DNA of 61,579 nucleotides from Deltaproteobacteria bacterium (GCA_018266075.1 JAFEBB010000045.1:1-61579); one strand, 5' to 3'; counted from the first letter of the stretch, positions 1 to 61,579 are shown. Translations and numbers: made by a program. The notes: generated by a model not told the origin, from the sequence alone.

Positions 1-506
1 GGGGCGGACCCGGGCTCGATCGAGCCGAGCCGAGGCCCGGTCGAATGAGGTGCGGATCGGCTCGGGCCAATCCGCGGATCGGAGATGGGAAGTCGCGGGG
101 CGGTCGGACGCGATCGGGCGTGGGCCACTCGGAGGTCGATGCTGGAGAAGTGAAGCCCGAACCCCGTGACACGCGCGCGGGCCCTGGCACGACGACGTGG
201 GGCGAAGAGGAAACCCGGTGGGGTTCGCGCCGCGCAGGGCCGCGACCTGCCCCGGAGCTTGGCGTCGTCCACCTCGAGCAACGCCCGGACGTCCCGGTGG
301 CGATGGCGCCTTGGCGCATCAATTCCTTGGCGTTCTACAGCACTCTGCGCCCAACAGTTCTCCGAGGCCTGGGCCGCGCATCGAGCGCTCGGTGAACGCA
401 TTCGAGACGGGGAAGCCTGGCACGCTACCGCGCGCGTAAGTCGCGGTTCTTGCCTCGGCCGCCGAGCCGCTGGTGCGCGTCGCGCGGGTCGGTCGGCGGC
501 GATGGT
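1..506. other. No recognisable gene
   Basis: All reading frames here look like non-coding GC-rich frames: Arg/Ala/Pro-heavy translations, no domain, and no start with a good ribosome site. A perfect 14-bp palindrome, GGCTCGATCGAGCC, lies at 13-26. I see no tRNA-like T-loop and no strong promoter. The stretch may be the tail of an intergenic region whose other end is outside the window. Confidence 0.5.
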
Positions 507-599
507 CTAAACGATCCGCCGGTCGACGACGCTCGACGGCTCGCCCAGGAGCTCCTCGATCTGCTCGAGCACGGACTCGGGGACGCTCGTGTGAAGCAT
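507..599 (-). CDS. Possible 30-aa small protein downstream of rpoH
   Basis: An ATG at 599 opens a 30-codon frame ending in TAG at 507-509. GGAG and GGAGG motifs lie just upstream of the ATG. The peptide begins MLHTSVPESVLEQIEELLGE and would form one amphipathic helix. Codon third positions are G/C-rich, as in the neighbours. It sits 66 bp behind the rpoH stop on the same strand, so it could be the last cistron of that transcript. I recognise no family. It may be a chance frame, hence the low confidence. Confidence 0.3.
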   Translation of the reverse strand: MLHTSVPESVLEQIEELLGEPSSVVDRRIV

Positions 600-665
600 C
601 GCCCTCCACTCCCGACACTGTTGAAAGTGCGCCGCGGGGAGTGCTGTGGACCGACAGGCCGCGAT

Positions 666-1733
666 TCAGTCCTCGCGCTCGAACGAGAGCTCCTTGAAGT
701 CGGGGAGCTTCGCCTGCACGTGCGCCTTCAGCCGGCCGATGAGCTTGGCCTCGATCTGCCGCGCGCGCTCGCGCGAGACGCCGAAGTGATCGCCGATCTC
801 CTGGAGCTTGAGCGGCTCGTCGCTGGTGAGCCGCTTCTCGAAGATGAAGCGCTCCTTGTCGTCGGTGATGGTCTTGGCGAACGCGGCCAGCTCTTGCTGA
901 AAGCGCTGGAGCAGCTCCTGGTCGCCGAGCTTCTCGTCGATGGCCTGCGAGGTCTCCGGGATGCGATCGCCCTGGCTCTGGCGGGAGTCGTCGCCGACGG
1001 GCGCCTCGAGCGAGACCTCGTCGTTGCCCAGGCGGCGCTCCATGTCGGTGACGTCCTGCTCGGTCACGTCGAGCCGCTGGGCCAGCAGCTTGGGAGTGGG
1101 ATCGAAGCCCTGCTGCAGGAGCCGGTCGCGCTCCTTGCGCAGGTTGAAGAAGAGCTTCCGCTGGGCTTGCGTGGTGCCCAGCTTCACCATCCGCCAGTTC
1201 TCCATCACGTAGCGGAGGATGAAGGCGCGGATCCACCACGCGGCGTAGGTGGAGAGCTTCACGTTCTTGTACGGATCGAACTTCTTCACCGCGTGCATCA
1301 GCCCGACGTTGCCCTCCTGGATCAGGTCGAGCACGTTGAACGCGGTGCGGTGGTACTCGAAGGCGATCTTCACCACGAGGCGCAGGTTGGAGGCGATGAG
1401 CGTGCGCGCGGCCTCGAGGTCGCCGGTGTCGCGGTACTTCACGGCGAGGGCGTGCTCCTCCTCGCGGGTGAGCAGCTTGTAGCGGCCGACCTCGTTCATG
1501 TACTGCTGCAGCGCATCGCGCGCGCCGCCCGGACGCAGCGGCGCCAGGGCCTTGGCTGGCTTCAGCGGGGCCTCGGCGGGCTCCACCTCGGCGAGCTCGG
1601 CGGGCGAAGGCTCGGCGCCCTCGACGTCGGGCTCGGCCTCGCCGTCGGTCGACACCTCGGCCTCGATGGGCTCGGGCGCGGGCTTCTCGCCCTTCTTCGC
1701 GCGCGGCTTGCGCTCTTTGCCAGGCGGCAGCAT
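666..1733 (-). CDS. rpoH: RNA polymerase heat-shock sigma factor, RpoH type
   Basis: 355-aa group-3 sigma-70 factor that directs RNA polymerase to heat-shock promoters. Residues 1-70 are an acidic Pro/Ala/Glu-rich extension that typical RpoH proteins (about 285 aa) lack. Sigma region 2 spans about 110-180, including the DLIQEGNVGLMHAVKKFD core and the STYAAWWIRAFI segment. The RpoH box QRKLFFNLRK at 191-200 separates it from housekeeping sigma factors. Region 4, with a helix-turn-helix ending in GVSRERARQIE, is at about 310-336. The ATG at 1733 follows a short leader. The gene is divergent from a DEAD-box helicase, with about 250 bp between them that must hold both promoters; I could not pick a convincing -10/-35 pair there. 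The family call is firm; whether this is the main heat-shock factor or one of several paralogues cannot be told from sequence. Confidence 0.95.
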   Translation of the reverse strand: MLPPGKERKPRAKKGEKPAPEPIEAEVSTDGEAEPDVEGAEPSPAELAEVEPAEAPLKPAKALAPLRPGGARDALQQYMNEVGRYKLLTREEEHALAVKYRDTGDLEAARTLIASNLRLVVKIAFEYHRTAFNVLDLIQEGNVGLMHAVKKFDPYKNVKLSTYAAWWIRAFILRYVMENWRMVKLGTTQAQRKLFFNLRKERDRLLQQGFDPTPKLLAQRLDVTEQDVTDMERRLGNDEVSLEAPVGDDSRQSQGDRIPETSQAIDEKLGDQELLQRFQQELAAFAKTITDDKERFIFEKRLTSDEPLKLQEIGDHFGVSRERARQIEAKLIGRLKAHVQAKLPDFKELSFERED

Positions 1734-1983
1734 CCGCCAATTCTACTGCGCCGAGGGATGCAGCGCCCGGGTTCTCTGGCTCCGAAAATTCGAAGCACAG
1801 GGCCAGAAGCCCGGCGCACCAGCAGCCGGGGCAGAGCAAGCGCCCACGCTCTGGGGGGATGGCAGCTTTCGGAGCGAGCGCCCCGGCTGGGCAGTAATGT
1901 GATATGGCCGACCGGGCTGCGCCGAGCGTGCAGCCGGGCGAACTCCTTCGACTTTGCATCCGGGCGCGCTGCGCCGAGGCACC

Positions 1984-3819
<1,836 letters not shown>

Positions 3820-3827
3820 CGCGACCC

Positions 3828-3868
3828 ATGCGTGATTCGTGATCCGGCAGGGATCACGGTTCACGCAT
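3828..3868. terminator. Long inverted repeat behind the helicase gene
   Basis: Two 18-nt arms (3828-3845 and 3851-3868) match at 16 of 18 positions around a 5-nt loop. The arms are built from GTGATTC and GTGATCC words. There is no T-run after it, so it is either a factor-independent terminator of poor type, an RNA-stabilising 3' hairpin, or a REP-like element. It lies 9 bp after the helicase stop codon. Confidence 0.55.
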
Positions 3869-4049
3869 CACGAAGCACGTTCGCGCGGCCGTGAAGCGGG
3901 AAAACGCGCGCATCTCCAGGCCCCAAGAAGCCCGACCGAAACCTCTGCCATCCGGGCGGGTTTCTGGGGGCTCGCGTGCGGCCTCGGGAGGCGGTTGAAT
4001 AGGGGGGCCGGCCGGCGCGTCCGTAGCTGCTGAGACGAGGAGTGTCCTC

Positions 4050-4922
4050 ATGGTCCGCTTCCGCTACCTGGTTGTCCTGGGGCTGCTCTGCCTCCCCGCG
4101 CTCGCCCAGGCCAAGGGCTTCGGACACGGCTCGAGCTCGAGCGGCCACAGCTCGGGCGGACACGGCTCGAGCAACGTGCACGGCTCGGCGCCCCTGAACG
4201 CACCCCGCGGAAATGGCGCCTACTACTACCGCGGCGGCTACTACGCCGGCCGCTACTACTCGCCCGGCTACTACTACGGCTACCAGGGGCCGTACTGGTG
4301 GGGCTGGGGCGTGCACCCCTGGGGCTACTACGGCTACGGCTACTACCCGTACTACGGCGGCCCCGCGGTCGTCGACGAGGTGGGCCCCACGCCGCCCACC
4401 ACGACCTCGGGCATCTTCCTGGGCGGGCTCTTCGCGCGTCAGGGCGCGGGCCTGAACCTCAAGGCGGCCGTCGACGGCCGCGACTGGGGCGTGAACTTCA
4501 CCATGCTCACGCTGCCCTCCATCAACCCCAACGACGCCACCGACGTGACCGTGATGCCGCTGCTCGCGGGGCACCTCACGTACTCGGTCGTCTCGAATCT
4601 CCACGCGCGCGTCCGCGTGGAGGGCGGCATTGCGGGCGTGGGCGCGCCGGGCGTGACGTACATCGGCCCGGACGTTGGCGCCTCGGCGCAGCTCGCCGTG
4701 GCCGGACCGCTCGCGATCTACGGCGCGGCGCACTGGATGCCGGTGCCGGCGAGCATCATCGACCTCGACGCCGGCCTGGGCCTCAACTTCGGCGCGCTCG
4801 GCGTCCAGGGCGGCTGGCGCTGGGTGCGCCTCGACGACTCCAACAAGTGCACCGACGTCGGCGAGTCCTGCGGCACCGACATCTTCAACGGCCCGCAGAT
4901 CTCGGTCGGCGTCCTCTTCTAG
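4050..4922 (+). CDS. Exported Tyr/Gly-rich protein with barrel-like C-terminal half
   Basis: 290 aa. Residues 1-21 form a signal peptide ending ALAQA. Next is a Ser/Gly/His stretch (22-50), then a striking Tyr/Gly/Trp-rich segment (about 55-105) with YYY and WWGWG runs, then about 170 residues of alternating hydrophobic and polar strands ending in VGVLF. A C-terminal Phe is typical of outer-membrane beta-barrel proteins, so I infer an outer-membrane location. A GAGGAG ribosome site precedes the ATG. I do not recognise a named family. The Tyr-rich part could be disordered, surface-exposed or cross-linkable, but nothing in the sequence proves this. Confidence 0.8.
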   Translation: MVRFRYLVVLGLLCLPALAQAKGFGHGSSSSGHSSGGHGSSNVHGSAPLNAPRGNGAYYYRGGYYAGRYYSPGYYYGYQGPYWWGWGVHPWGYYGYGYYPYYGGPAVVDEVGPTPPTTTSGIFLGGLFARQGAGLNLKAAVDGRDWGVNFTMLTLPSINPNDATDVTVMPLLAGHLTYSVVSNLHARVRVEGGIAGVGAPGVTYIGPDVGASAQLAVAGPLAIYGAAHWMPVPASIIDLDAGLGLNFGALGVQGGWRWVRLDDSNKCTDVGESCGTDIFNGPQISVGVLF

Positions 4923-5000
4923 CGATCGCCGCACGGACACAGGTGATCGCCGCGCGATCGCGCGAGCCGGCACACCACGTGGGTTCGCGCGTTTGCGTCC

Positions 5001-5016
5001 TGGCACCGCAATTGCT
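5001..5016 (+). promoter_or_regulatory. Sigma-54-type promoter
   Basis: TGGCAC then five bases then TTGCT. The GG and GC doublets are exactly 10 bases apart, the spacing RpoN requires. The GC ends 45 bp before the ATG of the small lipoprotein gene at 5061, so a transcript would have a leader of roughly 35 nt. The gap contains no other obvious promoter. RpoN promoters need an enhancer-binding protein, common in myxobacteria; none is encoded nearby. Confidence 0.6.
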
Positions 5017-5060
5017 CTCGCGGCCCGCGCCGGCACTTCCGCCGGCAGGGGAGGGCGGCG

Positions 5061-5462
5061 ATGCGGGCGTGGATTCTGGGATTGGTGTGCGTGGTGGGTT
5101 GTGGCGCGGAGGGCAGCTACCAGGGCAGCTCGGTGTGGAGCGTGACCCTGGACGGCCAGACGCAGAACACGGAAGAGGTCGACGTGCGGCAGGTCTATCG
5201 GGGCTCGCGCACGGATCTGGTGATCGCCAGCGCCGACTGCGATCTGCCCGCCGACGTGAACGCGAGCGGGCTGGTGGTGCAGCCGACCACGTGCGCGGTC
5301 TACCGCGACGGCCAGCGGCTGGAGCTCACGTTCTCCGGCACGGGCGCGCTCGACGGCGACCAGCGGCTCTCGCTGAGCTTGTCCGGGCCGATCACCATCA
5401 GCGACGTGAGCGGCAGCCATCCCGGCACGTTCACGTACACCTTCGAGGGGGACCGGCTCTAA
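5061..5462 (+). CDS. Small lipoprotein of unknown function
   Basis: 133 aa. The N-terminus MRAWILGLVCVVGC is a short signal peptide with a good lipobox (VVGC), so the mature protein should start at Cys14 and be lipidated. The rest is about 115 residues predicted as beta-strands, with a Cys pair (DCDLP and TTCAV) that could form a disulfide. No known domain is recognised. A strong GGGGAGGG ribosome site precedes the ATG. It ends tail-to-tail with truD, sharing 4 bp. It stands alone behind a sigma-54-type promoter, which suggests regulated expression. Confidence 0.75.
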   Translation: MRAWILGLVCVVGCGAEGSYQGSSVWSVTLDGQTQNTEEVDVRQVYRGSRTDLVIASADCDLPADVNASGLVVQPTTCAVYRDGQRLELTFSGTGALDGDQRLSLSLSGPITISDVSGSHPGTFTYTFEGDRL

Positions 5463-6514
5463 TCCTCGGTGTCGCCTTCGAGCGCGACGTCGGCCTTCAT
5501 CACCTCGGCCATCACCACGGACGCGTAGCTGCCGCGCGGCAGCGCAAAGGTGATGTGCAGCGCGCCGTCGCGGAGCTCCACGCCGTGCTCGCCGAGCGGG
5601 ATGCGCAGCGCGCGCCGGGCGCCCTGCGTCAGCTCGCCGCCCTTCTCGAAGAGCGCCTCGTCGACGCCGGCTTCGGCCAGCACCGCGAGCTCGTGCGCGC
5701 GCGCATCGTGCTGGGCGGCGAGCATCTTCGGCCCGAACATGGGACCTGCCACCGAGAGCTCGAAGCGATCCAGCCGCGGCTGATCGGCGCCCGGGTCCTC
5801 GCAGACGAAGCTCGCGCCGGTGGGCTTTTGCAAGACATCGCCGCGCAGGGACGTCGTCCAGCTCGAGTCGCGCACGCGTCGGGCGAGCAGCGCGTTGAAG
5901 AGCTGGCTCTGGAAGGCCGAGAGCGCCAGCCGACGCAGATATCGATCGCGGTCGGCGCGCGCGCGATCCGGGTGCGGCGCGCCGGTGAGCAGCGCCTGGC
6001 CGAGCGTCGCGGTGGCATTGTCGCGGCCAAAGCGCTGCGGCCCGTAGGCGTTGGGCACGCCCGATTTCGCCAGCGCCTCGAGCACGGCGCGCGCGCGGAA
6101 CACGGCATCGTCGCCGGCGCCGCGCACCACCAGCGCGAAGCGATTGCCGCGCAGGTGCCCGGTCTTGAGCTTGTTGGCGTGCCGCGACACCCGCAGGACC
6201 TTGAGGCCCGGCGCTTCGAAGTCGCGAAGCTTCTCCGCGTCGCGCAGGCAGAGCGAGAAGTACTGCCGGGTGACGGCGCGCTTGTCCTTGAGGCCCGCGT
6301 AACCAACGTCGCGATCGCGCAGGCCGCCCTGCTTGGCGAGGATGCGCGCGGCGTCGGCGGTGGTCAGCCCGCGCTTCTCCACCCAGAGGTACACGTGCTC
6401 GCCCGAGCCCACCGGCTCGTACGCGGGGATCTCCTCGACCGCGAAGTCCTCGGGCTGCGCGCGCAACAGGCCGCCGGTTCCCGGCAGCGCCGCGGTGACG
6501 AACGGAACCTGCAC
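5459..6514 (-). CDS. truD: tRNA pseudouridine(13) synthase TruD
   Basis: 351 aa, the normal size for TruD, which makes pseudouridine at position 13 of certain tRNAs. The catalytic motif is GLKDKRAVT at 74-82, with Asp77 as the nucleophile. The N-terminal LLRAQPEDFAVEEIP segment, the GNRFALVVRG region and the later NAYGPQRFG motif are all family hallmarks. The inserted TruD subdomain is present. The gene starts 2 bp after the stop of the upstream DUF4388 gene, so the two are probably cotranscribed. The last 4 bp overlap the convergent lipoprotein gene. Confidence 0.94.
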   Translation of the reverse strand: MQVPFVTAALPGTGGLLRAQPEDFAVEEIPAYEPVGSGEHVYLWVEKRGLTTADAARILAKQGGLRDRDVGYAGLKDKRAVTRQYFSLCLRDAEKLRDFEAPGLKVLRVSRHANKLKTGHLRGNRFALVVRGAGDDAVFRARAVLEALAKSGVPNAYGPQRFGRDNATATLGQALLTGAPHPDRARADRDRYLRRLALSAFQSQLFNALLARRVRDSSWTTSLRGDVLQKPTGASFVCEDPGADQPRLDRFELSVAGPMFGPKMLAAQHDARAHELAVLAEAGVDEALFEKGGELTQGARRALRIPLGEHGVELRDGALHITFALPRGSYASVVMAEVMKADVALEGDTED

Positions 6515-6516
6515 GC

Positions 6517-7776
6517 TCAGCCCGGCTCGACCGAGGCGAGCAGCTCCTTCACCCGCCGGGCCAGGGCCTCGTCCTCTTGCGCGGTGAGCACCTCACCCGC
6601 CTGGAAGAGGAGGAAGAACATCACCTCGGAGAGCGCGGTGAACACCGCGCGCGCCTGGCTCGCGCCGTCGCCGCCGGTGGCCGAGATCTGCTGGGTGAGC
6701 GTGGACCAATCGAGCGAGCCGTCGCCGGAGAGCGTGACGCCGTTGAGGAACGGCGAGCGCCCCGCTTCCTTCGCGAGCGCGGCGTTGGCCGAGGTCACGA
6801 AGCCCGAGGGATCGCCGTGCGTGGCCACCGCGGCCACCACCTCGCGGAAGATGGTGTGGAACACGCGCGAGACGTCGGCCGGGTCGTTGCGCTTGGCGGC
6901 CTCGAGCGGCGCCGGGTTCGGCGTGGCCTGCACGTAGCCGCCCTGCAGCAGGTGGTAGACGATCTTGGTGGCGTCGAACTCGCCCATGCGCATCTCGCGG
7001 GCGATGTCGAGCAGGGTGAGCGCGCCGTCGCAGAGGTCGTAGATCTTGCGCTCGTCGTCGACGAGCTGCGGCCCCGCTGGCTTGCGCCGCACCAGGTAGA
7101 GCTTCCCCGAGGGCAGCCGCGAGCGGAACTGCGCCATCTCGTCGATGCGACGGATGGCGTCCATGAGCAGGCCCTGCGCATTCAGCTGCACGCCGGGGAT
7201 GGCGCGCTCTTCCACGGACTCGTCCACGAAGACGAAGAGGCCCTCGCGTGCCACCAGCATCGCCGCGACGATCTCGCCGACCTGGTGCTGCACGGCCTTG
7301 AAGAGGTCGTGGCTCGAGAGCGCGCCGGCCTCCACGAGCGCGCGGCCCACGCGCGCGTGCCCGGGCTGCGCAGCCGCGACCTGCTCGAGCTGCGACCGCG
7401 TCACCAGGCCCAGGCGCAGACAGGTCTCGCTGAGCGAATCTTCGGGCGAGTCGCTGAAGGCGCCGCGCACCGAGCCCTCGTGCAGCACCACCGCGCGCTC
7501 GCCGCCAGAGAGCACCGCGCGCAGCGTGCCCGTCTTGCGGCCCTGGTGCAGGAACTCGAGGATCTCCGCGAGCGAGGTGAACGCCAGGTCGCCCATGAGC
7601 GCCACGCGGGGCGCGCTCGAGGCGCCGCCTTGCGCGGGCGCGCGAACGAGCAACACGGCGTCGGGCGCGCTGGGCATCCAGCGGAAGCGCCCGGTCATCC
7701 CGCGCAGACGCTCGCCGACCTGCTCCTCGTCAGCGAGGAGTCGTCCATCGAGCCCGAGCGTGAGGAGATCGGACAT
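6517..7776 (-). CDS. DUF4388 (PATAN) domain protein
   Basis: 419 aa, cytoplasmic, with no signal peptide. Residues about 55-150 match the DUF4388/PATAN pattern: GDLAFTSLAEILEFLHQG, then KTGTL, then a strand with HEGSVRGAFSD. Such domains are frequent in myxobacteria and cyanobacteria, often beside receiver domains or GTPases, and are thought to be protein-interaction modules. The middle (about 150-290) looks like a winged-helix or type-IV-pilus-like N-terminal fold (LVTRSQLEQVAA, DGALTLLDIAREM). The C-terminal 120 residues are helical and unassigned. It lies between the redox operon and truD on the same strand, but nothing links its function to either. Confidence 0.8.
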   Translation of the reverse strand: MSDLLTLGLDGRLLADEEQVGERLRGMTGRFRWMPSAPDAVLLVRAPAQGGASSAPRVALMGDLAFTSLAEILEFLHQGRKTGTLRAVLSGGERAVVLHEGSVRGAFSDSPEDSLSETCLRLGLVTRSQLEQVAAAQPGHARVGRALVEAGALSSHDLFKAVQHQVGEIVAAMLVAREGLFVFVDESVEERAIPGVQLNAQGLLMDAIRRIDEMAQFRSRLPSGKLYLVRRKPAGPQLVDDERKIYDLCDGALTLLDIAREMRMGEFDATKIVYHLLQGGYVQATPNPAPLEAAKRNDPADVSRVFHTIFREVVAAVATHGDPSGFVTSANAALAKEAGRSPFLNGVTLSGDGSLDWSTLTQQISATGGDGASQARAVFTALSEVMFFLLFQAGEVLTAQEDEALARRVKELLASVEPG

Positions 7777-7790
7777 GGAACCTCAGGGGT

Positions 7791-8729
7791 TCACTTGCTG
7801 CTCGGCGCGTCGGCCCAGGTGCGGTCGCGCTCTTCCTTGTCGTACATCGTGACGGCCTCCATGGCGAGCGCGTACGCCGCGTCGAAGCCGGAGAGCTTGG
7901 CGTCGGTGGGCGCAGCGGCCTTGGCGGGCTTCTTCGACTTCTTCTCTGCCTTGGGCGCCTCGAGGGGCACGTGCGGGCCTTTCTTGCCCTGGCCCACGAA
8001 GCTGGCCATGAGCTTGTCGCGGCGGGCATCGTCGGTGCCCGCCAGCGAGACGGCCTTGGTGATCTTGCCCTCGCGATCCATGGCGATGGCGATGGGCAGC
8101 GGCTTCGAATCACCGGGGAGCTCGCCGCTCACGAAGGCCACGTAGCCGATGCGGTCCTTGGGCTTGAGCGAGTCGAGCGTGACCGGATCCTGCGGCTCGA
8201 GCGTGGCGGGCGCGCCGGGCTGGCGATCGCCGTTGAACACGGTGACCACCTCGATGTTCGCGGCCGGCCCGCTCGCGGAGACGCCGGCCTTGGTGAGGCG
8301 CTCCTGCGCGTACGGGTCGAGCGTGTACGACTTCACCAGGTAGCGGCCGCCGTTGGGGAAGAAGTCGAGCACGTCGTAGCTGCCCTGGCGCAAGAAGGCG
8401 ATGACGTCCCAGAGCTCGAGCTCGCTGAGCTCCTTGCCGAAGGCAGGCATGGTCTTCGAGAGCTGCATCGCGCCGCCGCCGTCGTGGAGCAGGTCGTGCA
8501 GGTTGGCGTCGGTGAGGGTGACCAGCAGCGGCGTGCCCTTGGCGACACCGGGCTTGGGATCGAGCGACTTGGCCATGAAGCCGTCGCCCTGGCCGCTGCC
8601 GCCGTGGCACGCGACGCAGTTCAATCGATAGAGCTCGGCGCCGCGGTGCACGTCGCCGATGGCCGGCGACTCGGAGGCGCGGGCCAGCGCGGGAGCGGCA
8701 ACCAGCGCGGCGATGACGAGGGCGCGCAT
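7791..8729 (-). CDS. Exported mono-haem cytochrome c with long C-terminal extension
   Basis: 312 aa. A signal peptide (MRALVIAALVAAPALARA) directs it to the periplasm. The haem site CVACH is at 38-42, followed by GGSGQGDG. KTMPAFG further on likely gives the axial Met of a class-I cytochrome c. The domain ends near residue 110. The next 200 residues have no family I recognise, and a Lys/Ala-rich stretch (about 250-270) resembles a flexible linker. ATG 8729 is preferred to GTG 8732: it has a GGAGG site 7 nt away and shares one base with the TGA of the upstream cytochrome gene. Translational coupling argues the two proteins act together. Confidence 0.85.
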   Translation of the reverse strand: MRALVIAALVAAPALARASESPAIGDVHRGAELYRLNCVACHGGSGQGDGFMAKSLDPKPGVAKGTPLLVTLTDANLHDLLHDGGGAMQLSKTMPAFGKELSELELWDVIAFLRQGSYDVLDFFPNGGRYLVKSYTLDPYAQERLTKAGVSASGPAANIEVVTVFNGDRQPGAPATLEPQDPVTLDSLKPKDRIGYVAFVSGELPGDSKPLPIAIAMDREGKITKAVSLAGTDDARRDKLMASFVGQGKKGPHVPLEAPKAEKKSKKPAKAAAPTDAKLSGFDAAYALAMEAVTMYDKEERDRTWADAPSSK

Positions 8730-9838
8730 CACTTCACCTCCTTGGCGGCGGCGAAGCTGGGCCAGCCGGCGGTGTCACTGGCCACGCCCCAGCGGAACTG
8801 GGCGTGACACTTCCAGCACTGGTTCTGCTCCACGGTGGCCAGCTTGGCGGCGCTCGGGCTGGCCGCGAAGGCGGTGAGGGCGGCGGTGAGGTCCGACGCA
8901 GCCTGGTCGAACTCGCGCGGACGCGAGTCGCCGAACGGCGGCGTCTGACCCGGGAGCGCCTTGGCGAGCTCGGCCATGGCGCGGGCGGTGGCGGCGGCGT
9001 CGCCCTTGCCGCTCGAGACCTGCGCATCCAGGGCGAGCAGCTTCTCGCCGAGCAGGCGCATCACCTGGGGCATGGCGGCCTTGGGGCTTCCGTCGGGCGC
9101 GGTGTCCTCGGGGCGGATGACGCGCAGCGGGCCATGGCCGGTGGGCGTGAGGGTGGCGGCCACGTCGTCGGGGCGCACCGGCGTGGCCACGCCGACGCCG
9201 AGCGGGAACGACGCATCCACGCCCGGCTTTCCCGAGCGCCGCGAGATGCGCACCGTATACAGCCCACCTTCACTCAGGGTGAAGTGAGCGCCGTAGCGGC
9301 CAGGCTCGGCGAGCGCGTGCAGCACGCGGGTGGCGCTCTTGCCCTTCTCGAGGGTGATCACCAGGTCCTCGTCGCGCGCGGGCTCGCGATCGCCGACGAC
9401 GGGATCTGGCGGATCGTGCAGCTTGGCCAGATCGAGGATGAGCTCCAGGGTGTCGCCGGGCTTGGGCGCGCCGGGCCGCACGCGGAGCGCAAACGCGTGC
9501 TCGCCCGCCTTCTGCCGATAGGTCACCTCGGCCGGGTTCTCGATCTTCTTCTCTACCGGCGGTGGCTTGGGCTGCAGCTCGGGCGGGAGCTGGGGCGCGG
9601 CGCCCACCGGCTTCTTGGGCGCGTCGGCTGGCTTGCCCGCAGGCGCGACCGGACCGTGCGACGGCGCGGGCTCGGGGGCGGCGGGCGGCGGCGTCGCGGC
9701 GACGGGCTGCACCGGCGTCGGACCGGCGTCGGGCGGCTCGGCGGGCGCGTTGGCCGGCTTCACCGGGTGGGCGGCGTGCGCCGCCAGCGGCAGGGCGAAC
9801 GCGACCACGACGAGGGCGAGGGTGCGGAGCTTGTTCAT
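8729..9838 (-). CDS. Exported YtkA-domain protein with C-terminal haem site
   Basis: 369 aa. The signal peptide is MNKLRTLALVVVAFALPLAAHA. Residues about 23-120 are Pro/Ala-rich and probably disordered. About 125-250 resembles a YtkA/FixG-like Ig fold: RVRPGAPKPGDTLEL, then EPGRYGAHFTLSEGGLYTV. The C-terminal 130 residues are helical and end with CWKCH at 341-345, a single haem c site at the extreme end, as in cytochrome c-prime-like four-helix bundles. ATG 9838 has GGAAGG upstream and is better than the earlier start. It sits between the DsbA-like gene (27 bp away) and the small cytochrome gene (1-bp overlap). YtkA domains elsewhere go with copper or cytochrome oxidase assembly, so an electron-transfer or copper role is an inference. 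Confidence 0.8.
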   Translation of the reverse strand: MNKLRTLALVVVAFALPLAAHAAHPVKPANAPAEPPDAGPTPVQPVAATPPPAAPEPAPSHGPVAPAGKPADAPKKPVGAAPQLPPELQPKPPPVEKKIENPAEVTYRQKAGEHAFALRVRPGAPKPGDTLELILDLAKLHDPPDPVVGDREPARDEDLVITLEKGKSATRVLHALAEPGRYGAHFTLSEGGLYTVRISRRSGKPGVDASFPLGVGVATPVRPDDVAATLTPTGHGPLRVIRPEDTAPDGSPKAAMPQVMRLLGEKLLALDAQVSSGKGDAAATARAMAELAKALPGQTPPFGDSRPREFDQAASDLTAALTAFAASPSAAKLATVEQNQCWKCHAQFRWGVASDTAGWPSFAAAKEVK

Positions 9839-9865
9839 CGGAGCCTTCCTGCTGCGGGCCAAGGG

Positions 9866-10837
9866 CTACTGCGCGGCCCAGTGGCCGTTGTTCTGCTTCC
9901 ACTCCAGCTCGTCGTCGATGGCGTGAACCAGGATCTGTGGACCCACGGGCAGCACCAGCGGTCGGCCGTTGATGTAGAGGGCGGGCGTGCCCTCCACGCC
10001 GGCCTTCTTGCCCTCTTCCTTCGAGGCGTTGATCACCGCGGCGTACTTCTGCGACTGCACGGCCTTCAGGAGATCGTCGCCGTCGAGTCCGACCTTCTGG
10101 GCGTAGGCCTTGAGGTTGTCGTTCTCCAGGGCCTGCTGGTTCTGGAACATCTCGTCGTGCATCTCCCAGAACTTGCCCTTCTCGAGCGCGTACATCGCCG
10201 CCTCGGCTGCGGGCTGGCTGTGCGGGTGCGCGCTGAGCGGGAAGGGCTTGAAGCAGAGCCGCACGCGGCCCTTCTCCACGTCCACGAGCTGCTCGAGCAT
10301 CGGTCGCGCCATGGCGCAGTACGGGCACTCGAAGTCGCTGAACTCGACGATGGTCACCGGCGCGTCGGCCGGGCCGCGACAGGCGGCGTGCGAGAGGTCG
10401 AAGCTGGTGCGCTTATCGGCCGCGTAGCTCTCGTAGTAGTCGTTGAGGATCTTGGTGATCTCGCTGCTCTTGGCGCCGCCCTCGGCCGCTGCGGCCGCGA
10501 GGAGCATCATCCGCTTGGCGTGCTTGTCGCCCAGCTTCAGGCACTCCTGCACCGTGTGCGGGCAGCCGCCGTACGCGAAGTCATCCTGGGCGAAGGCGAA
10601 GAGCTGCTTGGCCGCGGGCTCGGGCATGCCCGCGATGGGGAAGCCGGGCAGATCCTCGGGGCGCGGCGTGGGCAGCTCGGCGCCCGTGGGACCGGAGTCG
10701 ACGGCCTCGGGCAGCGATGGCGCGGCGGCGGACGTGCCGGTCTGCGACGGCGACGGGGGCACGTCCCGCTTGCAGGTGGCGGCGACGATGGTGAGCGGCA
10801 GCAGGCAGGCGGCGAGCTTGGGCCAGGAGGCCTTCAC
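9866..10837 (-). CDS. Exported DsbA-family thioredoxin-fold protein
   Basis: 323 aa, starting at GTG 10837 with GGGAG 8 nt upstream; no in-frame ATG gives a sensible start. The N-terminal hydrophobic stretch ends at AATC (Cys22), close to but not a standard lipobox, so it may be anchored or cleaved. The thioredoxin fold begins at about 158 (APVTIVEFSDFECPYC); the redox site CPYC is at 171-174 and GTPALYING later gives the cis-Pro loop. Residues 60-150 carry a helical domain with another Cys pair (GCPHTVQEC). It is first in an operon with two cytochromes. Disulfide exchange that keeps haem-site Cys pairs reduced is plausible but unproven. Confidence 0.88.
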   Translation of the reverse strand: MKASWPKLAACLLPLTIVAATCKRDVPPSPSQTGTSAAAPSLPEAVDSGPTGAELPTPRPEDLPGFPIAGMPEPAAKQLFAFAQDDFAYGGCPHTVQECLKLGDKHAKRMMLLAAAAAEGGAKSSEITKILNDYYESYAADKRTSFDLSHAACRGPADAPVTIVEFSDFECPYCAMARPMLEQLVDVEKGRVRLCFKPFPLSAHPHSQPAAEAAMYALEKGKFWEMHDEMFQNQQALENDNLKAYAQKVGLDGDDLLKAVQSQKYAAVINASKEEGKKAGVEGTPALYINGRPLVLPVGPQILVHAIDDELEWKQNNGHWAAQ

Positions 10838-11024
10838 GTGGGGAACTCCCTGCGAATTCCGAGGCGTCGACGAGTACCGAACCCTCCACCTCTTGGCAAG
10901 CGGCGGCGAGGGCGGCGGCAACGGCTCGTAACCTGAACAGGGCGGAGTCGTGCTTGAATGAAACCTCTACTTGGTCGTCGGAGAGGGGCTGGCCCGGCCG
11001 ACCCGCTCGAATCCCGGAGAAACC

Positions 11025-11807
11025 ATGCGCCGCATCTGCCTCGCGCTGCTCGTCCTCGCTTCCGCCTGTGGCGGCAAGAGCAACACCGCCGTGACTGATC
11101 AGGGCACCACGCTCACCCCCAAGAGCGACGCCGCCGTGGTGGGCACGTTCTTCGGCTTCATCCCCATCACCGAGGTGATCGTCACCGACGTGCCCAACCT
11201 CTGCGGCGAGTTCAGCAACATCTCGCCGTGCAACAGCTCCAGCAGCACCATCCCGGTGACCAGCGGCTCGATGCTGGTGGTCGCGGTCATCTCCACGGCC
11301 TCGGGCGACTATAAGGTCAGCGATCCGAGCGCGGAGGTGACGGACGGCGGCGGCAGCTTCTTCGGCGCGCCCGCGGCGGAGGTGGAGTTCGAGTCGTTCG
11401 CGAGCGGCGCCGCGCCTGTGCAAGACGTGGCGGTCTCGGGCACGGTGCACCTCGACAAGGCCGACGTGGGCGGCTCGGCCGAGGGCAGCTACGACGTGAC
11501 CATGAAGAGCGGTGCGCACCTGAAGGGCGACTTCCACGGCGACAACTGCCCGGCGCTCTCGGCGCTGCTCACCTCGTCGACCTCCGACAGCTGCAGCGAC
11601 AGCTTCGGCTCGAGCACCTGCAGCCGCTCGTGCACCTGCCAGGGCTCGACCGTCGCCGCCAACTGCTCCGCGCCTCCCGACGGCGGCGACTACTGGACCT
11701 GCAGCTGCACGGACAAGACCGGCGCGCACACCACCTGCAACATGACCACGCCGGTGAGCTCGAGCTCGTGTGACCAGGGCGAGAGCTGCTGCCCGATGAC
11801 GTTCTAA
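11025..11807 (+). CDS. Cys-rich lipoprotein, unknown function
   Basis: 260 aa. The start ATG at 11025 has GGAGA upstream and yields MRRICLALLVLASACGG, a signal peptide with lipobox ASAC. The middle is beta-rich with a TDGGGSFFGAP segment. The last 65 residues are dense in Cys (more than ten, including CSRSCTC and CSCTDK, ending CCPMTF), implying several disulfides in the periplasm or on the surface. I recognise no family. It stands between the divergent redox operon and the asparaginase gene, from which a hairpin separates it. Confidence 0.78.
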   Translation: MRRICLALLVLASACGGKSNTAVTDQGTTLTPKSDAAVVGTFFGFIPITEVIVTDVPNLCGEFSNISPCNSSSSTIPVTSGSMLVVAVISTASGDYKVSDPSAEVTDGGGSFFGAPAAEVEFESFASGAAPVQDVAVSGTVHLDKADVGGSAEGSYDVTMKSGAHLKGDFHGDNCPALSALLTSSTSDSCSDSFGSSTCSRSCTCQGSTVAANCSAPPDGGDYWTCSCTDKTGAHTTCNMTTPVSSSSCDQGESCCPMTF

Positions 11808-11811
11808 TAGA

Positions 11812-11858
11812 GTTTCAAAACCCCGCAGCCGGCGGGCTTGGAAGCTGGGTTTTGAAAC
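11812..11858. terminator. Perfect 12-bp inverted repeat, likely terminator
   Basis: GTTTCAAAACCC (11812-11823) pairs perfectly with GGGTTTTGAAAC (11847-11858). The stem can be extended inward by GCAGC/GCTG pairing. It starts 5 bp after the stop of the Cys-rich lipoprotein gene. The outer part is A/T-rich, unusual here. It has no classical T-run but should form a stable RNA hairpin on either strand. Confidence 0.6.
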
Positions 11859-11941
11859 GGGTTCACGTCGACGCGCGTCGACAACTCCGCCCGACCCGAG
11901 GAAGATGCCGCCGCCGACGCGGGGTCGGCGCGGAGCGTGCG

Positions 11942-12934
11942 ATGGCCAGGCGGCTCTTACTCCTGCACACCGGCGGCACGGTGGGGATGCGCGCGGGGCA
12001 GGGCGGCCACCTTCGGCCTGCGGGCTTCGCCAAGGCGCTCCATGACGCCATTCCCGAGCTCGGCCAGCTCGCCGAGGTGGAGCTCGAGCTCTTCTCGAAC
12101 CTCGACTCCAGCGACATCGGCCCTTCACTCTGGGTGAAGCTGGCGGCGCGGCTGCACGCGCGGCTGCCGCGCTTCGACGGCGCCGTAATCACGCACGGCA
12201 CCGACACCATGGCCTACACGGCCAGCGCGCTCTCCTTCATGCTCCAGGGGCTGAACAAGCCGGTGGTGCTCACCGGCGCGCAGCGGCCGCTCGGCGAGAT
12301 CCGCTCCGACGCGCGGCTCAACCTCGTGGACGCCTTCACCGCGGCCGCGGAGGGCCCGCCCGAGGTGATGGTCTGCTTCGACTCGAAGCTCTTTCGCGGC
12401 AACCGCTGCACGAAGGTGAAAGTCGCGGAGTACGACGCCTTCGAGAGCCCGAACTTTCCCACGCTGGGCACGCTCGGCGTGCACGTGGGCATCGCGCCCG
12501 GACTGAAGCCGCACGGGCCGTTCAAGCTGCGCGACCAGCTCGAGCCGCGCGTGTTCCTGCTCAAGCTCTTCCCGGGCATGGATCCCCAGCTGTGTCGAGC
12601 GATCCTGCCGAGCGTGAAGGGCCTGGTGGTCGAGGCGTTCGGCGCGGGGAACTTTCCGCTCGAGGCCAGCGGCAAGTCGCTCTTGCCGGTGTTCGAAGAG
12701 GCGCGCGCGCGGCGGATCCCCGTCGTGGTGACCAGCCAGGCGCACCGCAACGGCGTGGATCTCTCGCTCTACGCGGGCGGCTCGCGCGCGCGAAAGCTGG
12801 GCGCGCTCTCCGGCGGCGACATGACCACCGAGGCGTGCGTGGTGAAGCTCATGCACGCGCTCGGCTACGCGAAGGACCTGGCGTCGGTGCAGCGCATCTT
12901 CGAGCGCGACCTCGCCGGCGAGCGATCGAACTAG
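11942..12934 (+). CDS. L-asparaginase (asparaginase/glutaminase family)
   Basis: 330 aa with no signal peptide, so probably the cytoplasmic type that hydrolyses asparagine to aspartate and ammonia. The first catalytic block HTGGTVGM (9-16) supplies Thr10; the second, HGTDTM (85-90), supplies Thr87 and Asp88. VVLTGAQRPL continues the family pattern. The ATG at 11942 follows GGAG by 7 nt. It is preceded by the hairpin that ends the previous gene. The final CTAG is shared with the convergent CHAP gene. Type I versus type II substrate preference cannot be told from these motifs. Confidence 0.9.
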   Translation: MARRLLLLHTGGTVGMRAGQGGHLRPAGFAKALHDAIPELGQLAEVELELFSNLDSSDIGPSLWVKLAARLHARLPRFDGAVITHGTDTMAYTASALSFMLQGLNKPVVLTGAQRPLGEIRSDARLNLVDAFTAAAEGPPEVMVCFDSKLFRGNRCTKVKVAEYDAFESPNFPTLGTLGVHVGIAPGLKPHGPFKLRDQLEPRVFLLKLFPGMDPQLCRAILPSVKGLVVEAFGAGNFPLEASGKSLLPVFEEARARRIPVVVTSQAHRNGVDLSLYAGGSRARKLGALSGGDMTTEACVVKLMHALGYAKDLASVQRIFERDLAGERSN

Positions 12935-14427
12935 GGATTTCCAAATCCCATGATGGTGCCCATCGAGCGGGTGTGCTCCCAGACGCCGGACTGGCTGGTG
13001 CCGGGCTTGTCGGAGTTGCCCTCGATGGTCTCGATGGTGCCGTCGGCGTTCACGCCCTTCACGATGCCCACGTGATCGGCCACGCCGTCGCCGTTCCAGT
13101 CGAAGAGCACCAGGTCGCCGGGCTGCGGGTTGGAGCGGCCCTTCCAGCGGCCCTCGGCCTTGAGGTTCTGCACGATGCCCGGGCACCACGGGTTGTTCAT
13201 GGGCACGCCCGCGTGCGTGTACACCCACGAAGCGAAGTCGGCGCACCACGACTCCGCGCCGCGGCCGAAGTAGTTGGGGTACTTCGCGCACGGACCGTTG
13301 TTGGTGTCGCCGTTCTCCAGCGTGCCGATCTGGCTCTCCGCCATCGCCAGGATCTGCGAGCGCACGTCGCCGCCGCCGGTGGTGGGGCCCGTCACGCCGC
13401 CCGCGTGCTTGGACTGGTACTCGGGCGAGAGCTTGAGGCAGAAGTCGAAGGCCTGCGCGGCCTGGAACAGGTTCTTGCCCTGGGCCATGAACTTCCCGAG
13501 GAGCGCCTCGCCCGAGAGGATCTCGTCGAGGCTGGGCGCGCGGCCGAGCGTGCTCTGGTACTCGCCCTGGATCCACTTGGAGAACGGGTGGACGGTGTGG
13601 AACTCGTTCCCCGCGAGCACCAGGTTCGAGATGTTGGCGCAGATCTGCATCCAGTTGGTGCCGTGGGCGCCGGCGTCTTTCGCGTAGGTGTTGAAGTTCG
13701 CCATCTCGTCGGGGCGCGGGGCGCGGCCGAGCGCCTTCGTGTACACGTCGTTGATGAAGCTCGCGAACGGGTTCGCGGCGTGGAACGACTTGTACTCGGG
13801 CGAGATCGACACGCAGAAGTCCAGGCCCTGGCAGCACTGGAAGAAGTTCTTCCCCTGCGCGGCGAAGGTCTTCATCAAATCCTCGGCCTTGTCGATCTCC
13901 TCGTCGGTCGGGTAGCGGCCGAGGCGGCTCTGGTAGAGGCTGGAAATCCAGCTGCCGAGCGGGTGCACCTGCTTGTACTCGGGGCTGAGCTTGATGAAGA
14001 AGCAGATCTCCGCGCCGGCCTGGAAGATGTTCTTCCCCGCGGCGAGCTCCTTGGAGATCCAGTTGGTGGCGCTGGTGATCTCGGCGGCCGTGGGCTGGCG
14101 GCGGAGCAGCGTCTCGTAGGTCTGGCGGATCCAGCTCTCGAAGGGGTTGGTGACCGGCGCGGTGTTGCTCGCGGTGTGAACGCGCGGGACGTCGGCGCCC
14201 TGGCCGAGCGGGTTGGTCGCGGGCAGGCCGTGGAGCGCGGCGGTCAGGGTGGCGGAGTCGGTGGCCACCGTCGGCGTGGCGCCCGACGCGGCCGCGGTGG
14301 ACGCAGCCTGGAAGCTCGAGACGTCGCGCGTGCTCGAGCTGGTGGGCGCGGCGATCTTCGCGGGCGCGGTGGCGCTCGGCGTGACCGGGCGGGCGGTGCT
14401 GGGGGCGATGCGGAGAGAGGTCGACAT
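12931..14427 (-). CDS. Four DUF4214-like repeats fused to a CHAP amidase domain
   Basis: 498 aa. Residues 1-95 are Ala/Ser/Thr/Pro-rich with no signal peptide. Four repeats of about 62 residues follow (about 96-152, 157-213, 221-277 and 284-340). Each has a W/F-I..YQ..LGR.P..DE core and an F..C...SPEY ending, as in DUF4214 repeats of surface proteins. A Gly/Thr linker leads to a CHAP domain (about 355-498) with Cys395 in WCADF, His452 in DHVGIV and Glu469/Asn471, the set needed for a cysteine peptidase or amidase acting on peptidoglycan. The ATG at 14427 has GAGG upstream. It is downstream of tolB. Lacking a signal peptide, it may leave by another route or act on prey or self walls after lysis. 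Confidence 0.85.
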   Translation of the reverse strand: MSTSLRIAPSTARPVTPSATAPAKIAAPTSSSTRDVSSFQAASTAAASGATPTVATDSATLTAALHGLPATNPLGQGADVPRVHTASNTAPVTNPFESWIRQTYETLLRRQPTAAEITSATNWISKELAAGKNIFQAGAEICFFIKLSPEYKQVHPLGSWISSLYQSRLGRYPTDEEIDKAEDLMKTFAAQGKNFFQCCQGLDFCVSISPEYKSFHAANPFASFINDVYTKALGRAPRPDEMANFNTYAKDAGAHGTNWMQICANISNLVLAGNEFHTVHPFSKWIQGEYQSTLGRAPSLDEILSGEALLGKFMAQGKNLFQAAQAFDFCLKLSPEYQSKHAGGVTGPTTGGGDVRSQILAMAESQIGTLENGDTNNGPCAKYPNYFGRGAESWCADFASWVYTHAGVPMNNPWCPGIVQNLKAEGRWKGRSNPQPGDLVLFDWNGDGVADHVGIVKGVNADGTIETIEGNSDKPGTSQSGVWEHTRSMGTIMGFGNP

Positions 14428-14572
14428 GAATGCCTCGGCGTTGGGTGCCGGGATTCTCGTGACGTCGGGAACTCGTTCCACAACGGGCTGTCGATTTGGC
14501 GCGAGCGGGAAGGTGTGGCGCGTCGGGGTAGTCCCCAAGCAGCCCAGAGCGCAACGACTTCGGCGAGTTACG

Positions 14573-14586
14573 CGTGGCCAGCCACG
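14573..14586. repeat. Hairpin CGTGGC-CA-GCCACG
   Basis: Perfect 6-bp arms around a 2-bp loop, followed at 14587-14600 by more GCCAC words. It lies 25 bp past the tolB stop and may end or stabilise that transcript. No T-run is visible. Confidence 0.4.
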
Positions 14587-14610
14587 AGCCACCGGCCACC
14601 ATCCACGGAC

Positions 14611-15921
14611 TTAGTGCCCGAGCGGACCCCAGCTCGGGGTCGACACGTCTTCGCCGTGGGTGAGCTGAATCTGCTTGGAGCCGTCCGGCGTCATCACCCA
14701 GAGCTCCGAGCCGCCGCTGCGCGTGCTGGTGAACGCAATCAGCCGGCCGTTGGGCGCGAAGGTGGGCTCCTCGTTGTACGTGCCCTGGTCCTGGGTGAGG
14801 CGGGTGATCTTCCCGCCCTCGACGGCGAAGGTGAACAGGTCGAACACGTTGCGCTCGTCGCGCGCGGTGAAGGCGATGAGGTCGCCGCGCGGCGACCAGT
14901 CCGGCGTCTGGTTGTAGTTGCCCTGGAAGGTGAGCCGCGTGGCCGCGCCGCCGCCCGAGGGCATTACGTAGAGCTGCGGCGAGCCTGCCCGGTTCGACAC
15001 GAACGCGATCTTCTTCCCGTCCGGCGAGAACGAGGGGCTGGAGTTGATGCCGTAGTCGTTGGTGATCTTGGTGAGGCCCGAGCCGTCCACGTTCACCAGG
15101 TAGAGCTGGCTGCCCTCGCCCTCGCTCATCGCGAACGCCACGTGCCGCGAGTCAGGCGAGAACGCCGCGCCGGTGGTCAGCGTGCCCTTGCGGACCAAGG
15201 GCCGCGTCTCGCCGCTGGCGACGTCGTAGATGTAGAGGTCGGGGTTGCCGCCCATGTAGCTGGTGAAGGCCACGTACTTGCCGTCCGGGCTCCACGCGGG
15301 CAGCAGGTTCAGGTCGCCCTTGGTGATGACCTTTTCACGGCGGCCGTCCCAGTCGGCGATGACCACCTGCTTGGTGTTCTTGATCTTCTTCACGTAGGCG
15401 ATCTTGGTGAGGAACGGCCCCGGCTCGCGCGTGTAGAACTTGAAGAGCGCGTTGGCCACCTGGTGCCCGAGGTTGCGCGGGTCGGTCGCGGAGAGGTTGA
15501 GCTTGAGCTCCTCCTTGCCGGTGGCCACGGTGAACAGCCGGAACTCGCCCGAGACGTTTCCGCCCTGCGCGGAGACCGCGCCCTTGAGCAGCGCCTCCGC
15601 GGCGACGTCGAGCCAGTGGCGGAACTCGATGGTCGAGGCCGTCATGCCCTCCTTGTCGGCGCCGAGGAAGCCCTTGCGATCGAGGAGCTCGAAGATACCG
15701 CTGACAGCGAGGTCGTTCTGCAAGGTCTCGTCGACCTCTTTGACCTGGGCGGCGTCGCCGGTGCCCTTGAGCGCGGGGAAGGCGAGCGGGAGCGGCTTGA
15801 AGTTCGCGCCGCTGATGTCGAGCTGGACGCGCTGGGCGTGGGCCGTCGCGGCGGTGAGCAGGGTCGCGAGCAGCAGGACGGGACGCAGGCGCAAGGCAGG
15901 CCTCCAGAAGGCAGCGCTCAT
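14611..15921 (-). CDS. tolB: Tol-Pal system periplasmic protein TolB
   Basis: 436 aa. Signal peptide 1-29 ends ATAHA. The N-terminal domain (about 30-170) contains VSGIFELLDRKGFLG. It is followed by a six-bladed propeller of WD40-like repeats, recognisable by SPDGKKIAFVSNR, SPDGKYVAFTSYMG, SPDSRHVAFAMSE and APNGRLIAFTSTR. TolB links Pal to the inner-membrane Tol complex for outer-membrane constriction at division. Length and motifs are normal. The tolQRA and pal genes are not adjacent downstream; the gene to its right is on the other strand, so the tol operon is split here. Confidence 0.93.
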   Translation of the reverse strand: MSAAFWRPALRLRPVLLLATLLTAATAHAQRVQLDISGANFKPLPLAFPALKGTGDAAQVKEVDETLQNDLAVSGIFELLDRKGFLGADKEGMTASTIEFRHWLDVAAEALLKGAVSAQGGNVSGEFRLFTVATGKEELKLNLSATDPRNLGHQVANALFKFYTREPGPFLTKIAYVKKIKNTKQVVIADWDGRREKVITKGDLNLLPAWSPDGKYVAFTSYMGGNPDLYIYDVASGETRPLVRKGTLTTGAAFSPDSRHVAFAMSEGEGSQLYLVNVDGSGLTKITNDYGINSSPSFSPDGKKIAFVSNRAGSPQLYVMPSGGGAATRLTFQGNYNQTPDWSPRGDLIAFTARDERNVFDLFTFAVEGGKITRLTQDQGTYNEEPTFAPNGRLIAFTSTRSGGSELWVMTPDGSKQIQLTHGEDVSTPSWGPLGH

Positions 15922-16007
15922 GCTTAGACCAGCGAACCCGGGGGGAGAAGGAAAAATCCCAGAGTCATCGGTGCGGGCCCTCGGGTGCTCGCAGATATGC
16001 TCTCGGC

Positions 16008-16508
16008 ATGGGTCTGCCAGAAGCGCTTCGTTGGTTGGATACGGTCCGCTGGACCGCGGACATTCCGCTGCGACCGGCGGAGCTCCAGCAGCGATTCACG
16101 GAACTTGTGAACCCGCTTCGAATGAGCGGCAGGCCCGAAGTCCGCACGTCTGGTCGTTACATCCGTGACCTTCGCACGGAGCAAGATGAGTTCACGCTCT
16201 ACGTCTGGGACAGTCCCAAAGGTCCATTGATCGTCGGCCAAGGTCGCGTTCGTGCGAGCGCGGGTGGTTCGCGAGTCGACCTTGAGATGCGGTTGAGGCC
16301 AGTCAGCCGGTTTGCGCTCGGAGCGCTGTTCCTATTTGCGGTGGTCGCGGCGATTGGGACGGCGCGCGTGTCAGGGGATCTCAACTGCCTTTGGATTCTG
16401 GCGGCCATTCCAATTCTCGCCACGACGGTCGCCATTTCGGCCGCGCACGGGCGGGCGCGGATGCTGAGGTTCGCGAAGGAGCTCTGCCAGGTGACGCCGC
16501 CAGGTTGA
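16008..16508 (+). CDS. Hypothetical protein with two membrane helices
   Basis: 166 aa. A soluble N-terminal part of about 98 residues (start MGLPEALRWLDTVRW) is followed by two hydrophobic segments at about 101-118 and 126-145, then a short basic tail. Its codon third positions carry more A/T than the neighbours, consistent with recent acquisition or low expression. No family is recognised. The start codon has no strong ribosome site. It is divergent from tolB. Confidence 0.65.
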   Translation: MGLPEALRWLDTVRWTADIPLRPAELQQRFTELVNPLRMSGRPEVRTSGRYIRDLRTEQDEFTLYVWDSPKGPLIVGQGRVRASAGGSRVDLEMRLRPVSRFALGALFLFAVVAAIGTARVSGDLNCLWILAAIPILATTVAISAAHGRARMLRFAKELCQVTPPG

Positions 16509-16534
16509 CCTCCGGTCACCCATCGCCCTATCGT
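16505..16534 (+). promoter_or_regulatory. Sigma-70-type promoter of the PadR gene
   Basis: TTGACC (16505-16510) and TATCGT (16529-16534) are 18 bp apart, each close to the -35 and -10 consensus. The operator-like repeat at 16539-16551 falls on the expected start site. The -35 box overlaps the end of the preceding gene. Confidence 0.55.
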
Positions 16535-16538
16535 CGAT

Positions 16539-16551
16539 ATGTCGATGACAT
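16539..16551. promoter_or_regulatory. Putative PadR operator
   Basis: ATGTCGATGACAT is a perfect 5-bp inverted repeat (ATGTC/GACAT) with a 3-bp centre. It is flanked on both sides by TCGTCGA, and the dyad extends outward with one mismatch. PadR proteins usually bind ATGT-N-ACAT-type dyads near their own promoters. Its position over the transcription start predicts autorepression. Confidence 0.55.
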
Positions 16552-16578
16552 GTCGTCGACGTCGCGAAGGGATCGCCC

Positions 16579-17238
16579 ATGGGCAGACACAACCACGAAG
16601 ACTGGCGCGACGACGCGCGCGAGTTCGCCGAGCAAGCCCGGGCCTTCTTCGGCCGGGGCGGCTTCGGCGGCGGTGGACGCGGTGGGTTTGGTGGTCGCGG
16701 CTGGCCGCCGGGCGGTCCGGGCTGGCCGCCGGGCGGACCAGGGTGGCCGTTCGGGCGCGGCCCCGGCCCGCGGGTGAAGCGCGGCGATGTGCGCGCCGCG
16801 GTGCTCGCGCTCCTCGCCGAAGAGCCGCGCAACGGCTACCAGATCATCCAGGAGATCGCGCAGCGCAGCGGCGGCCTGTGGCGGCCGGGCTCGGGCTCGG
16901 TCTACCCGGCCCTGCAGCTCCTCGAGGACGAAGGCCTGGTCCGCGCCGAGGAGCACGAGGGCAAGAAGCGCTTCCGGCTCACCGACGAGGGCAAGGCGTA
17001 CGTCCGCTCGCACAAGGAGGAGCTGGAGAATCCCTGGGGCGAGGTGGCGAGCACCGTCGACGACGGCGCGGTGAACATCCACGTGCACCTGGGCCAGCTG
17101 GGTATGGCGCTGGTGCAGATCTTCCACGGCGGCGACGCCAAGCAGATCGCGAGGGCCCGCCAGGTGCTGCTGCAGGCGCGCAAGTCGCTGTACCAGATCC
17201 TCGCCGAGGCCGACGACGGCACCGAGCCCGACGAATGA
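16579..17238 (+). CDS. PadR-family transcriptional repressor with Gly/Trp/Pro-rich N-terminus
   Basis: 219 aa. Residues 1-24 are acidic and helical. Residues 25-64 are low complexity, with GGFGG and GWPPGGP units. The PadR winged helix runs from about 70 to 145, with the hallmark NGYQIIQEI and GSVYPALQLLEDEGLV. A C-terminal dimerisation region (about 150-219) includes a helix with HVHLGQLG. Similar Gly-rich heads occur on other PadR proteins of the HTH plus aromatic-tail type; their role is unclear. A promoter and an operator-like dyad lie upstream. The TGA overlaps the ATG of a 63-aa gene, so the two are translated together. Confidence 0.9.
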   Translation: MGRHNHEDWRDDAREFAEQARAFFGRGGFGGGGRGGFGGRGWPPGGPGWPPGGPGWPFGRGPGPRVKRGDVRAAVLALLAEEPRNGYQIIQEIAQRSGGLWRPGSGSVYPALQLLEDEGLVRAEEHEGKKRFRLTDEGKAYVRSHKEELENPWGEVASTVDDGAVNIHVHLGQLGMALVQIFHGGDAKQIARARQVLLQARKSLYQILAEADDGTEPDE

Positions 17239-17426
17239 GCGCCGACGACGAGTCCACCTGGCGCGAGGCCATCGCGGATCTCGGCGCGCTCGTCGCCGAG
17301 GTCGAGCCGGGCGTGATGCTCAACGTGCGTGCGGAGCTCCTGGGTCGGCTGCTCGCGGAGCTGGAGCGCGGTGAGGCGCGGCGGCTCGCGGCGCACAACG
17401 AGCCACCGACGTCGCGCGCGCGGTGA
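17235..17426 (+). CDS. 63-aa protein coupled to PadR
   Basis: The ATG lies inside the PadR stop (ATGA overlap). The product begins MSADDESTWREAIADLGALV and is predicted to be one or two amphipathic helices, strongly acidic at the start and basic at the end. No family is recognised. Translational coupling suggests it modulates or partners the regulator. It ends 1 bp before the stop of the convergent 1020-aa lipoprotein gene. Confidence 0.65.
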   Translation: MSADDESTWREAIADLGALVAEVEPGVMLNVRAELLGRLLAELERGEARRLAAHNEPPTSRAR

Positions 17427-17427
17427 A

Positions 17428-20400
17428 TCAATAGAAGGTTCGATCGCCGCGGCCGAGCACCACCTGCATGAACGGTCCGCCCGGCCGTTCGATGGCCAGA
17501 TCGGCGCCGCCGTCGCCGAGCAGATCGCCGGCGAGGAGGTGCGCCACCGTTCCGCCGGGCTGCAGCGGCTCCACGTCGTAGCCGCCATCGGGCTGGCCCC
17601 AGGCCACGTACGCGCTCTGGTCCGACGCGAAGACCACGTCGGTGAAGCCGTCGTGGTCGAAGTCGGCGAACGCGGGCCGGCCCACCACCGGGTAGCAGCC
17701 CTCGCTCGGCAGGAACTGCGTGCCCGCGGTGAGCTGCCCCTCGGACACGTGCGCGAAGTAGATGGTCTGGAGCGCGTTGCAGCCCACGTCGCGGCTGGAG
17801 TTGACGACGATCAACTCGTCCACGGGCCCGCCGGGCACGGATGGAAACGCGCGCATGCCGAAGTTGTCGCCGAAGTTGCCGATGTCGAACTGGCCCAGCG
17901 TGCTCGAGGCGGCCCCGTCCCAGCCGCCGTCGGGGAAGGCGAGGTGGAGCTCGATCACCGAGTCCACGTCGGTGATGCGCGAGAGCACCAGGTCGCTCGC
18001 GCCGCCCGCGCCCGACACGAACGCGAAGTCGAACGCGCCCGGGTAGTTGTGGAAGCCCGAGCGCGCGTCGAGGGCCGGTGACACCGTGGCCATGACCAGC
18101 TCGGGCGCGACGGGATCCGGGTTGATCGCCGCGACCGCCACCCGGCTCCCGTCGACCTCGGGGAAGATCGCGTAGGTCGGCTTGTGCGGCAGGTCGAGCT
18201 GCGGGCCGCCGTCCACGAGCGGGAGCGCGAGGAGCACGCCGCCGTCTGCGTTCACCGCCACCGCCCATGCTTGCGCCCCGAAGGCTGCGACGGCGGGCAC
18301 GTGCTCGTCGGCAAGGAACGGCCCGCTGCGGGCGAGCTGCGCGGTCCCGGGAAGCGACTGCAGCAGCAAGAGCCCACCGCCCGCCAGCCAGAGGTTCTTC
18401 GAGCCGCCCGGTCCGTCCTGCAGGGCCACGTCCTCGGCGAGCGAGGGGAGCGGGAAGGTGCGCCCGGGCCGCAGCTCACCGCCGTAGCCGCCGGAGAGCA
18501 GGGTGATCTCGGAGCTGTGCACCGCGTCCGCGCCGACGTACGCCAGGTCGGGAATGCCGTCGCCGGTGAAGTCGCCCGCGACGAGCCCCGTGGCCGGTCC
18601 GATGGCGTTGGTGGGCAGATCGGCCAGCCCGCCGTCGAGCACCACCAGCCGGCGCGCGCCGTCGAGGCTGGAGATGTCGATCTCCACGCCCGGACGCTGC
18701 GGCGAGGCCCCGAGGGTGATGGCGGTGGTGTCCGTGCTCAACGCGAGCTCACCCAGGACGACCAGGCCTCCGCCTCCGACATCCGTGGCCGCGACGACCA
18801 ACGGCACGCCGTTCGTGTAGCCCACCACGAGCTGATCCACGTGGCCGCCCACCGCCCCGCCCGAGAAGTCCGTCTCGTTGAGCTCCAGCGAATCGAAATA
18901 GTGCGCCGTCGGAACGCAGGTCTGCGCGTGGAGCAGCAGCTCGAACCCGCCATCGGCGTCCACCACCGGGGCGAGGTTCACGAAGTGCATCGCGTAGTCC
19001 GTGCCCGCGTCGGGGCAGGCGGTGGCGGCGTCGAAGGTGAACTCCAGGCCGTGCTGGCCGGAGCGGCCCACGGCGAGGCTGGCGTTGTCCATGCCGGGCT
19101 CGGGCGGGGCGTAGCCGGCGGGCGTCCAGCCGCTGGTCGAGGCCCGGAACGCGTAGAAGCCGTTGCCCACGGTGGAGAAGGGCTCGCTGCCGGCGACGAT
19201 CAGGGCGCCGCCGTAGCCGGAGTTGAAGGTGTCGGAGTAGCCCATGGAGGCCACGTTGAGGTTGTAGGCGGTCAGGTCGAGGGTCGGTCCCTGGCTGAGG
19301 GTGCCGTCGGGCTCGCCCATCAGGAGATCGATCTTGCTGCAAGGGTCGAACGCGCCGTCGCCCGCGAGCACCGCGACGTCCTCGCGGCCGTCGTTGGTGA
19401 GGTCGCCCACCACCACGTCACAGACCTCGGGGCGGAGGGTGAGCGTGGGCGAGACGCTCGGGCCCTGCGGGTTGGTGACCGAGACGCGGAGCTGCGCCGG
19501 GCCCACCGTCGACACCGCCAGCAGATCCGTGAGGCCGTCGCCGTTGAAGTCGCCGGTCAGCAGCCGGAAGCCCTTTCCGGCGGGAAGCGCGGCGGTGAAG
19601 TCGGCGAGCTGCACGGCGAAGGAGCGCGTGAGGCCCGCGCCATCGGTGACGGTGATCGCGTCCAACACGTTCGGCGTGGGGCCGGAGCGGTACACGCCGT
19701 CGTCCCCGATGGCGCCGCCGCTCAGGTTACCCAGCGAGGCGAAGTCGAAGTGGTACGGCGGCACGCCGCCGCTGGCCTGGAAGAACAGGGTGCTCCCAGG
19801 CGCGACGGCGGTCAGGGCCGCGCCGTTCGGCGTCACCGAGAGCTGGGGCGAGACGGCCGCCGTCGCCTGCACCGCGGGTCCCACGGCCTGGGTGAGGGTC
19901 ACGGTGTACACCCCGGGCCCGCAGCTGCCAGCGTGGAAGAGGCCGTGGCGATCGACGCAGGCGGGCGCGTCACCGCCGTCCAGCGCGGGGCAGTCCTCGC
20001 CTGCGGGCGCGTCGGCACAGTGCGGAGTCGGATCCGGCGCGGCGCAGCCATCGCCGGCCGTGAGCGCGAAGCAGTACGGACCCTCGCCGCCGCTGGCGCT
20101 GAACTGCCACGTCTGTCCCGGGGCGATCTGGACGATGGCGGGGGTGAGCTGCACCGCCGCGCCCACCTGGATGGTGACGGGCACGCTGGCGCCCGCGGAA
20201 TCCGAGACGCGGACGGTGTCCGCGGTGTTGCCCTGCAGGCCCGCCAGGTAGGAACCGTCGCCGTCGACGCGGGCCTCCGGGCCGCTGCGCTGGTCGGCGC
20301 CGGTGAGGGAGAAGGCGTAGGGCGGCTGGCCTCCGGAGACGTCGATGCGCGTGGTGCCCGCGGGGGCCACGCTGCTGCGCTCGGCGAAGGCGGTGAGCGA

Positions 20401-20490
20401 CGCGTTGGCGCTCGAGCCGGGCGAGGTGAAGCTCCGGGAGCAGGCGGCGACCGAGAGGAGCGAGAGCGCGGCGGCGAGGCGGGCGGGCAT
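17428..20490 (-). CDS. Large lipoprotein with FG-GAP/VCBS-type propeller repeats
   Basis: 1020 aa. The signal peptide MPARLAAALSLLSVAACSRS has lipobox VAAC. Residues about 25-300 look like Ig or cadherin-like modules (GGQPPYAFSLTG, GEGPYCFALTAGDGC, GGVPPYHFDFASL). The rest contains many FG-GAP/VCBS-like blades, each with a D-x-[ND]-x-D-G calcium-loop signature such as GDFNGDGLTDLL, GDLTNDGREDVA, GDFTGDGIPDLA and ADFDHDGFTDVV. Such proteins are usually extracellular adhesins or scaffolds; a binding partner cannot be predicted. It appears monocistronic. Confidence 0.88.
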   Translation of the reverse strand: MPARLAAALSLLSVAACSRSFTSPGSSANASLTAFAERSSVAPAGTTRIDVSGGQPPYAFSLTGADQRSGPEARVDGDGSYLAGLQGNTADTVRVSDSAGASVPVTIQVGAAVQLTPAIVQIAPGQTWQFSASGGEGPYCFALTAGDGCAAPDPTPHCADAPAGEDCPALDGGDAPACVDRHGLFHAGSCGPGVYTVTLTQAVGPAVQATAAVSPQLSVTPNGAALTAVAPGSTLFFQASGGVPPYHFDFASLGNLSGGAIGDDGVYRSGPTPNVLDAITVTDGAGLTRSFAVQLADFTAALPAGKGFRLLTGDFNGDGLTDLLAVSTVGPAQLRVSVTNPQGPSVSPTLTLRPEVCDVVVGDLTNDGREDVAVLAGDGAFDPCSKIDLLMGEPDGTLSQGPTLDLTAYNLNVASMGYSDTFNSGYGGALIVAGSEPFSTVGNGFYAFRASTSGWTPAGYAPPEPGMDNASLAVGRSGQHGLEFTFDAATACPDAGTDYAMHFVNLAPVVDADGGFELLLHAQTCVPTAHYFDSLELNETDFSGGAVGGHVDQLVVGYTNGVPLVVAATDVGGGGLVVLGELALSTDTTAITLGASPQRPGVEIDISSLDGARRLVVLDGGLADLPTNAIGPATGLVAGDFTGDGIPDLAYVGADAVHSSEITLLSGGYGGELRPGRTFPLPSLAEDVALQDGPGGSKNLWLAGGGLLLLQSLPGTAQLARSGPFLADEHVPAVAAFGAQAWAVAVNADGGVLLALPLVDGGPQLDLPHKPTYAIFPEVDGSRVAVAAINPDPVAPELVMATVSPALDARSGFHNYPGAFDFAFVSGAGGASDLVLSRITDVDSVIELHLAFPDGGWDGAASSTLGQFDIGNFGDNFGMRAFPSVPGGPVDELIVVNSSRDVGCNALQTIYFAHVSEGQLTAGTQFLPSEGCYPVVGRPAFADFDHDGFTDVVFASDQSAYVAWGQPDGGYDVEPLQPGGTVAHLLAGDLLGDGGADLAIERPGGPFMQVVLGRGDRTFY

Positions 20491-20585
20491 CTCTCCTCCG
20501 GTGGTCCGGAGCGAGTGTAGACGAACGACGGAGCGTCAGGGCCTGGGAAGGCGTGCGCGACGCAGAGCCTTCGTGCGGTGCGGCG

Positions 20586-21047
20586 TCAGGCCGGCAGGCC
20601 GGCCGCCGCTGCGGGCGCGGGGAGGAGCTCGAAGTCGAATGGCAGCTCGTCCGTGAGTCGATCGGGGTGCCGCAAGAGCTCCAGCAGATCCGTCGAGGTC
20701 ACCAGGCCGATGAGGGTCTCGTCGGGTGTGACCACGGGCAGCGCGTCGAAGCGATTCTCGAGCATCAGCGTGGCCAACGTGGAGACCGACGTGGTCGGGT
20801 TCGCGGCGATGGGGCAGGTGGTCATGGCCTCGCCCACCGCCGCGCGCGAGACCTCGCGCCGGCCGTCGGCGTGGAGCGTGGTGCGCAAGAGCACGTCGCG
20901 GTCGGACACGATGCCGCAGAGCTTGCCGGCCAGGACCACCGGCAGGTGGCGCACGCGCAGCTTCTGCATCAGCCGCGCGGCCGCGTCGAGCGGGTACTCG
21001 GGAGGAACGGCGGTCACTTTCACGGTCATCACACGGCGGGCTTGCAT
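20586..21047 (-). CDS. CBS-domain pair protein
   Basis: 153 aa, cytoplasmic. Two CBS domains: about 8-60 (RHLPVVLAGKLCGIVSDRDVL) and about 75-130 (DALPVVTPDETLIGLVTSTDLLELL). CBS pairs bind adenine nucleotides and serve as energy or second-messenger sensors. The tail is Pro/Ala-rich. The gene stands alone between two lipoprotein loci. Confidence 0.88.
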   Translation of the reverse strand: MQARRVMTVKVTAVPPEYPLDAAARLMQKLRVRHLPVVLAGKLCGIVSDRDVLLRTTLHADGRREVSRAAVGEAMTTCPIAANPTTSVSTLATLMLENRFDALPVVTPDETLIGLVTSTDLLELLRHPDRLTDELPFDFELLPAPAAAAGLPA

Positions 21048-21105
21048 GCGGCACCTCGGGTTTGGGCGAGGTATTGCAGGCCGCAGGCCAACGATGTCGC
21101 GCTCG

Positions 21106-21504
21106 TCACCCGTTGCTGCTGCCCGGGTGTTGGCTCGGACAGAAGCACGTGCCGCTTCCGAGGTCGCACGACGCTGGCGCGCACTTGGCGTCGGAGTCGC
21201 AGCCGTCCCAGCTCTGGCAGACCTTGCCGAACGGATCGCAGAAGCCGCTCGCGCAGTCGTTGTCGTGCTCGCACGGAGCGCAGAGGACGAGCCCAGGCGC
21301 GCCGCCCGTCGAGCCGCCGCTGCCCGTCGAGCTGGACGAGCTCGATGAGCTGGATGAGCCCGACGAGCTGGACGAACCCACCGTTCCGCTGCTCGCCGAC
21401 GCGCTGCTCGCCGCGGCGCTGCTCGTCGACGTGTCGACCGAAGCAGTTTCCGGCGCCACGTAGCAACCCGACGCGAACGCGCCGATCGCGATCCACGTCC
21501 TCAT
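21106..21504 (-). CDS. Ser-rich, Cys-rich small lipoprotein
   Basis: 132 aa. Signal peptide MRTWIAIGAFASGC has lipobox ASGC. Residues 20-70 are almost only Ser, Thr and Gly. The C-terminal 60 residues have paired Cys (CAPCEHDNDCASGFCD, CDSDAKC, CFC), resembling small disulfide-rich modules often found in myxobacterial surface lipoproteins. The ATG overlaps the stop of the upstream esterase-like gene by 4 bp, so the two are coupled. Confidence 0.75.
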   Translation of the reverse strand: MRTWIAIGAFASGCYVAPETASVDTSTSSAAASSASASSGTVGSSSSSGSSSSSSSSSSTGSGGSTGGAPGLVLCAPCEHDNDCASGFCDPFGKVCQSWDGCDSDAKCAPASCDLGSGTCFCPSQHPGSSNG

Positions 21505-22859
21505 GGGTGCGGGTGCGCGCGCAGGAAGTCGAGCATCTCGGGCTCGTGGTCATGACCGCCGCGATCCGCGACGCCATCCGGCCAGTGCAAATGGTTCAGC
21601 CCGCCCAGGATCTCGCCGCAGCTGCTCGCGCACGCGCTCACCGTGACGCCGGAGCCGTCGACGATCTCGTCCTGCACGGCCGCGTCGCCCATGGTCGTGC
21701 CCAGGGTGGCGAGCCAGGTCTCGACCGCGTAGCCGGGTGGGGCGATGGTGCCGCCGTCGGGCGCAGCGAGCTGCGCGGCGTCGCAAGGGACGAGCGCGTC
21801 GCAGTCGCGGTGGATGGCGAAGATGGGCACGTCGGTCTGCGGGTACGGGTTCGCTGCGCACGACGCGAGCGCGGCGTCGTCGGGCGCGGCGAAGGGATCG
21901 GCGCCGGCGTACGGCGCGGCGGCGGCGATGCGCGAGGGCGGACCGTCGAGGCCGGGCGTGGCCGTGGTGAAGCGCGCGGCCGCGTACTCTTGCGCGAAGA
22001 ACGCGCCGTTCGACCAGCCCGTCACGTAGATGCGCGCGGGATCCACCTTGCCGGTGGCGGCGAGCGTCTCGATCAAGCGGTCGACGCTGCGGATGTCGGG
22101 GTTGCCGCTGGGGCTGCCGAGGTCGCGGTAGAGGTGGTCGAAGTGCGTGCCCGCCGGGTTCTGGCCCTCCCAGTGCAGGTTGCGGCCCTGCAGCGACGCG
22201 ATGGCGAATCCGACCGGGCCGCCGTCGCCCGAGAGCGGGTAGCTGTCCGACTTCGAGCGCAGCGAGGTGTAGTCGTAGAGGTCGTCGGCGCCGCCGTGGC
22301 TGCCGTGCAGGAAGACCACCAGCGGAAGCTGTTCGCCGCCCGCGTCGGGGATGTGCACGCAGGCGTAGCGGGTGCCGCCGTCGTCGCCCCAGGTGAGCGG
22401 CGGGCCGTCGGAGAAGGCGGGGCGCGTGCTTCCGGCATCGGTGGCGCAGTCCGGAATGTCGGGGGGCGAGTCGATGGTCACGCCCAGGGGGCCGACGCAC
22501 GTGTTGTCGGGCGTGCACTCCAGGAGCGGGCCGCAGAGTCCGGTCGCGGCGGTGCAGGTGGGGCTGCACGCGACCGCGCCCGTCGAGCCCGAGGTGCCGC
22601 TGGTCGTCGACGTGCTTCCGGAGCTCGAACCGCTGCTGGATGACGTCCCGGTCGAGCTGCCGCTGGTCGAGGTGGCGCTCGCGCTCGACGAGCCCGAGCT
22701 CGCGTTCGACGACGCGCCGCTGGTGGATCCCGCCGAAGTCGTGGAGGCGGTGGCGCCGGTGGTGCCGCCCGTCGACGACGACCCGCTGGTGGTTTCGGTG
22801 GCGTGGCAACCCGCGATGACGAACGCCAGTCCCAACGCTGCACGTGCTCGGAACGACAT
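21501..22859 (-). CDS. Lipoprotein with alpha/beta-hydrolase (PHB depolymerase-like) domain
   Basis: 452 aa. The start is ATG 22859 with AGGAGGGG upstream. Signal peptide MSFRARAALGLAFVIAGC has lipobox IAGC. Residues 20-105 are a Ser/Thr/Gly linker. A short Cys-rich module (CSPTCTAATGLCG) leads to an alpha/beta hydrolase domain (about 165-450) with FLHGSHGGADD near the oxyanion hole and GWSNG as the nucleophile elbow, then a late NHLHWPDG for His. The arrangement resembles LpqC/feruloyl esterase/PHB depolymerase enzymes. The substrate is unknown. It is divergent from an ECF sigma factor gene, with an inverted repeat between. Confidence 0.82.
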   Translation of the reverse strand: MSFRARAALGLAFVIAGCHATETTSGSSSTGGTTGATASTTSAGSTSGASSNASSGSSSASATSTSGSSTGTSSSSGSSSGSTSTTSGTSGSTGAVACSPTCTAATGLCGPLLECTPDNTCVGPLGVTIDSPPDIPDCATDAGSTRPAFSDGPPLTWGDDGGTRYACVHIPDAGGEQLPLVVFLHGSHGGADDLYDYTSLRSKSDSYPLSGDGGPVGFAIASLQGRNLHWEGQNPAGTHFDHLYRDLGSPSGNPDIRSVDRLIETLAATGKVDPARIYVTGWSNGAFFAQEYAAARFTTATPGLDGPPSRIAAAAPYAGADPFAAPDDAALASCAANPYPQTDVPIFAIHRDCDALVPCDAAQLAAPDGGTIAPPGYAVETWLATLGTTMGDAAVQDEIVDGSGVTVSACASSCGEILGGLNHLHWPDGVADRGGHDHEPEMLDFLRAHPHP

Positions 22860-22904
22860 GTCCCCTCCTGGTTTCGACGCACAAGACGCCGGTCGCCGCG
22901 AATT

Positions 22905-22930
22905 CCCTACGGTACGATTCGCGCGTAGGG
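22905..22930. promoter_or_regulatory. Inverted repeat between esterase lipoprotein and ECF genes
   Basis: CCCTACG (22905-22911) pairs with CGTAGGG (22924-22930) across 12 bp, in the 124-bp divergent gap. It could be an operator shared by both directions. The CGTA word also resembles an ECF -10 element. Both readings are inference. Confidence 0.4.
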
Positions 22931-22983
22931 ATCTTCTTGCGCCGTACGTCTGGGGGGCATGGGAGCCCTTCGCCCCGGAGCCT

Positions 22984-23541
22984 GTGCGCATCGACGCCGT
23001 CACGCCACCGAACCTGGCCGAGCTGGCGCAGGCCGCTGCCCGCGGCGATGCGGCGAGCTTCGCGGCGCTGGTGCGCGTGGCGTCGCCGCGCTTGCTGGTT
23101 CTCGCGGCCCGGATCCTCGCCGATCCCGACGAAGCCGCCGACGTCCTCCAGGAGGCGTGGATGCGCACCCACGACGCGCTCGCCACACGTGAGCTGCGAG
23201 AGCTCGCGGCGTTCGAAGCCTGGATGAAGCGGATGGTGGTGCGGCTCTCGGTCGATCAGCTGCGGAATCGCGCGCGGCGGGTGCGCTTGCAGGGCCAGCT
23301 CGAAGCGCGTGTCGCGCCTGCAGACGAAGGCGCACTGGAAGCGCGCGCGGCGTGTCGCGAGCTCGCGTCGTGGCTGGAGGCATTGCCGGCCGAGCAGCGG
23401 GCGGCGCTCGTGCTGAAGGATCTCGAGGGCTACACGTCGGCCGAGATCGCGTCGTTGATGGGCACGTCGGAAGGTTCGGTGGAGCAGCGCTTGGTGCGGG
23501 CGAGGGCCACCCTTCGCGAGCGAGGTCGCCGTGAGCACTGA
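22984..23541 (+). CDS. ECF sigma factor
   Basis: 185 aa from GTG 22984; no in-frame ATG lies near it and GGAG is only 3 nt upstream, so the start is somewhat uncertain. Sigma region 2 (about 12-80) contains ADPDEAADVLQEAWMRT. Region 4 (about 120-180) contains LPAEQRAALVLKDLEGYTS and the helix-turn-helix IASLMGTSEGSVEQRLVRAR. It is the first of three overlapping genes: the next start lies inside its last codons. This coupling to two one-helix membrane proteins makes a membrane anti-sigma circuit likely. Confidence 0.9.
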   Translation: MRIDAVTPPNLAELAQAAARGDAASFAALVRVASPRLLVLAARILADPDEAADVLQEAWMRTHDALATRELRELAAFEAWMKRMVVRLSVDQLRNRARRVRLQGQLEARVAPADEGALEARAACRELASWLEALPAEQRAALVLKDLEGYTSAEIASLMGTSEGSVEQRLVRARATLRERGRREH

Positions 23542-23791
23542 TTGGGACAGCGAAGTGGAGCGGCTGCGTCGGCAGACGGCGTCGCTCACGCCCAGCGAGG
23601 CGCAGCTTCAGCAGTGGAGCGCGCTCGCGAACCGGCCGGCGCCGAGCGTGTTCTCGATGCAGCTCGCGCGCACGTGTTGGCGACTGGCGCTCGCGGCGGG
23701 GGTCGCGGCGGCGGTCATCCTCGCGGTCACCTGGCCGTCGAAGGCGCAGCGCGAAGAGCTGGCCATGCAGGAGGCGTCATGGATGCCGTGA
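23531..23791 (+). CDS. 86-aa single-helix membrane protein, probable anti-sigma
   Basis: Starts at GTG 23531, 11 bp inside the ECF gene. The cytoplasmic part (1-47) is helical (DSEVERLRRQTASLTPSEAQ). One membrane helix lies at about 48-67, and a short periplasmic tail follows. There is no zinc-binding HxxxCxxC motif. The size and one-helix layout match CnrY-type anti-sigma factors. No residue match is claimed; the call rests on position and topology. Confidence 0.65.
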   Translation: MSTDWDSEVERLRRQTASLTPSEAQLQQWSALANRPAPSVFSMQLARTCWRLALAAGVAAAVILAVTWPSKAQREELAMQEASWMP

Positions 23792-24201
23792 AGCGCGCGC
23801 GGTTTGCCGCGGCCGGGGCGGCGCTGTTGCTGCTGGCCGTGGGATTCGGGCTGGGGCTGGTGGTGGCGCGGGCGATCGTGCTGCGTCGGCTGAGCACGCT
23901 CTCCGACGGCCCGCCGGGCACGGCCGAGCTGAAGACGCTGATGTTCGTGGCCGAGGCCGAGCTGGATCTCGACGACGATCAGCGCGCGAAGGCGAAGCTG
24001 ATCCTCGACAAGTACCAGCCGCGGTTCGTGGCGATTCGAAGGCGGAACTTCCCGGAGATCGATGCGCTGCGGATGGAGCGGTACGCGGAGCTGCGCACGT
24101 TGATGAAGCCGGAGCAGACGGCGAAGTTCGATGCGCTCGTGGCGCACTACGAGGGGCAGTTGAGGAAGAGCGTGGGGCTTGCTGCGGACGCGAGTCCGTA
24201 G
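23779..24201 (+). CDS. Periplasmic-sensor-like protein with LTxxQ-type helices
   Basis: 140 aa, starting at ATG 23779 inside the end of the previous gene. One membrane helix at 9-30, then a helical periplasmic domain. Two segments recall the LTxxQ motif of the CpxP/Spy/CnrX superfamily: LDLDDDQRAKAKLI (63-75) and LMKPEQTAKFDAL (108-120). It has just one His outside the membrane, so the CnrX metal ligands are not conserved. With the ECF and 86-aa genes it forms a sigma/anti-sigma/sensor set of Cnr-like sizes. Confidence 0.65.
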   Translation: MDAVKRARFAAAGAALLLLAVGFGLGLVVARAIVLRRLSTLSDGPPGTAELKTLMFVAEAELDLDDDQRAKAKLILDKYQPRFVAIRRRNFPEIDALRMERYAELRTLMKPEQTAKFDALVAHYEGQLRKSVGLAADASP

Positions 24202-24339
24202 CGCCACCTGCGCTTCTTGGGCTTCGTAGGCTTGGGAAGCGTGAACGCGTTCGCCTGCGGGTTGAACACCGGTTGGCGGCGCGTGCTCCCGACTCGCGCG
24301 CGCACGTGTCACTATTCCAGCTTCTCGCGGAGTCGCCGA

Positions 24340-25245
24340 ATGCTGCCCCTCGTCGCCTTGCTGCTCACGGGCTTGCCCGAGAACCTCGAGAAGGCCCAGG
24401 CGGCGCTCGAGGCGGGCGACGTCGACAAGGCCTACGTGCAGTTGCTCATGTACGAGCCGCTCGCCAGCATCACCCGTTCGAATGAAGAGGTGACCCTCGC
24501 TCGCACCGCCCAGGCGGAGCTCGAGCGGAAGCAATATTTCCAAGCCTCGAACCTCGCTCGGTTCCTCATTCAGCTCGCGCCCAAGAGCACCTTCGCCATG
24601 GGCGTGCTCGGTCGATGTGCGCTCGAGCAGGGCCAGATCGACGAAGCGCAGCGCTGGGCCAGGTCGTGGGCGGAGACCGACCCCAGCGACCCGCAGCGAG
24701 GAGTGCTCGAGGCCGCAATCGACGCCAAGCTGGGCCATTGGATCGAGGTCTCGGCAAAGACGGCGTCGCTGATGGGCGATCCGCGGCTCACCCCCGCGCA
24801 GCGGGACGAAGCGCGAGACCTCAACGTGAGAGCGGGCGAGGTGCTGGAAAAGAATCCGGCCGCGGCGAAGGAGGCGAAGCTGCAGCAGGCCTCGGCGGTG
24901 GCCAACCGAGAGCGCGAGCTCTCGGCGCAGAACGGAAAGTGGGCCGCCAGCGACATCACGCTCTTCTGCAACACCACGAGCGTCGACTGCGATCAGGTGC
25001 GCGATTACTTCACCCAGCGAAGCATTCCGTTCGTGGAGAAGGACATCGACGTGGACGAGGAGGCCCATGCCCTCTTCGTCAAAGAGACTGCGGGTCGGGC
25101 TCAGAAGGTCCCGGTCACGAGATTTCTGACTTATCCACCCGCCGGGTACACGGTCATCAACGGCTTCAAGCCGCAAGAGTTCGAGCAGGCGCTGCGGGAC
25201 AAGCATCCGGATTGGCGGACGGCGCACGAGTCGAAGCAGCCGTAG
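24340..25245 (+). CDS. TPR-like domain fused to a glutaredoxin-like domain
   Basis: 301 aa from ATG 24340 (GGAG 7 nt upstream). The first 11 residues are hydrophobic and may be a short signal. Residues about 12-180 are helical TPR-like repeats (ENLEKAQAALEAGDVDKAY, RCALEQGQIDEAQRWARSW). From about 203 the fold is glutaredoxin-like: ASDITLFC-NTTSVDC, then DYFTQRSIPFVEKDIDVD and VPV at 257-259 as the cis-Pro. The usual CPxC is replaced by SVDC at 214-217, with another Cys at 210, so a normal dithiol mechanism is doubtful. This pairing is unusual. Confidence 0.75.
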   Translation: MLPLVALLLTGLPENLEKAQAALEAGDVDKAYVQLLMYEPLASITRSNEEVTLARTAQAELERKQYFQASNLARFLIQLAPKSTFAMGVLGRCALEQGQIDEAQRWARSWAETDPSDPQRGVLEAAIDAKLGHWIEVSAKTASLMGDPRLTPAQRDEARDLNVRAGEVLEKNPAAAKEAKLQQASAVANRERELSAQNGKWAASDITLFCNTTSVDCDQVRDYFTQRSIPFVEKDIDVDEEAHALFVKETAGRAQKVPVTRFLTYPPAGYTVINGFKPQEFEQALRDKHPDWRTAHESKQP

Positions 25246-25323
25246 CCCTCGGGCTTGACGCCCGGTCTTGCGTCGCACCATCCACCAGACGACGATGGCC
25301 CCACACCTCGTCCCGGAGTCCAC

Positions 25324-26946
25324 GTGTCCCTCGCTCGTCGCGCGCTGCTCGGCGCTCTCGCTCTGACCCTCGCCGCGTGCAGCGGCAGCAGCTCCTCCAG
25401 CTCCAGCAGCGGCTCCACCGGCCACACCACCGCCACCGCGGCCAGCTCCAGCACCGGCCACAGCAGCTCGTCCGGCGCGGCGAGCACCTCCACGGGCTCC
25501 ACCGGCGAGTCGACCAGCGCGAGCAGCGGCTCGTCGACCGCGAGCTCCACGTCGTCGACCGCGAGCAGCGGCGCGAGCACGGCGAGCAGCAGCAGCACCG
25601 GCGCGTCGACGGGCTCGAGCGGCTCCAGCGCGACCACCTCGGGCAGCACGGGCTCCATCGGCGGGTCGAGCACGGGCAGCACCGGCTCGAGCGGCTCGAC
25701 CGGTGGCCAGGGCACGCTGACCGTCGTGATCAACGCGCCGAGCGGCGGCAGCGCCACGGTGCAGGTGACGGGCACCGGCTTCTCGCAGGCGCTCACCGCG
25801 GGCGCGAGCCTTCAGGTCGCGGCCGGCACGTACGACGTGACCGCGAGCACCGTGGTCCTTCCGGATCCGATCGTCGGCGCCGCGTACGCGCCGGTCATCA
25901 CCGGCAGCCCGGCTGTCGTCACCGCGGGTGCGACGACCACCGTCACCATCGACTACCCGGCTCTGCTTCCCGGCTCGGGCATGATCTGGATCCCCGACGC
26001 CAACGACAACGCCATCGTGGCCGTGGACAGCGCGCAGCTCCAGGCCGCCACCAATGCGTTCACGCCGATCCTGACGCTGCAGATGAACGACGGCGGCTAT
26101 GCGGAGGCGGTGGCCTTCGATCGCGCGGGCCAGCCGTGGGCCGTCGACGACTCGAACACGCTCTACAGCTGGACGCTCTTCGCCGACGGCGGCGCCTCGC
26201 CCGTGAGCCAGTTCAACATGGTCATGGTCGACGGCGGGCCGCTCGGACTGCAGTCGCTCACCTTCGCACCGAACGGTGACCTCTGGCTGCCGGCGTTCAC
26301 GCAGCAGACATCCTTCATCTTGCGTGTCACGCCCGACCAGCTCCTCACGCCGGGCGACGTGCTGCCCGCCCAGATCCTCGAGGACGTGATCGACGACGGT
26401 GGCTTTGACTCCGTCGCGAACCCGTACGGCGTCGCCTTCGACGCCACCGGCAACGCCTGGACGGTGAACATCAACACCAACACCATCGTCGAGTTCCCGC
26501 GCCTCGGCGATGGCGGCTACGACCCGTACCCGGCCACGGTGATCTACGACCCGGGCGATGGCGGCGTCTTCGGCGGGCTCAACGGCATCGCCTTCGACGC
26601 GCAGGGCGATCTCTGGGTGGCGTCATCGTACGACAACGCGGTGGTCCACCTCTCGGTGGCCGGGCTCAGCGGCGATCAGCCCGTCAGCCCCATCGCCATC
26701 TTCGGCGGCACGGACGCGGGCGGGACGCCCTCGTTGAGCGGCACCGACTACGCCAGCTTCGATCACAGCGGCGCGCTCTGGGTGTGGAGCCAGGACATCG
26801 GCACGCTGACGAAGTTCGACAACCCGGGCCAGTACACAGGCTCGGTGACGCCTGCGCCGGACGCGTTCTTCATCACCCCGTACAGCGGCGACACCGGCAA
26901 GTTCGCGTTCGATCCGCCCGCGCCGGGCCTCCATCTCTATCCGTAG
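25324..26946 (+). CDS. Propeller lipoprotein with Ser/Thr/Gly linker
   Basis: 540 aa from GTG 25324 (GGAG 5 nt upstream). The signal peptide ends with lipobox LAAC. Residues about 20-130 are a Ser/Thr/Gly/Ala linker. Residues about 135-210 form a PEGA-like or Ig-like domain (GTLTVVINAPSGG, TVQVTGTGF). The rest is an NHL/SMP-30-like propeller, marked by AVAFDRAGQPWAVDDSNTL, LTFAPNGDLWLPAF, GVAFDATGNAWTVN and GIAFDAQGDLWVASS. Such a fold could bind a ligand or act as a lactonase; catalytic residues cannot be assigned. Confidence 0.82.
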   Translation: MSLARRALLGALALTLAACSGSSSSSSSSGSTGHTTATAASSSTGHSSSSGAASTSTGSTGESTSASSGSSTASSTSSTASSGASTASSSSTGASTGSSGSSATTSGSTGSIGGSSTGSTGSSGSTGGQGTLTVVINAPSGGSATVQVTGTGFSQALTAGASLQVAAGTYDVTASTVVLPDPIVGAAYAPVITGSPAVVTAGATTTVTIDYPALLPGSGMIWIPDANDNAIVAVDSAQLQAATNAFTPILTLQMNDGGYAEAVAFDRAGQPWAVDDSNTLYSWTLFADGGASPVSQFNMVMVDGGPLGLQSLTFAPNGDLWLPAFTQQTSFILRVTPDQLLTPGDVLPAQILEDVIDDGGFDSVANPYGVAFDATGNAWTVNINTNTIVEFPRLGDGGYDPYPATVIYDPGDGGVFGGLNGIAFDAQGDLWVASSYDNAVVHLSVAGLSGDQPVSPIAIFGGTDAGGTPSLSGTDYASFDHSGALWVWSQDIGTLTKFDNPGQYTGSVTPAPDAFFITPYSGDTGKFAFDPPAPGLHLYP

Positions 26947-27061
26947 TCCGATCGTCGGCGAGATGGCGGCGCGCGCGTCGGGCAGCACACGCGCGCGCCG
27001 CGACTTGGCAACAGGGCCGTGACGCCATCGCTACGCTCGCTCTCCGCAGCCGGAGGCGACC

Positions 27062-28192
27062 GTGCGAAAGACGAACGTGCTCTTCACCTATCCGCAGCCG
27101 GATTTCGCGCTGCCGCCGTGGTCGGTGTGCGCGCAGATCGCGCGACACCTCGACACCAACCGCTTCCAGAGCTTCGTGGCCGCGGCCGAGGACACTGCGG
27201 GCAAGGCGGGCGTGGAAGGCACGGCGGACGTGGCTCGCTTTCCGCTCGGCTCGCCGGCGCAGATCGCGCGGAGCCTGCCGCGGCTGGCGTCGTTCGTGGT
27301 GGGCAACTGCATCGACGTGGTGCACGCCAACGAGGACGCGCGCTCGCTCGCGCTGGGGCTGGCGCTCTCGCGCGGCACCGGTCGCCCGCTGGTGGTGCAC
27401 TACCACGCGACGCCGAAGATCTATCGCGGCGCACGTCGGCGCTTGTTGAAGCTGGGCGCGTCGCTGGCGGCACGGAACGTGGGCGTCTCGCGGTTCATCG
27501 CCGACGAGCTCTCGGCCATCGGCGTGCGGCGCACGGGCTTCGTGCTCAACGGCGTCGACGCGCGGCGCTTCTCGCCGCAGATCGACGGCTCGCGGATCCG
27601 TCGCGAGTACGGTGTCGCGCCCGACGACGTGCTGGTGCTGCAGCTCGCGCGCTTCTGGCGGCCCAAGCGGCAGGAAGATCTCGTGCGCGCGATGGCGATC
27701 GCGCTGCGGCGCGCGCCCAAGCTCAAGGCGCTGCTCGTGGGCTGGGATGATCCGCGCTACGACGGCGCCTTCACCAGCTACCGCGAAGAGGTGAAGAGCC
27801 TGGCCCGCGAGCTGGGGATCGTGGACCGCATCATCGTGGCCAACGCGCGGCCCGAAGCGCCGGAGCTGCACGCGGCGGCCGACATCTTCGCGTTCCCGTC
27901 GGTGGATGATCCGTGCGCGCTGGTGATCCTGGAGGTGCTCGCCTCGGGGAAGCCGTTCGTGGGCGCGCGCTCGGGCGGGACGCCGGAGCTCATCGACGAG
28001 GGCGTGACCGGGCTGCTCGTGCCGCCGCGCGCGCCGGGCGATCTCGCAGAGAAGCTGGTGCTGCTCGCGAACGATGCGGGGCTGCGGCGGCGGCTCGGCG
28101 ACGCAGCACGTGCGTCGGCGCTCAAGGATTTTCCCGAGGGAAACGTGGCGCGCGGGTTTGGGGAGATCTACGAGGAGACGGCGCGGCGATAG
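27062..28192 (+). CDS. Glycosyltransferase family 4 protein
   Basis: 376 aa from GTG 27062, preceded by GGAGG. GT-B fold: the N-terminal half holds VVHANED and VVHYHATPK; the C-terminal half holds VLQLARFWRPKRQEDLVRA, the ADIFAFPSVDDPCALVILE donor-site motif and SGGTPELIDEGVTGLLVPP. These enzymes transfer a sugar from a nucleotide donor to polysaccharide or lipid. It stands alone, so the product cannot be inferred. It converges with the lytic transglycosylase gene. Confidence 0.9.
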   Translation: MRKTNVLFTYPQPDFALPPWSVCAQIARHLDTNRFQSFVAAAEDTAGKAGVEGTADVARFPLGSPAQIARSLPRLASFVVGNCIDVVHANEDARSLALGLALSRGTGRPLVVHYHATPKIYRGARRRLLKLGASLAARNVGVSRFIADELSAIGVRRTGFVLNGVDARRFSPQIDGSRIRREYGVAPDDVLVLQLARFWRPKRQEDLVRAMAIALRRAPKLKALLVGWDDPRYDGAFTSYREEVKSLARELGIVDRIIVANARPEAPELHAAADIFAFPSVDDPCALVILEVLASGKPFVGARSGGTPELIDEGVTGLLVPPRAPGDLAEKLVLLANDAGLRRRLGDAARASALKDFPEGNVARGFGEIYEETARR

Positions 28193-28204
28193 ATAACCGA
28201 TTGG

Positions 28205-30403
28205 TTAACTTCGATCGGCGACTTCGATGAGCACCGTGTCGCCGGCGCGCAGCTTCTTGTGCTTGGTCACGTGGTTCAGCTTCTTCAGCTCGTCCACGGT
28301 CACGCCATAGCGCTGGCTCAGGCTCCACAGCGAGTCCCCCGGCGCGAGCGTGTGCACGATGTGCTTCTTCTTTCCCTCGATGGTGACCTTGTCCGGCACG
28401 GCGTCGGCAGGCGGTGGCTTGGGCGCGGCGACCGGCGCGGTCGTCGACGCGAGCTGCACCGGCGCGGGGTTCACTGCGGGTGAAGGCGCGGCGGCCGGCG
28501 TCGGCGTGGCGGGCGGGAGCGCGCGCGGGTAGACGACGAGCTGCTGCCCGATGGCGAGCTTGGGGCGCTTGCCCTTGAGGCCGTTCCAGCCCTTGAGCTC
28601 GTCGACGGTCACGCCGAACTTCTGGCTGATGACCCAGAGGTTGTCGCCGCTGGCGACGCCGTAGGTGACCTGGTCCTTGCCGTCGACCTGGCGGTGCACG
28701 ACCGTTCCGCTCGCCTGCTGCGGCCCGGTGGGCTGGCCCGCGGGGACCTCGTCGCTGGCGTCGTACTTCTTGCGCTTGCCGGTCTTCTGGTCGTCGTCGA
28801 GCTTGGCGAGCGTGGCCTGCGAGGAGATGGGCACCATGAGCTCCGTGCCCACGCGCAGCTTGCGCACGCTCTTCAGGCCGTTCATGCGCATCACGGCCTC
28901 GGGGTAGCTGTGGTTCTCGAGCGCGATCCTGGAGAGCGTGTCGCCCTTCTTCACGCGCACGATGCGGAACTGCAGCCGCTCCTTGGGCTCCACCTTGGGG
29001 TAGTTCTCCTCGAACGCGACCTTGTGGTTCTTGGGCACGCGCAGGATGTACGGCTTGTCGTCGGTCGCGGGCGGCGTGAGCCAGCGCTTCAGCTCCGGGT
29101 TGAGGAGCTTGAGGTCGTCGACGCTGCAGTCCGCGGCCTTGGCGAGCACCGTGAGATCCGTCGGGTTCACCACGCGGACCTCGTCGGTCTCGAGCGGCTC
29201 TTCCCAGTCGATCTCGTCCTTGGTGAAGCCGAACTGCTGCGCGTGCTTGGTGACCAGCGCCGCGGCGATGAGCTTGGGCACGTAGTTCTTGGTCTCGGGG
29301 CGGAAGTAGTGCTTCTCCGTGCACATCTCCCAGAAGTTGTGGGTGTCGTACTTGGCGATGCCCTTGCGGATCTTGTTCTCGCCCGCGTTGTAGCCGGCCC
29401 AGGCGAGGTACCAGTCGCCGAACTCGTCGTGCAGCGCGCGCAGGTACTTGGCGGCGGCGCGGGTGCTCTTGATGGGATCGCGCCGCTCGTCGACCCAGAA
29501 GTCCACGCGCAACCCGTAGCGACGCCCGGTGTGCTCGACGAACTGCCACGGGCCGCTGGCGCGCGCCCACGAGTAGGCCATGGTGGAGAAGCCGCTCTCG
29601 ATCATGGAGAGGAAGACCGTGTCCTCGGGCAGGCCCTCTTGCCGGAGGATGTCGCGCATCACCGGGATGTAGCGGGTGGACCGGCCGAGGTAGTGGCGGA
29701 AGTACTTGCGCCCCGAGCGCTGGAAGAAGCCGATCCACTGCGCCACCTCGCCGCGCATCTCCACGGGGATGTCGTACTCGCCCTTGGCCTTGGCGATGTC
29801 GAACGCCAGCGCGATGCCGGGATCGAGCGCGGCCGCGTCGGGCAGCAGCGGCTGGTAGCTGCGCTCGTCGCCGAGGGCGTCGCGCAGGCCCATGGCCAAG
29901 CAGGTGTTGCCGCCGAGTCGACGCTGGGCCGCGAAGAGCTGCGTGGCGGCGCCGGCGCCGGGATCGGTGAACGTGGTCTCCGCCTGGCGCATGGCCGCGA
30001 GGTCTTCGGACTGCTCGCGGATCTCGTCGGCGTTGGCGCCGTTGTCGTCGGCGTCGTCCATGTCGTCGTCGCCGCCGTCGGGGCTCGCGGCTTCAGCTTC
30101 GGCGACTGCGGGCACAGCGGCAGGTGCAGCGGCAGGGGTCGAGGGAGCAGGAGCGGGCGCCGCCGCGGCCACGACCGGAGCCGGAGCAGGCGTCGGAGCA
30201 GGCGCTGCAGCAAGTCCGGCGTCGGCGGCGAGGACCACTCCCGCGTCGGGTGCGCCGGCGTCGGGGGCACCGGCATCGGCGGCGCCTGCGTCGACGGCGG
30301 GAACGGCCGGGTTCACCGCCGGGGACTGGGCGGCGGCGAGGCGATTGGCGCTGAGGAGGAGGCCAGCGACGAGCGCGAGCCGTCGCGGCACAAGGCGGGA
30401 CAT
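28205..30403 (-). CDS. MltD-like lytic transglycosylase with LysM repeats
   Basis: 732 aa. A signal peptide (1-25) is followed by Ala/Asp/Gly/Pro-rich linker sequence to about 140. The SLT domain (about 225-400) has the catalytic Glu in MIESGFSTMAYS, then ASGPWQF and AWAGYNAGENKI, and cleaves peptidoglycan glycan strands. After a spacer there are at least three LysM repeats (about 505-555, 605-650 and 680-728) with VKKGDTLSRIA, VASGDNLWVIS and LAPGDSLWSLS, which bind peptidoglycan. The layout is that of MltD. A good sigma-70-type promoter lies 27 bp before the ATG. Confidence 0.92.
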   Translation of the reverse strand: MSRLVPRRLALVAGLLLSANRLAAAQSPAVNPAVPAVDAGAADAGAPDAGAPDAGVVLAADAGLAAAPAPTPAPAPVVAAAAPAPAPSTPAAAPAAVPAVAEAEAASPDGGDDDMDDADDNGANADEIREQSEDLAAMRQAETTFTDPGAGAATQLFAAQRRLGGNTCLAMGLRDALGDERSYQPLLPDAAALDPGIALAFDIAKAKGEYDIPVEMRGEVAQWIGFFQRSGRKYFRHYLGRSTRYIPVMRDILRQEGLPEDTVFLSMIESGFSTMAYSWARASGPWQFVEHTGRRYGLRVDFWVDERRDPIKSTRAAAKYLRALHDEFGDWYLAWAGYNAGENKIRKGIAKYDTHNFWEMCTEKHYFRPETKNYVPKLIAAALVTKHAQQFGFTKDEIDWEEPLETDEVRVVNPTDLTVLAKAADCSVDDLKLLNPELKRWLTPPATDDKPYILRVPKNHKVAFEENYPKVEPKERLQFRIVRVKKGDTLSRIALENHSYPEAVMRMNGLKSVRKLRVGTELMVPISSQATLAKLDDDQKTGKRKKYDASDEVPAGQPTGPQQASGTVVHRQVDGKDQVTYGVASGDNLWVISQKFGVTVDELKGWNGLKGKRPKLAIGQQLVVYPRALPPATPTPAAAPSPAVNPAPVQLASTTAPVAAPKPPPADAVPDKVTIEGKKKHIVHTLAPGDSLWSLSQRYGVTVDELKKLNHVTKHKKLRAGDTVLIEVADRS

Positions 30404-30429
30404 CCGGGGATCCTGGTCAGCAACTTCGG

Positions 30430-30458
30430 ACTCTAGGAGGGGATCTCGGGAGCGTCAA
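30430..30458 (-). promoter_or_regulatory. Sigma-70-type promoter of the lytic transglycosylase gene
   Basis: TTGACG (30458-30453) and TAGAGT (30435-30430) are separated by 17 bp on the minus strand. Five of six and four of six bases match consensus. The predicted start is about 20 bp before the ATG at 30403. Confidence 0.6.
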
Positions 30459-30595
30459 ACCCGTCCCCTCGCTTGCAGAACGGGCGGAGCGGCGATGCAT
30501 TCCGAGTGCGAAGCGCGTCTTGCGAGGAGCGTCCGCACCCCGGGCAACCGGGCCTCGTGAGCGGGGCCGGGATGGGTGAGCCGGATTCAAGTCAC

Positions 30596-31807
30596 TCAGC
30601 GCACCATCAGCTCCACGGGCACATCGAACGGCCGGCCTGCGTCATTCGCCGGCGTCGACGTCACCGCGAACCACGCGCGCGTCCCCGACTGCGCGTTGTA
30701 CGGCACGCGCAAGGTGAGCTGCAGCGCTCCACCCGGCGCCACGGTGGGATGGTCGAGCGTCGGCCGGAAGTCCTGCGCGCCCGACTCCATCACGCTCACC
30801 GCGAACGGCGCGCTCGAGCCCACCTCCACGCCTTGCAACGTCACGTACGCATCCTGGTCGGCGCTCGCGAGCACGGGCGTGGTGGGCGCGAGCACCTTGG
30901 CGAAGACCTCGCTCGACAGCGGTTGGCACGGATCGCCGCCATCCATCGACGCCGCGTTCGACCACGCGCGCGTCAGCTGAAAGCCCGACTCAAGCACCGG
31001 CGGCGCGTCCTCGCACAGGTCACCCACCTCCTCGCCGCTGCCGTTGCTCCAGATGCCCTCGAGCGGAAACTGAATCAGCGCCGGCGCGCTCTGGATGTAC
31101 GGGTCGGTCAGCGCCTCGACGACCTCGTGCGAGATGAGGTCCTCGTAGTCCGTCGCCTGCGGCGTGCCGTACTGCGTGATGTACGACGCCACCCACGCGC
31201 CGCCGTCGTCGTCGAACTCGAAGTGCTCGCCCTGGCCGATGCCCGCGGGCGCCGTGCCGGGCGGGTAGATGACCATCCAGATGGGCGTGCCGCCCGCGTC
31301 GCCGGGCTGCGCGGGCCAGAGCCCCGCGTCGATGCCCGCGAGCACCAGGTCGTGGATGTCGCCGTAGTCGACCCCGCTCGGCGCGATGCCCGGTGCCGTG
31401 TACTGCGCGTGGCCCACGACCGTCACGCCGTACTCGTCTCCGACTTCGTGGACCCAATGGGATCCGGGCAGGAAGTCGCCGAACGCTTCGAGCTCGCTCT
31501 CGAAGGGAAAGCCCGCGAAGGTGAGCGTCACCAGCTCCGCGCGCGCGAGTCGCGGGCCGCCGTGATCCGGGAGCTGCAGCTCCGCGTCGGGCGGAATCTC
31601 TGGCGGACCCGCGTCGACTCGATGACCGGCGTCGTTCGCGCCCGCATCAAGCGGCCACCAGCCGGCGTCGGACGGACCTGCGTCGACGCCCGCGTCCACC
31701 CCGCCCGCATCCACAGGCCCCGCATCGGTCGCGCCGCCGTCCGGCGTTGGCGAGCCGGAGCAGGCCAAGAGCCCCAGCGCCACGATGGCGACAGCGAGAA
31801 CCCGCAT
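30596..31807 (-). CDS. HExxE lipoprotein, Exordium-like pattern (paralogue A)
   Basis: 403 aa from ATG 31807. Signal peptide MRVLAVAIVALGLLAC has lipobox LLAC. Residues 17-70 are an Asp-Ala-Gly linker. The core has SHEVVEALTDPY (226-237), with HExxE, and GEEVGDLC (258-265). The same spacing HExxE...GE[IV]GDLC is seen in plant Exordium/phi-1 proteins and is repeated in the gene at 53.9-55.3 kb here. HExxE plus the later acidic residue could bind a metal, so a protease activity is possible, not shown. About 130 C-terminal residues form a beta-rich domain. Confidence 0.75.
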   Translation of the reverse strand: MRVLAVAIVALGLLACSGSPTPDGGATDAGPVDAGGVDAGVDAGPSDAGWWPLDAGANDAGHRVDAGPPEIPPDAELQLPDHGGPRLARAELVTLTFAGFPFESELEAFGDFLPGSHWVHEVGDEYGVTVVGHAQYTAPGIAPSGVDYGDIHDLVLAGIDAGLWPAQPGDAGGTPIWMVIYPPGTAPAGIGQGEHFEFDDDGGAWVASYITQYGTPQATDYEDLISHEVVEALTDPYIQSAPALIQFPLEGIWSNGSGEEVGDLCEDAPPVLESGFQLTRAWSNAASMDGGDPCQPLSSEVFAKVLAPTTPVLASADQDAYVTLQGVEVGSSAPFAVSVMESGAQDFRPTLDHPTVAPGGALQLTLRVPYNAQSGTRAWFAVTSTPANDAGRPFDVPVELMVR

Positions 31808-31916
31808 CTCCCCTCCGCACGCACGGTGCATCGGCGCGCGCTTCGCGTTCAAGCGATCTGCGAGGACCTGAGAGGGGCTTTGCGCGCCGAGGTCGGTTCA
31901 TGCGCTACTCCCGCGC

Positions 31917-32384
31917 ATGAAAACGACGCTCGTCTTGTCCGCGGCGCTCGCGGCGATGCTCACCGGCTGCGGCGATCAGTGTGATCCGAAGACGTTCGCG
32001 GCCCGCTGCGACGGCAACAAGGCGGTCACCTGTCCCGAGCCCGGCGTGGATCAGGTGGTTCCCAACCACAGCACCACGGTCGACTGCGGCAGCGGCGCGT
32101 GCGTAATGTCGGGCGGCACGGCGTTCTGCGCGCTCTCTTCCACGGCCGACCCTGCGTGCGACGGCGGCAGCGGCAACGCGTGCGAGAGCAACACCAACGA
32201 GGTCTTCTGCGAGCTCGGCTTCGCCACGGCGCACTTCCCGTGCCTCAGCTGCGGCCCCGACGACGCCGGCGCGACGAACTGCCACGGCGGCCCGTCGTCG
32301 ACGTGCTCCGTTGCCGCCGACTGCGCGCCCGGGCTCCACTGCACGAGCACCGGCTTCTGCGAGGGCGGCGGCGACGGAGGCTGA
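31917..32384 (+). CDS. Cys-rich lipoprotein
   Basis: 155 aa. Signal peptide ends LTGC (lipobox). The mature part has many paired Cys (CDPKTFAARCDG, CGSGACV, CLSCGPD, CSVAADCAPGLHC), typical of extracellular disulfide-rich proteins. Its last module resembles the one in the 132-aa lipoprotein at 21.1 kb. No family is named. It is convergent with a 95-aa protein gene and divergent from paralogue A. Confidence 0.75.
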   Translation: MKTTLVLSAALAAMLTGCGDQCDPKTFAARCDGNKAVTCPEPGVDQVVPNHSTTVDCGSGACVMSGGTAFCALSSTADPACDGGSGNACESNTNEVFCELGFATAHFPCLSCGPDDAGATNCHGGPSSTCSVAADCAPGLHCTSTGFCEGGGDGG

Positions 32385-32389
32385 GCGAT

Positions 32390-32677
32390 CTACTTCGCGT
32401 CCGCCTTGGGCGCGGCCTTGCCGCCCTTGGCCGGCTTGACGGTGATGGTGGTGGCCGTCATGCGGTACTCGATGGTGACCTTGTCGCCCTTCTTCGGCGC
32501 GTCGCCCTTGGTGCTCGGGTCGCGGGCGATCTCCCACTTCTCGGTGCCCTTCTGGACGGTGATCGCGTCATCGGTCACGTCGAGCACGGGGCCAGTGACC
32601 TGGTAGGTCTTGGTGGCCGCGGCGAACGCCGAGGTGGAAGCGAAGAGCACGGCAGCAGCGCAGAGCGAGCGGAGCAT
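32390..32677 (-). CDS. Small periplasmic beta protein
   Basis: 95 aa. Signal peptide ends STSAFA; the mature protein of about 76 residues is beta-rich (YQVTGPVLDVTDDAITVQKG) with a Lys/Ala tail. It resembles small OB-fold or DUF5666-like proteins by pattern only. ATG 32677 is chosen because the signal peptide starts there and AGGGA precedes it. It lies 6 bp past the convergent Cys-rich lipoprotein. Confidence 0.65.
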   Translation of the reverse strand: MLRSLCAAAVLFASTSAFAAATKTYQVTGPVLDVTDDAITVQKGTEKWEIARDPSTKGDAPKKGDKVTIEYRMTATTITVKPAKGGKAAPKADAK

Positions 32678-32738
32678 GGTTCCCTCGGGGTTGGAGCCCG
32701 CGGGATATCTCGCACCAGGAGTGAAGCGCAATCGTCGG

Positions 32739-34316
32739 CTACTTCGCGCTCGGCTTGCCGTGCCCGGGCCCGAGGATCTTCGGCAGGTAGGTGTGGAAGT
32801 CGAACGCGGTCGAGTTCTCGGGCGTGTGGCAGACGCGGCAGTTCTGCTCGCCGGGCTCGGGCACGGGGACGGGCACGTTCGGATCGTCCGCGTGGAGCGA
32901 GCCGCGGCCGTGGCAGCTCTCGCAGCCCACGTTCTTGCGGCCGTCCACCTGGTCGACGCGGCACACGCCGCCGGGCGCGTTCGTTCCCACCACGTGGCAG
33001 CGCACGCAGTCGAGGTCGAACTGCTTGTGCACCTTCTCCAGCGTCGTGTACGCGTGGCTGTGCTCGGTGGACTTGTAGACGTCGCCCGGCTCGGCGTGAC
33101 AGGCGATGCAGCTGTCGGTGCCCGCGAACGCCGGCTCGCCGGGCTTGGGCGCGGGGCAGCTCACGCCGTGCGCGCGCGCCCAGGCGAGGTTGAGCTGGCC
33201 CACGTCGGCGTCGAACTTCTCGATGAGCGCGTGTCCGGCTTGCGAGCGCGGCTGGGCGTCGGAGAGCTCCACGAACCGCACGGACAGCCAGCTCCGGCCC
33301 GCGGGCGGCGCGGGCTTCTGGGCGGCGAGTGCGTCGCGCTGGGCCTGCTTCTCGGCGATCTTCTTGTCCATCGCCTCCTTGAGCGGCGACTCCGCCAGGT
33401 GCGCGCGCTTCTTGAGGCTCTCGATCTCCGCGTCGCGGAGCTCCAGGTCGTGGGCTTGCTCGGCGCCGCTGGTCACGAGGGCGAAGCCCGGCGGCGCCCC
33501 GGGGGCGCGGTGCAGATCCACCCGGGCGATGGCGCGCCCGCGGTTCATGAGCGTCAGCACCGGCAGCCCCGCATCGACGTCGTGGTTCGCCTCGCCATCC
33601 GTGTCGGCGGCCTGGTGCGCGATGACGGCCACGTCGGCGCCAGCGGCCTTGAGCTGCGGACCCTGCGGCAGGAGCTGCGGCAGCGGAAACTGCGCCAGCG
33701 CGATGATCGCCTCCGCGCCCGCGGACTTGGCGGCCTTCACGTTCGCGAGCAGGTCTGCCGGGTCCTTGCCGGTGGCCACGCCCAGCTGGATGTCGCCCTG
33801 CTTGGAGACGCTGAAGCCCGGACCCTGGCCGAGCCCGATCACCGGGAACGTCGGCTTCACCTCGGCGATGGCCGGCGGGCCCATGGGCAGGTCGCGCGGG
33901 CCCATCGCGAGGGCCACGGTGTTCATCATCGCGTCGGCAGCGAGGATGGTCTTGGCCTTGAGCTGATCTTGCTGGCCGTGGGCGGCGTCGGCGGGCGGAG
34001 CGGCGAAGAGGGTGTCGCCGGCGGCGATGTGCACCGCGGCGCCGAGCTCCTTCTTGGCCGCGTCGACCTGCGCGGTCGCGCGATCGAGCCCGCCCAGCAT
34101 GTGCTCGGAGCAGCCGCAGGGCTCGAGGTAGCCGCGGACGTCGGCGGTGATCACCACGCCGAGCTGCGCGCCGGGCGTCGCATTCGTTGCCGCAGCCTGT
34201 GAGGGGAGCTTGCCGCTTGCGATGAGGCCGAAGACTGCAACACCAACGAGTCCTGTGAAGCCGAAGAACGCGAGCATCGGCATCGCCGGATTGCTGAACG
34301 TGGCGCGCTTTCCCAC
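32739..34316 (-). CDS. Metallophosphatase-like domain fused to tetrahaem cytochrome c
   Basis: 525 aa from GTG 34316 (or ATG 34283). A basic start and a hydrophobic stretch (about 14-37) anchor it in the membrane. Residues about 50-330 have the UshA-like pattern: VVITADVRGYLEPCGCSEHM, LGGLDRATAQVDAA and AAGDTLF. The C-terminal 130 residues carry four CxxCH haem sites (403-407, 437-441, 465-469 and 493-497), with extra His that may serve as axial ligands. Multihaem proteins with such N-terminal domains occur in environmental bacteria; the substrate is unknown. The start is 2 bp past the stop of the receiver-domain gene, so the two are linked. Confidence 0.82.
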   Translation of the reverse strand: MGKRATFSNPAMPMLAFFGFTGLVGVAVFGLIASGKLPSQAAATNATPGAQLGVVITADVRGYLEPCGCSEHMLGGLDRATAQVDAAKKELGAAVHIAAGDTLFAAPPADAAHGQQDQLKAKTILAADAMMNTVALAMGPRDLPMGPPAIAEVKPTFPVIGLGQGPGFSVSKQGDIQLGVATGKDPADLLANVKAAKSAGAEAIIALAQFPLPQLLPQGPQLKAAGADVAVIAHQAADTDGEANHDVDAGLPVLTLMNRGRAIARVDLHRAPGAPPGFALVTSGAEQAHDLELRDAEIESLKKRAHLAESPLKEAMDKKIAEKQAQRDALAAQKPAPPAGRSWLSVRFVELSDAQPRSQAGHALIEKFDADVGQLNLAWARAHGVSCPAPKPGEPAFAGTDSCIACHAEPGDVYKSTEHSHAYTTLEKVHKQFDLDCVRCHVVGTNAPGGVCRVDQVDGRKNVGCESCHGRGSLHADDPNVPVPVPEPGEQNCRVCHTPENSTAFDFHTYLPKILGPGHGKPSAK

Positions 34317-34318
34317 GG

Positions 34319-34702
34319 CTACCAGACGATGCTCTCCACCAGCTCGTTCACCTTGGCGGCGAGCGACTCGAGCCCGTGGTTCTTCGAGAGGTAACCGTCG
34401 GCGCCCACCTGCTCGGCGAGCTTGGAGAGCTCGGCATCCGTGAGCGAGCTGAACAGGACGATGGGGATATCCTGGGTGTCGTACTCGGTCTTGAGGATGC
34501 GGCAGATGTCGGTGCCCTTCACGTCGGGCATGTGGATGTCGGTGAGGATGACGTTGGGGCGCCAGCTCTTGAGGATGATCTCGAAGTTGAGCAGCGTCGA
34601 CGCGGCCTGGACCTCGTAGCCGTGCTGCTCGAGGACGGCCTTCTCCATGGCCAGCGTGATTTCGCTGTCGTCTATGATGAGGATCTTCAGCGGCTCGCTC
34701 AC
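34319..34702 (-). CDS. Single-domain response regulator (CheY-like)
   Basis: 127 aa from GTG 34702; an earlier GTG at 34717 is also possible. The receiver domain has the acidic pair in LIIDDSE, the phospho-acceptor in VILTDIHMPD, Ser in VLFSS and Lys in YLSKNH. No output domain is present. Its stop is 2 bp from the cytochrome start, so a signalling-to-respiration link is possible. Confidence 0.9.
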   Translation of the reverse strand: MSEPLKILIIDDSEITLAMEKAVLEQHGYEVQAASTLLNFEIILKSWRPNVILTDIHMPDVKGTDICRILKTEYDTQDIPIVLFSSLTDAELSKLAEQVGADGYLSKNHGLESLAAKVNELVESIVW

Positions 34703-34814
34703 GGCCCACCCAGTCACCCCGGAGTCCTGGGGCGCGCCACCCTTCTACTACGCAAAGGTCCGGCGCGCAGCCGGCTTTGACCCGACTGCAACCGTGCACT
34801 AGCTTGCGCGGCCC

Positions 34815-35135
34815 GTGTCCACCGAGAACACCGCCCGCGGCACGCCGCCGCCGCCTCCCGCTCGCTCGCTCGAGGAGGTCACGTACGAGCGGCTCCAGGC
34901 CTTCCTCGGACGGCTCCAGGGGCGCGCGGTGCCTGGCTTGTACCGGCTCATCCTCTCGCAGGTGGAGCGCGCGCTGATCCGCGCCGCCCTGCACCAGACG
35001 GGCGATCACCTGGCCGAGGCCGCGCGGCTCCTGGATCTCGACCGCAACACGCTCGCTCGCAAGGCCCGCAGCCTGGGCCTGCCCGTGAGCGGCAAGCCGG
35101 GCCCCAAGAAGCGCACGCGGCGGAGCAGCCCGTGA
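34815..35135 (+). CDS. Fis-type DNA-binding protein
   Basis: 106 aa from GTG 34815. A Pro-rich head is followed by a helical domain ending in a Fis-type helix-turn-helix: ALIRAALHQTGDHLAEAARLLDLDRNTLARKARSLGL. Basic tail PGPKKRTRR. No AAA+ domain, so it is not an enhancer-binding protein. The stop overlaps the next start by 4 bp, coupling it to a ZIP transporter gene that it may regulate. Confidence 0.82.
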   Translation: MSTENTARGTPPPPPARSLEEVTYERLQAFLGRLQGRAVPGLYRLILSQVERALIRAALHQTGDHLAEAARLLDLDRNTLARKARSLGLPVSGKPGPKKRTRRSSP

Positions 35136-35902
35136 ATTGGCTCTCTCCACCGGCGAGCGAGCCCTTGCGCCTGATGGGTGCCGCCTTCGCCGTGGCCGCG
35201 GGCGCGCTGCTGGGTGGCGCGCTGACGTTCATGGTGAAGCTCACCGCGCGGCGGCACCTGCTCATCCTGGGCTTCGCGGCGGGCGTGATGTTCGGCGCGG
35301 CCATGCTGCACATGCTCCCCGAGGCGGTGCAGGGCGGGGGCTACGGCATCTTCCCGTTCGCGCTGGCCGGCTTCCTGGCGATCCTGCTGCTGGAGCGCTT
35401 CGTCCCGGATCACCACGAGCACGACGGCCACGAGCACGGGCCGGGCGAGTCGCCGGAGTCGCTGGCGCTGCCCACCTTCCTGGCGCTCTCGCTGCACACC
35501 CTGGTCGACGGGCTCGCGCTCGGCGTGGCTCTCCAAGAGGGCACGCGCGGCGTGGGGGTGCTGGTGGCGCTGGCGTTCCACCAGATCCCCGCGGGGCTGT
35601 CGTTGGCGACGATCCTGCGCGCCGAGGGCTACGGCCGCGCGCGCACGCTGGGGATGACCACCATCTTCGCGCTCATGGTGCCGGTGGGCGCGGCCATGTA
35701 CCTCGGGCTGCGCACGCAGGTGGACGTGCACGCGCTCGCTCCCCGGGCGATGGCGTTTTCGGCGGGCACCTTCCTGCACCTGGCGCTGGCGGATCTGTTG
35801 CCGCAGGTGCACCGCAAGGCCGAGGTGCGCGTCTCCGCGAGCGCGGCGCTGGTGCTCGGCCTGGCCGTGATGTGGCTGCTGCGCGAGGGCGGCTTCGGTT
35901 GA
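35132..35902 (+). CDS. ZIP-family metal transporter
   Basis: 256 aa, about eight membrane helices. A His-rich loop HHEHDGHEHG lies between helices III and IV. Helix IV has the HTLVDGL metal motif and helix V has HQIPAG, both typical of ZIP proteins that import Zn or other divalent ions. GTG 35132 overlaps the stop of the Fis-like gene. Confidence 0.92.
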   Translation: MNWLSPPASEPLRLMGAAFAVAAGALLGGALTFMVKLTARRHLLILGFAAGVMFGAAMLHMLPEAVQGGGYGIFPFALAGFLAILLLERFVPDHHEHDGHEHGPGESPESLALPTFLALSLHTLVDGLALGVALQEGTRGVGVLVALAFHQIPAGLSLATILRAEGYGRARTLGMTTIFALMVPVGAAMYLGLRTQVDVHALAPRAMAFSAGTFLHLALADLLPQVHRKAEVRVSASAALVLGLAVMWLLREGGFG

Positions 35903-36004
35903 TTCAGACGGACTCAAGATTCTTGGGTGATCGTTCTTCGGGGTCCGGGCGCGCGCGTTAACTCGCCTCGCGTCTGGGGTTCGAAGCCGTCTCGGAGAGC
36001 CACC

Positions 36005-36589
36005 ATGCCTGGACACCGCGCTCGACGCTTCCTGCCGTTCGCCTGCACGCTGGTCGTGCTCACCGCTTGCTCGGGCGGCAGCAGCGCGACCTGCGACAGC
36101 GGCACGTGCGGCGATTCGGGCCCGTCGAGGGTCTCCGGCACACCGACCGACGGCGGCTGCAGCGCCACGTTCACGGGCCAGTACAGCGAGACCGACTACT
36201 CCACGGGCTGCTGCCTGGTGCAGAAGAACTCCCTGGGCGGCGACACGCTCATCTGCACCTTCGCCGCGAACCTCACCGTGGTGAACAACCAGCTGCAGGT
36301 CGGGCTGGGCACCGAGCCCCAGGCCGGCGAGTGGAGCTCCGACCTCACCACCGACTGGACGATGACCAGCTACTCGTACTCCAACAACCCGGCCAACTGT
36401 TCCTGGGCTGCGGCGCCCGGCGGTCCGGGCGACTTCACGGTGAACCTCACCACCCTCGACGACCCGTACGACGGCGGTCCGGTGGTGGTCCACGGCACCG
36501 TGCACATCGACGAGGCCACCTCGACCATCGATCCGAACGCCTCCGACGGCTGCGGCGCCAACACCGAGGCCCTGGACGCGACGTTCTAG
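36005..36589 (+). CDS. Lipoprotein of unknown function
   Basis: 194 aa from ATG 36005 (GGAGA upstream). Lipobox LTAC. The mature part has several Cys (CDSGTCGDSG, CSATFTGQY, GCCLVQKN) and a beta-rich core; the last residues DGCGANTEALDATF suggest a closing disulfide. No family is recognised. It shares CTAG with the convergent peptidase gene. Confidence 0.72.
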   Translation: MPGHRARRFLPFACTLVVLTACSGGSSATCDSGTCGDSGPSRVSGTPTDGGCSATFTGQYSETDYSTGCCLVQKNSLGGDTLICTFAANLTVVNNQLQVGLGTEPQAGEWSSDLTTDWTMTSYSYSNNPANCSWAAAPGGPGDFTVNLTTLDDPYDGGPVVVHGTVHIDEATSTIDPNASDGCGANTEALDATF

Positions 36590-38037
36590 CGAGCCATGGT
36601 CGAGGGGCCGATGCGCTTCTCGAGCAGCTGGAAGAACGCCTCGGAGCTGATGGGGTGGCCCAGCGTGGCCTCGGCGAGCTTGGTGGGATCGGTGCGGTCT
36701 TCGAGCTTGTGCAGCGCCTCGGGCACCACGTCCGGGCCGCGCTCGTCGATCATCAGGGCCACGAGGACGTCGCTCTCGGCGTAGGCCAGCTCGGCGTCGG
36801 CGCTGTTCATGATCTGCAGCGTGCCCACCAGCGAGTCGATGGGGATGAGCGTGTGGTTCATGGCCATGAGCTTCTCCTTCTGGCCATGGAGCTTCTTGGG
36901 CGTGGAGAAGTAGTCGGCCACGCCTTCCGTGAACCAGAGCGGCTTGTCCGAAGGCAGCCGCGAGAGCGCCACCGCGTGCACCAGCTCGTGCCGCAGATCC
37001 ACCCGCGGCAACGCGTGTTTCGGGCCCTCCACCAGCTTGATGGTGCCGTCGTAGTAGCCGCCGGCCCACTCGTTCACGCAGCTCACCGCCATCAACTCCG
37101 TGCGCGAGGGCAGGATCACCACCGAGAGCGGATCGCTCGGCGTGAAGCCGGTGAAGCGGCCCGCCTCCTCGCGCTCGTCGCGGACGATTTCGACGATGCG
37201 CTCGAGGTCGTTGGCTTTCGCGAACTCCGGCGACGCGCGGACGACGAGGCCGCCGATGTTGGCGCTGCGGTAGTCGGCCTCGATGTCGGCTTCCACGCCC
37301 AGGAGCGCCGCGCGGCGTTGCATGCGCGCGTCGCCGGGCTGCAGCGTCGAGTAGGCCTGGAGCGCGCGGCTGGCGCCGGCCGGATCGCCCGAGATGCGCA
37401 AGAGCTCCGCCTCCGCCAGCGGGAACGCGGCCGCTTGGGGATCGAGCGATTCGGCTTTGTGGATGGCGTCGATCGCGCCGCGCAAATCGCCCGTGGCGCG
37501 GGCGAGCTCGAAGCGCAGTACCCAGGCGCTCGCGTGATCCGGATGGGCTTGGAGCTGCTGCTCGATGTACGGGCGCGCGTGCTCCGGCGAGCCCGGCGGT
37601 GCCGCGCCACCGTCGGCGAACGTCCGATGGCCCAGACCAAGGTCGACCTGGGCGTCGAAGAGCGGTGGGCGCTCGTCGAGCGGCGTGTGGTCGAGCAGGT
37701 AGCTCATCAGCGACGGCCGCGAGAACGGCGGCTCCTGGTCCTCGGGCACGCAGAAGCCCTGAGCCAGGTTGGGCTTGCCGCCGTCCGTGCTCGTGGGCGC
37801 GACAGCTTCGGCCGTGCCCGCGTCGGGCGGCTCGGCAGGACCTGCATCGACCGGCTGCGGCTTCGGCAGGTTGAGGGCAGCCGCCACGGTAGTCGACGGA
37901 TCCGGCTCGGGGTCGTCCCGGTGGTCGAGCACGCGCTGGATGTAGAAGTGGCCGAAGAGCGCGCCGAGCAGCGCGAAGATCGCGAGGTACCACGGCCCGG
38001 ACTTCTTCTTCTCGGGCGGCGGACTCGGCGTCGTCAC
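36586..38037 (-). CDS. Membrane-anchored TPR protein with HExxH peptidase (MA-like) domain
   Basis: 483 aa. A hydrophobic segment (about 17-33) anchors the N-terminus. Residues about 50-95 are a Pro/Asp/Ala linker. TPR-like helices follow (about 145-250). The C-terminal gluzincin domain has HELVH at 350-354 and Glu371 in WFTEGVADYF, enough to bind zinc. It may process or chaperone periplasmic proteins. No partner is evident. Confidence 0.82.
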   Translation of the reverse strand: MTTPSPPPEKKKSGPWYLAIFALLGALFGHFYIQRVLDHRDDPEPDPSTTVAAALNLPKPQPVDAGPAEPPDAGTAEAVAPTSTDGGKPNLAQGFCVPEDQEPPFSRPSLMSYLLDHTPLDERPPLFDAQVDLGLGHRTFADGGAAPPGSPEHARPYIEQQLQAHPDHASAWVLRFELARATGDLRGAIDAIHKAESLDPQAAAFPLAEAELLRISGDPAGASRALQAYSTLQPGDARMQRRAALLGVEADIEADYRSANIGGLVVRASPEFAKANDLERIVEIVRDEREEAGRFTGFTPSDPLSVVILPSRTELMAVSCVNEWAGGYYDGTIKLVEGPKHALPRVDLRHELVHAVALSRLPSDKPLWFTEGVADYFSTPKKLHGQKEKLMAMNHTLIPIDSLVGTLQIMNSADAELAYAESDVLVALMIDERGPDVVPEALHKLEDRTDPTKLAEATLGHPISSEAFFQLLEKRIGPSTMAR

Positions 38038-38146
38038 GCGGGGACCTCAAGAGCCGACCAACCGGTTCCAGGCTCGTGCATTCCCAGTGTGCCCGATCGC
38101 GGGACGTGGGTCGTGCGTCGTGGACCGTTCGAATGGACCCGCGAGT

Positions 38147-38162
38147 TGGCACTCGAGTGCCA
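38147..38162. repeat. 16-bp perfect palindrome TGGCACTCGAGTGCCA
   Basis: The palindrome sits in the middle of a 167-bp gap upstream of the peptidase gene. Imperfect inverted words GGGTCGTGCG (about 38108) and CGAACGACCC (about 38178) flank it. It may be an operator or a cruciform element. It is not an RpoN site, because its GG and GC are wrongly spaced. Confidence 0.5.
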
Positions 38163-38204
38163 GGATCGTCGGCATCTCCGAACGACCCGCGACCCGCGAG
38201 CGCG

Positions 38205-38387
38205 TCAACTGGCTTCGGTCGGCTTCGGCCGGAACAGCGCGCACTTCACCACGGGCTGGCGCGGGTATTTCTCGGGCGTGAGCGGGCAGAGGATGAACGT
38301 GCTCGCGCGGCCGTCCACGTACCGCGGCGGCGCGGCGCAGCGGTGGCAGAGGCTCTCCGGAAACGGCAGTGGCCGCTTCGAATCCAT
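38205..38387 (-). CDS. Small conserved-looking CxxC protein
   Basis: 60 aa: a CHRC pair near residue 14, a FILCP at about 31-35 and a VKC at 46-48. Four Cys spaced for zinc binding or a small disulfide fold. I recall similar small proteins in myxobacteria, but no function. It starts 12 bp after the stop of the 53-aa gene, so they form a pair. Confidence 0.65.
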   Translation of the reverse strand: MDSKRPLPFPESLCHRCAAPPRYVDGRASTFILCPLTPEKYPRQPVVKCALFRPKPTEAS

Positions 38388-38399
38388 CGCGGCCCGGGC

Positions 38400-38561
38400 C
38401 TACTTCTGACGCCGGAAGACCTGATCGCTGGGGCGGTAGTCGAGCTTCTGCTCCTGCTCGGCGGCCTGCCCTTCCTTCTTTTCGCGCACGACCACACCTG
38501 GCCCCAGCTTGCGCACGACGGCCGGCATGGGCTGCGAGCCCTTCCTCTTCGAGTCCTTCAC
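38400..38561 (-). CDS. 53-aa basic protein, first in a two-gene unit
   Basis: GTG 38561 has GGGAG 6 nt upstream. The peptide starts VKDSKRKGSQPMPAVVRKLG and is Lys/Arg/Gln-rich. It lies 12 bp before the CxxC protein. No family is recognised. Codon use is like the neighbours. Confidence 0.5.
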   Translation of the reverse strand: MKDSKRKGSQPMPAVVRKLGPGVVVREKKEGQAAEQEQKLDYRPSDQVFRRQK

Positions 38562-38682
38562 CAAACGCTCCCGAGAAACAGGCCCGTCTTCATGCTCGTG
38601 CTGCGCCCGGGCCGACCGGCGCTCAGTCGTTGATGTTGCGCACGCTGCGGGCGATTTCTAGCCCGCGCACCCTCAAATTGGA

Positions 38683-39084
38683 TCACGGCGGAGCCACGGT
38701 GGTGAAGTGGCTCTCGACCGTCACCGGTAGACTGCCGCTGCCATCGGCCGCGCGCACCCCCGAGTCCACGTGTAAAACGTAACCGCTCCCCGCTGCCAGC
38801 GCTTCGTGCGAGACGGTCACGCAGTGGGCGTCTGTGGGCGAGAGGACAACCTGCAGGCCCGGCGCGTGGTTGCCCGAGGCATCGGCGACCCAGAAGTGGG
38901 CGTCCGAAGCGTCGCCGGCCAGGACCTGCGCGGAGAAGCACGCCGATTGGGAGGAGGCCAAGGGCACGTCCACGGCGCCGTCGGTGGGGCTCAAGTTCAC
39001 CACGGCGAGCGCCGCGTGGGCGTCGAGGGTGGGGCTGCCGCAGGCTGCGCAACCGAGCAGGAGCAGGGAAAAGCCGAGGCGCAT
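38683..39084 (-). CDS. Small lipoprotein with Ig-like fold
   Basis: 133 aa. Lipobox at GCAAC (Cys15). The remainder is a single beta-sandwich with the Big_5-like motif VVNLSPTDGAVDVPLASS. Two Cys may pair. A beta-sandwich of this type usually serves as a linker or adhesive unit. Confidence 0.72.
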   Translation of the reverse strand: MRLGFSLLLLGCAACGSPTLDAHAALAVVNLSPTDGAVDVPLASSQSACFSAQVLAGDASDAHFWVADASGNHAPGLQVVLSPTDAHCVTVSHEALAAGSGYVLHVDSGVRAADGSGSLPVTVESHFTTVAPP

Positions 39085-39136
39085 TCGGAGGTCAGGCCAA
39101 TAGCACGGCCGGTAGGGTGGAGACGAGTGGAAGGGA

Positions 39137-39203
39137 GGCGAAGTTTCCCCGCTTCAGCCAAGTGTGTCCGGGGGAGTGAGGGGGGCGAAGTTTCCCCGCT
39201 TCA
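39137..39203. repeat. Direct repeat, two 20-bp copies
   Basis: GGCGAAGTTTCCCCGCTTCA occurs at 39137-39156 and 39184-39203, exactly 47 bp apart. The whole 39085-39506 gap holds no gene; it contains these repeats and the inverted repeat that follows. Confidence 0.7.
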
Positions 39204-39217
39204 CTCGCACGCACACT

Positions 39218-39300
39218 TGCTTGGGGAAAGGTGACGGTGATCGGTGTGCGGTGATCGGGCCGATCACCGAGTATCGATCACCGTCAACGTTTCCCAAGCA
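39218..39300. repeat. 83-bp inverted repeat
   Basis: Left arm from TGCTTGGGGAAAG and right arm to TTTCCCAAGCA meet at about 39259. The inner part is nearly perfect: GACGGTGATCGG... pairs with ...CGATCACCGTC over about 26 bp with four mismatches. Each arm contains repeated CGGTGATCGG words. RNA from either strand could fold into a long hairpin. There is no ORF in it. It could be a REP-like element, a terminator or a small mobile element. Confidence 0.7.
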
Positions 39301-39506
39301 CGCGCGCGCCCCGGTTCACCTGGGGAAAGCCAGCATCCAGCGCCGATCTGCGGCCACCCGCAATTCGCGTTCCGGGCGAACCCCGAGATCCAGGAGATTT
39401 CCTTGTCGAATCAACGCCCTGCGGACGCTTTCCAGACGCCGGGGACGATTGGATGTCAGACCCGCTCGCTATGCTCCCGCGGCTGCCCACCCGGAGGTTT
39501 CTTTCC

Positions 39507-39896
39507 ATGCCCGATGCACCGCTGACGCTCGACGAGGTCAAGGCCGAGGTCAAGCGCATCGACCCCACGCTCTCCGAGGACCACCGCTTCTACAAGACGG
39601 CGGTGTTCCTGGTGGCCGCGCTCAAGGCCTGCGGTCAGAGCGACGTGGCGCTGCACAAGTTCACCGGCTACTCGCGCGGCTGGCTCATCCGCCGCATCAA
39701 GAACCTCAAGCGCGCGGGCATCTGGAAGGACGGCCAGTTCCACCACCGCTGGTACGACGACGGCTTCGGCGCGGTGGAGCTCCGCCTCGACATCAAGACC
39801 GCTGAGGGCGAGATGGACGAGGACGTCGACTCGGACACCGAGCGCAAGGCGCGCTCGACCCTGGCCGAGGTCGACGCCGACGACGCGCGCGACTAG
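39507..39896 (+). CDS. Conserved-looking hypothetical protein
   Basis: 129 aa from ATG 39507 (GGAGG upstream, spacing 9). N-terminal helical region with a possible helix-turn-helix (ALHKFTGYSRGWLIRRIKNLKRAGIW), then an acidic tail. Probably DNA-binding; no family is known to me. It is convergent with sprT. Confidence 0.6.
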   Translation: MPDAPLTLDEVKAEVKRIDPTLSEDHRFYKTAVFLVAALKACGQSDVALHKFTGYSRGWLIRRIKNLKRAGIWKDGQFHHRWYDDGFGAVELRLDIKTAEGEMDEDVDSDTERKARSTLAEVDADDARD

Positions 39897-39935
39897 CGAC
39901 CGGTCCAGGGCAGCAGCGTCGAAGGACGCACTCGG

Positions 39936-40742
39936 CTATCGCCGCACGCGATACCGCAGCAGGTAATCCAGGTTCCGCTGCTCCCAGCGGCGCGCGCGGT
40001 GGAAGAGCGGGAAGCGGCGCTCGCGCTGGTTGAACTCCGGCGTGTGCACGCAGCGCTTGCCCTCGCGCATCACCGCCGGGCTGAGGTGGTGCAGCATCTC
40101 GTGGAAGACCACCCACTCCACGAAGTAGCTGGGCACGCCGCGCTGATCGAGCGCGGGGTGGATGCGGATGACCTTCGACTCCGACGAGTAGCTGCCCAGC
40201 TTGATGCTCCGGCGCACCTTCGTCACCCGCGGGACGCGCGCGTAGGTGATGCTCGCCTTCACCTGGCCGCGGAAGAAGCGGCGGTTGAGCTCGTCGTAGA
40301 TCTCCTGCAGGTGGTGCACGTCGCCCGCGGGCTCGATGGGCACCCGCGCGCGCAGCTCCGCGCTCGAGACGCGGCGGATGTACACGCGGTTCTGCTGGAT
40401 GAACTTGTCGAGCTTCGCGCTGGCCTCTTCGTCGCCGCCCTTCACGTACTCCACCAGCGCCGCCACCAAGGGCTCGCTCGCGGCCAGGAACATGTGGTGC
40501 AGCCGCAGCCGGTACTCGCCCCGGCGCCGCTGAAAGCTGATCATGGTGTGGGTGTTGTCGTGGATCGACAGGCTCACCCGCGCACCCAGCTTGGCGCGCA
40601 GCCGCCGCTCCAGCACGCGACGCCAGATGCGCTCCAGGGGCAGGCTATCGGAAACGATCGCCGGACCGCTGAGACGCTTGGCGTCGACGTAGCCGCGTCC
40701 CTTGCGGGTCTTTTTCTGCGTCTTGGCCTTCGACCGGGACAT
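39936..40742 (-). CDS. SprT-like zinc metalloprotease domain protein
   Basis: 268 aa from ATG 40742. The basic head is Lys/Arg-rich. The SprT-like domain (about 140-265) has HEMLHHL as the HExxH zinc site and a downstream HTPEFNQRERRF. The family includes proteases of DNA-protein cross-links, but bacterial SprT function is unclear. The N-terminal half (about 50-130) is a partly helical domain without known match. Confidence 0.82.
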   Translation of the reverse strand: MSRSKAKTQKKTRKGRGYVDAKRLSGPAIVSDSLPLERIWRRVLERRLRAKLGARVSLSIHDNTHTMISFQRRRGEYRLRLHHMFLAASEPLVAALVEYVKGGDEEASAKLDKFIQQNRVYIRRVSSAELRARVPIEPAGDVHHLQEIYDELNRRFFRGQVKASITYARVPRVTKVRRSIKLGSYSSESKVIRIHPALDQRGVPSYFVEWVVFHEMLHHLSPAVMREGKRCVHTPEFNQRERRFPLFHRARRWEQRNLDYLLRYRVRR

Positions 40743-40808
40743 GGCGCGGGGGTCCGAAATCGGGGCCAGAATACGGAAGAGCCCCCACGCTGGCAACGCG
40801 GCCACAGG

Positions 40809-40821
40809 CCCACAAAGTGGG
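40809..40821. terminator. Small hairpin CCCAC-AAA-GTGGG
   Basis: Lies between hbd and the SprT-like gene. On the minus strand it follows a run of six T just past the hbd stop, so it is the wrong order for a simple terminator. Low weight. Confidence 0.25.
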
Positions 40822-40860
40822 TCTCCGGCGGCGCAGGTGGCAGAGAAAAAACGTGTGTAA

Positions 40861-41741
<881 letters not shown>

Positions 41742-41745
<4 letters not shown>

Positions 41746-42512
41746 GGGCGCTTCTCCTTCTTGCGGTCGAGGAAGGCGGTCATGCGGCGCTCTTTTTCCT
41801 CGGAGTCGAAGAGCAGCGCCTGGCCGAGCCGCTCGGCGACCGTGGGATCTCCGCCGCGCGCCGCGGCCTGGAAGCTGAGCTTGGCCACCTGCAGGGCCAT
41901 CGGCGCGTGCTGGGCGATCTCGCTCGCCAGCTCGAGTGCGGTGGCCTCGAGCTTGTCCTCGACGCACACCAGCTCGACCAGCCCCAGCTCATGCGCCTGC
42001 TGCCCGTCGAGGATCCGGCCGGTGAACACGAGCTCCTTGGCCTTGCCCAGCCCAATCAGCCGCGGCAGTCGCCAGGTGCCGCCGGCGGCCGGATAGATCC
42101 CCAGGCCGACCTCGGGAAGCCCGAGCTTCGCCGAGCGCGCGGCCACGCGAAGGTCGCAGGCGAGCGCGAGCTCCAGGCCGCCGCCGAGCGCGAAGCCGTG
42201 GATGGCGGCGATCGTCGGGCGGGGAAAGTCCTCCACGGCCTGGAAGAGCCTGGCGTTGAAGGCGCGCAGCGCATCGGGCGAGCGGCGGGCGCGGAGCTCT
42301 CCGATGTCGGCGCCGGAGGCGAAGAGCTTGCCCTCGCCGGCGAGGACGACGACGGCCACGCTCGGGTCCGAGGCGAGGGCGTCCAGCAGCGCGAGCAGCT
42401 CGTCGACGACCTGCTTGTTGATGGCGTTGCGGACGTCGGGCCGGTTCAGCCCGATGCGGGCGACGTTTCCCTGCACCCGGCAGGTGAGCACGGACAGCGG
42501 CGGCAAGGCCAT
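41742..42512 (-). CDS. Enoyl-CoA hydratase (crotonase family)
   Basis: 256 aa. The crotonase fold is marked by FASGADIGEL, HGFALGGGLELALACDLRVA with the oxyanion-hole glycines, and LPEVGLGIYPAAGG, which carries the conserved Glu. It hydrates trans-2-enoyl-CoA to 3-hydroxyacyl-CoA, the substrate of the coupled dehydrogenase. Confidence 0.92.
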
Positions 42513-42560
42513 GGCGAGCCCCTTCGCGAAGGGCTGCCTGATAGCACATGCGCGCGGTGG

Positions 42561-42920
42561 CTAGACGGGCATCGCCTCGGCGCCGTCATCTGGCGCTTGC
42601 GGAACCAGGCCGCTCCCGGTGGTGCCGGAGTGGCGCGGACTGGGCGTCCCTTCGGACTCGTCGGGCGGCGAGCTGGCCGCCGTGGAGCCGCTGGTCGGAT
42701 CCGAGGTGCTGCCCGTGGTGCCATCGACGGGCGAGGGCAGGGTGTCGAAGATCTCGCGGTCGTCGTGGCCGGAGGTGCCGGCGCCGGCGGTGGTGCGGGG
42801 CACGCCGTCGTCGGCCGCGCGCACGCCCAGCGACGGATCCACCGCCACCCGCACCGGCGCCTGATCCGCGCAGGCAGCGAAGAGGGCGGCACAGGCCAGG
42901 GCGGCGAGGACGATTCGCAT
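42561..42920 (-). CDS. Small lipoprotein with Ser/Thr/Gly tail
   Basis: 119 aa from ATG 42920. Lipobox FAAC. The mature part is Ser/Thr/Pro/Asp-rich and looks disordered. No domain. It lies between recO and the enoyl-CoA hydratase gene, on the same strand. Confidence 0.65.
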   Translation of the reverse strand: MRIVLAALACAALFAACADQAPVRVAVDPSLGVRAADDGVPRTTAGAGTSGHDDREIFDTLPSPVDGTTGSTSDPTSGSTAASSPPDESEGTPSPRHSGTTGSGLVPQAPDDGAEAMPV

Positions 42921-42986
42921 CGGCGGCAAGACTAGTTTTCTCGCGCTGCCGGTTCAAGCCGCCGCGCGGCACTTGATCGAGATCAG

Positions 42987-43721
42987 CTATTCGATTCCCA
43001 GCGAACGCATGAACTCGGCGGCCTTGAGCGACCGGCCGACGTGGTGGGCCACGAAGCGCTCCAGGTGTCGCCGCGCCTCGCGCCGGGCCTCGGTGGCCAT
43101 GGGTGCGCGCACGCCGGATTGGAGCGCGCGCAGGCCGTCCGCGGCGTCGCGGGAGATGGGCCGGGCCCCGCGCACGCGGCGCGCGCAGTCGGGGCAGAGG
43201 ATGCCGCCGGCGTCCTCGTCGAAGCGGTCGGCGTCGGAGGGCGCCTCGCCGCAGCCGGTGCAGGCCTCGAGGGTCGGTCGCAGCCCGGCCCAGCCGAGCG
43301 CGCGGAGCTCGAAGACGATGAGGTCCTCCGGGCCGCCCTTGCGGTTGGAGAAGCGGAACAGCAGGTCCACCAGCTCACCGAAGAGCTCCGGGTGCGGCTC
43401 GCGCTCGCGGCACACCTCGCGCACCAGCTCGCAGGCGTAGCTGGCGCGGGCGATGTCGTTGAGGTCGTCACGGATGGCGGTGAACGGCTCGAGGATCTCC
43501 GCGCGCTCGAAGCGGTAGAGGTCACCGCGCCGCTCCACGAGCGCGGCGTTCACCAGCGTGAAGGGCTCCAGCGCCCCGCCGAAGCGGCGCACGCTCCTGC
43601 GCGCGTGGGCCGCGAAGGCGGAGAGCCGCCCACGCTCCTCGGAGAAGAGCGAGACCACGCGATCGGCCTCGCCGGTGTCGACGCTGCCCAGCACCACGCA
43701 CTTGAACGAGGCGCGCTCCAT
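42987..43721 (-). CDS. recO: DNA repair protein RecO
   Basis: 244 aa. N-terminal OB-fold (about 1-80) with VVLGSVDTGEADRVV, then a helical domain with a CxxC...CxxC zinc site (ACTGCGE and ILCPDCA). RecO loads RecA onto SSB-coated DNA with RecR. It starts 9 bp after the RodZ-like gene. Confidence 0.92.
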   Translation of the reverse strand: MERASFKCVVLGSVDTGEADRVVSLFSEERGRLSAFAAHARRSVRRFGGALEPFTLVNAALVERRGDLYRFERAEILEPFTAIRDDLNDIARASYACELVREVCREREPHPELFGELVDLLFRFSNRKGGPEDLIVFELRALGWAGLRPTLEACTGCGEAPSDADRFDEDAGGILCPDCARRVRGARPISRDAADGLRALQSGVRAPMATEARREARRHLERFVAHHVGRSLKAAEFMRSLGIE

Positions 43722-43730
43722 GGCGCGAGC

Positions 43731-44123
43731 CTAATGGTGGAAGTGGACGAACGCCCAGATTCCCAGGAGCAGCGCCGCCCCGGCCACCGCCGCGCCCACC
43801 CGCGCGCCCTGCTGGCTCTTGCGCCGGCGACTCACCGGCGTCTCCTCGCCGGCGGCGGGCCCGAGCGCCTCCTGCAGGCGGAGCACCGTCTCTTCGACCG
43901 ACAGCCCCACGCAGCGTGCATAGGCCTTCACCGCGCCGATCACGAAGACGCGCTCCGGCAACCGCGAGAAGTCGTCGGCCTCGAGCGCCTTGAGCTGGCC
44001 CAGGGAGAGCTTGGTCTGGTCGGCCACGGCCTGGAGGGTGAGCCCGCGCAGCTCGCGCTGCCGGGCCAGGTAGCGTCCAAAGCCTTCGGGCGCTGAGGGA
44101 GCCGGCGCCGGTGCGTCGCTCAC
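43731..44123 (-). CDS. RodZ-like HTH membrane protein
   Basis: 130 aa from GTG 44123. Cytoplasmic HTH (14-75) with GRYLARQRELRGLTLQAVAD, then a basic linker and a single membrane helix (about 108-127). The C-terminal periplasmic domain of RodZ is absent, so it is short. The GTG overlaps the stop of the TPR lipoprotein gene. The PilF-RodZ order is also seen in pseudomonads. Confidence 0.85.
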   Translation of the reverse strand: MSDAPAPAPSAPEGFGRYLARQRELRGLTLQAVADQTKLSLGQLKALEADDFSRLPERVFVIGAVKAYARCVGLSVEETVLRLQEALGPAAGEETPVSRRRKSQQGARVGAAVAGAALLLGIWAFVHFHH

Positions 44124-44908
44124 GGCTTGCCGCCCTTCTCCAGGCGGATGCACTCGTCGAGCAGCGGGTCGCCTTCCTTGGCGCGGTCGCGGCAGGTGCC
44201 GAAGTTGCGGACGGCGTCGGTGGGCTTGCCCAGCTTGAGCTGCACCTTGCCCAGCTCGTAGTAGGCCTGCGCGGAGTCGGGGCACTTCTTGAGCATGCGC
44301 GAGAGCTCGGTCTCGGCCATGTCCAGCTTGCCCTCCTGGTCGTAGATGAGGCCCAGGTTGCGGTAGCCCTGGCAGAACTCGGGGTTCACCCGGACGGATT
44401 CCTGGATGAGGGGCAGCCCGCGGGCCACGTCGCCCTTCTTGAAGAGGCACCAGCCCTCGTTGTTGGCCGCCAGGAAGCCGCCCTTGTACTGCAGGTCTTT
44501 CAAGACCTCGTCCTCGAGGCGCACGCAGTCGTCGAAGCGGCCCTCGTCGGTGTAGAGCGCGGCGAGGTTGTTCTTGGCGCTGGCGTAGTCGGGCTTGATC
44601 TGCAGCGCCCGGAGGTAGTGCTTCTCCGACTCGTCCAGCTGGCGGAACGAGAGGTGGTACAGGAGCCCCAGCGCGTTCTCCGCCTCGGGGTAGTTGGGGT
44701 CGTAGACCAGCGCCTGCTGGTACTCCGCCAGCGCCTGGCGCACGTTGCCCGTGGACTGGTCGTTGGCCCCCAGCGAGAACTGGATGGTGGCGTTCTCGTG
44801 GGCCTTGTCGCCGCCGGAGCCATTGGGGTCGTCGGGCCGGGTCTGCGTGCCCGGGCAGCCGAGCAGGCCCGCTGCCAAAACAAGATATATCGAGATAAAT
44901 CGCTTCAT
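44120..44908 (-). CDS. PilF/Tgl-like TPR lipoprotein
   Basis: 262 aa from ATG 44908. Lipobox LLGC (Cys18). About six TPR repeats, beginning at about residue 45 (ALAEYQQALVYDPNYPEAEN). Such proteins assist assembly of the PilQ secretin in the outer membrane; Tgl in Myxococcus does this. The similarity is in size, lipobox and repeats; identity with Tgl is inference. It shares one base with the stop of the 149-aa gene upstream. Confidence 0.82.
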   Translation of the reverse strand: MKRFISIYLVLAAGLLGCPGTQTRPDDPNGSGGDKAHENATIQFSLGANDQSTGNVRQALAEYQQALVYDPNYPEAENALGLLYHLSFRQLDESEKHYLRALQIKPDYASAKNNLAALYTDEGRFDDCVRLEDEVLKDLQYKGGFLAANNEGWCLFKKGDVARGLPLIQESVRVNPEFCQGYRNLGLIYDQEGKLDMAETELSRMLKKCPDSAQAYYELGKVQLKLGKPTDAVRNFGTCRDRAKEGDPLLDECIRLEKGGKP

Positions 44909-45357
44909 CAGAAGGAGGCCAGAAGGCGAGCCAGGCTCTCCTGCTTGGTGGGGCCGGCGGCCTTCTTCACGCCGGTGAGCTTGCGGAAGCAGGGGAGGGT
45001 CTTGATGAGCTCCTCCTGGTCCTCCGGGGGACGCTCGCGGAAGTGGAGGTCGTCGGTCATGAAGCCCATGCTCTCCGCGAAGGCCTGGGCCTCGGCCCAC
45101 TCGGCCTGGTAGCGCTCGCGGGGGAAGGCACGATTCTCGGAGAGGAAGATGACGCCCTCTTCGGTCTCGGTGAGGTGCAGGAACACCCACACCGTGAAGC
45201 TCCCGTCGGTGTTGGCGGTGCCCACCAGGTAGAGCTGGCATGACTGCGGCGCCTTGCCGGGGATGGCCAGGTGCGGCGTGTTCAGGCTCTGGTGGATGGC
45301 GACGACGTGCTCGCGCGCCGCCTGGATGTGGCTGACCCGGGGTTCGTGGGCGTACAT
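44908..45357 (-). CDS. Conserved-looking hypothetical protein upstream of the PilF-like gene
   Basis: 149 aa, cytoplasmic, from ATG 45357 with GGAGAAGGG upstream. It has a beta-rich middle (QLYLVGTANTDGSFTVWVFLHLTETEEGVIFLS broken by turns) and a helical tail. I do not recognise the family. It is coupled to the PilF-like gene by a TGATG overlap, which suggests a role in pilus or envelope assembly. Confidence 0.6.
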   Translation of the reverse strand: MYAHEPRVSHIQAAREHVVAIHQSLNTPHLAIPGKAPQSCQLYLVGTANTDGSFTVWVFLHLTETEEGVIFLSENRAFPRERYQAEWAEAQAFAESMGFMTDDLHFRERPPEDQEELIKTLPCFRKLTGVKKAAGPTKQESLARLLASF

Positions 45358-45376
45358 GGGGCCCTTCTCCAGCCGA

Positions 45377-45991
45377 CTAGCGGCCGGTGAAGTTGAACTC
45401 CTCGGTGATGTCCTCGGCCTCGTTGGCGGCGCGCTTGAAGGTGAGGAGGGGGTTGTCGATGATCACCTGGTCGCCGCCGGCGGTGCCTTCGCCCACCATC
45501 ACCGTGAAGGTGTGCTGGGGGGAGAAGCTCTTGCGCTCGCCCTTCCCCTTGCGCGCGGTGAAGAGCACCTTGTTCGGGCCCGCGACCACGTACTTGCTCA
45601 CGTCGACCGGGTTCGACTCCTCCGCGCCGCGGAAGCGCGTCACCCAGGTGCCGTTGATGAAGACGTCGATGTCGTAGCCGGTCATGCCCACCGCGACCTG
45701 CTGCGGCACCAGGAAGTAGTGCTTGCTGGGCCGCGCCGGGGCCATGCCCGCCGCGGGGATGGCGGAACCCTGCTGTGGCTGCGCCTGGCCGCCGCCCATG
45801 GTCTTCACTTCGATGCCAGGCGCCTCGATGTGGACGTTGCCCTGGGCGTCGAAGGTGACGGTGGCGTTGGTGAGCTTCTGGTTGGCGAGGCCGTCCACCT
45901 GAACGCCGTTGAGGAAGACGCTGCTGGCGAAGGCGGGTCCGGCCGCGAGAAGCACGGCACCCAGGACGGTCCAGCGGATGGGGTGGCGCAT
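45377..45991 (-). CDS. Exported protein of unknown function
   Basis: 204 aa from ATG 45991. Signal peptide ends GPAFA. Mature part begins SSVFLNGVQVDGLANQKLTN, followed by a short Gln/Pro linker and a beta-rich C-terminal domain. GAGGAG precedes the ATG. It is 19 bp upstream of the previous gene in the same direction. No family is known to me. Confidence 0.65.
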   Translation of the reverse strand: MRHPIRWTVLGAVLLAAGPAFASSVFLNGVQVDGLANQKLTNATVTFDAQGNVHIEAPGIEVKTMGGGQAQPQQGSAIPAAGMAPARPSKHYFLVPQQVAVGMTGYDIDVFINGTWVTRFRGAEESNPVDVSKYVVAGPNKVLFTARKGKGERKSFSPQHTFTVMVGEGTAGGDQVIIDNPLLTFKRAANEAEDITEEFNFTGR

Positions 45992-46164
45992 GGCGAGGCT
46001 CCTCGGGCTTCCGCCAAGTACCGGCCCCCGGCGGTCGACCGCAGCGTGCGGCGCAAGTCCGCGACCGCGGCCGGAAATGGCCCAGTTCGGTTCTAGCGCG
46101 GCAGCATGCCCTGTCAAGGTAGGCGACGGCGAGGACATGTGCCCTCAACCGCCACCTTCGCCGA

Positions 46165-46920
46165 TCATTCTCCGGCTTCGGTGCCCGGCTCGTCGACGCC
46201 GCGCTCGGCCACGGCGGTGTCGTCGGTGCCCGGGAGCGACTCGAGGTGCCGCCAGGCGCGGCGCACCCGGCGCGGGTAGCTGGAGAGTCGATCGAGGCGC
46301 GCGGTGTCGCGGGCCTTCACGGCCACGTGCAGGCGGTGGGGGCCGGCGTTGTAGGCCATGAGGGCGCGGTCGAGGTCGCCGTGGAAGCTCTTCACCAAGC
46401 GGCCGAGGTAGCGGACGGCGAGTCGCGTGGAGAGGACGGGGTCGTCCTGGATCTCGTCGATGGGCAGGCGAATGCCGTCGCGCTTGGCGAGGAAGGCCAG
46501 CGTGCCCGGCCGGAGCTGCATCAGGCCGCGGGCGCCGCGATCGCTGAGCGCGTCCTCGTCGAACTCACTCTCCACGCGCATCACCGCCAGCACCAGCAGC
46601 GGATCCAGCTTGGCGTCGTGCGACTCCATCACCAGCGCCGCCGCCAGCTGCTGCCGGACTTCCAGACCGAGGCCCGGCGCCTTGCGGGCGAGGATCTCGT
46701 CCAGGTGCGCGATCTCCGGCGAGATCGCGGGCGCGGCGGGCGGCACCGGCGCGGGCGCGTTGAGCGGCACCGGCGGGCTGGCCAGCTCCGGCGCCGGCGG
46801 GACAGGAGCCTGGGGCATGCCGGCAAAGATCACCAACCCCACCGCCAGCGGCGGCAAGCGCGAGCCGCGCTCGGCCAGGGCGCCCAGGGCGCGCCAGAGC
46901 AGGTGGGGGCGGCGGGCCAT
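46165..46920 (-). CDS. SLT-type lytic transglycosylase
   Basis: 251 aa from ATG 46920. A hydrophobic N-terminus is followed by a Pro/Ala linker. The SLT domain (about 70-220) has the catalytic Glu in VMRVESEFDEDAL, then GARGLMQLRPGT and YNAGPHRL. It cuts glycan strands of peptidoglycan. It is coupled by one base to a phasin-like gene. Confidence 0.9.
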   Translation of the reverse strand: MARRPHLLWRALGALAERGSRLPPLAVGLVIFAGMPQAPVPPAPELASPPVPLNAPAPVPPAAPAISPEIAHLDEILARKAPGLGLEVRQQLAAALVMESHDAKLDPLLVLAVMRVESEFDEDALSDRGARGLMQLRPGTLAFLAKRDGIRLPIDEIQDDPVLSTRLAVRYLGRLVKSFHGDLDRALMAYNAGPHRLHVAVKARDTARLDRLSSYPRRVRRAWRHLESLPGTDDTAVAERGVDEPGTEAGE

Positions 46921-47273
46921 CAGCGGTGGCTCCGCTTGTGGGCGAGCGCGTCCACCTTGGCGGTGAGGGCCTGGACGCGCTTTTGCAGCGACTCGATCTC
47001 GTCGCGGCGGGGCAGCTTCACCCGGGAGAGTGCCTTCTTCACGCCCTGGTCGATGTTCTTCTCGATCTCCCGGCGCTGGCCGGAGAGGCGCTCGGCGAAC
47101 TCGCGGGCGTGGCGGCGGACCTCTTCCGGGCCCCAGCCGGCCAGGTCGGACACGCGGGAGAGCGCCTTCTGCGCCTCGTCCTCCGCGCTCGACACCGCGG
47201 CCAGGGCGTGGCTCCACGCATCCCGGAACTGATCCGGGATGCTGCGCTTCTCTTTTTGGCCCTGGCTGTCCAT
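46920..47273 (-). CDS. Phasin-like coiled-coil protein
   Basis: 117 aa, cytoplasmic, mostly helical with an amphipathic pattern (QFRDAWSHALAAVSSAEDEA, then a coiled coil QKRVQALTAKVDAL). It fits the phasin superfamily of granule-associated proteins by pattern only. The ATG is 137 bp downstream of a second such gene. Confidence 0.6.
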   Translation of the reverse strand: MDSQGQKEKRSIPDQFRDAWSHALAAVSSAEDEAQKALSRVSDLAGWGPEEVRRHAREFAERLSGQRREIEKNIDQGVKKALSRVKLPRRDEIESLQKRVQALTAKVDALAHKRSHR

Positions 47274-47410
47274 CGCTGCCTCCAGACCGAAAAACCACCG
47301 CCCGCTTCCCAGCCCGATGTGGGTCCAGGTGGGAAGGGGCGGCTCGATAGCAAAGGTGCCTCACCGGTTGCAACTGGCGGGCACCCCAAATGGGTGCAAA
47401 CGGCGATCGG

Positions 47411-47848
47411 CTAGGCGTCCAGCTCGCCCTCGGCGCCGGCCTTCTTCTTGGCCGCGGGCTTGTTTTTCGCCAGCTTCTCCAGGCGCTTGGAGATGCGCTC
47501 CAGGTCGCCCACGAGCTCCTCGACCTGGCTCTGGCTGGCCACGCCCACGAACTTGAGCACCGTCTCCTGGACGGCCGCGAGCCGCTCCGCGACGTCGGCC
47601 TGGAGGCGATTGGCGCGGCGCATGAAGTCGCGCTCGAGCTTCTTCTCGGTGGTGCGCGCGCTCTCGAAGAGCTCACCGGCCTGGAACTTCTCGAGCAGGT
47701 GGGCGACCTCCTTGCGCGAGCTCTTGGACCGCGCCCGGAGCTCCTTGAGCACCTTCGCGGCCTCCTTCTCGAGGGCCTCGAGGCGCGCCTGCGCCTGCTC
47801 GAGGCTCTCCTTCACGAATCCCTGGTTCTTGCCGTTCGCTGCCGCCAT
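47411..47848 (-). CDS. Second phasin-like protein with Lys/Ala tail
   Basis: 145 aa from ATG 47848 (GGAGAG upstream). Long helix (LEQAQARLEALEKEAAKVL) and a tail KPAAKKKA, similar to PhaF-type proteins that bind PHB granules and DNA. A sigma-70-like promoter lies upstream. The pair with the previous gene suggests a granule function. Confidence 0.65.
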   Translation of the reverse strand: MAAANGKNQGFVKESLEQAQARLEALEKEAAKVLKELRARSKSSRKEVAHLLEKFQAGELFESARTTEKKLERDFMRRANRLQADVAERLAAVQETVLKFVGVASQSQVEELVGDLERISKRLEKLAKNKPAAKKKAGAEGELDA

Positions 47849-47890
47849 GGTCGCTCTCTCCTTGGGCGCTCCGCGCGCTGTCCGGTGCAA

Positions 47891-47918
47891 TGGATAACAC
47901 ACCGCGTCAAGGCGTCAA
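47891..47918 (-). promoter_or_regulatory. Sigma-70-type promoter of the phasin-like gene
   Basis: TTGACG (47918-47913) and TATCCA (47896-47891), 16 bp apart on the minus strand. A second TTGACG overlaps the spacer. The expected start is near 47884, about 36 bp before the ATG. Confidence 0.45.
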
Positions 47919-48024
47919 GCGAACTTTGTTGCGCTGCGTCATGTTTGCAACACAAGTCGCCGAAGCTCGTCGGGTTCTGGGCTGAGGATCTGCGGCGGAA
48001 TTGCTGGTAGGTTGAGCGCTCACC

Positions 48025-49683
48025 GTGCGTGACAGTCCCACCACACTCGAGGGTCTGGAGGTAGGTGCGCTCGCCGTCGACCGGAGGGTCGACGAGCAGG
48101 TGTCGCGTTGCCTCGCGGTGCTTCAGGACCCGGTGGCGCTGCGGCAGGAGCTGGGCGGGCTGGCGGGGATGAAGAGCCAGCGGGCGGAGTTCGCGTTCTG
48201 CCTCTTCAGCCTCGACCTGGCGAAGCTGGGCGAGAGCGAGGCGCGGGCGAACTTCGCGCGGCACGCGGGCATCCTCCTCGAGGCGCACCGCGATCCGGAT
48301 CTCACCCGCTACCTGCTCGGCGACAACGCCGACCTCACCAAGCGCTGGGAGGACTTCGTCCCGCTGCTGCTGGAGTTCGACAAGGCCCAGAAGGCGCAGG
48401 TCAACGAAGCCGCCGCACCGCTCGAGGCGGCCTTCGCGGCGCCCCCGCCGTCGTCCGCGGCGGTGACCTTGCCCCCGACGGCCGCGGACATGGCCCAGAT
48501 GGAGGGCCCGCCGCGGCACGCGACCTTCACCACCTTGGACACCGCCGAGAGCGAGCCCCAGGCCGCGCTCGACGGCGCCGTCGACGCCTGCTTCGCCGCG
48601 CGTGGCACGATCACCGCGCTGGGCATGGCCATGGACGCGCTCTTCGCCCTGCCGCGCTCCGAGCGGGTGGACTTCGCGGTCTGTCTCTTCGAGCTCGAGC
48701 TGGTGCGCATGGGCGTGGAGGACGCGAAGGGCCAGTTCGCGGCGCGCACCGAGCTCTTGCTCTCGGCGTATCGCGACCGGCTGCTGGCGCAGCGGCTCAT
48801 CGGCTCGAGCGCGGGGCTGAAGGCGCTCTGGGCCGACCTGGTGCCGTACCTGGAGGAGTTCTTCGAGGGCCCCGACGACGAGTACGAGATCGTCGAGGAA
48901 GAGGCCGTCGCCGCCGAAGAGGTCCACGCGGCGGACGATCTCGGCGTCGCCGAGGAGCCGGAGCAGCCGCTCATCGATGCCGCCATCGTCGAGGAGCCGC
49001 CGCCGGAGTCGGTCGAGGGGCTGGAGGTGGAGGTGTTGGAGGAGGTGCCCGCAGGTCGGGCCAAGCCGCCGCCGCCGCCCAAGCCCAGCCCCACGCCCGT
49101 GCCCGGACGAATCCCCGCGCACACGCCGGGCAAGGGCGTCACCCGGCGCAGCTCGGTCTCGGGGATCAAGCGGCCCGCGCCGCCGCCGCCACCGCCGGCC
49201 CAGGAGTTCGCAGCGCCCAGCCCGGAGACGCTCGCGTTCTGGGCCCACACCGAGAAGGCGCTGAACCTGCTCCCCGACGAGAGCGGCATGCTCAGCGGGC
49301 TGCAGGCCTTCTCACTCGGCTCGCGCGACGCGCGCACGCGGCTCAAGCACTTCGCCCGGGAGGTGGTGACCCGCTTCCCCAGCTCGCCGGAGGCCCGCGC
49401 CGCCGGCTGCATGGTGGAGCTGTACCTGGCCACGCATCAGAAGGAGAAGACGCTCTTCGGCAAGCCCAACGAGAAGCGGCAGGAGGCCATCCAGGACGCG
49501 CTGGCCCTGCTCTCCGGCGACGCTGTGGCCGCGGCGAACGCGGCCGTGCTCTTCGAGAACGACGGTCCGGAGACCATCGCCCAGTTCGCCCAGGCGCTCG
49601 AGGCCTTGCACAAGTACCTGGGCTTCTGCTTCCGCAAGAACCTCGACCCGCTCAAGCCCGAGACGGTGCAGCAGTTCAAGTAG
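48025..49683 (+). CDS. Protein with an internally duplicated helical domain
   Basis: 552 aa from GTG 48025, no signal. Copy 1 (about 53-118) and copy 2 (about 214-279) share the pattern F-x-x-C-L-F-x-L-[DE]-L and later LLGD/LIGS...LxxxWxDxVPxLxEF. Copy 2 is followed by an acidic stretch, then a Pro-rich linker (about 340-400) and a C-terminal helical domain (about 405-552). No family is known. It is convergent with the CCP-repeat lipoprotein. Confidence 0.72.
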   Translation: MRDSPTTLEGLEVGALAVDRRVDEQVSRCLAVLQDPVALRQELGGLAGMKSQRAEFAFCLFSLDLAKLGESEARANFARHAGILLEAHRDPDLTRYLLGDNADLTKRWEDFVPLLLEFDKAQKAQVNEAAAPLEAAFAAPPPSSAAVTLPPTAADMAQMEGPPRHATFTTLDTAESEPQAALDGAVDACFAARGTITALGMAMDALFALPRSERVDFAVCLFELELVRMGVEDAKGQFAARTELLLSAYRDRLLAQRLIGSSAGLKALWADLVPYLEEFFEGPDDEYEIVEEEAVAAEEVHAADDLGVAEEPEQPLIDAAIVEEPPPESVEGLEVEVLEEVPAGRAKPPPPPKPSPTPVPGRIPAHTPGKGVTRRSSVSGIKRPAPPPPPPAQEFAAPSPETLAFWAHTEKALNLLPDESGMLSGLQAFSLGSRDARTRLKHFAREVVTRFPSSPEARAAGCMVELYLATHQKEKTLFGKPNEKRQEAIQDALALLSGDAVAAANAAVLFENDGPETIAQFAQALEALHKYLGFCFRKNLDPLKPETVQQFK

Positions 49684-49712
49684 GCGCGGACGCGGCGTTC
49701 ACCCGCGCGCGC

Positions 49713-51200
49713 TCACGGCGGCGCGTCGGGCGGGCATCGGCCGGAGCGCGGTGCACAGTAGCTCTCGTAGGTTTGAGGCAGGCCCGTCTTCGGGTCCGCA
49801 CAGAGGAAGATGGGATCGGCCTCGTTCTCCACCAGGAACTTGTCGCAGACCGAGCCGTCGCCGGCGATGGCGCAGGCCTGGGTGCCGCCCGAGGAGCAGT
49901 CGTGCAACGTGGCCCCGCAGTCGAACTCGCTGGGGCAGTCGCTCTCGGTGTTGCAGTGCGTGCCACAGAAGGTGGTGATCTGCCCCTCCTGGATGAACTG
50001 CAGGCACGAGCCCGAGCAGGTGTTCGCGTCGCAGGGCGACTCGCAGAGCGAGTTGTCCACCGCCGCGCAGCACTCGCCCGCCGGACACGCGCCGCCGTTG
50101 GGATCGTTCGGGCCGCAGTACTCGCCGGTGGGGCAGTAGTCGTTCGCGGCGCACACGCTCTGGCAGGTGCCGGTGCTGTCGTTGCCATTGATGACGCAGG
50201 TGAGCGGCAATTCGCAGTCGGAATCGCTCCGGCAGCCCGGCACGCAGGAGGCCGAGTTCGCGTCCACGATCTGGTTGTACGGACAGTTCGCGTCCATCAC
50301 CGCCGGGCCGTTCACCAAGCAGGTGGAGCTGAAGATGTCGCAGAACGTGCCCACCGGGCAGTCGGAATTGTCGGTGCAGTTCTTGAGCGACTGGCAGAAG
50401 CCCAGCGCGTTGCAGAACTGGTCGGCCGAGCAGCCGCCCGTGCCCGGCGGCCCGGGGACGCACTGACAGGTGCCGTTGTTGCAGACCAGATTTCCGCAGG
50501 CGGCGTCGCTCTGGCAGGTGCACTTCTGCAACGTGGGATCGAGCGCGAAGCCGGGCGGGCAGCAGGCGTTGCCGTTGCACACGCAGCCATTCACCGCGGG
50601 ATCGAAGCGGTAGTCGGCGGGGCAGCACGCGTCCTTGGCGCAGACGCAGGCCTGCTGCAGGTCGTCCCACTTGTAGTCGATGGGGCAGCAGGAGGTGTCG
50701 GTGCAGGCGCAGGCGCCGAACTCGCCGCCGCCGTCGGGCGAGGGCGGCGGGAGGCCGGCGTCGTCGGTGCCGGCGTCGCGGGCCACGAAGACGAAGCCCT
50801 GCGGACAGCATTGCTCGCCCTTGCAGGCGCAGTGCTGGGTGTCCGCGTCGAAGGCGAAGCCCTCGGGGCAGCAGTCGGAGGCGGCGCAGGCGCAGTCGCC
50901 CGAGGGCGCGTCGTAGCGGAAGTGGTACGGGCAGCAGACATCGTCCGCGCAGGTGCACGCGCCGCCGTCGCCGTCCCAGTGGAAGCCGACCGGGCAGCAG
51001 GCGTCGCCGTTGCACACGCAGACGCCGCTCTTGCACACCATGTCCACCGGGCAGCCCTGGTCGCTGTTGCAGAGGCAGCGGTCGCCGATGGGATCGAAGC
51101 CGTCGGGGCACGCGGGCGCAATGTCGGTGCGCGCGCAGCCCGCGGCGAAGAGGGAGAGTCCGAGCGCCACGAGCGCCAGCTGTCGCATGGGCGTCCTCAT
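49713..51200 (-). CDS. Cys-rich lipoprotein with 21-residue CxCx4CCP repeats
   Basis: 495 aa from ATG 51200. Lipobox AAGC (Cys22). Seven repeat units start with CxC-x4-CCP at residues 61, 82, 103, 124, 164, 185 and 206. The spacing is exactly 21 except for a 19-residue Asp/Gly/Pro insertion before the fifth. Each unit has CCP-x-x-[FY] then D. A different Cys-rich region (about 228-430) with EGF-like or knottin-like spacing follows. The many Cys imply extensive disulfides or metal binding. It is coupled by ATGA to the VWA lipoprotein gene upstream. No family is recognised. Confidence 0.8.
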   Translation of the reverse strand: MRTPMRQLALVALGLSLFAAGCARTDIAPACPDGFDPIGDRCLCNSDQGCPVDMVCKSGVCVCNGDACCPVGFHWDGDGGACTCADDVCCPYHFRYDAPSGDCACAASDCCPEGFAFDADTQHCACKGEQCCPQGFVFVARDAGTDDAGLPPPSPDGGGEFGACACTDTSCCPIDYKWDDLQQACVCAKDACCPADYRFDPAVNGCVCNGNACCPPGFALDPTLQKCTCQSDAACGNLVCNNGTCQCVPGPPGTGGCSADQFCNALGFCQSLKNCTDNSDCPVGTFCDIFSSTCLVNGPAVMDANCPYNQIVDANSASCVPGCRSDSDCELPLTCVINGNDSTGTCQSVCAANDYCPTGEYCGPNDPNGGACPAGECCAAVDNSLCESPCDANTCSGSCLQFIQEGQITTFCGTHCNTESDCPSEFDCGATLHDCSSGGTQACAIAGDGSVCDKFLVENEADPIFLCADPKTGLPQTYESYCAPRSGRCPPDAPP

Positions 51201-52291
51201 GGCGAACCGATGGCGTAGGAGATCTGGATGTTGGCCTTGGGCGGCGGCACGTAGCTGCCCAGGAACTCGATGGCGTTGGCCGAGGCCACGTAGGTCCAGC
51301 CCGTGTTCGGGTCGCGGGGGATGACCTGGCCGTTCACCATCACCACGATGGTCGACGCGTCCGCGTTGAGCGAGAGCGGGAAGACCTTGCGCAGCGTGTT
51401 CAGCGCCTCGGCGATCTGGATGAGCGTGTCCTGGAAGCTGGTGTCGCAGATGGAGCCCACCACGCCGCCCGTGTCGCGGGCCATGGTGGTGAAGCGGACG
51501 GCCGCGTCGGCGCGCGAGCCGTAGTACTGCGCGTCGATGGCCGGCTGGCAGCCCGTAGGCAGGTCGCCGGAGATGGTGGAGAAGCTCACCGTGTTCTCGT
51601 TGCCCTGGCCCTTCACCTCGCGCAGGTAGCGCGCGTAGTAGCCCACCGGGCCCAGGCTCTCGTCGTCGCCGTCGGACACGGCGATCACCGCCAGCGCCGC
51701 GTTGGGCCGGAGAAAGCTCGAGCTCAGGCTGGGCGTGGAGAGGAACTTCTTCATCATCGCCAGGCCGTCCACCCACTTCACGCGGCTGGCGGTGGGGAAC
51801 TCGAGCTGGTTGCCGAAGTCGCCGGCCAGGTCGGTCGCGGGGGTGCTGTTGTCGATGATGAGCGTGCCGCCGTCGCCGGAGTGCAGCTTGGCGCCGTCGT
51901 CGCGGTCGGTGGAGATGACCGCGATGCGGAAGTCGGTGTTGCTCTGCGAGAGCGTGTCGATGAACGACTGGAAGTTCCCGTTCAGCTCCGTGCGCTGGTC
52001 GTGCATGGAGCCGGAGTTGTCGATGAGCCAGAGGATGTCCACCACGCCCGGCTTCTGCTTGTAGGTGTCGGTCTGCACCGCGGGCACGGCCTGCGGGTTC
52101 TTGAGCACCACGCGCACCACTTCGGAGCGGTCCATGGAGTCGGGCTGGATGTGGACCTGCTCGAGCGGGGGCGGCTCGACCACGGGCTTCACCGGGTCGC
52201 CGCCGTAGCCGCCGCCGGCGGAGTCGGAGCAGGCGCCGAGCGCGGCGATGGCGAGCGCAGCCCCGAGGGTTCGGATGCGAAGCACGGACAT
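51197..52291 (-). CDS. VWA-domain lipoprotein
   Basis: 364 aa. Signal peptide with lipobox LGAC (Cys21). The von Willebrand factor A domain (about 85-320) has the MIDAS start DNSGSM at 91-96 and downstream acidic SDGDDE. Surface VWA domains bind partner proteins via a divalent ion. It is coupled to the CCP-repeat gene; an interaction is likely but unproven. Confidence 0.88.
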   Translation of the reverse strand: MSVLRIRTLGAALAIAALGACSDSAGGGYGGDPVKPVVEPPPLEQVHIQPDSMDRSEVVRVVLKNPQAVPAVQTDTYKQKPGVVDILWLIDNSGSMHDQRTELNGNFQSFIDTLSQSNTDFRIAVISTDRDDGAKLHSGDGGTLIIDNSTPATDLAGDFGNQLEFPTASRVKWVDGLAMMKKFLSTPSLSSSFLRPNAALAVIAVSDGDDESLGPVGYYARYLREVKGQGNENTVSFSTISGDLPTGCQPAIDAQYYGSRADAAVRFTTMARDTGGVVGSICDTSFQDTLIQIAEALNTLRKVFPLSLNADASTIVVMVNGQVIPRDPNTGWTYVASANAIEFLGSYVPPPKANIQISYAIGSP

Positions 52292-52526
52292 TCTCCAGCC
52301 GGCCGGTGAGGAGGAGGCGAACCTAGCACCGCGACCCGGACGCGGCCACTCGGGTTGATCGCAAGTTCTCGATAGCAGGCTTCAGGCTCCGGGACGCAGG
52401 CTTCGGCCGTTGAGCAGGGGTGCAGTTGAGCGCTCGATGACATTCACACCGCGTTCCTACGAAAAACTGAAGCGGCAGAGCCGGAAGCGGGTGGCCCGAA
52501 AAAAGATCTGCTAGCGTCGCGGCCGC

Positions 52527-53846
52527 ATGCGTGGCGCGCGCTGGACCATGGCCATTCTCCCGCTCGCCGTCGCGGCGATGGCGGGCGGCTGCAACTGCGG
52601 CAAGACGCCGCCTCCCACCCCGATCACCCTGGTCGCCACCAACGACCTCGACTTCGACATCTTCGTTCCCGACGAGTCCGGCCAGGGCGGGCTCACCGTG
52701 GGCCACCAGTCGGGGACGGACTTCGCGCCGGTGCCCGAGAAGCCCGCGTGTCCGTGCCTGGAGTGCGACCAGGCCTGCAACTTCGAGATCTGCCAGTGCG
52801 CGCCCACGCCCATGGCGCACCGGATCCGCCCGGGGCAGAGCTTCACCCGGACGTTCGATGGCAACCAGCACCCTGCGAGCCGCGCGAGCTGCGGCGCGGG
52901 AGACCTGGGTCCGGTGTGCTTCCTCGCGGGCGAGCCCATCGAGACGGACAACTACGATCTGCAGCTCTGCTTCGCGACCGACGTCACCGGCTCGAGCGCT
53001 GGCACCGACGACTTCCCGGCCACGTTCGACTCGGGCTCGCTCACCTGCCTCACCAAGACGTTTGCGTACCCGGGCCAGACCACCTGGACCATCGCGCCCA
53101 CGCCGCCGCCGCCGTGCGGTGCGGGGAATGCGTGCCCGTCGGGTCAGCTCTGCCAGCACGGCGTCTGCAGCGCCAACTGCCTCGCCAATAACGTGCCCAG
53201 CATCGGCTCCAGCTGGGACGTGACGGTGAACATCGTCGACGACGAGGGCTTCTTCACGCGGCAAGCGGGCACCTCGCCGGTGCGCTACACGGGCACGGGG
53301 CAGGTGGGCGCGTCGAGCTTCAGCCAGGGCGCGCTCTTCTTGCCGCTGGCGCGCGCGGAGGGCGCAGGCGAGGTGGTGGGGAGCATCTCGGTGCAGCTGC
53401 CGAGCACCATCACCTCGGTGCCCTTCATCGCCTCGGAGACGGTGTCGCTGATGGTGATCTCGCAGAACAACGACCCGGCCTCGCCCGCCGGGATCGTGAT
53501 TCGCGACGCGAGCGGCAACCTCATCCTGGCCGCGGAGCTGGACACCGGCACGCGGGTGCTCACCGACACGGACACCGCGCCGGTGACCGTGAACGGCAAC
53601 GGGACGGCGTTCGCGTGCACGCAGTCGGATGTGTGCGGTCGCTCGCTGGACACCACCGTGCTCTTCGGCGGCGGCAACGCGCAGGTCGAGGTCGAGGACG
53701 GCAAGAGCGGGCCGGTGACCATCGGCACCACCACCTACGACGCCACCGCGGTGGCCAACTTCGCCGGGCCCGCGAGCGCGCCCGCGGAGGTCTGCGCGCC
53801 CACGACGGCGTTCGGTTACGCGATCCTGGCGCGGCGCAATCTCTAG
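52527..53846 (+). CDS. Lipoprotein with Cys-rich and beta-rich regions
   Basis: 439 aa. Signal peptide and lipobox AGGC. The first third has Cys pairs (CPCLECDQACNFEICQC) and a short EGF-like piece (CGAGNACPSGQLCQHGVC). The rest is beta-rich and ends GYAILARRNL. No family is recognised. ATG 52527 or 52548 may be the start. Confidence 0.72.
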   Translation: MRGARWTMAILPLAVAAMAGGCNCGKTPPPTPITLVATNDLDFDIFVPDESGQGGLTVGHQSGTDFAPVPEKPACPCLECDQACNFEICQCAPTPMAHRIRPGQSFTRTFDGNQHPASRASCGAGDLGPVCFLAGEPIETDNYDLQLCFATDVTGSSAGTDDFPATFDSGSLTCLTKTFAYPGQTTWTIAPTPPPPCGAGNACPSGQLCQHGVCSANCLANNVPSIGSSWDVTVNIVDDEGFFTRQAGTSPVRYTGTGQVGASSFSQGALFLPLARAEGAGEVVGSISVQLPSTITSVPFIASETVSLMVISQNNDPASPAGIVIRDASGNLILAAELDTGTRVLTDTDTAPVTVNGNGTAFACTQSDVCGRSLDTTVLFGGGNAQVEVEDGKSGPVTIGTTTYDATAVANFAGPASAPAEVCAPTTAFGYAILARRNL

Positions 53847-53856
53847 CCGCAGTCGA

Positions 53857-55290
53857 TCAAGGACCGGCGTACACGAGCACCGGCCAGAGGCACTTGGACT
53901 GCGCGGTGCTGGTGGCGCCCTGCGGCGCCGAGATGACCGCGAACGCGCCCGTGAACGGCCCGAGGTCCGGCGTGCGCAGCAGGGTCACGTCGACGTTCAG
54001 GTGATCACCATTGGCGCCGCTGAGGATCGCGGGGTTGAAGCTGAAGCCCGCGTCCTCGCCGAAGGCCGTGGCCACGTCGTACGGAATCGCGTTCCACGCC
54101 GGCATCGGCGCGTCGCTCCAGCTGTCGAGCTCCACGGTCGTCGTCTGGCCCACGCTCATCTTCAAAGCCTTGAACGGCGGCAGGCCCGAGAAGGGAATGT
54201 TGATCGTGGAGAGCACCGGCGCCGAGCAGAAGAACGGACCGGCGTCAGGAAGAATCGGCAAGCACGGGTCGTGCGACGCCGCCGCCGAGCTGTTCGACCA
54301 GAGCCGCTGCACCTCGGCGCCGATCTCCGTGTCGAAGTACTGCGCGTCGGGCCGCAGCTCGCAGAGGTCGCCGATCTCGCCGCCGGCCACGCTCCAGGCG
54401 AAGTCCTCGGGGGCCACGGTGAGGTAGCCGGCGTCGTCCTGGTACGGGTCGCTCGCGGCCTCGCCGAACTCGTGGCTCGCGGTGCTGGTGGTGTCGTCGA
54501 GCGCGCTCGCGCCCGTGCCGGCGCAGCGCGGGACCACCGCGTAGGCCACGTGCGTGCCGCCGTCGAGGACCACGTAGCCGTGGTAGCCGCCGATGGCCCC
54601 GCCCAGCGAGCCCTGCGCGCAGAGGGTGTTGCTCTGGTAGGTGATGGTCGTGCCCGCCGGGAAGAAGAAGCTGTAGATGGAGTCGCTCGGCGGCCCGCCC
54701 CAGCCGCCGTCGTCGGCGCTCAGGTTGGAGACGAGCCACTTCTGGATGTCGGTGTCGTCGAACGTCGAGCCGCCGTCGCCGGGGCCGGTGCCCACGGCCA
54801 ATTCCACCGGCGCGCCCGCGGACGCGGGCCCCACGCCGTACTCGGGCAGCGCGGCCGCCCAGTAGCTCGAGCCGCCGATGTTCTCCACGAAGGCCTCGAG
54901 CTGGGCGCGAAGCGGGTCGCCGTCGAAGGTGACGGCGGTGATGGTCGGCGAAGTGAGCACCGGGCCGTGGTTGGGGTTCTGCACCTGCGGCATGGGCGGG
55001 TGCTGGGCGATCACGAAGCCCGCGTCGTTGCCGGTGGAGCCGCTGGAGCCGGTCGAGGCGCCCGTGCCCGTGGATGCGCTGGTCCCGCTCGAGCCGCTCG
55101 AGGCATTGGCGCCCGTGGAGCCGGTGGTGTCGGTGCCCGAGCTGCCGCCGGTGCCTGACGACGTCGTGGTGCTGGTGGTCGAGCCGGTGGCGCCGGTCGC
55201 GCCGGTGCTGCTGCCGGAGGAGCCGGACTTGTTGCTGCTGCACGCGAAGCACAGCGCAGCGAGGATCGCGACGCGGTAGGAGCTCTTCAT
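53857..55290 (-). CDS. HExxE lipoprotein, Exordium-like pattern (paralogue B)
   Basis: 477 aa. Signal and lipobox-like FAC (Cys17). Residues 18-88 are a Ser/Thr/Gly linker. Core: YWAAALPEYGVGPAS, SHEFGEAASDPYQD (272-285) and GGEIGDLC (303-310), then RLWSNSSAAASHDPCLP. The same motifs in the same order occur in paralogue A at 30.6-31.8 kb, but the linkers differ. HExxE with the later acidic residues suggests metal binding. Confidence 0.78.
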   Translation of the reverse strand: MKSSYRVAILAALCFACSSNKSGSSGSSTGATGATGSTTSTTTSSGTGGSSGTDTTGSTGANASSGSSGTSASTGTGASTGSSGSTGNDAGFVIAQHPPMPQVQNPNHGPVLTSPTITAVTFDGDPLRAQLEAFVENIGGSSYWAAALPEYGVGPASAGAPVELAVGTGPGDGGSTFDDTDIQKWLVSNLSADDGGWGGPPSDSIYSFFFPAGTTITYQSNTLCAQGSLGGAIGGYHGYVVLDGGTHVAYAVVPRCAGTGASALDDTTSTASHEFGEAASDPYQDDAGYLTVAPEDFAWSVAGGEIGDLCELRPDAQYFDTEIGAEVQRLWSNSSAAASHDPCLPILPDAGPFFCSAPVLSTINIPFSGLPPFKALKMSVGQTTTVELDSWSDAPMPAWNAIPYDVATAFGEDAGFSFNPAILSGANGDHLNVDVTLLRTPDLGPFTGAFAVISAPQGATSTAQSKCLWPVLVYAGP

Positions 55291-55411
55291 GGGGCCGGGC
55301 CTTGTCAGAAGGCGGGCACTCTACGGAACTCGGCCTGCCGGAACCAAGCGCAGGTTTTCGGAAATTGCAGATTGCCGCGGCGTAGGATCGCGACACGACC
55401 CGCGAGGGGCC

Positions 55412-56587
55412 ATGCGCCGAACGCACTGGACGCTCTTCTTGATGATGCTGGGGATGCCGCTCTCGGCGCGCGCGGCGTCGGTGACGCTCGCGTGGGATCC
55501 GGAGGCCGTGGACGGCTTTCGCGTCTACTACGGGCTCTCCACGGCATACGACGGCACCGAGGCAGTTCAGGGGCCTTCACCGATCATGCTGCCCAGCAGC
55601 TCGCTGGCAGATCCGAACAACCCCAGCTTCGTGCTCGACGGCTTGAGCTCGTGCAGCCACGTGTACTTCGCGCTCACCGCGTACAACAACGACGGCGACG
55701 GCGGCATCCTCGAGAGCGCGCTCTCCAACCAGGTGGACATCACCGTGGTGCAGAAGCCGCTCAACGTGGTCGCGAGCTCGAGCGCGCCCGGCACCATCAC
55801 GCTCACCTGGGATCCCCAGCCCGCCAACGACCACGGCGCCATCGACACCTTCAACGTGCACTACGGCACCAGCGACGTCGATGCCGGCACCGCGTCGGTC
55901 CCCGTCGACGGCAGCGGCGCCAATGAAGGACCGTCTCCCGTCAGCTTCCCCGCGAGCAGCCTCGCGGATCCCAACGCGCCCAGCACCTCGCTCACCGGGC
56001 TCGCCGATGGCACGTACTTCCTGGACGTCGAATCCGCGTGCAACGACGGCGCGACGCGACACTCGCCGGAGAGCATGGTCGTCGTCGGCCAGGGCACGAC
56101 CACCACGACCACCTCGACGACCACGTCGAGCAGCGGCTCCGGCTCGAGCAGCACCTCGTCGTCCGGCTCGGGGAGCACCGGCGCATCGACGGCGGGCAGC
56201 ACCAGCTCCGCCGCGTCCACGACGACGGGGAGCTCGTCGTCCTCCAGTTCGAGCAGCGCGAGCTCCACGGGAACCACCGGCACGCACGGCACGTCGAGCG
56301 GCAGCACCTCCTCGACGACCACGGCCGGAAGCAGCACGGGCACGCACGGCTCCGGCTCGACGTCGGGCACCAGCGGCTCCACCGGCGAGGCGACTACCAT
56401 CGGCGCCAGCTCCAGCTCGGGCAGCATCGGCGGCAGCGGCGCGGCCTCCACCAGCGCGGGAAGCGGCTCGGTGCCGAAGGAGATCGAGGGCGGCTGCGGC
56501 TGCGGGACGACGAGCGAGCTGGCGCCGGTTGCGCTCCTGCTGGCGGCGCTGGTGCACGTGCGTCGGCGGAAGCTCAGCTCACCTTGA
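55412..56587 (+). CDS. Fibronectin-like surface protein with MYXO-CTERM-type tail
   Basis: 391 aa from ATG 55412. Signal peptide ends ARA. Two fibronectin-type-III-like domains (about 22-130 and 131-225) with similar LSS/LTG...YF segments. Residues about 230-355 are a Ser/Thr/Gly linker. The tail has GGCGCG, a hydrophobic helix and RRRK, the pattern of MYXO-CTERM sorting signals. It should be displayed on the cell surface. The last 14 bp overlap the convergent GreA-like gene. Confidence 0.82.
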   Translation: MRRTHWTLFLMMLGMPLSARAASVTLAWDPEAVDGFRVYYGLSTAYDGTEAVQGPSPIMLPSSSLADPNNPSFVLDGLSSCSHVYFALTAYNNDGDGGILESALSNQVDITVVQKPLNVVASSSAPGTITLTWDPQPANDHGAIDTFNVHYGTSDVDAGTASVPVDGSGANEGPSPVSFPASSLADPNAPSTSLTGLADGTYFLDVESACNDGATRHSPESMVVVGQGTTTTTTSTTTSSSGSGSSSTSSSGSGSTGASTAGSTSSAASTTTGSSSSSSSSSASSTGTTGTHGTSSGSTSSTTTAGSSTGTHGSGSTSGTSGSTGEATTIGASSSSGSIGGSGAASTSAGSGSVPKEIEGGCGCGTTSELAPVALLLAALVHVRRRKLSSP

Positions 56588-57053
56588 GGACGCTGTAGCC
56601 CTTGGCCTCGCCGCGGACCTCGACCTCCACGTCGTCGCCGGCGCGCTTGCCGAGCAGCTCCTTGCCCAGCGGCGCCGCAGGCGTGATCACCGTGAGCGCC
56701 TTGCCTGCGACCTTCAAGCTCATGCCGCGGCCGGTGGAGACGAAGTAGAGCGCCTTCTTGCCGTCGTCGTCCTCGAGCTCGCAGAGCGCGCCCGCGCCGA
56801 TGGCCTCGCCCTTCTTCCACGCGCGCGTGGGCACCTGCTTGAGCTGCGCGAGCTCGGCGCGGAGCTGCTCGGCGCGCGCGGCCTGGGCGCCGGCGAGGTA
56901 GCTCGCCTCGAGCCCGCGCGTGTCGTACTCGTTCTCGGCGCGCGCTTCTTCGCTGGTGGCGCTGGCGCGCGCGTCGCTGGCGGAGCGCTCGAGCAGCGCG
57001 AGCTGCTTCTCGAGCTCGGCCTTGATGGCGGTGAGGATGGCGTCCTTGTCCAC
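56574..57053 (-). CDS. GreA/GreB-like transcription factor
   Basis: 159 aa. N-terminal helical hairpin (about 1-75), then a C-terminal FKBP-like domain with PAAPLGKELLGKRAGDDVEVE (as short pieces) that matches the GreA pattern. Such proteins bind in the RNA polymerase secondary channel. Whether the acidic tip is functional cannot be decided from sequence. Confidence 0.82.
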   Translation of the reverse strand: MDKDAILTAIKAELEKQLALLERSASDARASATSEEARAENEYDTRGLEASYLAGAQAARAEQLRAELAQLKQVPTRAWKKGEAIGAGALCELEDDDGKKALYFVSTGRGMSLKVAGKALTVITPAAPLGKELLGKRAGDDVEVEVRGEAKGYSVLKVS

Positions 57054-57173
57054 GGCGGGAACCTACCCCAAAACGCTTCCCCGCCTCGCGCCGGCGCTCG
57101 TGGCCAGCGCCCTCCGCGCGAGCGCGAGGTACCCTCTTGCCTCGAGCGGGCCACGGCTGGATGGAGGCGAGAG

Positions 57174-59174
57174 ATGTCCGAGCGGACCGAATTTGGGCTC
57201 ATGACCGCTGCCGAGGTGCGCGCGCTGGCCGAGCGGGCGCTCGCGATGCGGGATGAGGCGCGCTTCCACGCGACGGGGGAGGGCCTGCGCGCCCGCGAGG
57301 CGGGCCTCGGTTGGGATGCGGCCGCCGCCGCGCTCGTCTTTTGCCTTCGAGCCATCGACTACCTCCGCGATCCGGCGCTCGCGGACCTGGCCGTCGCCGT
57401 CGCCGAGGCGGTCCTCGACCAGGAGGACTACATCCGGGAGGACTCACTCCCGGGGATCGCCCCGCTCGCCGCCACCGGCCTGGTCAACCAGCGCTTCGCG
57501 GCGCTCGCGGAACATCCCCACCCGAAGATGCGCTCCGCGCTGGCCTCCGGACTCCGCACCGACCTCCCCGAGAGCGCCGAGCTCCTCTTCCAGCTCTGCG
57601 GCGACACCGAACCCGGGGTGCGAAGGGTCGCCCGGGACCGTCTGGAGCGCGCCGGGGCCTTGCCCTGGTGGGTGGGCACATTTCCGGCGGACCCGCTGCA
57701 GGGAGCGGCGCCCGCCGAGGCTGAGGCCGCGCGCCCCATCCTCCAGAAGATCATCGAGCACCTCGGCAAGGCTTGGGTCAAGGACGAGGATCTCGTCCGG
57801 GTGCTTCGCCTCGGCGCCAAGCTCCCGCCCCGCGCGCGCTGCGAGACCGCGCTGCGCGTGCTGGAGGCGTCCCGCTTCACCGACCTGAAGCGCGTCACCG
57901 TCCGCGCGAGCCGCATGGCAGCGTGCGCACCGCGGGCCGGGCTCGCCGGGCTGGATCGCCTCCTGCGCGGGCGGCCGGAGTTGATGAAGCGCGACGTCTA
58001 CCAAGCCTTTCACGCCGGCCTGGGCCACGCGGACCGCACGCTGGCGCTGGAGCACTGGCTGGCTTCATTGCGCGCGCACGTCCGGGACGAGGAGCTCAGC
58101 GTGGAGCATGCCTGGGCCGAGCGCTCCCAGGCCGTGGCGGCGCTCTGGCCGCCGCAGGCGGACCCGACGCCCGCCATCGAGGTGGCCCTGGCCCGGGCCA
58201 CGGCCCGCGCGGGAGGCGAGGAGCCCTACGACGGGTGCCTGCGCGGGCTCTGTCAGCTCATCGAGACTCGCGCCCGGCTGGACGTCCTTCTCGCTCGCGT
58301 CCTGCCCGAGCTGCAGCGCGGGTTCCCGGGGCCGTGGGAAGAGCTGCAGTTCGCGGCGCAGTCCGCGCTGGAGCGCCTGGAGCGCAAGAAGCTCGCCGAG
58401 GTGGTGGAGGTGGCCCTCCGAAGCCCCAACGTCCAGACGGTGAGCTGGGCGCTGAAGCTGCGCATGGGGAAGCTCTTCGATCGGCGCCGCGACGGGACCC
58501 GGGCGGCCCTGGCGCTTCGCCTCGACGAGGTCCCCGCGCTGCGCACGGCGATGCGGCGATTCCACCTGGGCTGCGTGCTGCCGCGCGCGCGGCGCGAGCT
58601 GGTGGCGGGTCAGGTGGAGGCCCGCGAGGCAATGGAGATCGTCCACCTTTGCGGTCGGATGTTCGGAGGCGTGGTGGGCATCCACGCATTTTCCTGGGAT
58701 GAGGGCGAGCCCCTCCCCGGGCCCATTCGCTTCCCCGGCCTGAACGAGAGCTACGCCGCCTATCTGGGACCGAAGGCGAGCTGGCTGCCTCCGAGCCAGG
58801 CCGAGTGGGAGGAGCTGCGCCGCCTGCGAGATCGCGCCTGGCCGTTCGCGGCCGCTCACGAATGCGCCATCGCGCTGGAGTGCATCCCGAACCGGCGCCC
58901 GCTGCACCCGCAGGACCGCGCGTTCCTGGAGCGGGCCATGGAGGACGTCGCCCACTTCCAGGACGGCCGCCTCGAGATCCAGCTCGCATGGGATTTCATC
59001 GCCTGCGGCGACGCCGCCGACGTGGACCGCATCTCCCGGCTGGTCATGCGCATCCGCGAGCCCGAAGATCAGCGGTACGTGGAGATCCTCCGCCTCGGCG
59101 CGGCCGAGCTGGCTCGGCACCCGGGTCCAGGGAGTCGCGTCGGACCCCGGCTGCAGCTCGTGAAGCGCTCCTGA
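57174..59174 (+). CDS. Large helical repeat-like protein
   Basis: 666 aa from ATG 57174 (GGAGG, spacing 6). No signal. Mostly helical, with HEAT-like elements (LAALAEHPHPKMRSALASGL and TEPGVRRVARDRLERAG). The second half (about 360-660) contains a LVMRIREPEDQRY end. No family is recognised; HEAT-like proteins often act as scaffolds. Confidence 0.65.
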   Translation: MSERTEFGLMTAAEVRALAERALAMRDEARFHATGEGLRAREAGLGWDAAAAALVFCLRAIDYLRDPALADLAVAVAEAVLDQEDYIREDSLPGIAPLAATGLVNQRFAALAEHPHPKMRSALASGLRTDLPESAELLFQLCGDTEPGVRRVARDRLERAGALPWWVGTFPADPLQGAAPAEAEAARPILQKIIEHLGKAWVKDEDLVRVLRLGAKLPPRARCETALRVLEASRFTDLKRVTVRASRMAACAPRAGLAGLDRLLRGRPELMKRDVYQAFHAGLGHADRTLALEHWLASLRAHVRDEELSVEHAWAERSQAVAALWPPQADPTPAIEVALARATARAGGEEPYDGCLRGLCQLIETRARLDVLLARVLPELQRGFPGPWEELQFAAQSALERLERKKLAEVVEVALRSPNVQTVSWALKLRMGKLFDRRRDGTRAALALRLDEVPALRTAMRRFHLGCVLPRARRELVAGQVEAREAMEIVHLCGRMFGGVVGIHAFSWDEGEPLPGPIRFPGLNESYAAYLGPKASWLPPSQAEWEELRRLRDRAWPFAAAHECAIALECIPNRRPLHPQDRAFLERAMEDVAHFQDGRLEIQLAWDFIACGDAADVDRISRLVMRIREPEDQRYVEILRLGAAELARHPGPGSRVGPRLQLVKRS

Positions 59175-59212
59175 CCCGCGCGCGCGGCGGTCGATCGCGC
59201 TAGGTTCCGCGC

Positions 59213-60082
59213 ATGCCCAAGGCTTCCCCTTCTCCGCTCGCGAACGTCGGCTGGCTGCAGAAGCACCTGCGCGACAAGAAGCTCCGCGTCGTCGACTTCC
59301 GCTGGTACCTGCAAGGCAAGGAGGGCGCCACCGAGTACGCCGCCGGGCACATCCCCGGCGCGGTGTTCGTGGACCTCGAGCTGGATCTCACGCCCAAGCA
59401 CGGCCCCGGCCGGCACCCCGCGCCCAGCCCGGAGCAGTTCACCGAGGCCATGCAGGCCGCAGGGATCAACGACGACACCCGGGTGATCGTCTACGACGAC
59501 GTCGGCGGGAGCATCGCGGCGCGGCTCTGGTTCCTCTTCGAGCTCTACGGGCGCCCGGGACAGGCCCAGGTGCTCGACGGCGGGCTCCAAGCCTGGGTCG
59601 CGGCTGGCGGCGAGCTGGAGACGGCCATGCCCCAGCACGCGCGCGGGGACTTCGAGGCCCAGGGCATGCGGCGATCGCTCCTCGACAAGCACGACGTGGA
59701 GCGGCTGCGGCGCGCGAAGGACGTGCTGCTCCTCGATGCGCGCGCGGCCGAGCGCTACCGCGGCGACGTGGAGCCGGTGGACGCGCGGCCCGGGCACATT
59801 CCCGGCGCGAAGAGCGCGCCCTGGTCGCAGAACCTCGCCGACGGACGCTTCAAGAGCGCCAAGGAGCTGCGCGCGCAGTACAAGAAGCTCGGCGTGGGCC
59901 CGAAGACCGAGGTCGTGGCCTATTGCGGCTCGGGCGTGACCGCGTGCCACGACTTGATTGCGCTCCAGCTGGCGGGAGTCTCCGCCAAGCGCGTGCATCT
60001 GTACGAAGGAAGCTGGAGTGACTGGGCGCGAGATCCGTTCCGGCCGGCGGTGCTCGGTGAGGAGCTGAAGGCGAGGCGGTGA
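59213..60082 (+). CDS. Two-domain sulfurtransferase (rhodanese)
   Basis: 289 aa. Two rhodanese domains (about 10-140 and 150-285). The first has YAAGHIPGAVFVD and YDDVGG but lacks the catalytic Cys. The second has the active loop CGSGVTAC at about 244-251 (first Cys catalytic). It transfers sulfane sulfur, as thiosulfate or mercaptopyruvate sulfurtransferase. No signal peptide. Confidence 0.9.
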   Translation: MPKASPSPLANVGWLQKHLRDKKLRVVDFRWYLQGKEGATEYAAGHIPGAVFVDLELDLTPKHGPGRHPAPSPEQFTEAMQAAGINDDTRVIVYDDVGGSIAARLWFLFELYGRPGQAQVLDGGLQAWVAAGGELETAMPQHARGDFEAQGMRRSLLDKHDVERLRRAKDVLLLDARAAERYRGDVEPVDARPGHIPGAKSAPWSQNLADGRFKSAKELRAQYKKLGVGPKTEVVAYCGSGVTACHDLIALQLAGVSAKRVHLYEGSWSDWARDPFRPAVLGEELKARR

Positions 60083-60133
60083 GCGCGCGAGCGCCTGCGG
60101 CGGCCGACTCCGGACGAAGTTTGTGGACCGCTG

Positions 60134-60803
60134 CTAACCGTGGACGAGACATCGCTGCACGTTAGCCAGCTCGAGCAGGACGGCCGCTGACGCCGTACGG
60201 TTTCCAGGCGTGTAGCCTGCCCGCACCGTCAACTGGATCGCCGCCAGTCCAAAGGTCATCGATGCCGCTGCGCCGAGATCCCCGTCGCGGAGGGTCGGCC
60301 CCAGGTCGCACTGAATGCGTTCGTCGGGCGCCCATCCGCTTCGCTGGCCGAGCTCCACGGCAAGGCGGAGCTCAGAGTCGTCGATTCGAGCCGGCGCGAG
60401 AATCGCGTCGAAATCGACCCCGAGCCAGCGGCGGCGTGGCGGCGCGACCACCGTCAGGATGCAACCGAACTGCGGCGGCAGCGGCGGGCGCCTGCAGATT
60501 GAATCCTCATGCCAGACGCCGAAGCCGACCGCAGCCGATACGATGCCGTCCCAGTGATTCGCCGTCCCGTGGCTCAACTCCCCACCACCGCCAAGCGCCC
60601 ACGAAAGGCGGTGGGACGTGGCAACGACGTGGTGACATCGGTGCGTTCGCGGCACGCATGAAACTCCTGATCCCACGCTTTGAGCGCCTTGTCGGAATCG
60701 GAGTCGCGCGGGCGACTGAGGCGAGGCCAAGTGCACATCCCACGGCCGCGATGCGGGAGAGCCAAGTGATGGCGCGGCCCGCCCAGCGCCCGCTCGAAAC
60801 CAT
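60134..60803 (-). pseudogene. Exported-protein gene split by two apparent frameshifts
   Basis: From ATG 60803 a signal peptide is read (MVSSGRWAGRAITWLSR..., ending SVARA). Coding quality then moves to a second frame (SDKALKAWDQEFHACRERTD) and then to a third (TSHRLSWALGGGGELSHGT) that stays open to the stop at 60134. Both changes need a missing base; the first lies near a CGCGCG run. The C-terminal part is beta-rich and barrel-like. Either the gene is decayed or the sequence has two indel errors. Confidence 0.6.
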
Positions 60804-60824
60804 GGATCGAGAGAACAAGGGTGC

Positions 60825-61526
60825 TCAGGTGTGAGAGAGCGCTGACGACCATTGCCGCGCGATCACGTTGACCCACTCGGCGAATCGCTCGACTCCGTTC
60901 AGGGTGTACAGCGAATACTCCGGGCATCCGGCGAGCGGCGTCACGTGCTTGAACGCGTGATCCGTCGCAAACAGCAGAATGGTGCCGTCTCGACGGTGGC
61001 AGAGTGTGGTGTTGCCGTTGGCCTCGCGGGCGATGCTGTAGAAGTCGGTGAGCACAATCGGGATGCCACCCGCGCTTTTCGAGAAGGCCCACTCGTAGTC
61101 CTTGAGGAACGAAGCATCGTGTGCCGCTTCACGTGCGGTGAGGACATCGTTCTGATTCAGGAGCCACGTTCCGCTCGGTTCATTTGCGCGTTCCACAATT
61201 CCGCCGAAGAAGCGGAGGAGCGTCGCGTGAGCCGGATGAAGGCCCGACGGCGGATTCGATGATGGCGAGGGGCATAGCCACGACTGCGGATTGGTGTCGC
61301 CGTCCCAGGTGAAGAGGATGTGAGCCGCGCCCTCTAACGTGAGCTCGGTCAGCTCGGCGCGGCGAAGCAGGTCGGACAGCACTGGGAACATCGCCTGGAA
61401 CTCTTCATCGGCGCTCCACGAACCAGCGGGGCGCAGGTTGTTGACCTCGGCCTTCTCCCCTGGCTCGAGGAACCAGGGGAGCTCCTCGAGGAACGCTCGC
61501 CAATGCTGATCAATGCGTGCCGCCAC
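60825..61526 (-). CDS. Hypothetical protein, possibly SUKH/SMI1-like
   Basis: 233 aa from GTG 61526. A C-terminal block with GNTTLCHRRDGTILLFATDH and a late ERFAEWVNVIARQW recalls SMI1/KNR4-like immunity-type proteins, but the match is weak. No signal. It lies 21 bp upstream of the frameshifted gene on the same strand. No toxin gene is in view. Confidence 0.5.
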   Translation of the reverse strand: MAARIDQHWRAFLEELPWFLEPGEKAEVNNLRPAGSWSADEEFQAMFPVLSDLLRRAELTELTLEGAAHILFTWDGDTNPQSWLCPSPSSNPPSGLHPAHATLLRFFGGIVERANEPSGTWLLNQNDVLTAREAAHDASFLKDYEWAFSKSAGGIPIVLTDFYSIAREANGNTTLCHRRDGTILLFATDHAFKHVTPLAGCPEYSLYTLNGVERFAEWVNVIARQWSSALSHT

Positions 61527-61562
61527 CTACATTCGCACACAATTTCTCGCGCGAAATCATCG

Positions 61563-61578
61563 CCCGAGGGCGCTCGGG
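61563..61578. repeat. Hairpin CCCGAG-GGCG-CTCGGG
   Basis: Perfect 6-bp arms around a 4-bp loop at the window edge. It may be a terminator for a gene beyond the window; what follows is not visible. Confidence 0.35.
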
Positions 61579-61579
61579 A

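Follow-up and report, generated by a model that had tools for sequence, protein, structure and literature searches.

Two kinds of described protein resemble the products of the gene pair reported here. On the cysteine-rich side, the TIGR04201 repeat is defined from TraA, whose Cys repeats have been proposed to form a rigid stalk (PMC3325183). On the side of the VWA domain, Bd0875, a MIDAS lipoprotein on the cell surface, is required for the invasion of prey (PMC11003981), and CglB is a surface lipoprotein adhesin (PMC12288465). By analogy with these precedents, a role in envelope contact is plausible for two overlapping lipoprotein genes on a 61,579-nucleotide stretch of DNA from a Deltaproteobacteria bacterium (GCA_018266075.1, JAFEBB010000045.1), hereafter the window. 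The gene pair is real and conserved, and it is undescribed in the open literature searched, in which no paper on it was found. PADLOC gave no match on the window; the pair is therefore not a known defence system. No relative was found on viral contigs.

The downstream gene encodes a Cys-rich lipoprotein of 495 residues on the minus strand (49713..51200, stop codon included), and its start codon is supported because the four-base overlap with the VWA gene is conserved. The translated N-terminus, MRTPMRQLALVALGLSLFAAGC22, contains a signal peptide (residues 1-21, 51138..51200, minus strand), followed by the lipobox cysteine Cys22 (LFAAG-C), which aligns across the orthologues. The protein contains 73 cysteines in total. 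A flanking unit of another pattern, CxC-x5-CP-x4-C, occupies residues 42-60 (51021..51077, minus strand), and the same pattern recurs at residue 227 on the other side of the array. Between them, seven units of the pattern CxCx4CCPx2[FY] start at residues 61, 82, 103, 124, 164, 185, and 206, all on the minus strand: unit 1 (residues 61-81, 50958..51020) begins CVCNGDACCPVGF..., unit 2 (residues 82-102, 50895..50957) begins CTCADDVCCPYHF..., unit 3 (residues 103-123, 50832..50894) begins CACAASDCCPEGF..., unit 4 (residues 124-163, 50712..50831) begins CACKGEQCCPQGF..., unit 5 (residues 164-184, 50649..50711) begins CACTDTSCCPIDY..., unit 6 (residues 185-205, 50586..50648) begins CVCAKDACCPADY..., and unit 7 (residues 206-226, 50523..50585) begins CVCNGNACCPPGF....

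The units are spaced by exactly 21 residues, except between residues 124 and 164, where a 19-residue Asp/Gly/Pro-rich insertion lies in the loop of unit 4 before unit 5. The earlier note had read the seven units, their period, and the single insertion correctly, as the translation confirms; shuffling the mature protein 20,000 times produced at most two units and no pair at a spacing of 21. The C-terminal half (residues 227-495, 49716..50522, minus strand) consists of TIGR04201/Dickkopf_N-like units and a conserved tail, CAPRSGxCP; the hairpin repeats run on through most of it, and it remains Cys-rich to its end. Since the protein is Cys-rich throughout, with flanking units and later repeats, the seven units are its regular core. 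Three antisense open reading frames over this gene, at 49810-50139, 50167-50466, and 50680-50916 on the plus strand, were judged to be shadow frames of the Cys-rich coding strand.

The upstream gene encodes a VWA-domain lipoprotein of 364 residues (51197..52291, minus strand), with a lipobox cysteine at Cys21, a VWA domain at about residues 82-300, and a β-rich C-terminus. Pfam VWA_2 matches it at 20.2 bits (E 9.3e-4), below the gathering score of 27 bits, and further VWA-containing models match the same region. The MIDAS motif DxSxS is located at residues 91-95 (DNSGS; 52007..52021, minus strand), and D91, S93, and S95 are accompanied by the downstream D209/D210. The start of the Cys-rich gene and the stop of the VWA gene share an ATGA (51197..51200, minus strand), so that the coupling of the array gene to a MIDAS VWA lipoprotein gene, proposed in the earlier note, stands.

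The models nearest to the window VWA protein are those of the Bdellovibrio MIDAS adhesin and the gliding lipoprotein CglD; these and the CglB model are all matched below their cut-offs: 42.8 bits for the Bd0875-type NF052240 (equivalog cut-off 700), 41.7 bits for NF033765 (CglD, cut-off 400), and 12.2 bits for NF033757 (CglB, cut-off 200). A search of PDB chains with its sequence returned antibody noise only. Like Bd0875, the window VWA protein is a lipoprotein of similar length with a single VWA domain carrying DxSxS; in contrast to Bd0875, its partner gene encodes a Cys-rich, putatively rod-like protein, and some of its orthologues are devoid of the MIDAS Asp. CglB and CglD are likewise VWA lipoproteins of myxobacteria, but Myxococcus-type genomes have VWA paralogues of about 1000 residues and are without this pair.

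The association of the two genes is strict. In all 28 named loci, and also in those from other Myxococcota classes, the gene immediately upstream on the same strand is the VWA gene, and the four-base overlap is given by the closest start in 20 of the 27 measurable orthologous loci and is possible in 22 of the 27. An orthologue profile of the VWA protein (E ≤ 1e-155) recovers exactly those genomes, 16 among 99 relatives, that possess the full-length Cys-rich protein, and the next VWA matches in these relatives drop to paralogues at about 1e-58. Co-occurrence with the VWA gene, named in the earlier note as a point to check, is thus found in every locus examined. The pairwise distances of the two proteins correlate with r = 0.96 over 378 pairs, which mainly reflects shared vertical descent.

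Upstream of the pair, an intergenic region (52292..52526, no strand assigned), in which both promoters presumably lie, separates it from a divergent gene, F1 (52527..53846, plus strand), an arrangement kept in 24 of 28 orthologous loci. F1 encodes a lipoprotein of 439 residues with Cys clusters of its own, and no known domain was found in it. In many relatives, a Ser/Thr kinase gene follows F1; it is absent from that position in the window. Four loci (L056, L057, L059, and L061) contain the two-gene core without F1 and the kinase. Farther along the window, at 55289-56587 on the plus strand, a protein with a long Ser/Thr/Gly-rich linker has a C-terminus (CGC, a hydrophobic stretch, and RRRK) that by eye resembles a MYXO-CTERM sorting signal.

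Because the genes are always together and the length of the chain never changes, the pair probably represents one cell-envelope contact device. We give about an even chance to the reading in which a disulfide-stapled rod and a MIDAS VWA lipoprotein act in an envelope contact or adhesion complex. The overlapping genes would encode a dedicated pair of envelope lipoproteins, and the Cys-rich partner would consist of small disulfide-stapled hairpins in a row. The seven CxCx4CCP units, with a variant unit at each end, would form a stiff stalk of fixed length near the lipid anchor, holding the Cys-rich, Dickkopf-like half, which is more varied, at a distance from the membrane. The VWA partner, with a lipid anchor of its own, would present an adhesion domain of the MIDAS type. 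The stalk would set the reach and bear the load, and the target would be bound by the VWA domain, the C-terminal half, or both.

Alternatively, the VWA protein could reside in the inner membrane or the periplasm, where it would aid the assembly or quality control of a Cys-rich outer-membrane lipoprotein or provide a link to it across the envelope, with no direct part in adhesion. In E. coli, Asp at position +2 of a lipoprotein retains it in the inner membrane. The VWA orthologues (L035-L062) carry Asp at +2 in 22 of 26 cases, whereas the Cys-rich partners carry Ser, Ala, or Gly at this position in all 28; given these unlike residues, the two proteins may be sorted differently. The complete mutual dependence of the two genes is also in keeping with such an arrangement, as is family f9 (L030, L031, and L032), in which the MIDAS of the VWA partner has lost D91 to Ser and S93 to Ala (VSNAG replaces VDDSG) and all three loci nevertheless retain the gene pair and the seven units. 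MIDAS-dependent binding is therefore not universal. However, the window VWA protein itself has Ser at +2, the remaining orthologues have Asn, Val, Pro, or Arg, DxSxS is intact in 25 of 28 orthologues, and D209/D210 are present in all 28. Moreover, inner-membrane lipoproteins of M. xanthus are enriched in Lys rather than Asp at +2, and type II-exported surface lipoproteins such as PulA also carry Asp +2 (PMC3222651). An intra-envelope role appears rather unlikely to us. The surface complex suggested by the earlier note is plausible, but its generality is weakened by the Asp +2 of most VWA orthologues and by f9; because of this Asp +2, surface exposure is kept here as a prediction.

Concerning the array itself, the full-length Cys-rich protein is found in 16 of 99 relatives of the same order, including the window genome, and the others are 43-46% identical to the window protein. 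A scan of bacteria and archaea with one genome per species, which relies on two seed patterns and may let distant homologues escape, yielded 28 loci with a full-length homologue. All of these come from metagenome-assembled genomes, and with few exceptions the genomes bear the label Myxococcales, Myxococcaceae, Archangium, or Deltaproteobacteria. The search of other genomes for the repeat, proposed in the earlier note, was made with a degenerate DNA pattern of two tandem units. It matched 38 of 195 Myxococcota genomes, and the 3-6 matches in each of them are consistent with one array per genome. Among these are genomes from other orders and classes (G163, G164, G112, and G116), which also have seven units; in three of the four, one of the seven has CC without the following Pro. 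The pair is absent from Myxococcus- and Corallococcus-like genera among the 99 relatives searched, and it is therefore not required for myxobacterial life in general.

All of the approximately 36 homologues that were read contain seven units. Outside Cys and Pro, units at the same position are 0.32-0.46 identical across species, against 0.18 for units at different positions, whether these are compared between species or inside a single protein. When a unit is matched to the array of another species, its closest counterpart occupies the same position in 65% of cases, compared with 14% by chance. The units are thus positionally orthologous, and the array of seven is therefore ancestral and has been neither homogenised nor resized. 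Loop insertions occur, in unit 4 of the window protein and in units 3 and 4 of L040, and none adds or removes a unit. A recent repeat expansion was considered and ruled out, as the units cluster by position across species.

Relations to known repeats are confined to other parts of the protein or to a common register. No Pfam or NCBIfam model covers the seven-unit array. TIGR04201 matches the window protein in the C-terminal half alone (residues 274-288, 15.3-15.4 bits, below the cut-off of 25 bits), and at E ≤ 1 it matches 23 of 29 orthologues, the best at 3.4e-5. Dickkopf_N (PF04706; gathering cut-off 25 bits) does not match the window protein and matches 22 of 29 orthologues weakly at E ≤ 0.1, the best at 2.6e-4. 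A profile of the CCP unit aligns with TIGR04201-type units over 20 columns without a gap (HMM-HMM probability 67, E 5e-5), and C-x-x-D-x-C-P-x-G and the closing Cys coincide in this alignment. The second-strand Cys of TIGR04201 (C-P-x-G-x-x-C) is absent from the array units, which instead have a Cys at position 8; among 194 array units, position 15 is mostly aromatic (Y/F/W) and Cys is never among its common residues. A common origin is supported but not proven, because the alignment is short and driven by Cys, and the TIGR04201-type profile used for comparison draws most of its units from a single position in the C-terminal half. The CCP unit therefore looks like a variant of the TIGR04201/Dickkopf-like unit with one Cys moved, rather than an unrelated family, as judged from sequence comparison.

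The likeness to TIGR04201 and TraA includes a myxobacterial host, export, tandem Cys hairpin units of about 22 residues, and the common register C-x-x-D-x-C-P-x-G...C. In contrast, the array unit forms a CC with its Cys at position 8 and has an aromatic residue in place of one Cys of the TIGR04201-type unit, and the protein has a strict period of 21, a lipid anchor, and a VWA partner but no PA14 domain or MYXO-CTERM. The earlier note had called the pattern one of no known family, which holds for the array in that no model covers it; it does not hold for the register of the unit or for the C-terminal half, which belongs to a wider family of myxobacterial Cys-rich lipoproteins.

On these grounds, the protein might be an ordinary TIGR04201/Dickkopf-like Cys-rich surface protein of myxobacteria, its CCP units being a drifted local copy with no special role. 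The gapless alignment and the weak matches of both models in 22-23 of 29 orthologues, including that in the C-terminal half of the window protein, agree with this, as does the presence of shorter paralogues without the array in VWA-containing operons. Yet the Cys pattern is identical in seven units across distant classes, with no unit gained or lost, which drift does not explain, and we consider this explanation quite unlikely.

The preferred reading of a disulfide-stapled rod agrees with the predicted structure. With 29 input sequences, the AlphaFold2 model of the whole Cys-rich protein has a mean pLDDT of 79.8 and a pTM of 0.45, and most of the array exceeds a pLDDT of 90; within the array, only the insertion loop of unit 4 is low. 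The array alone, from an orthologue without the interruption, reaches a pLDDT of 93.4 and a pTM of 0.62. Each unit is modelled as a hairpin of a strand, a short helix, and a strand. The local hairpin is thus confidently predicted, and the relative placement of the units moderately so (pTM 0.62), for which reason the stiffness of the rod is something that we infer. Not counting the lipid Cys, 25 of 29 orthologues have 72 cysteines, three have 74 or 76, and one has 71; the even number in 28 of 29 and the gain in pairs fit full disulfide pairing. The disulfide-rich spacer suggested earlier agrees with both the models and the even counts.

Foldseek against the PDB gave no match at E ≤ 1e-3 for the whole protein or the array alone, so that this search yielded no match of the repeat to an established domain, which the earlier note had named as a refutation; a search of PDB chains with the Cys-rich sequence also gave no match. 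A second look with VIA gave best Z scores of 3.6 (Draxin, in the C-terminal part) and 3.1 (adenovirus fibre shaft, in the array), which are too weak to name any fold. The likeness to Dickkopf_N and Draxin therefore consists of the weak orthologue matches and this best second-look match in the C-terminal half, but the seven-unit array has no such matches, and the Z score is far too low for a claim of fold. We also take granulin- and EGF-type disulfide ladders to resemble the array in their CC pairs, CPxGY-like motif, and stacked hairpins. Such a granulin-like ladder was suggested by eye and found no support: Pfam gave no family on the window Cys-rich protein at E ≤ 10, granulin and EGF included, and neither Foldseek (none at E ≤ 1e-3) nor VIA (Z ≤ 3.1 for the array) supports the fold.

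CxC and CC pairs occur in metal-binding proteins, and at such a high Cys density the residues might be free thiols that capture metal ions, as the earlier note had also considered; however, metal capture is rejected as highly improbable because the protein is exported and its cysteines are conserved, with an even total in 28 of 29 orthologues and gains by twos (72, 74, 76), while the confidently predicted hairpin fold gives them a structural spacing and no metal-transport genes were seen in the conserved neighbourhood of the pair.

The number of units in tandem repeat proteins usually changes by gain and loss. In this family, seven units are kept across different classes of a phylum while each has drifted to approximately 40% identity, so that the length itself is a testable trait, and the combination of a fixed count with an obligate VWA partner is unusual and directly testable. 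A bolder proposal, which we advance tentatively and regard as doubtful, is that the array is a disulfide-stapled rod of a kind not described before, and that selection acts on its length as that of a molecular ruler or a force-bearing stalk. The rod would belong to a contact complex in which it is obligately joined by the VWA lipoprotein; this complex would be ancestral in Myxococcota and would exist alongside the CglB/Glt and TraA systems as a distinct one. The strict pairing of the array protein with a MIDAS VWA lipoprotein offers a compact two-gene system for studying how myxobacteria touch surfaces and neighbours. Furthermore, the relocation of one Cys from the TIGR04201-type to the CCP unit would be a clean case of rewiring in a disulfide-bonded repeat.

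A related operon accompanies the pair in the wider group. Several Myxococcota genomes contain a separate lipoprotein operon composed of a VWA protein (about 370 residues), a Cys-rich protein with a pre-peptidase C-terminal domain (about 500 residues), a TIG-repeat protein (about 1050 residues), and a short Cys-rich lipoprotein (about 390 residues). The last of these matches residues 216-432 of the window protein and is without CCP units. At E ≤ 1e-15, matches to its family are found in 20 of 60 relatives; of these matches, the weakest two or three are to the full-length protein or a fragment. The existence of this operon makes the combination of a VWA protein and a Cys-rich lipoprotein a recurring theme, of which the window pair is the compact, array-bearing form. 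The operon was seen at L070:990-9530, in the genome of the window itself (G000:C14), and at L071, L072, L073, L074, and L075, the full set of four members not being confirmed in each of these loci.

In a genome with two VWA/Cys pairs (G112), one pair is a hybrid: the Cys-rich protein of L103 (G112:C3:112279-113391) combines a few CxC...CC units with the tail found in the shorter paralogue family, and a VWA gene lies upstream of it. Near the paralogous operon in three genomes, genes at L070:14128-15981, L073:2726-3910, and L075:10393-12387 encode what by eye look like secretion ATPases of the CpaF/TadA type (SLRAFLKP..EIMINGP), and a link between this operon and a Tad-type pilus is possible.
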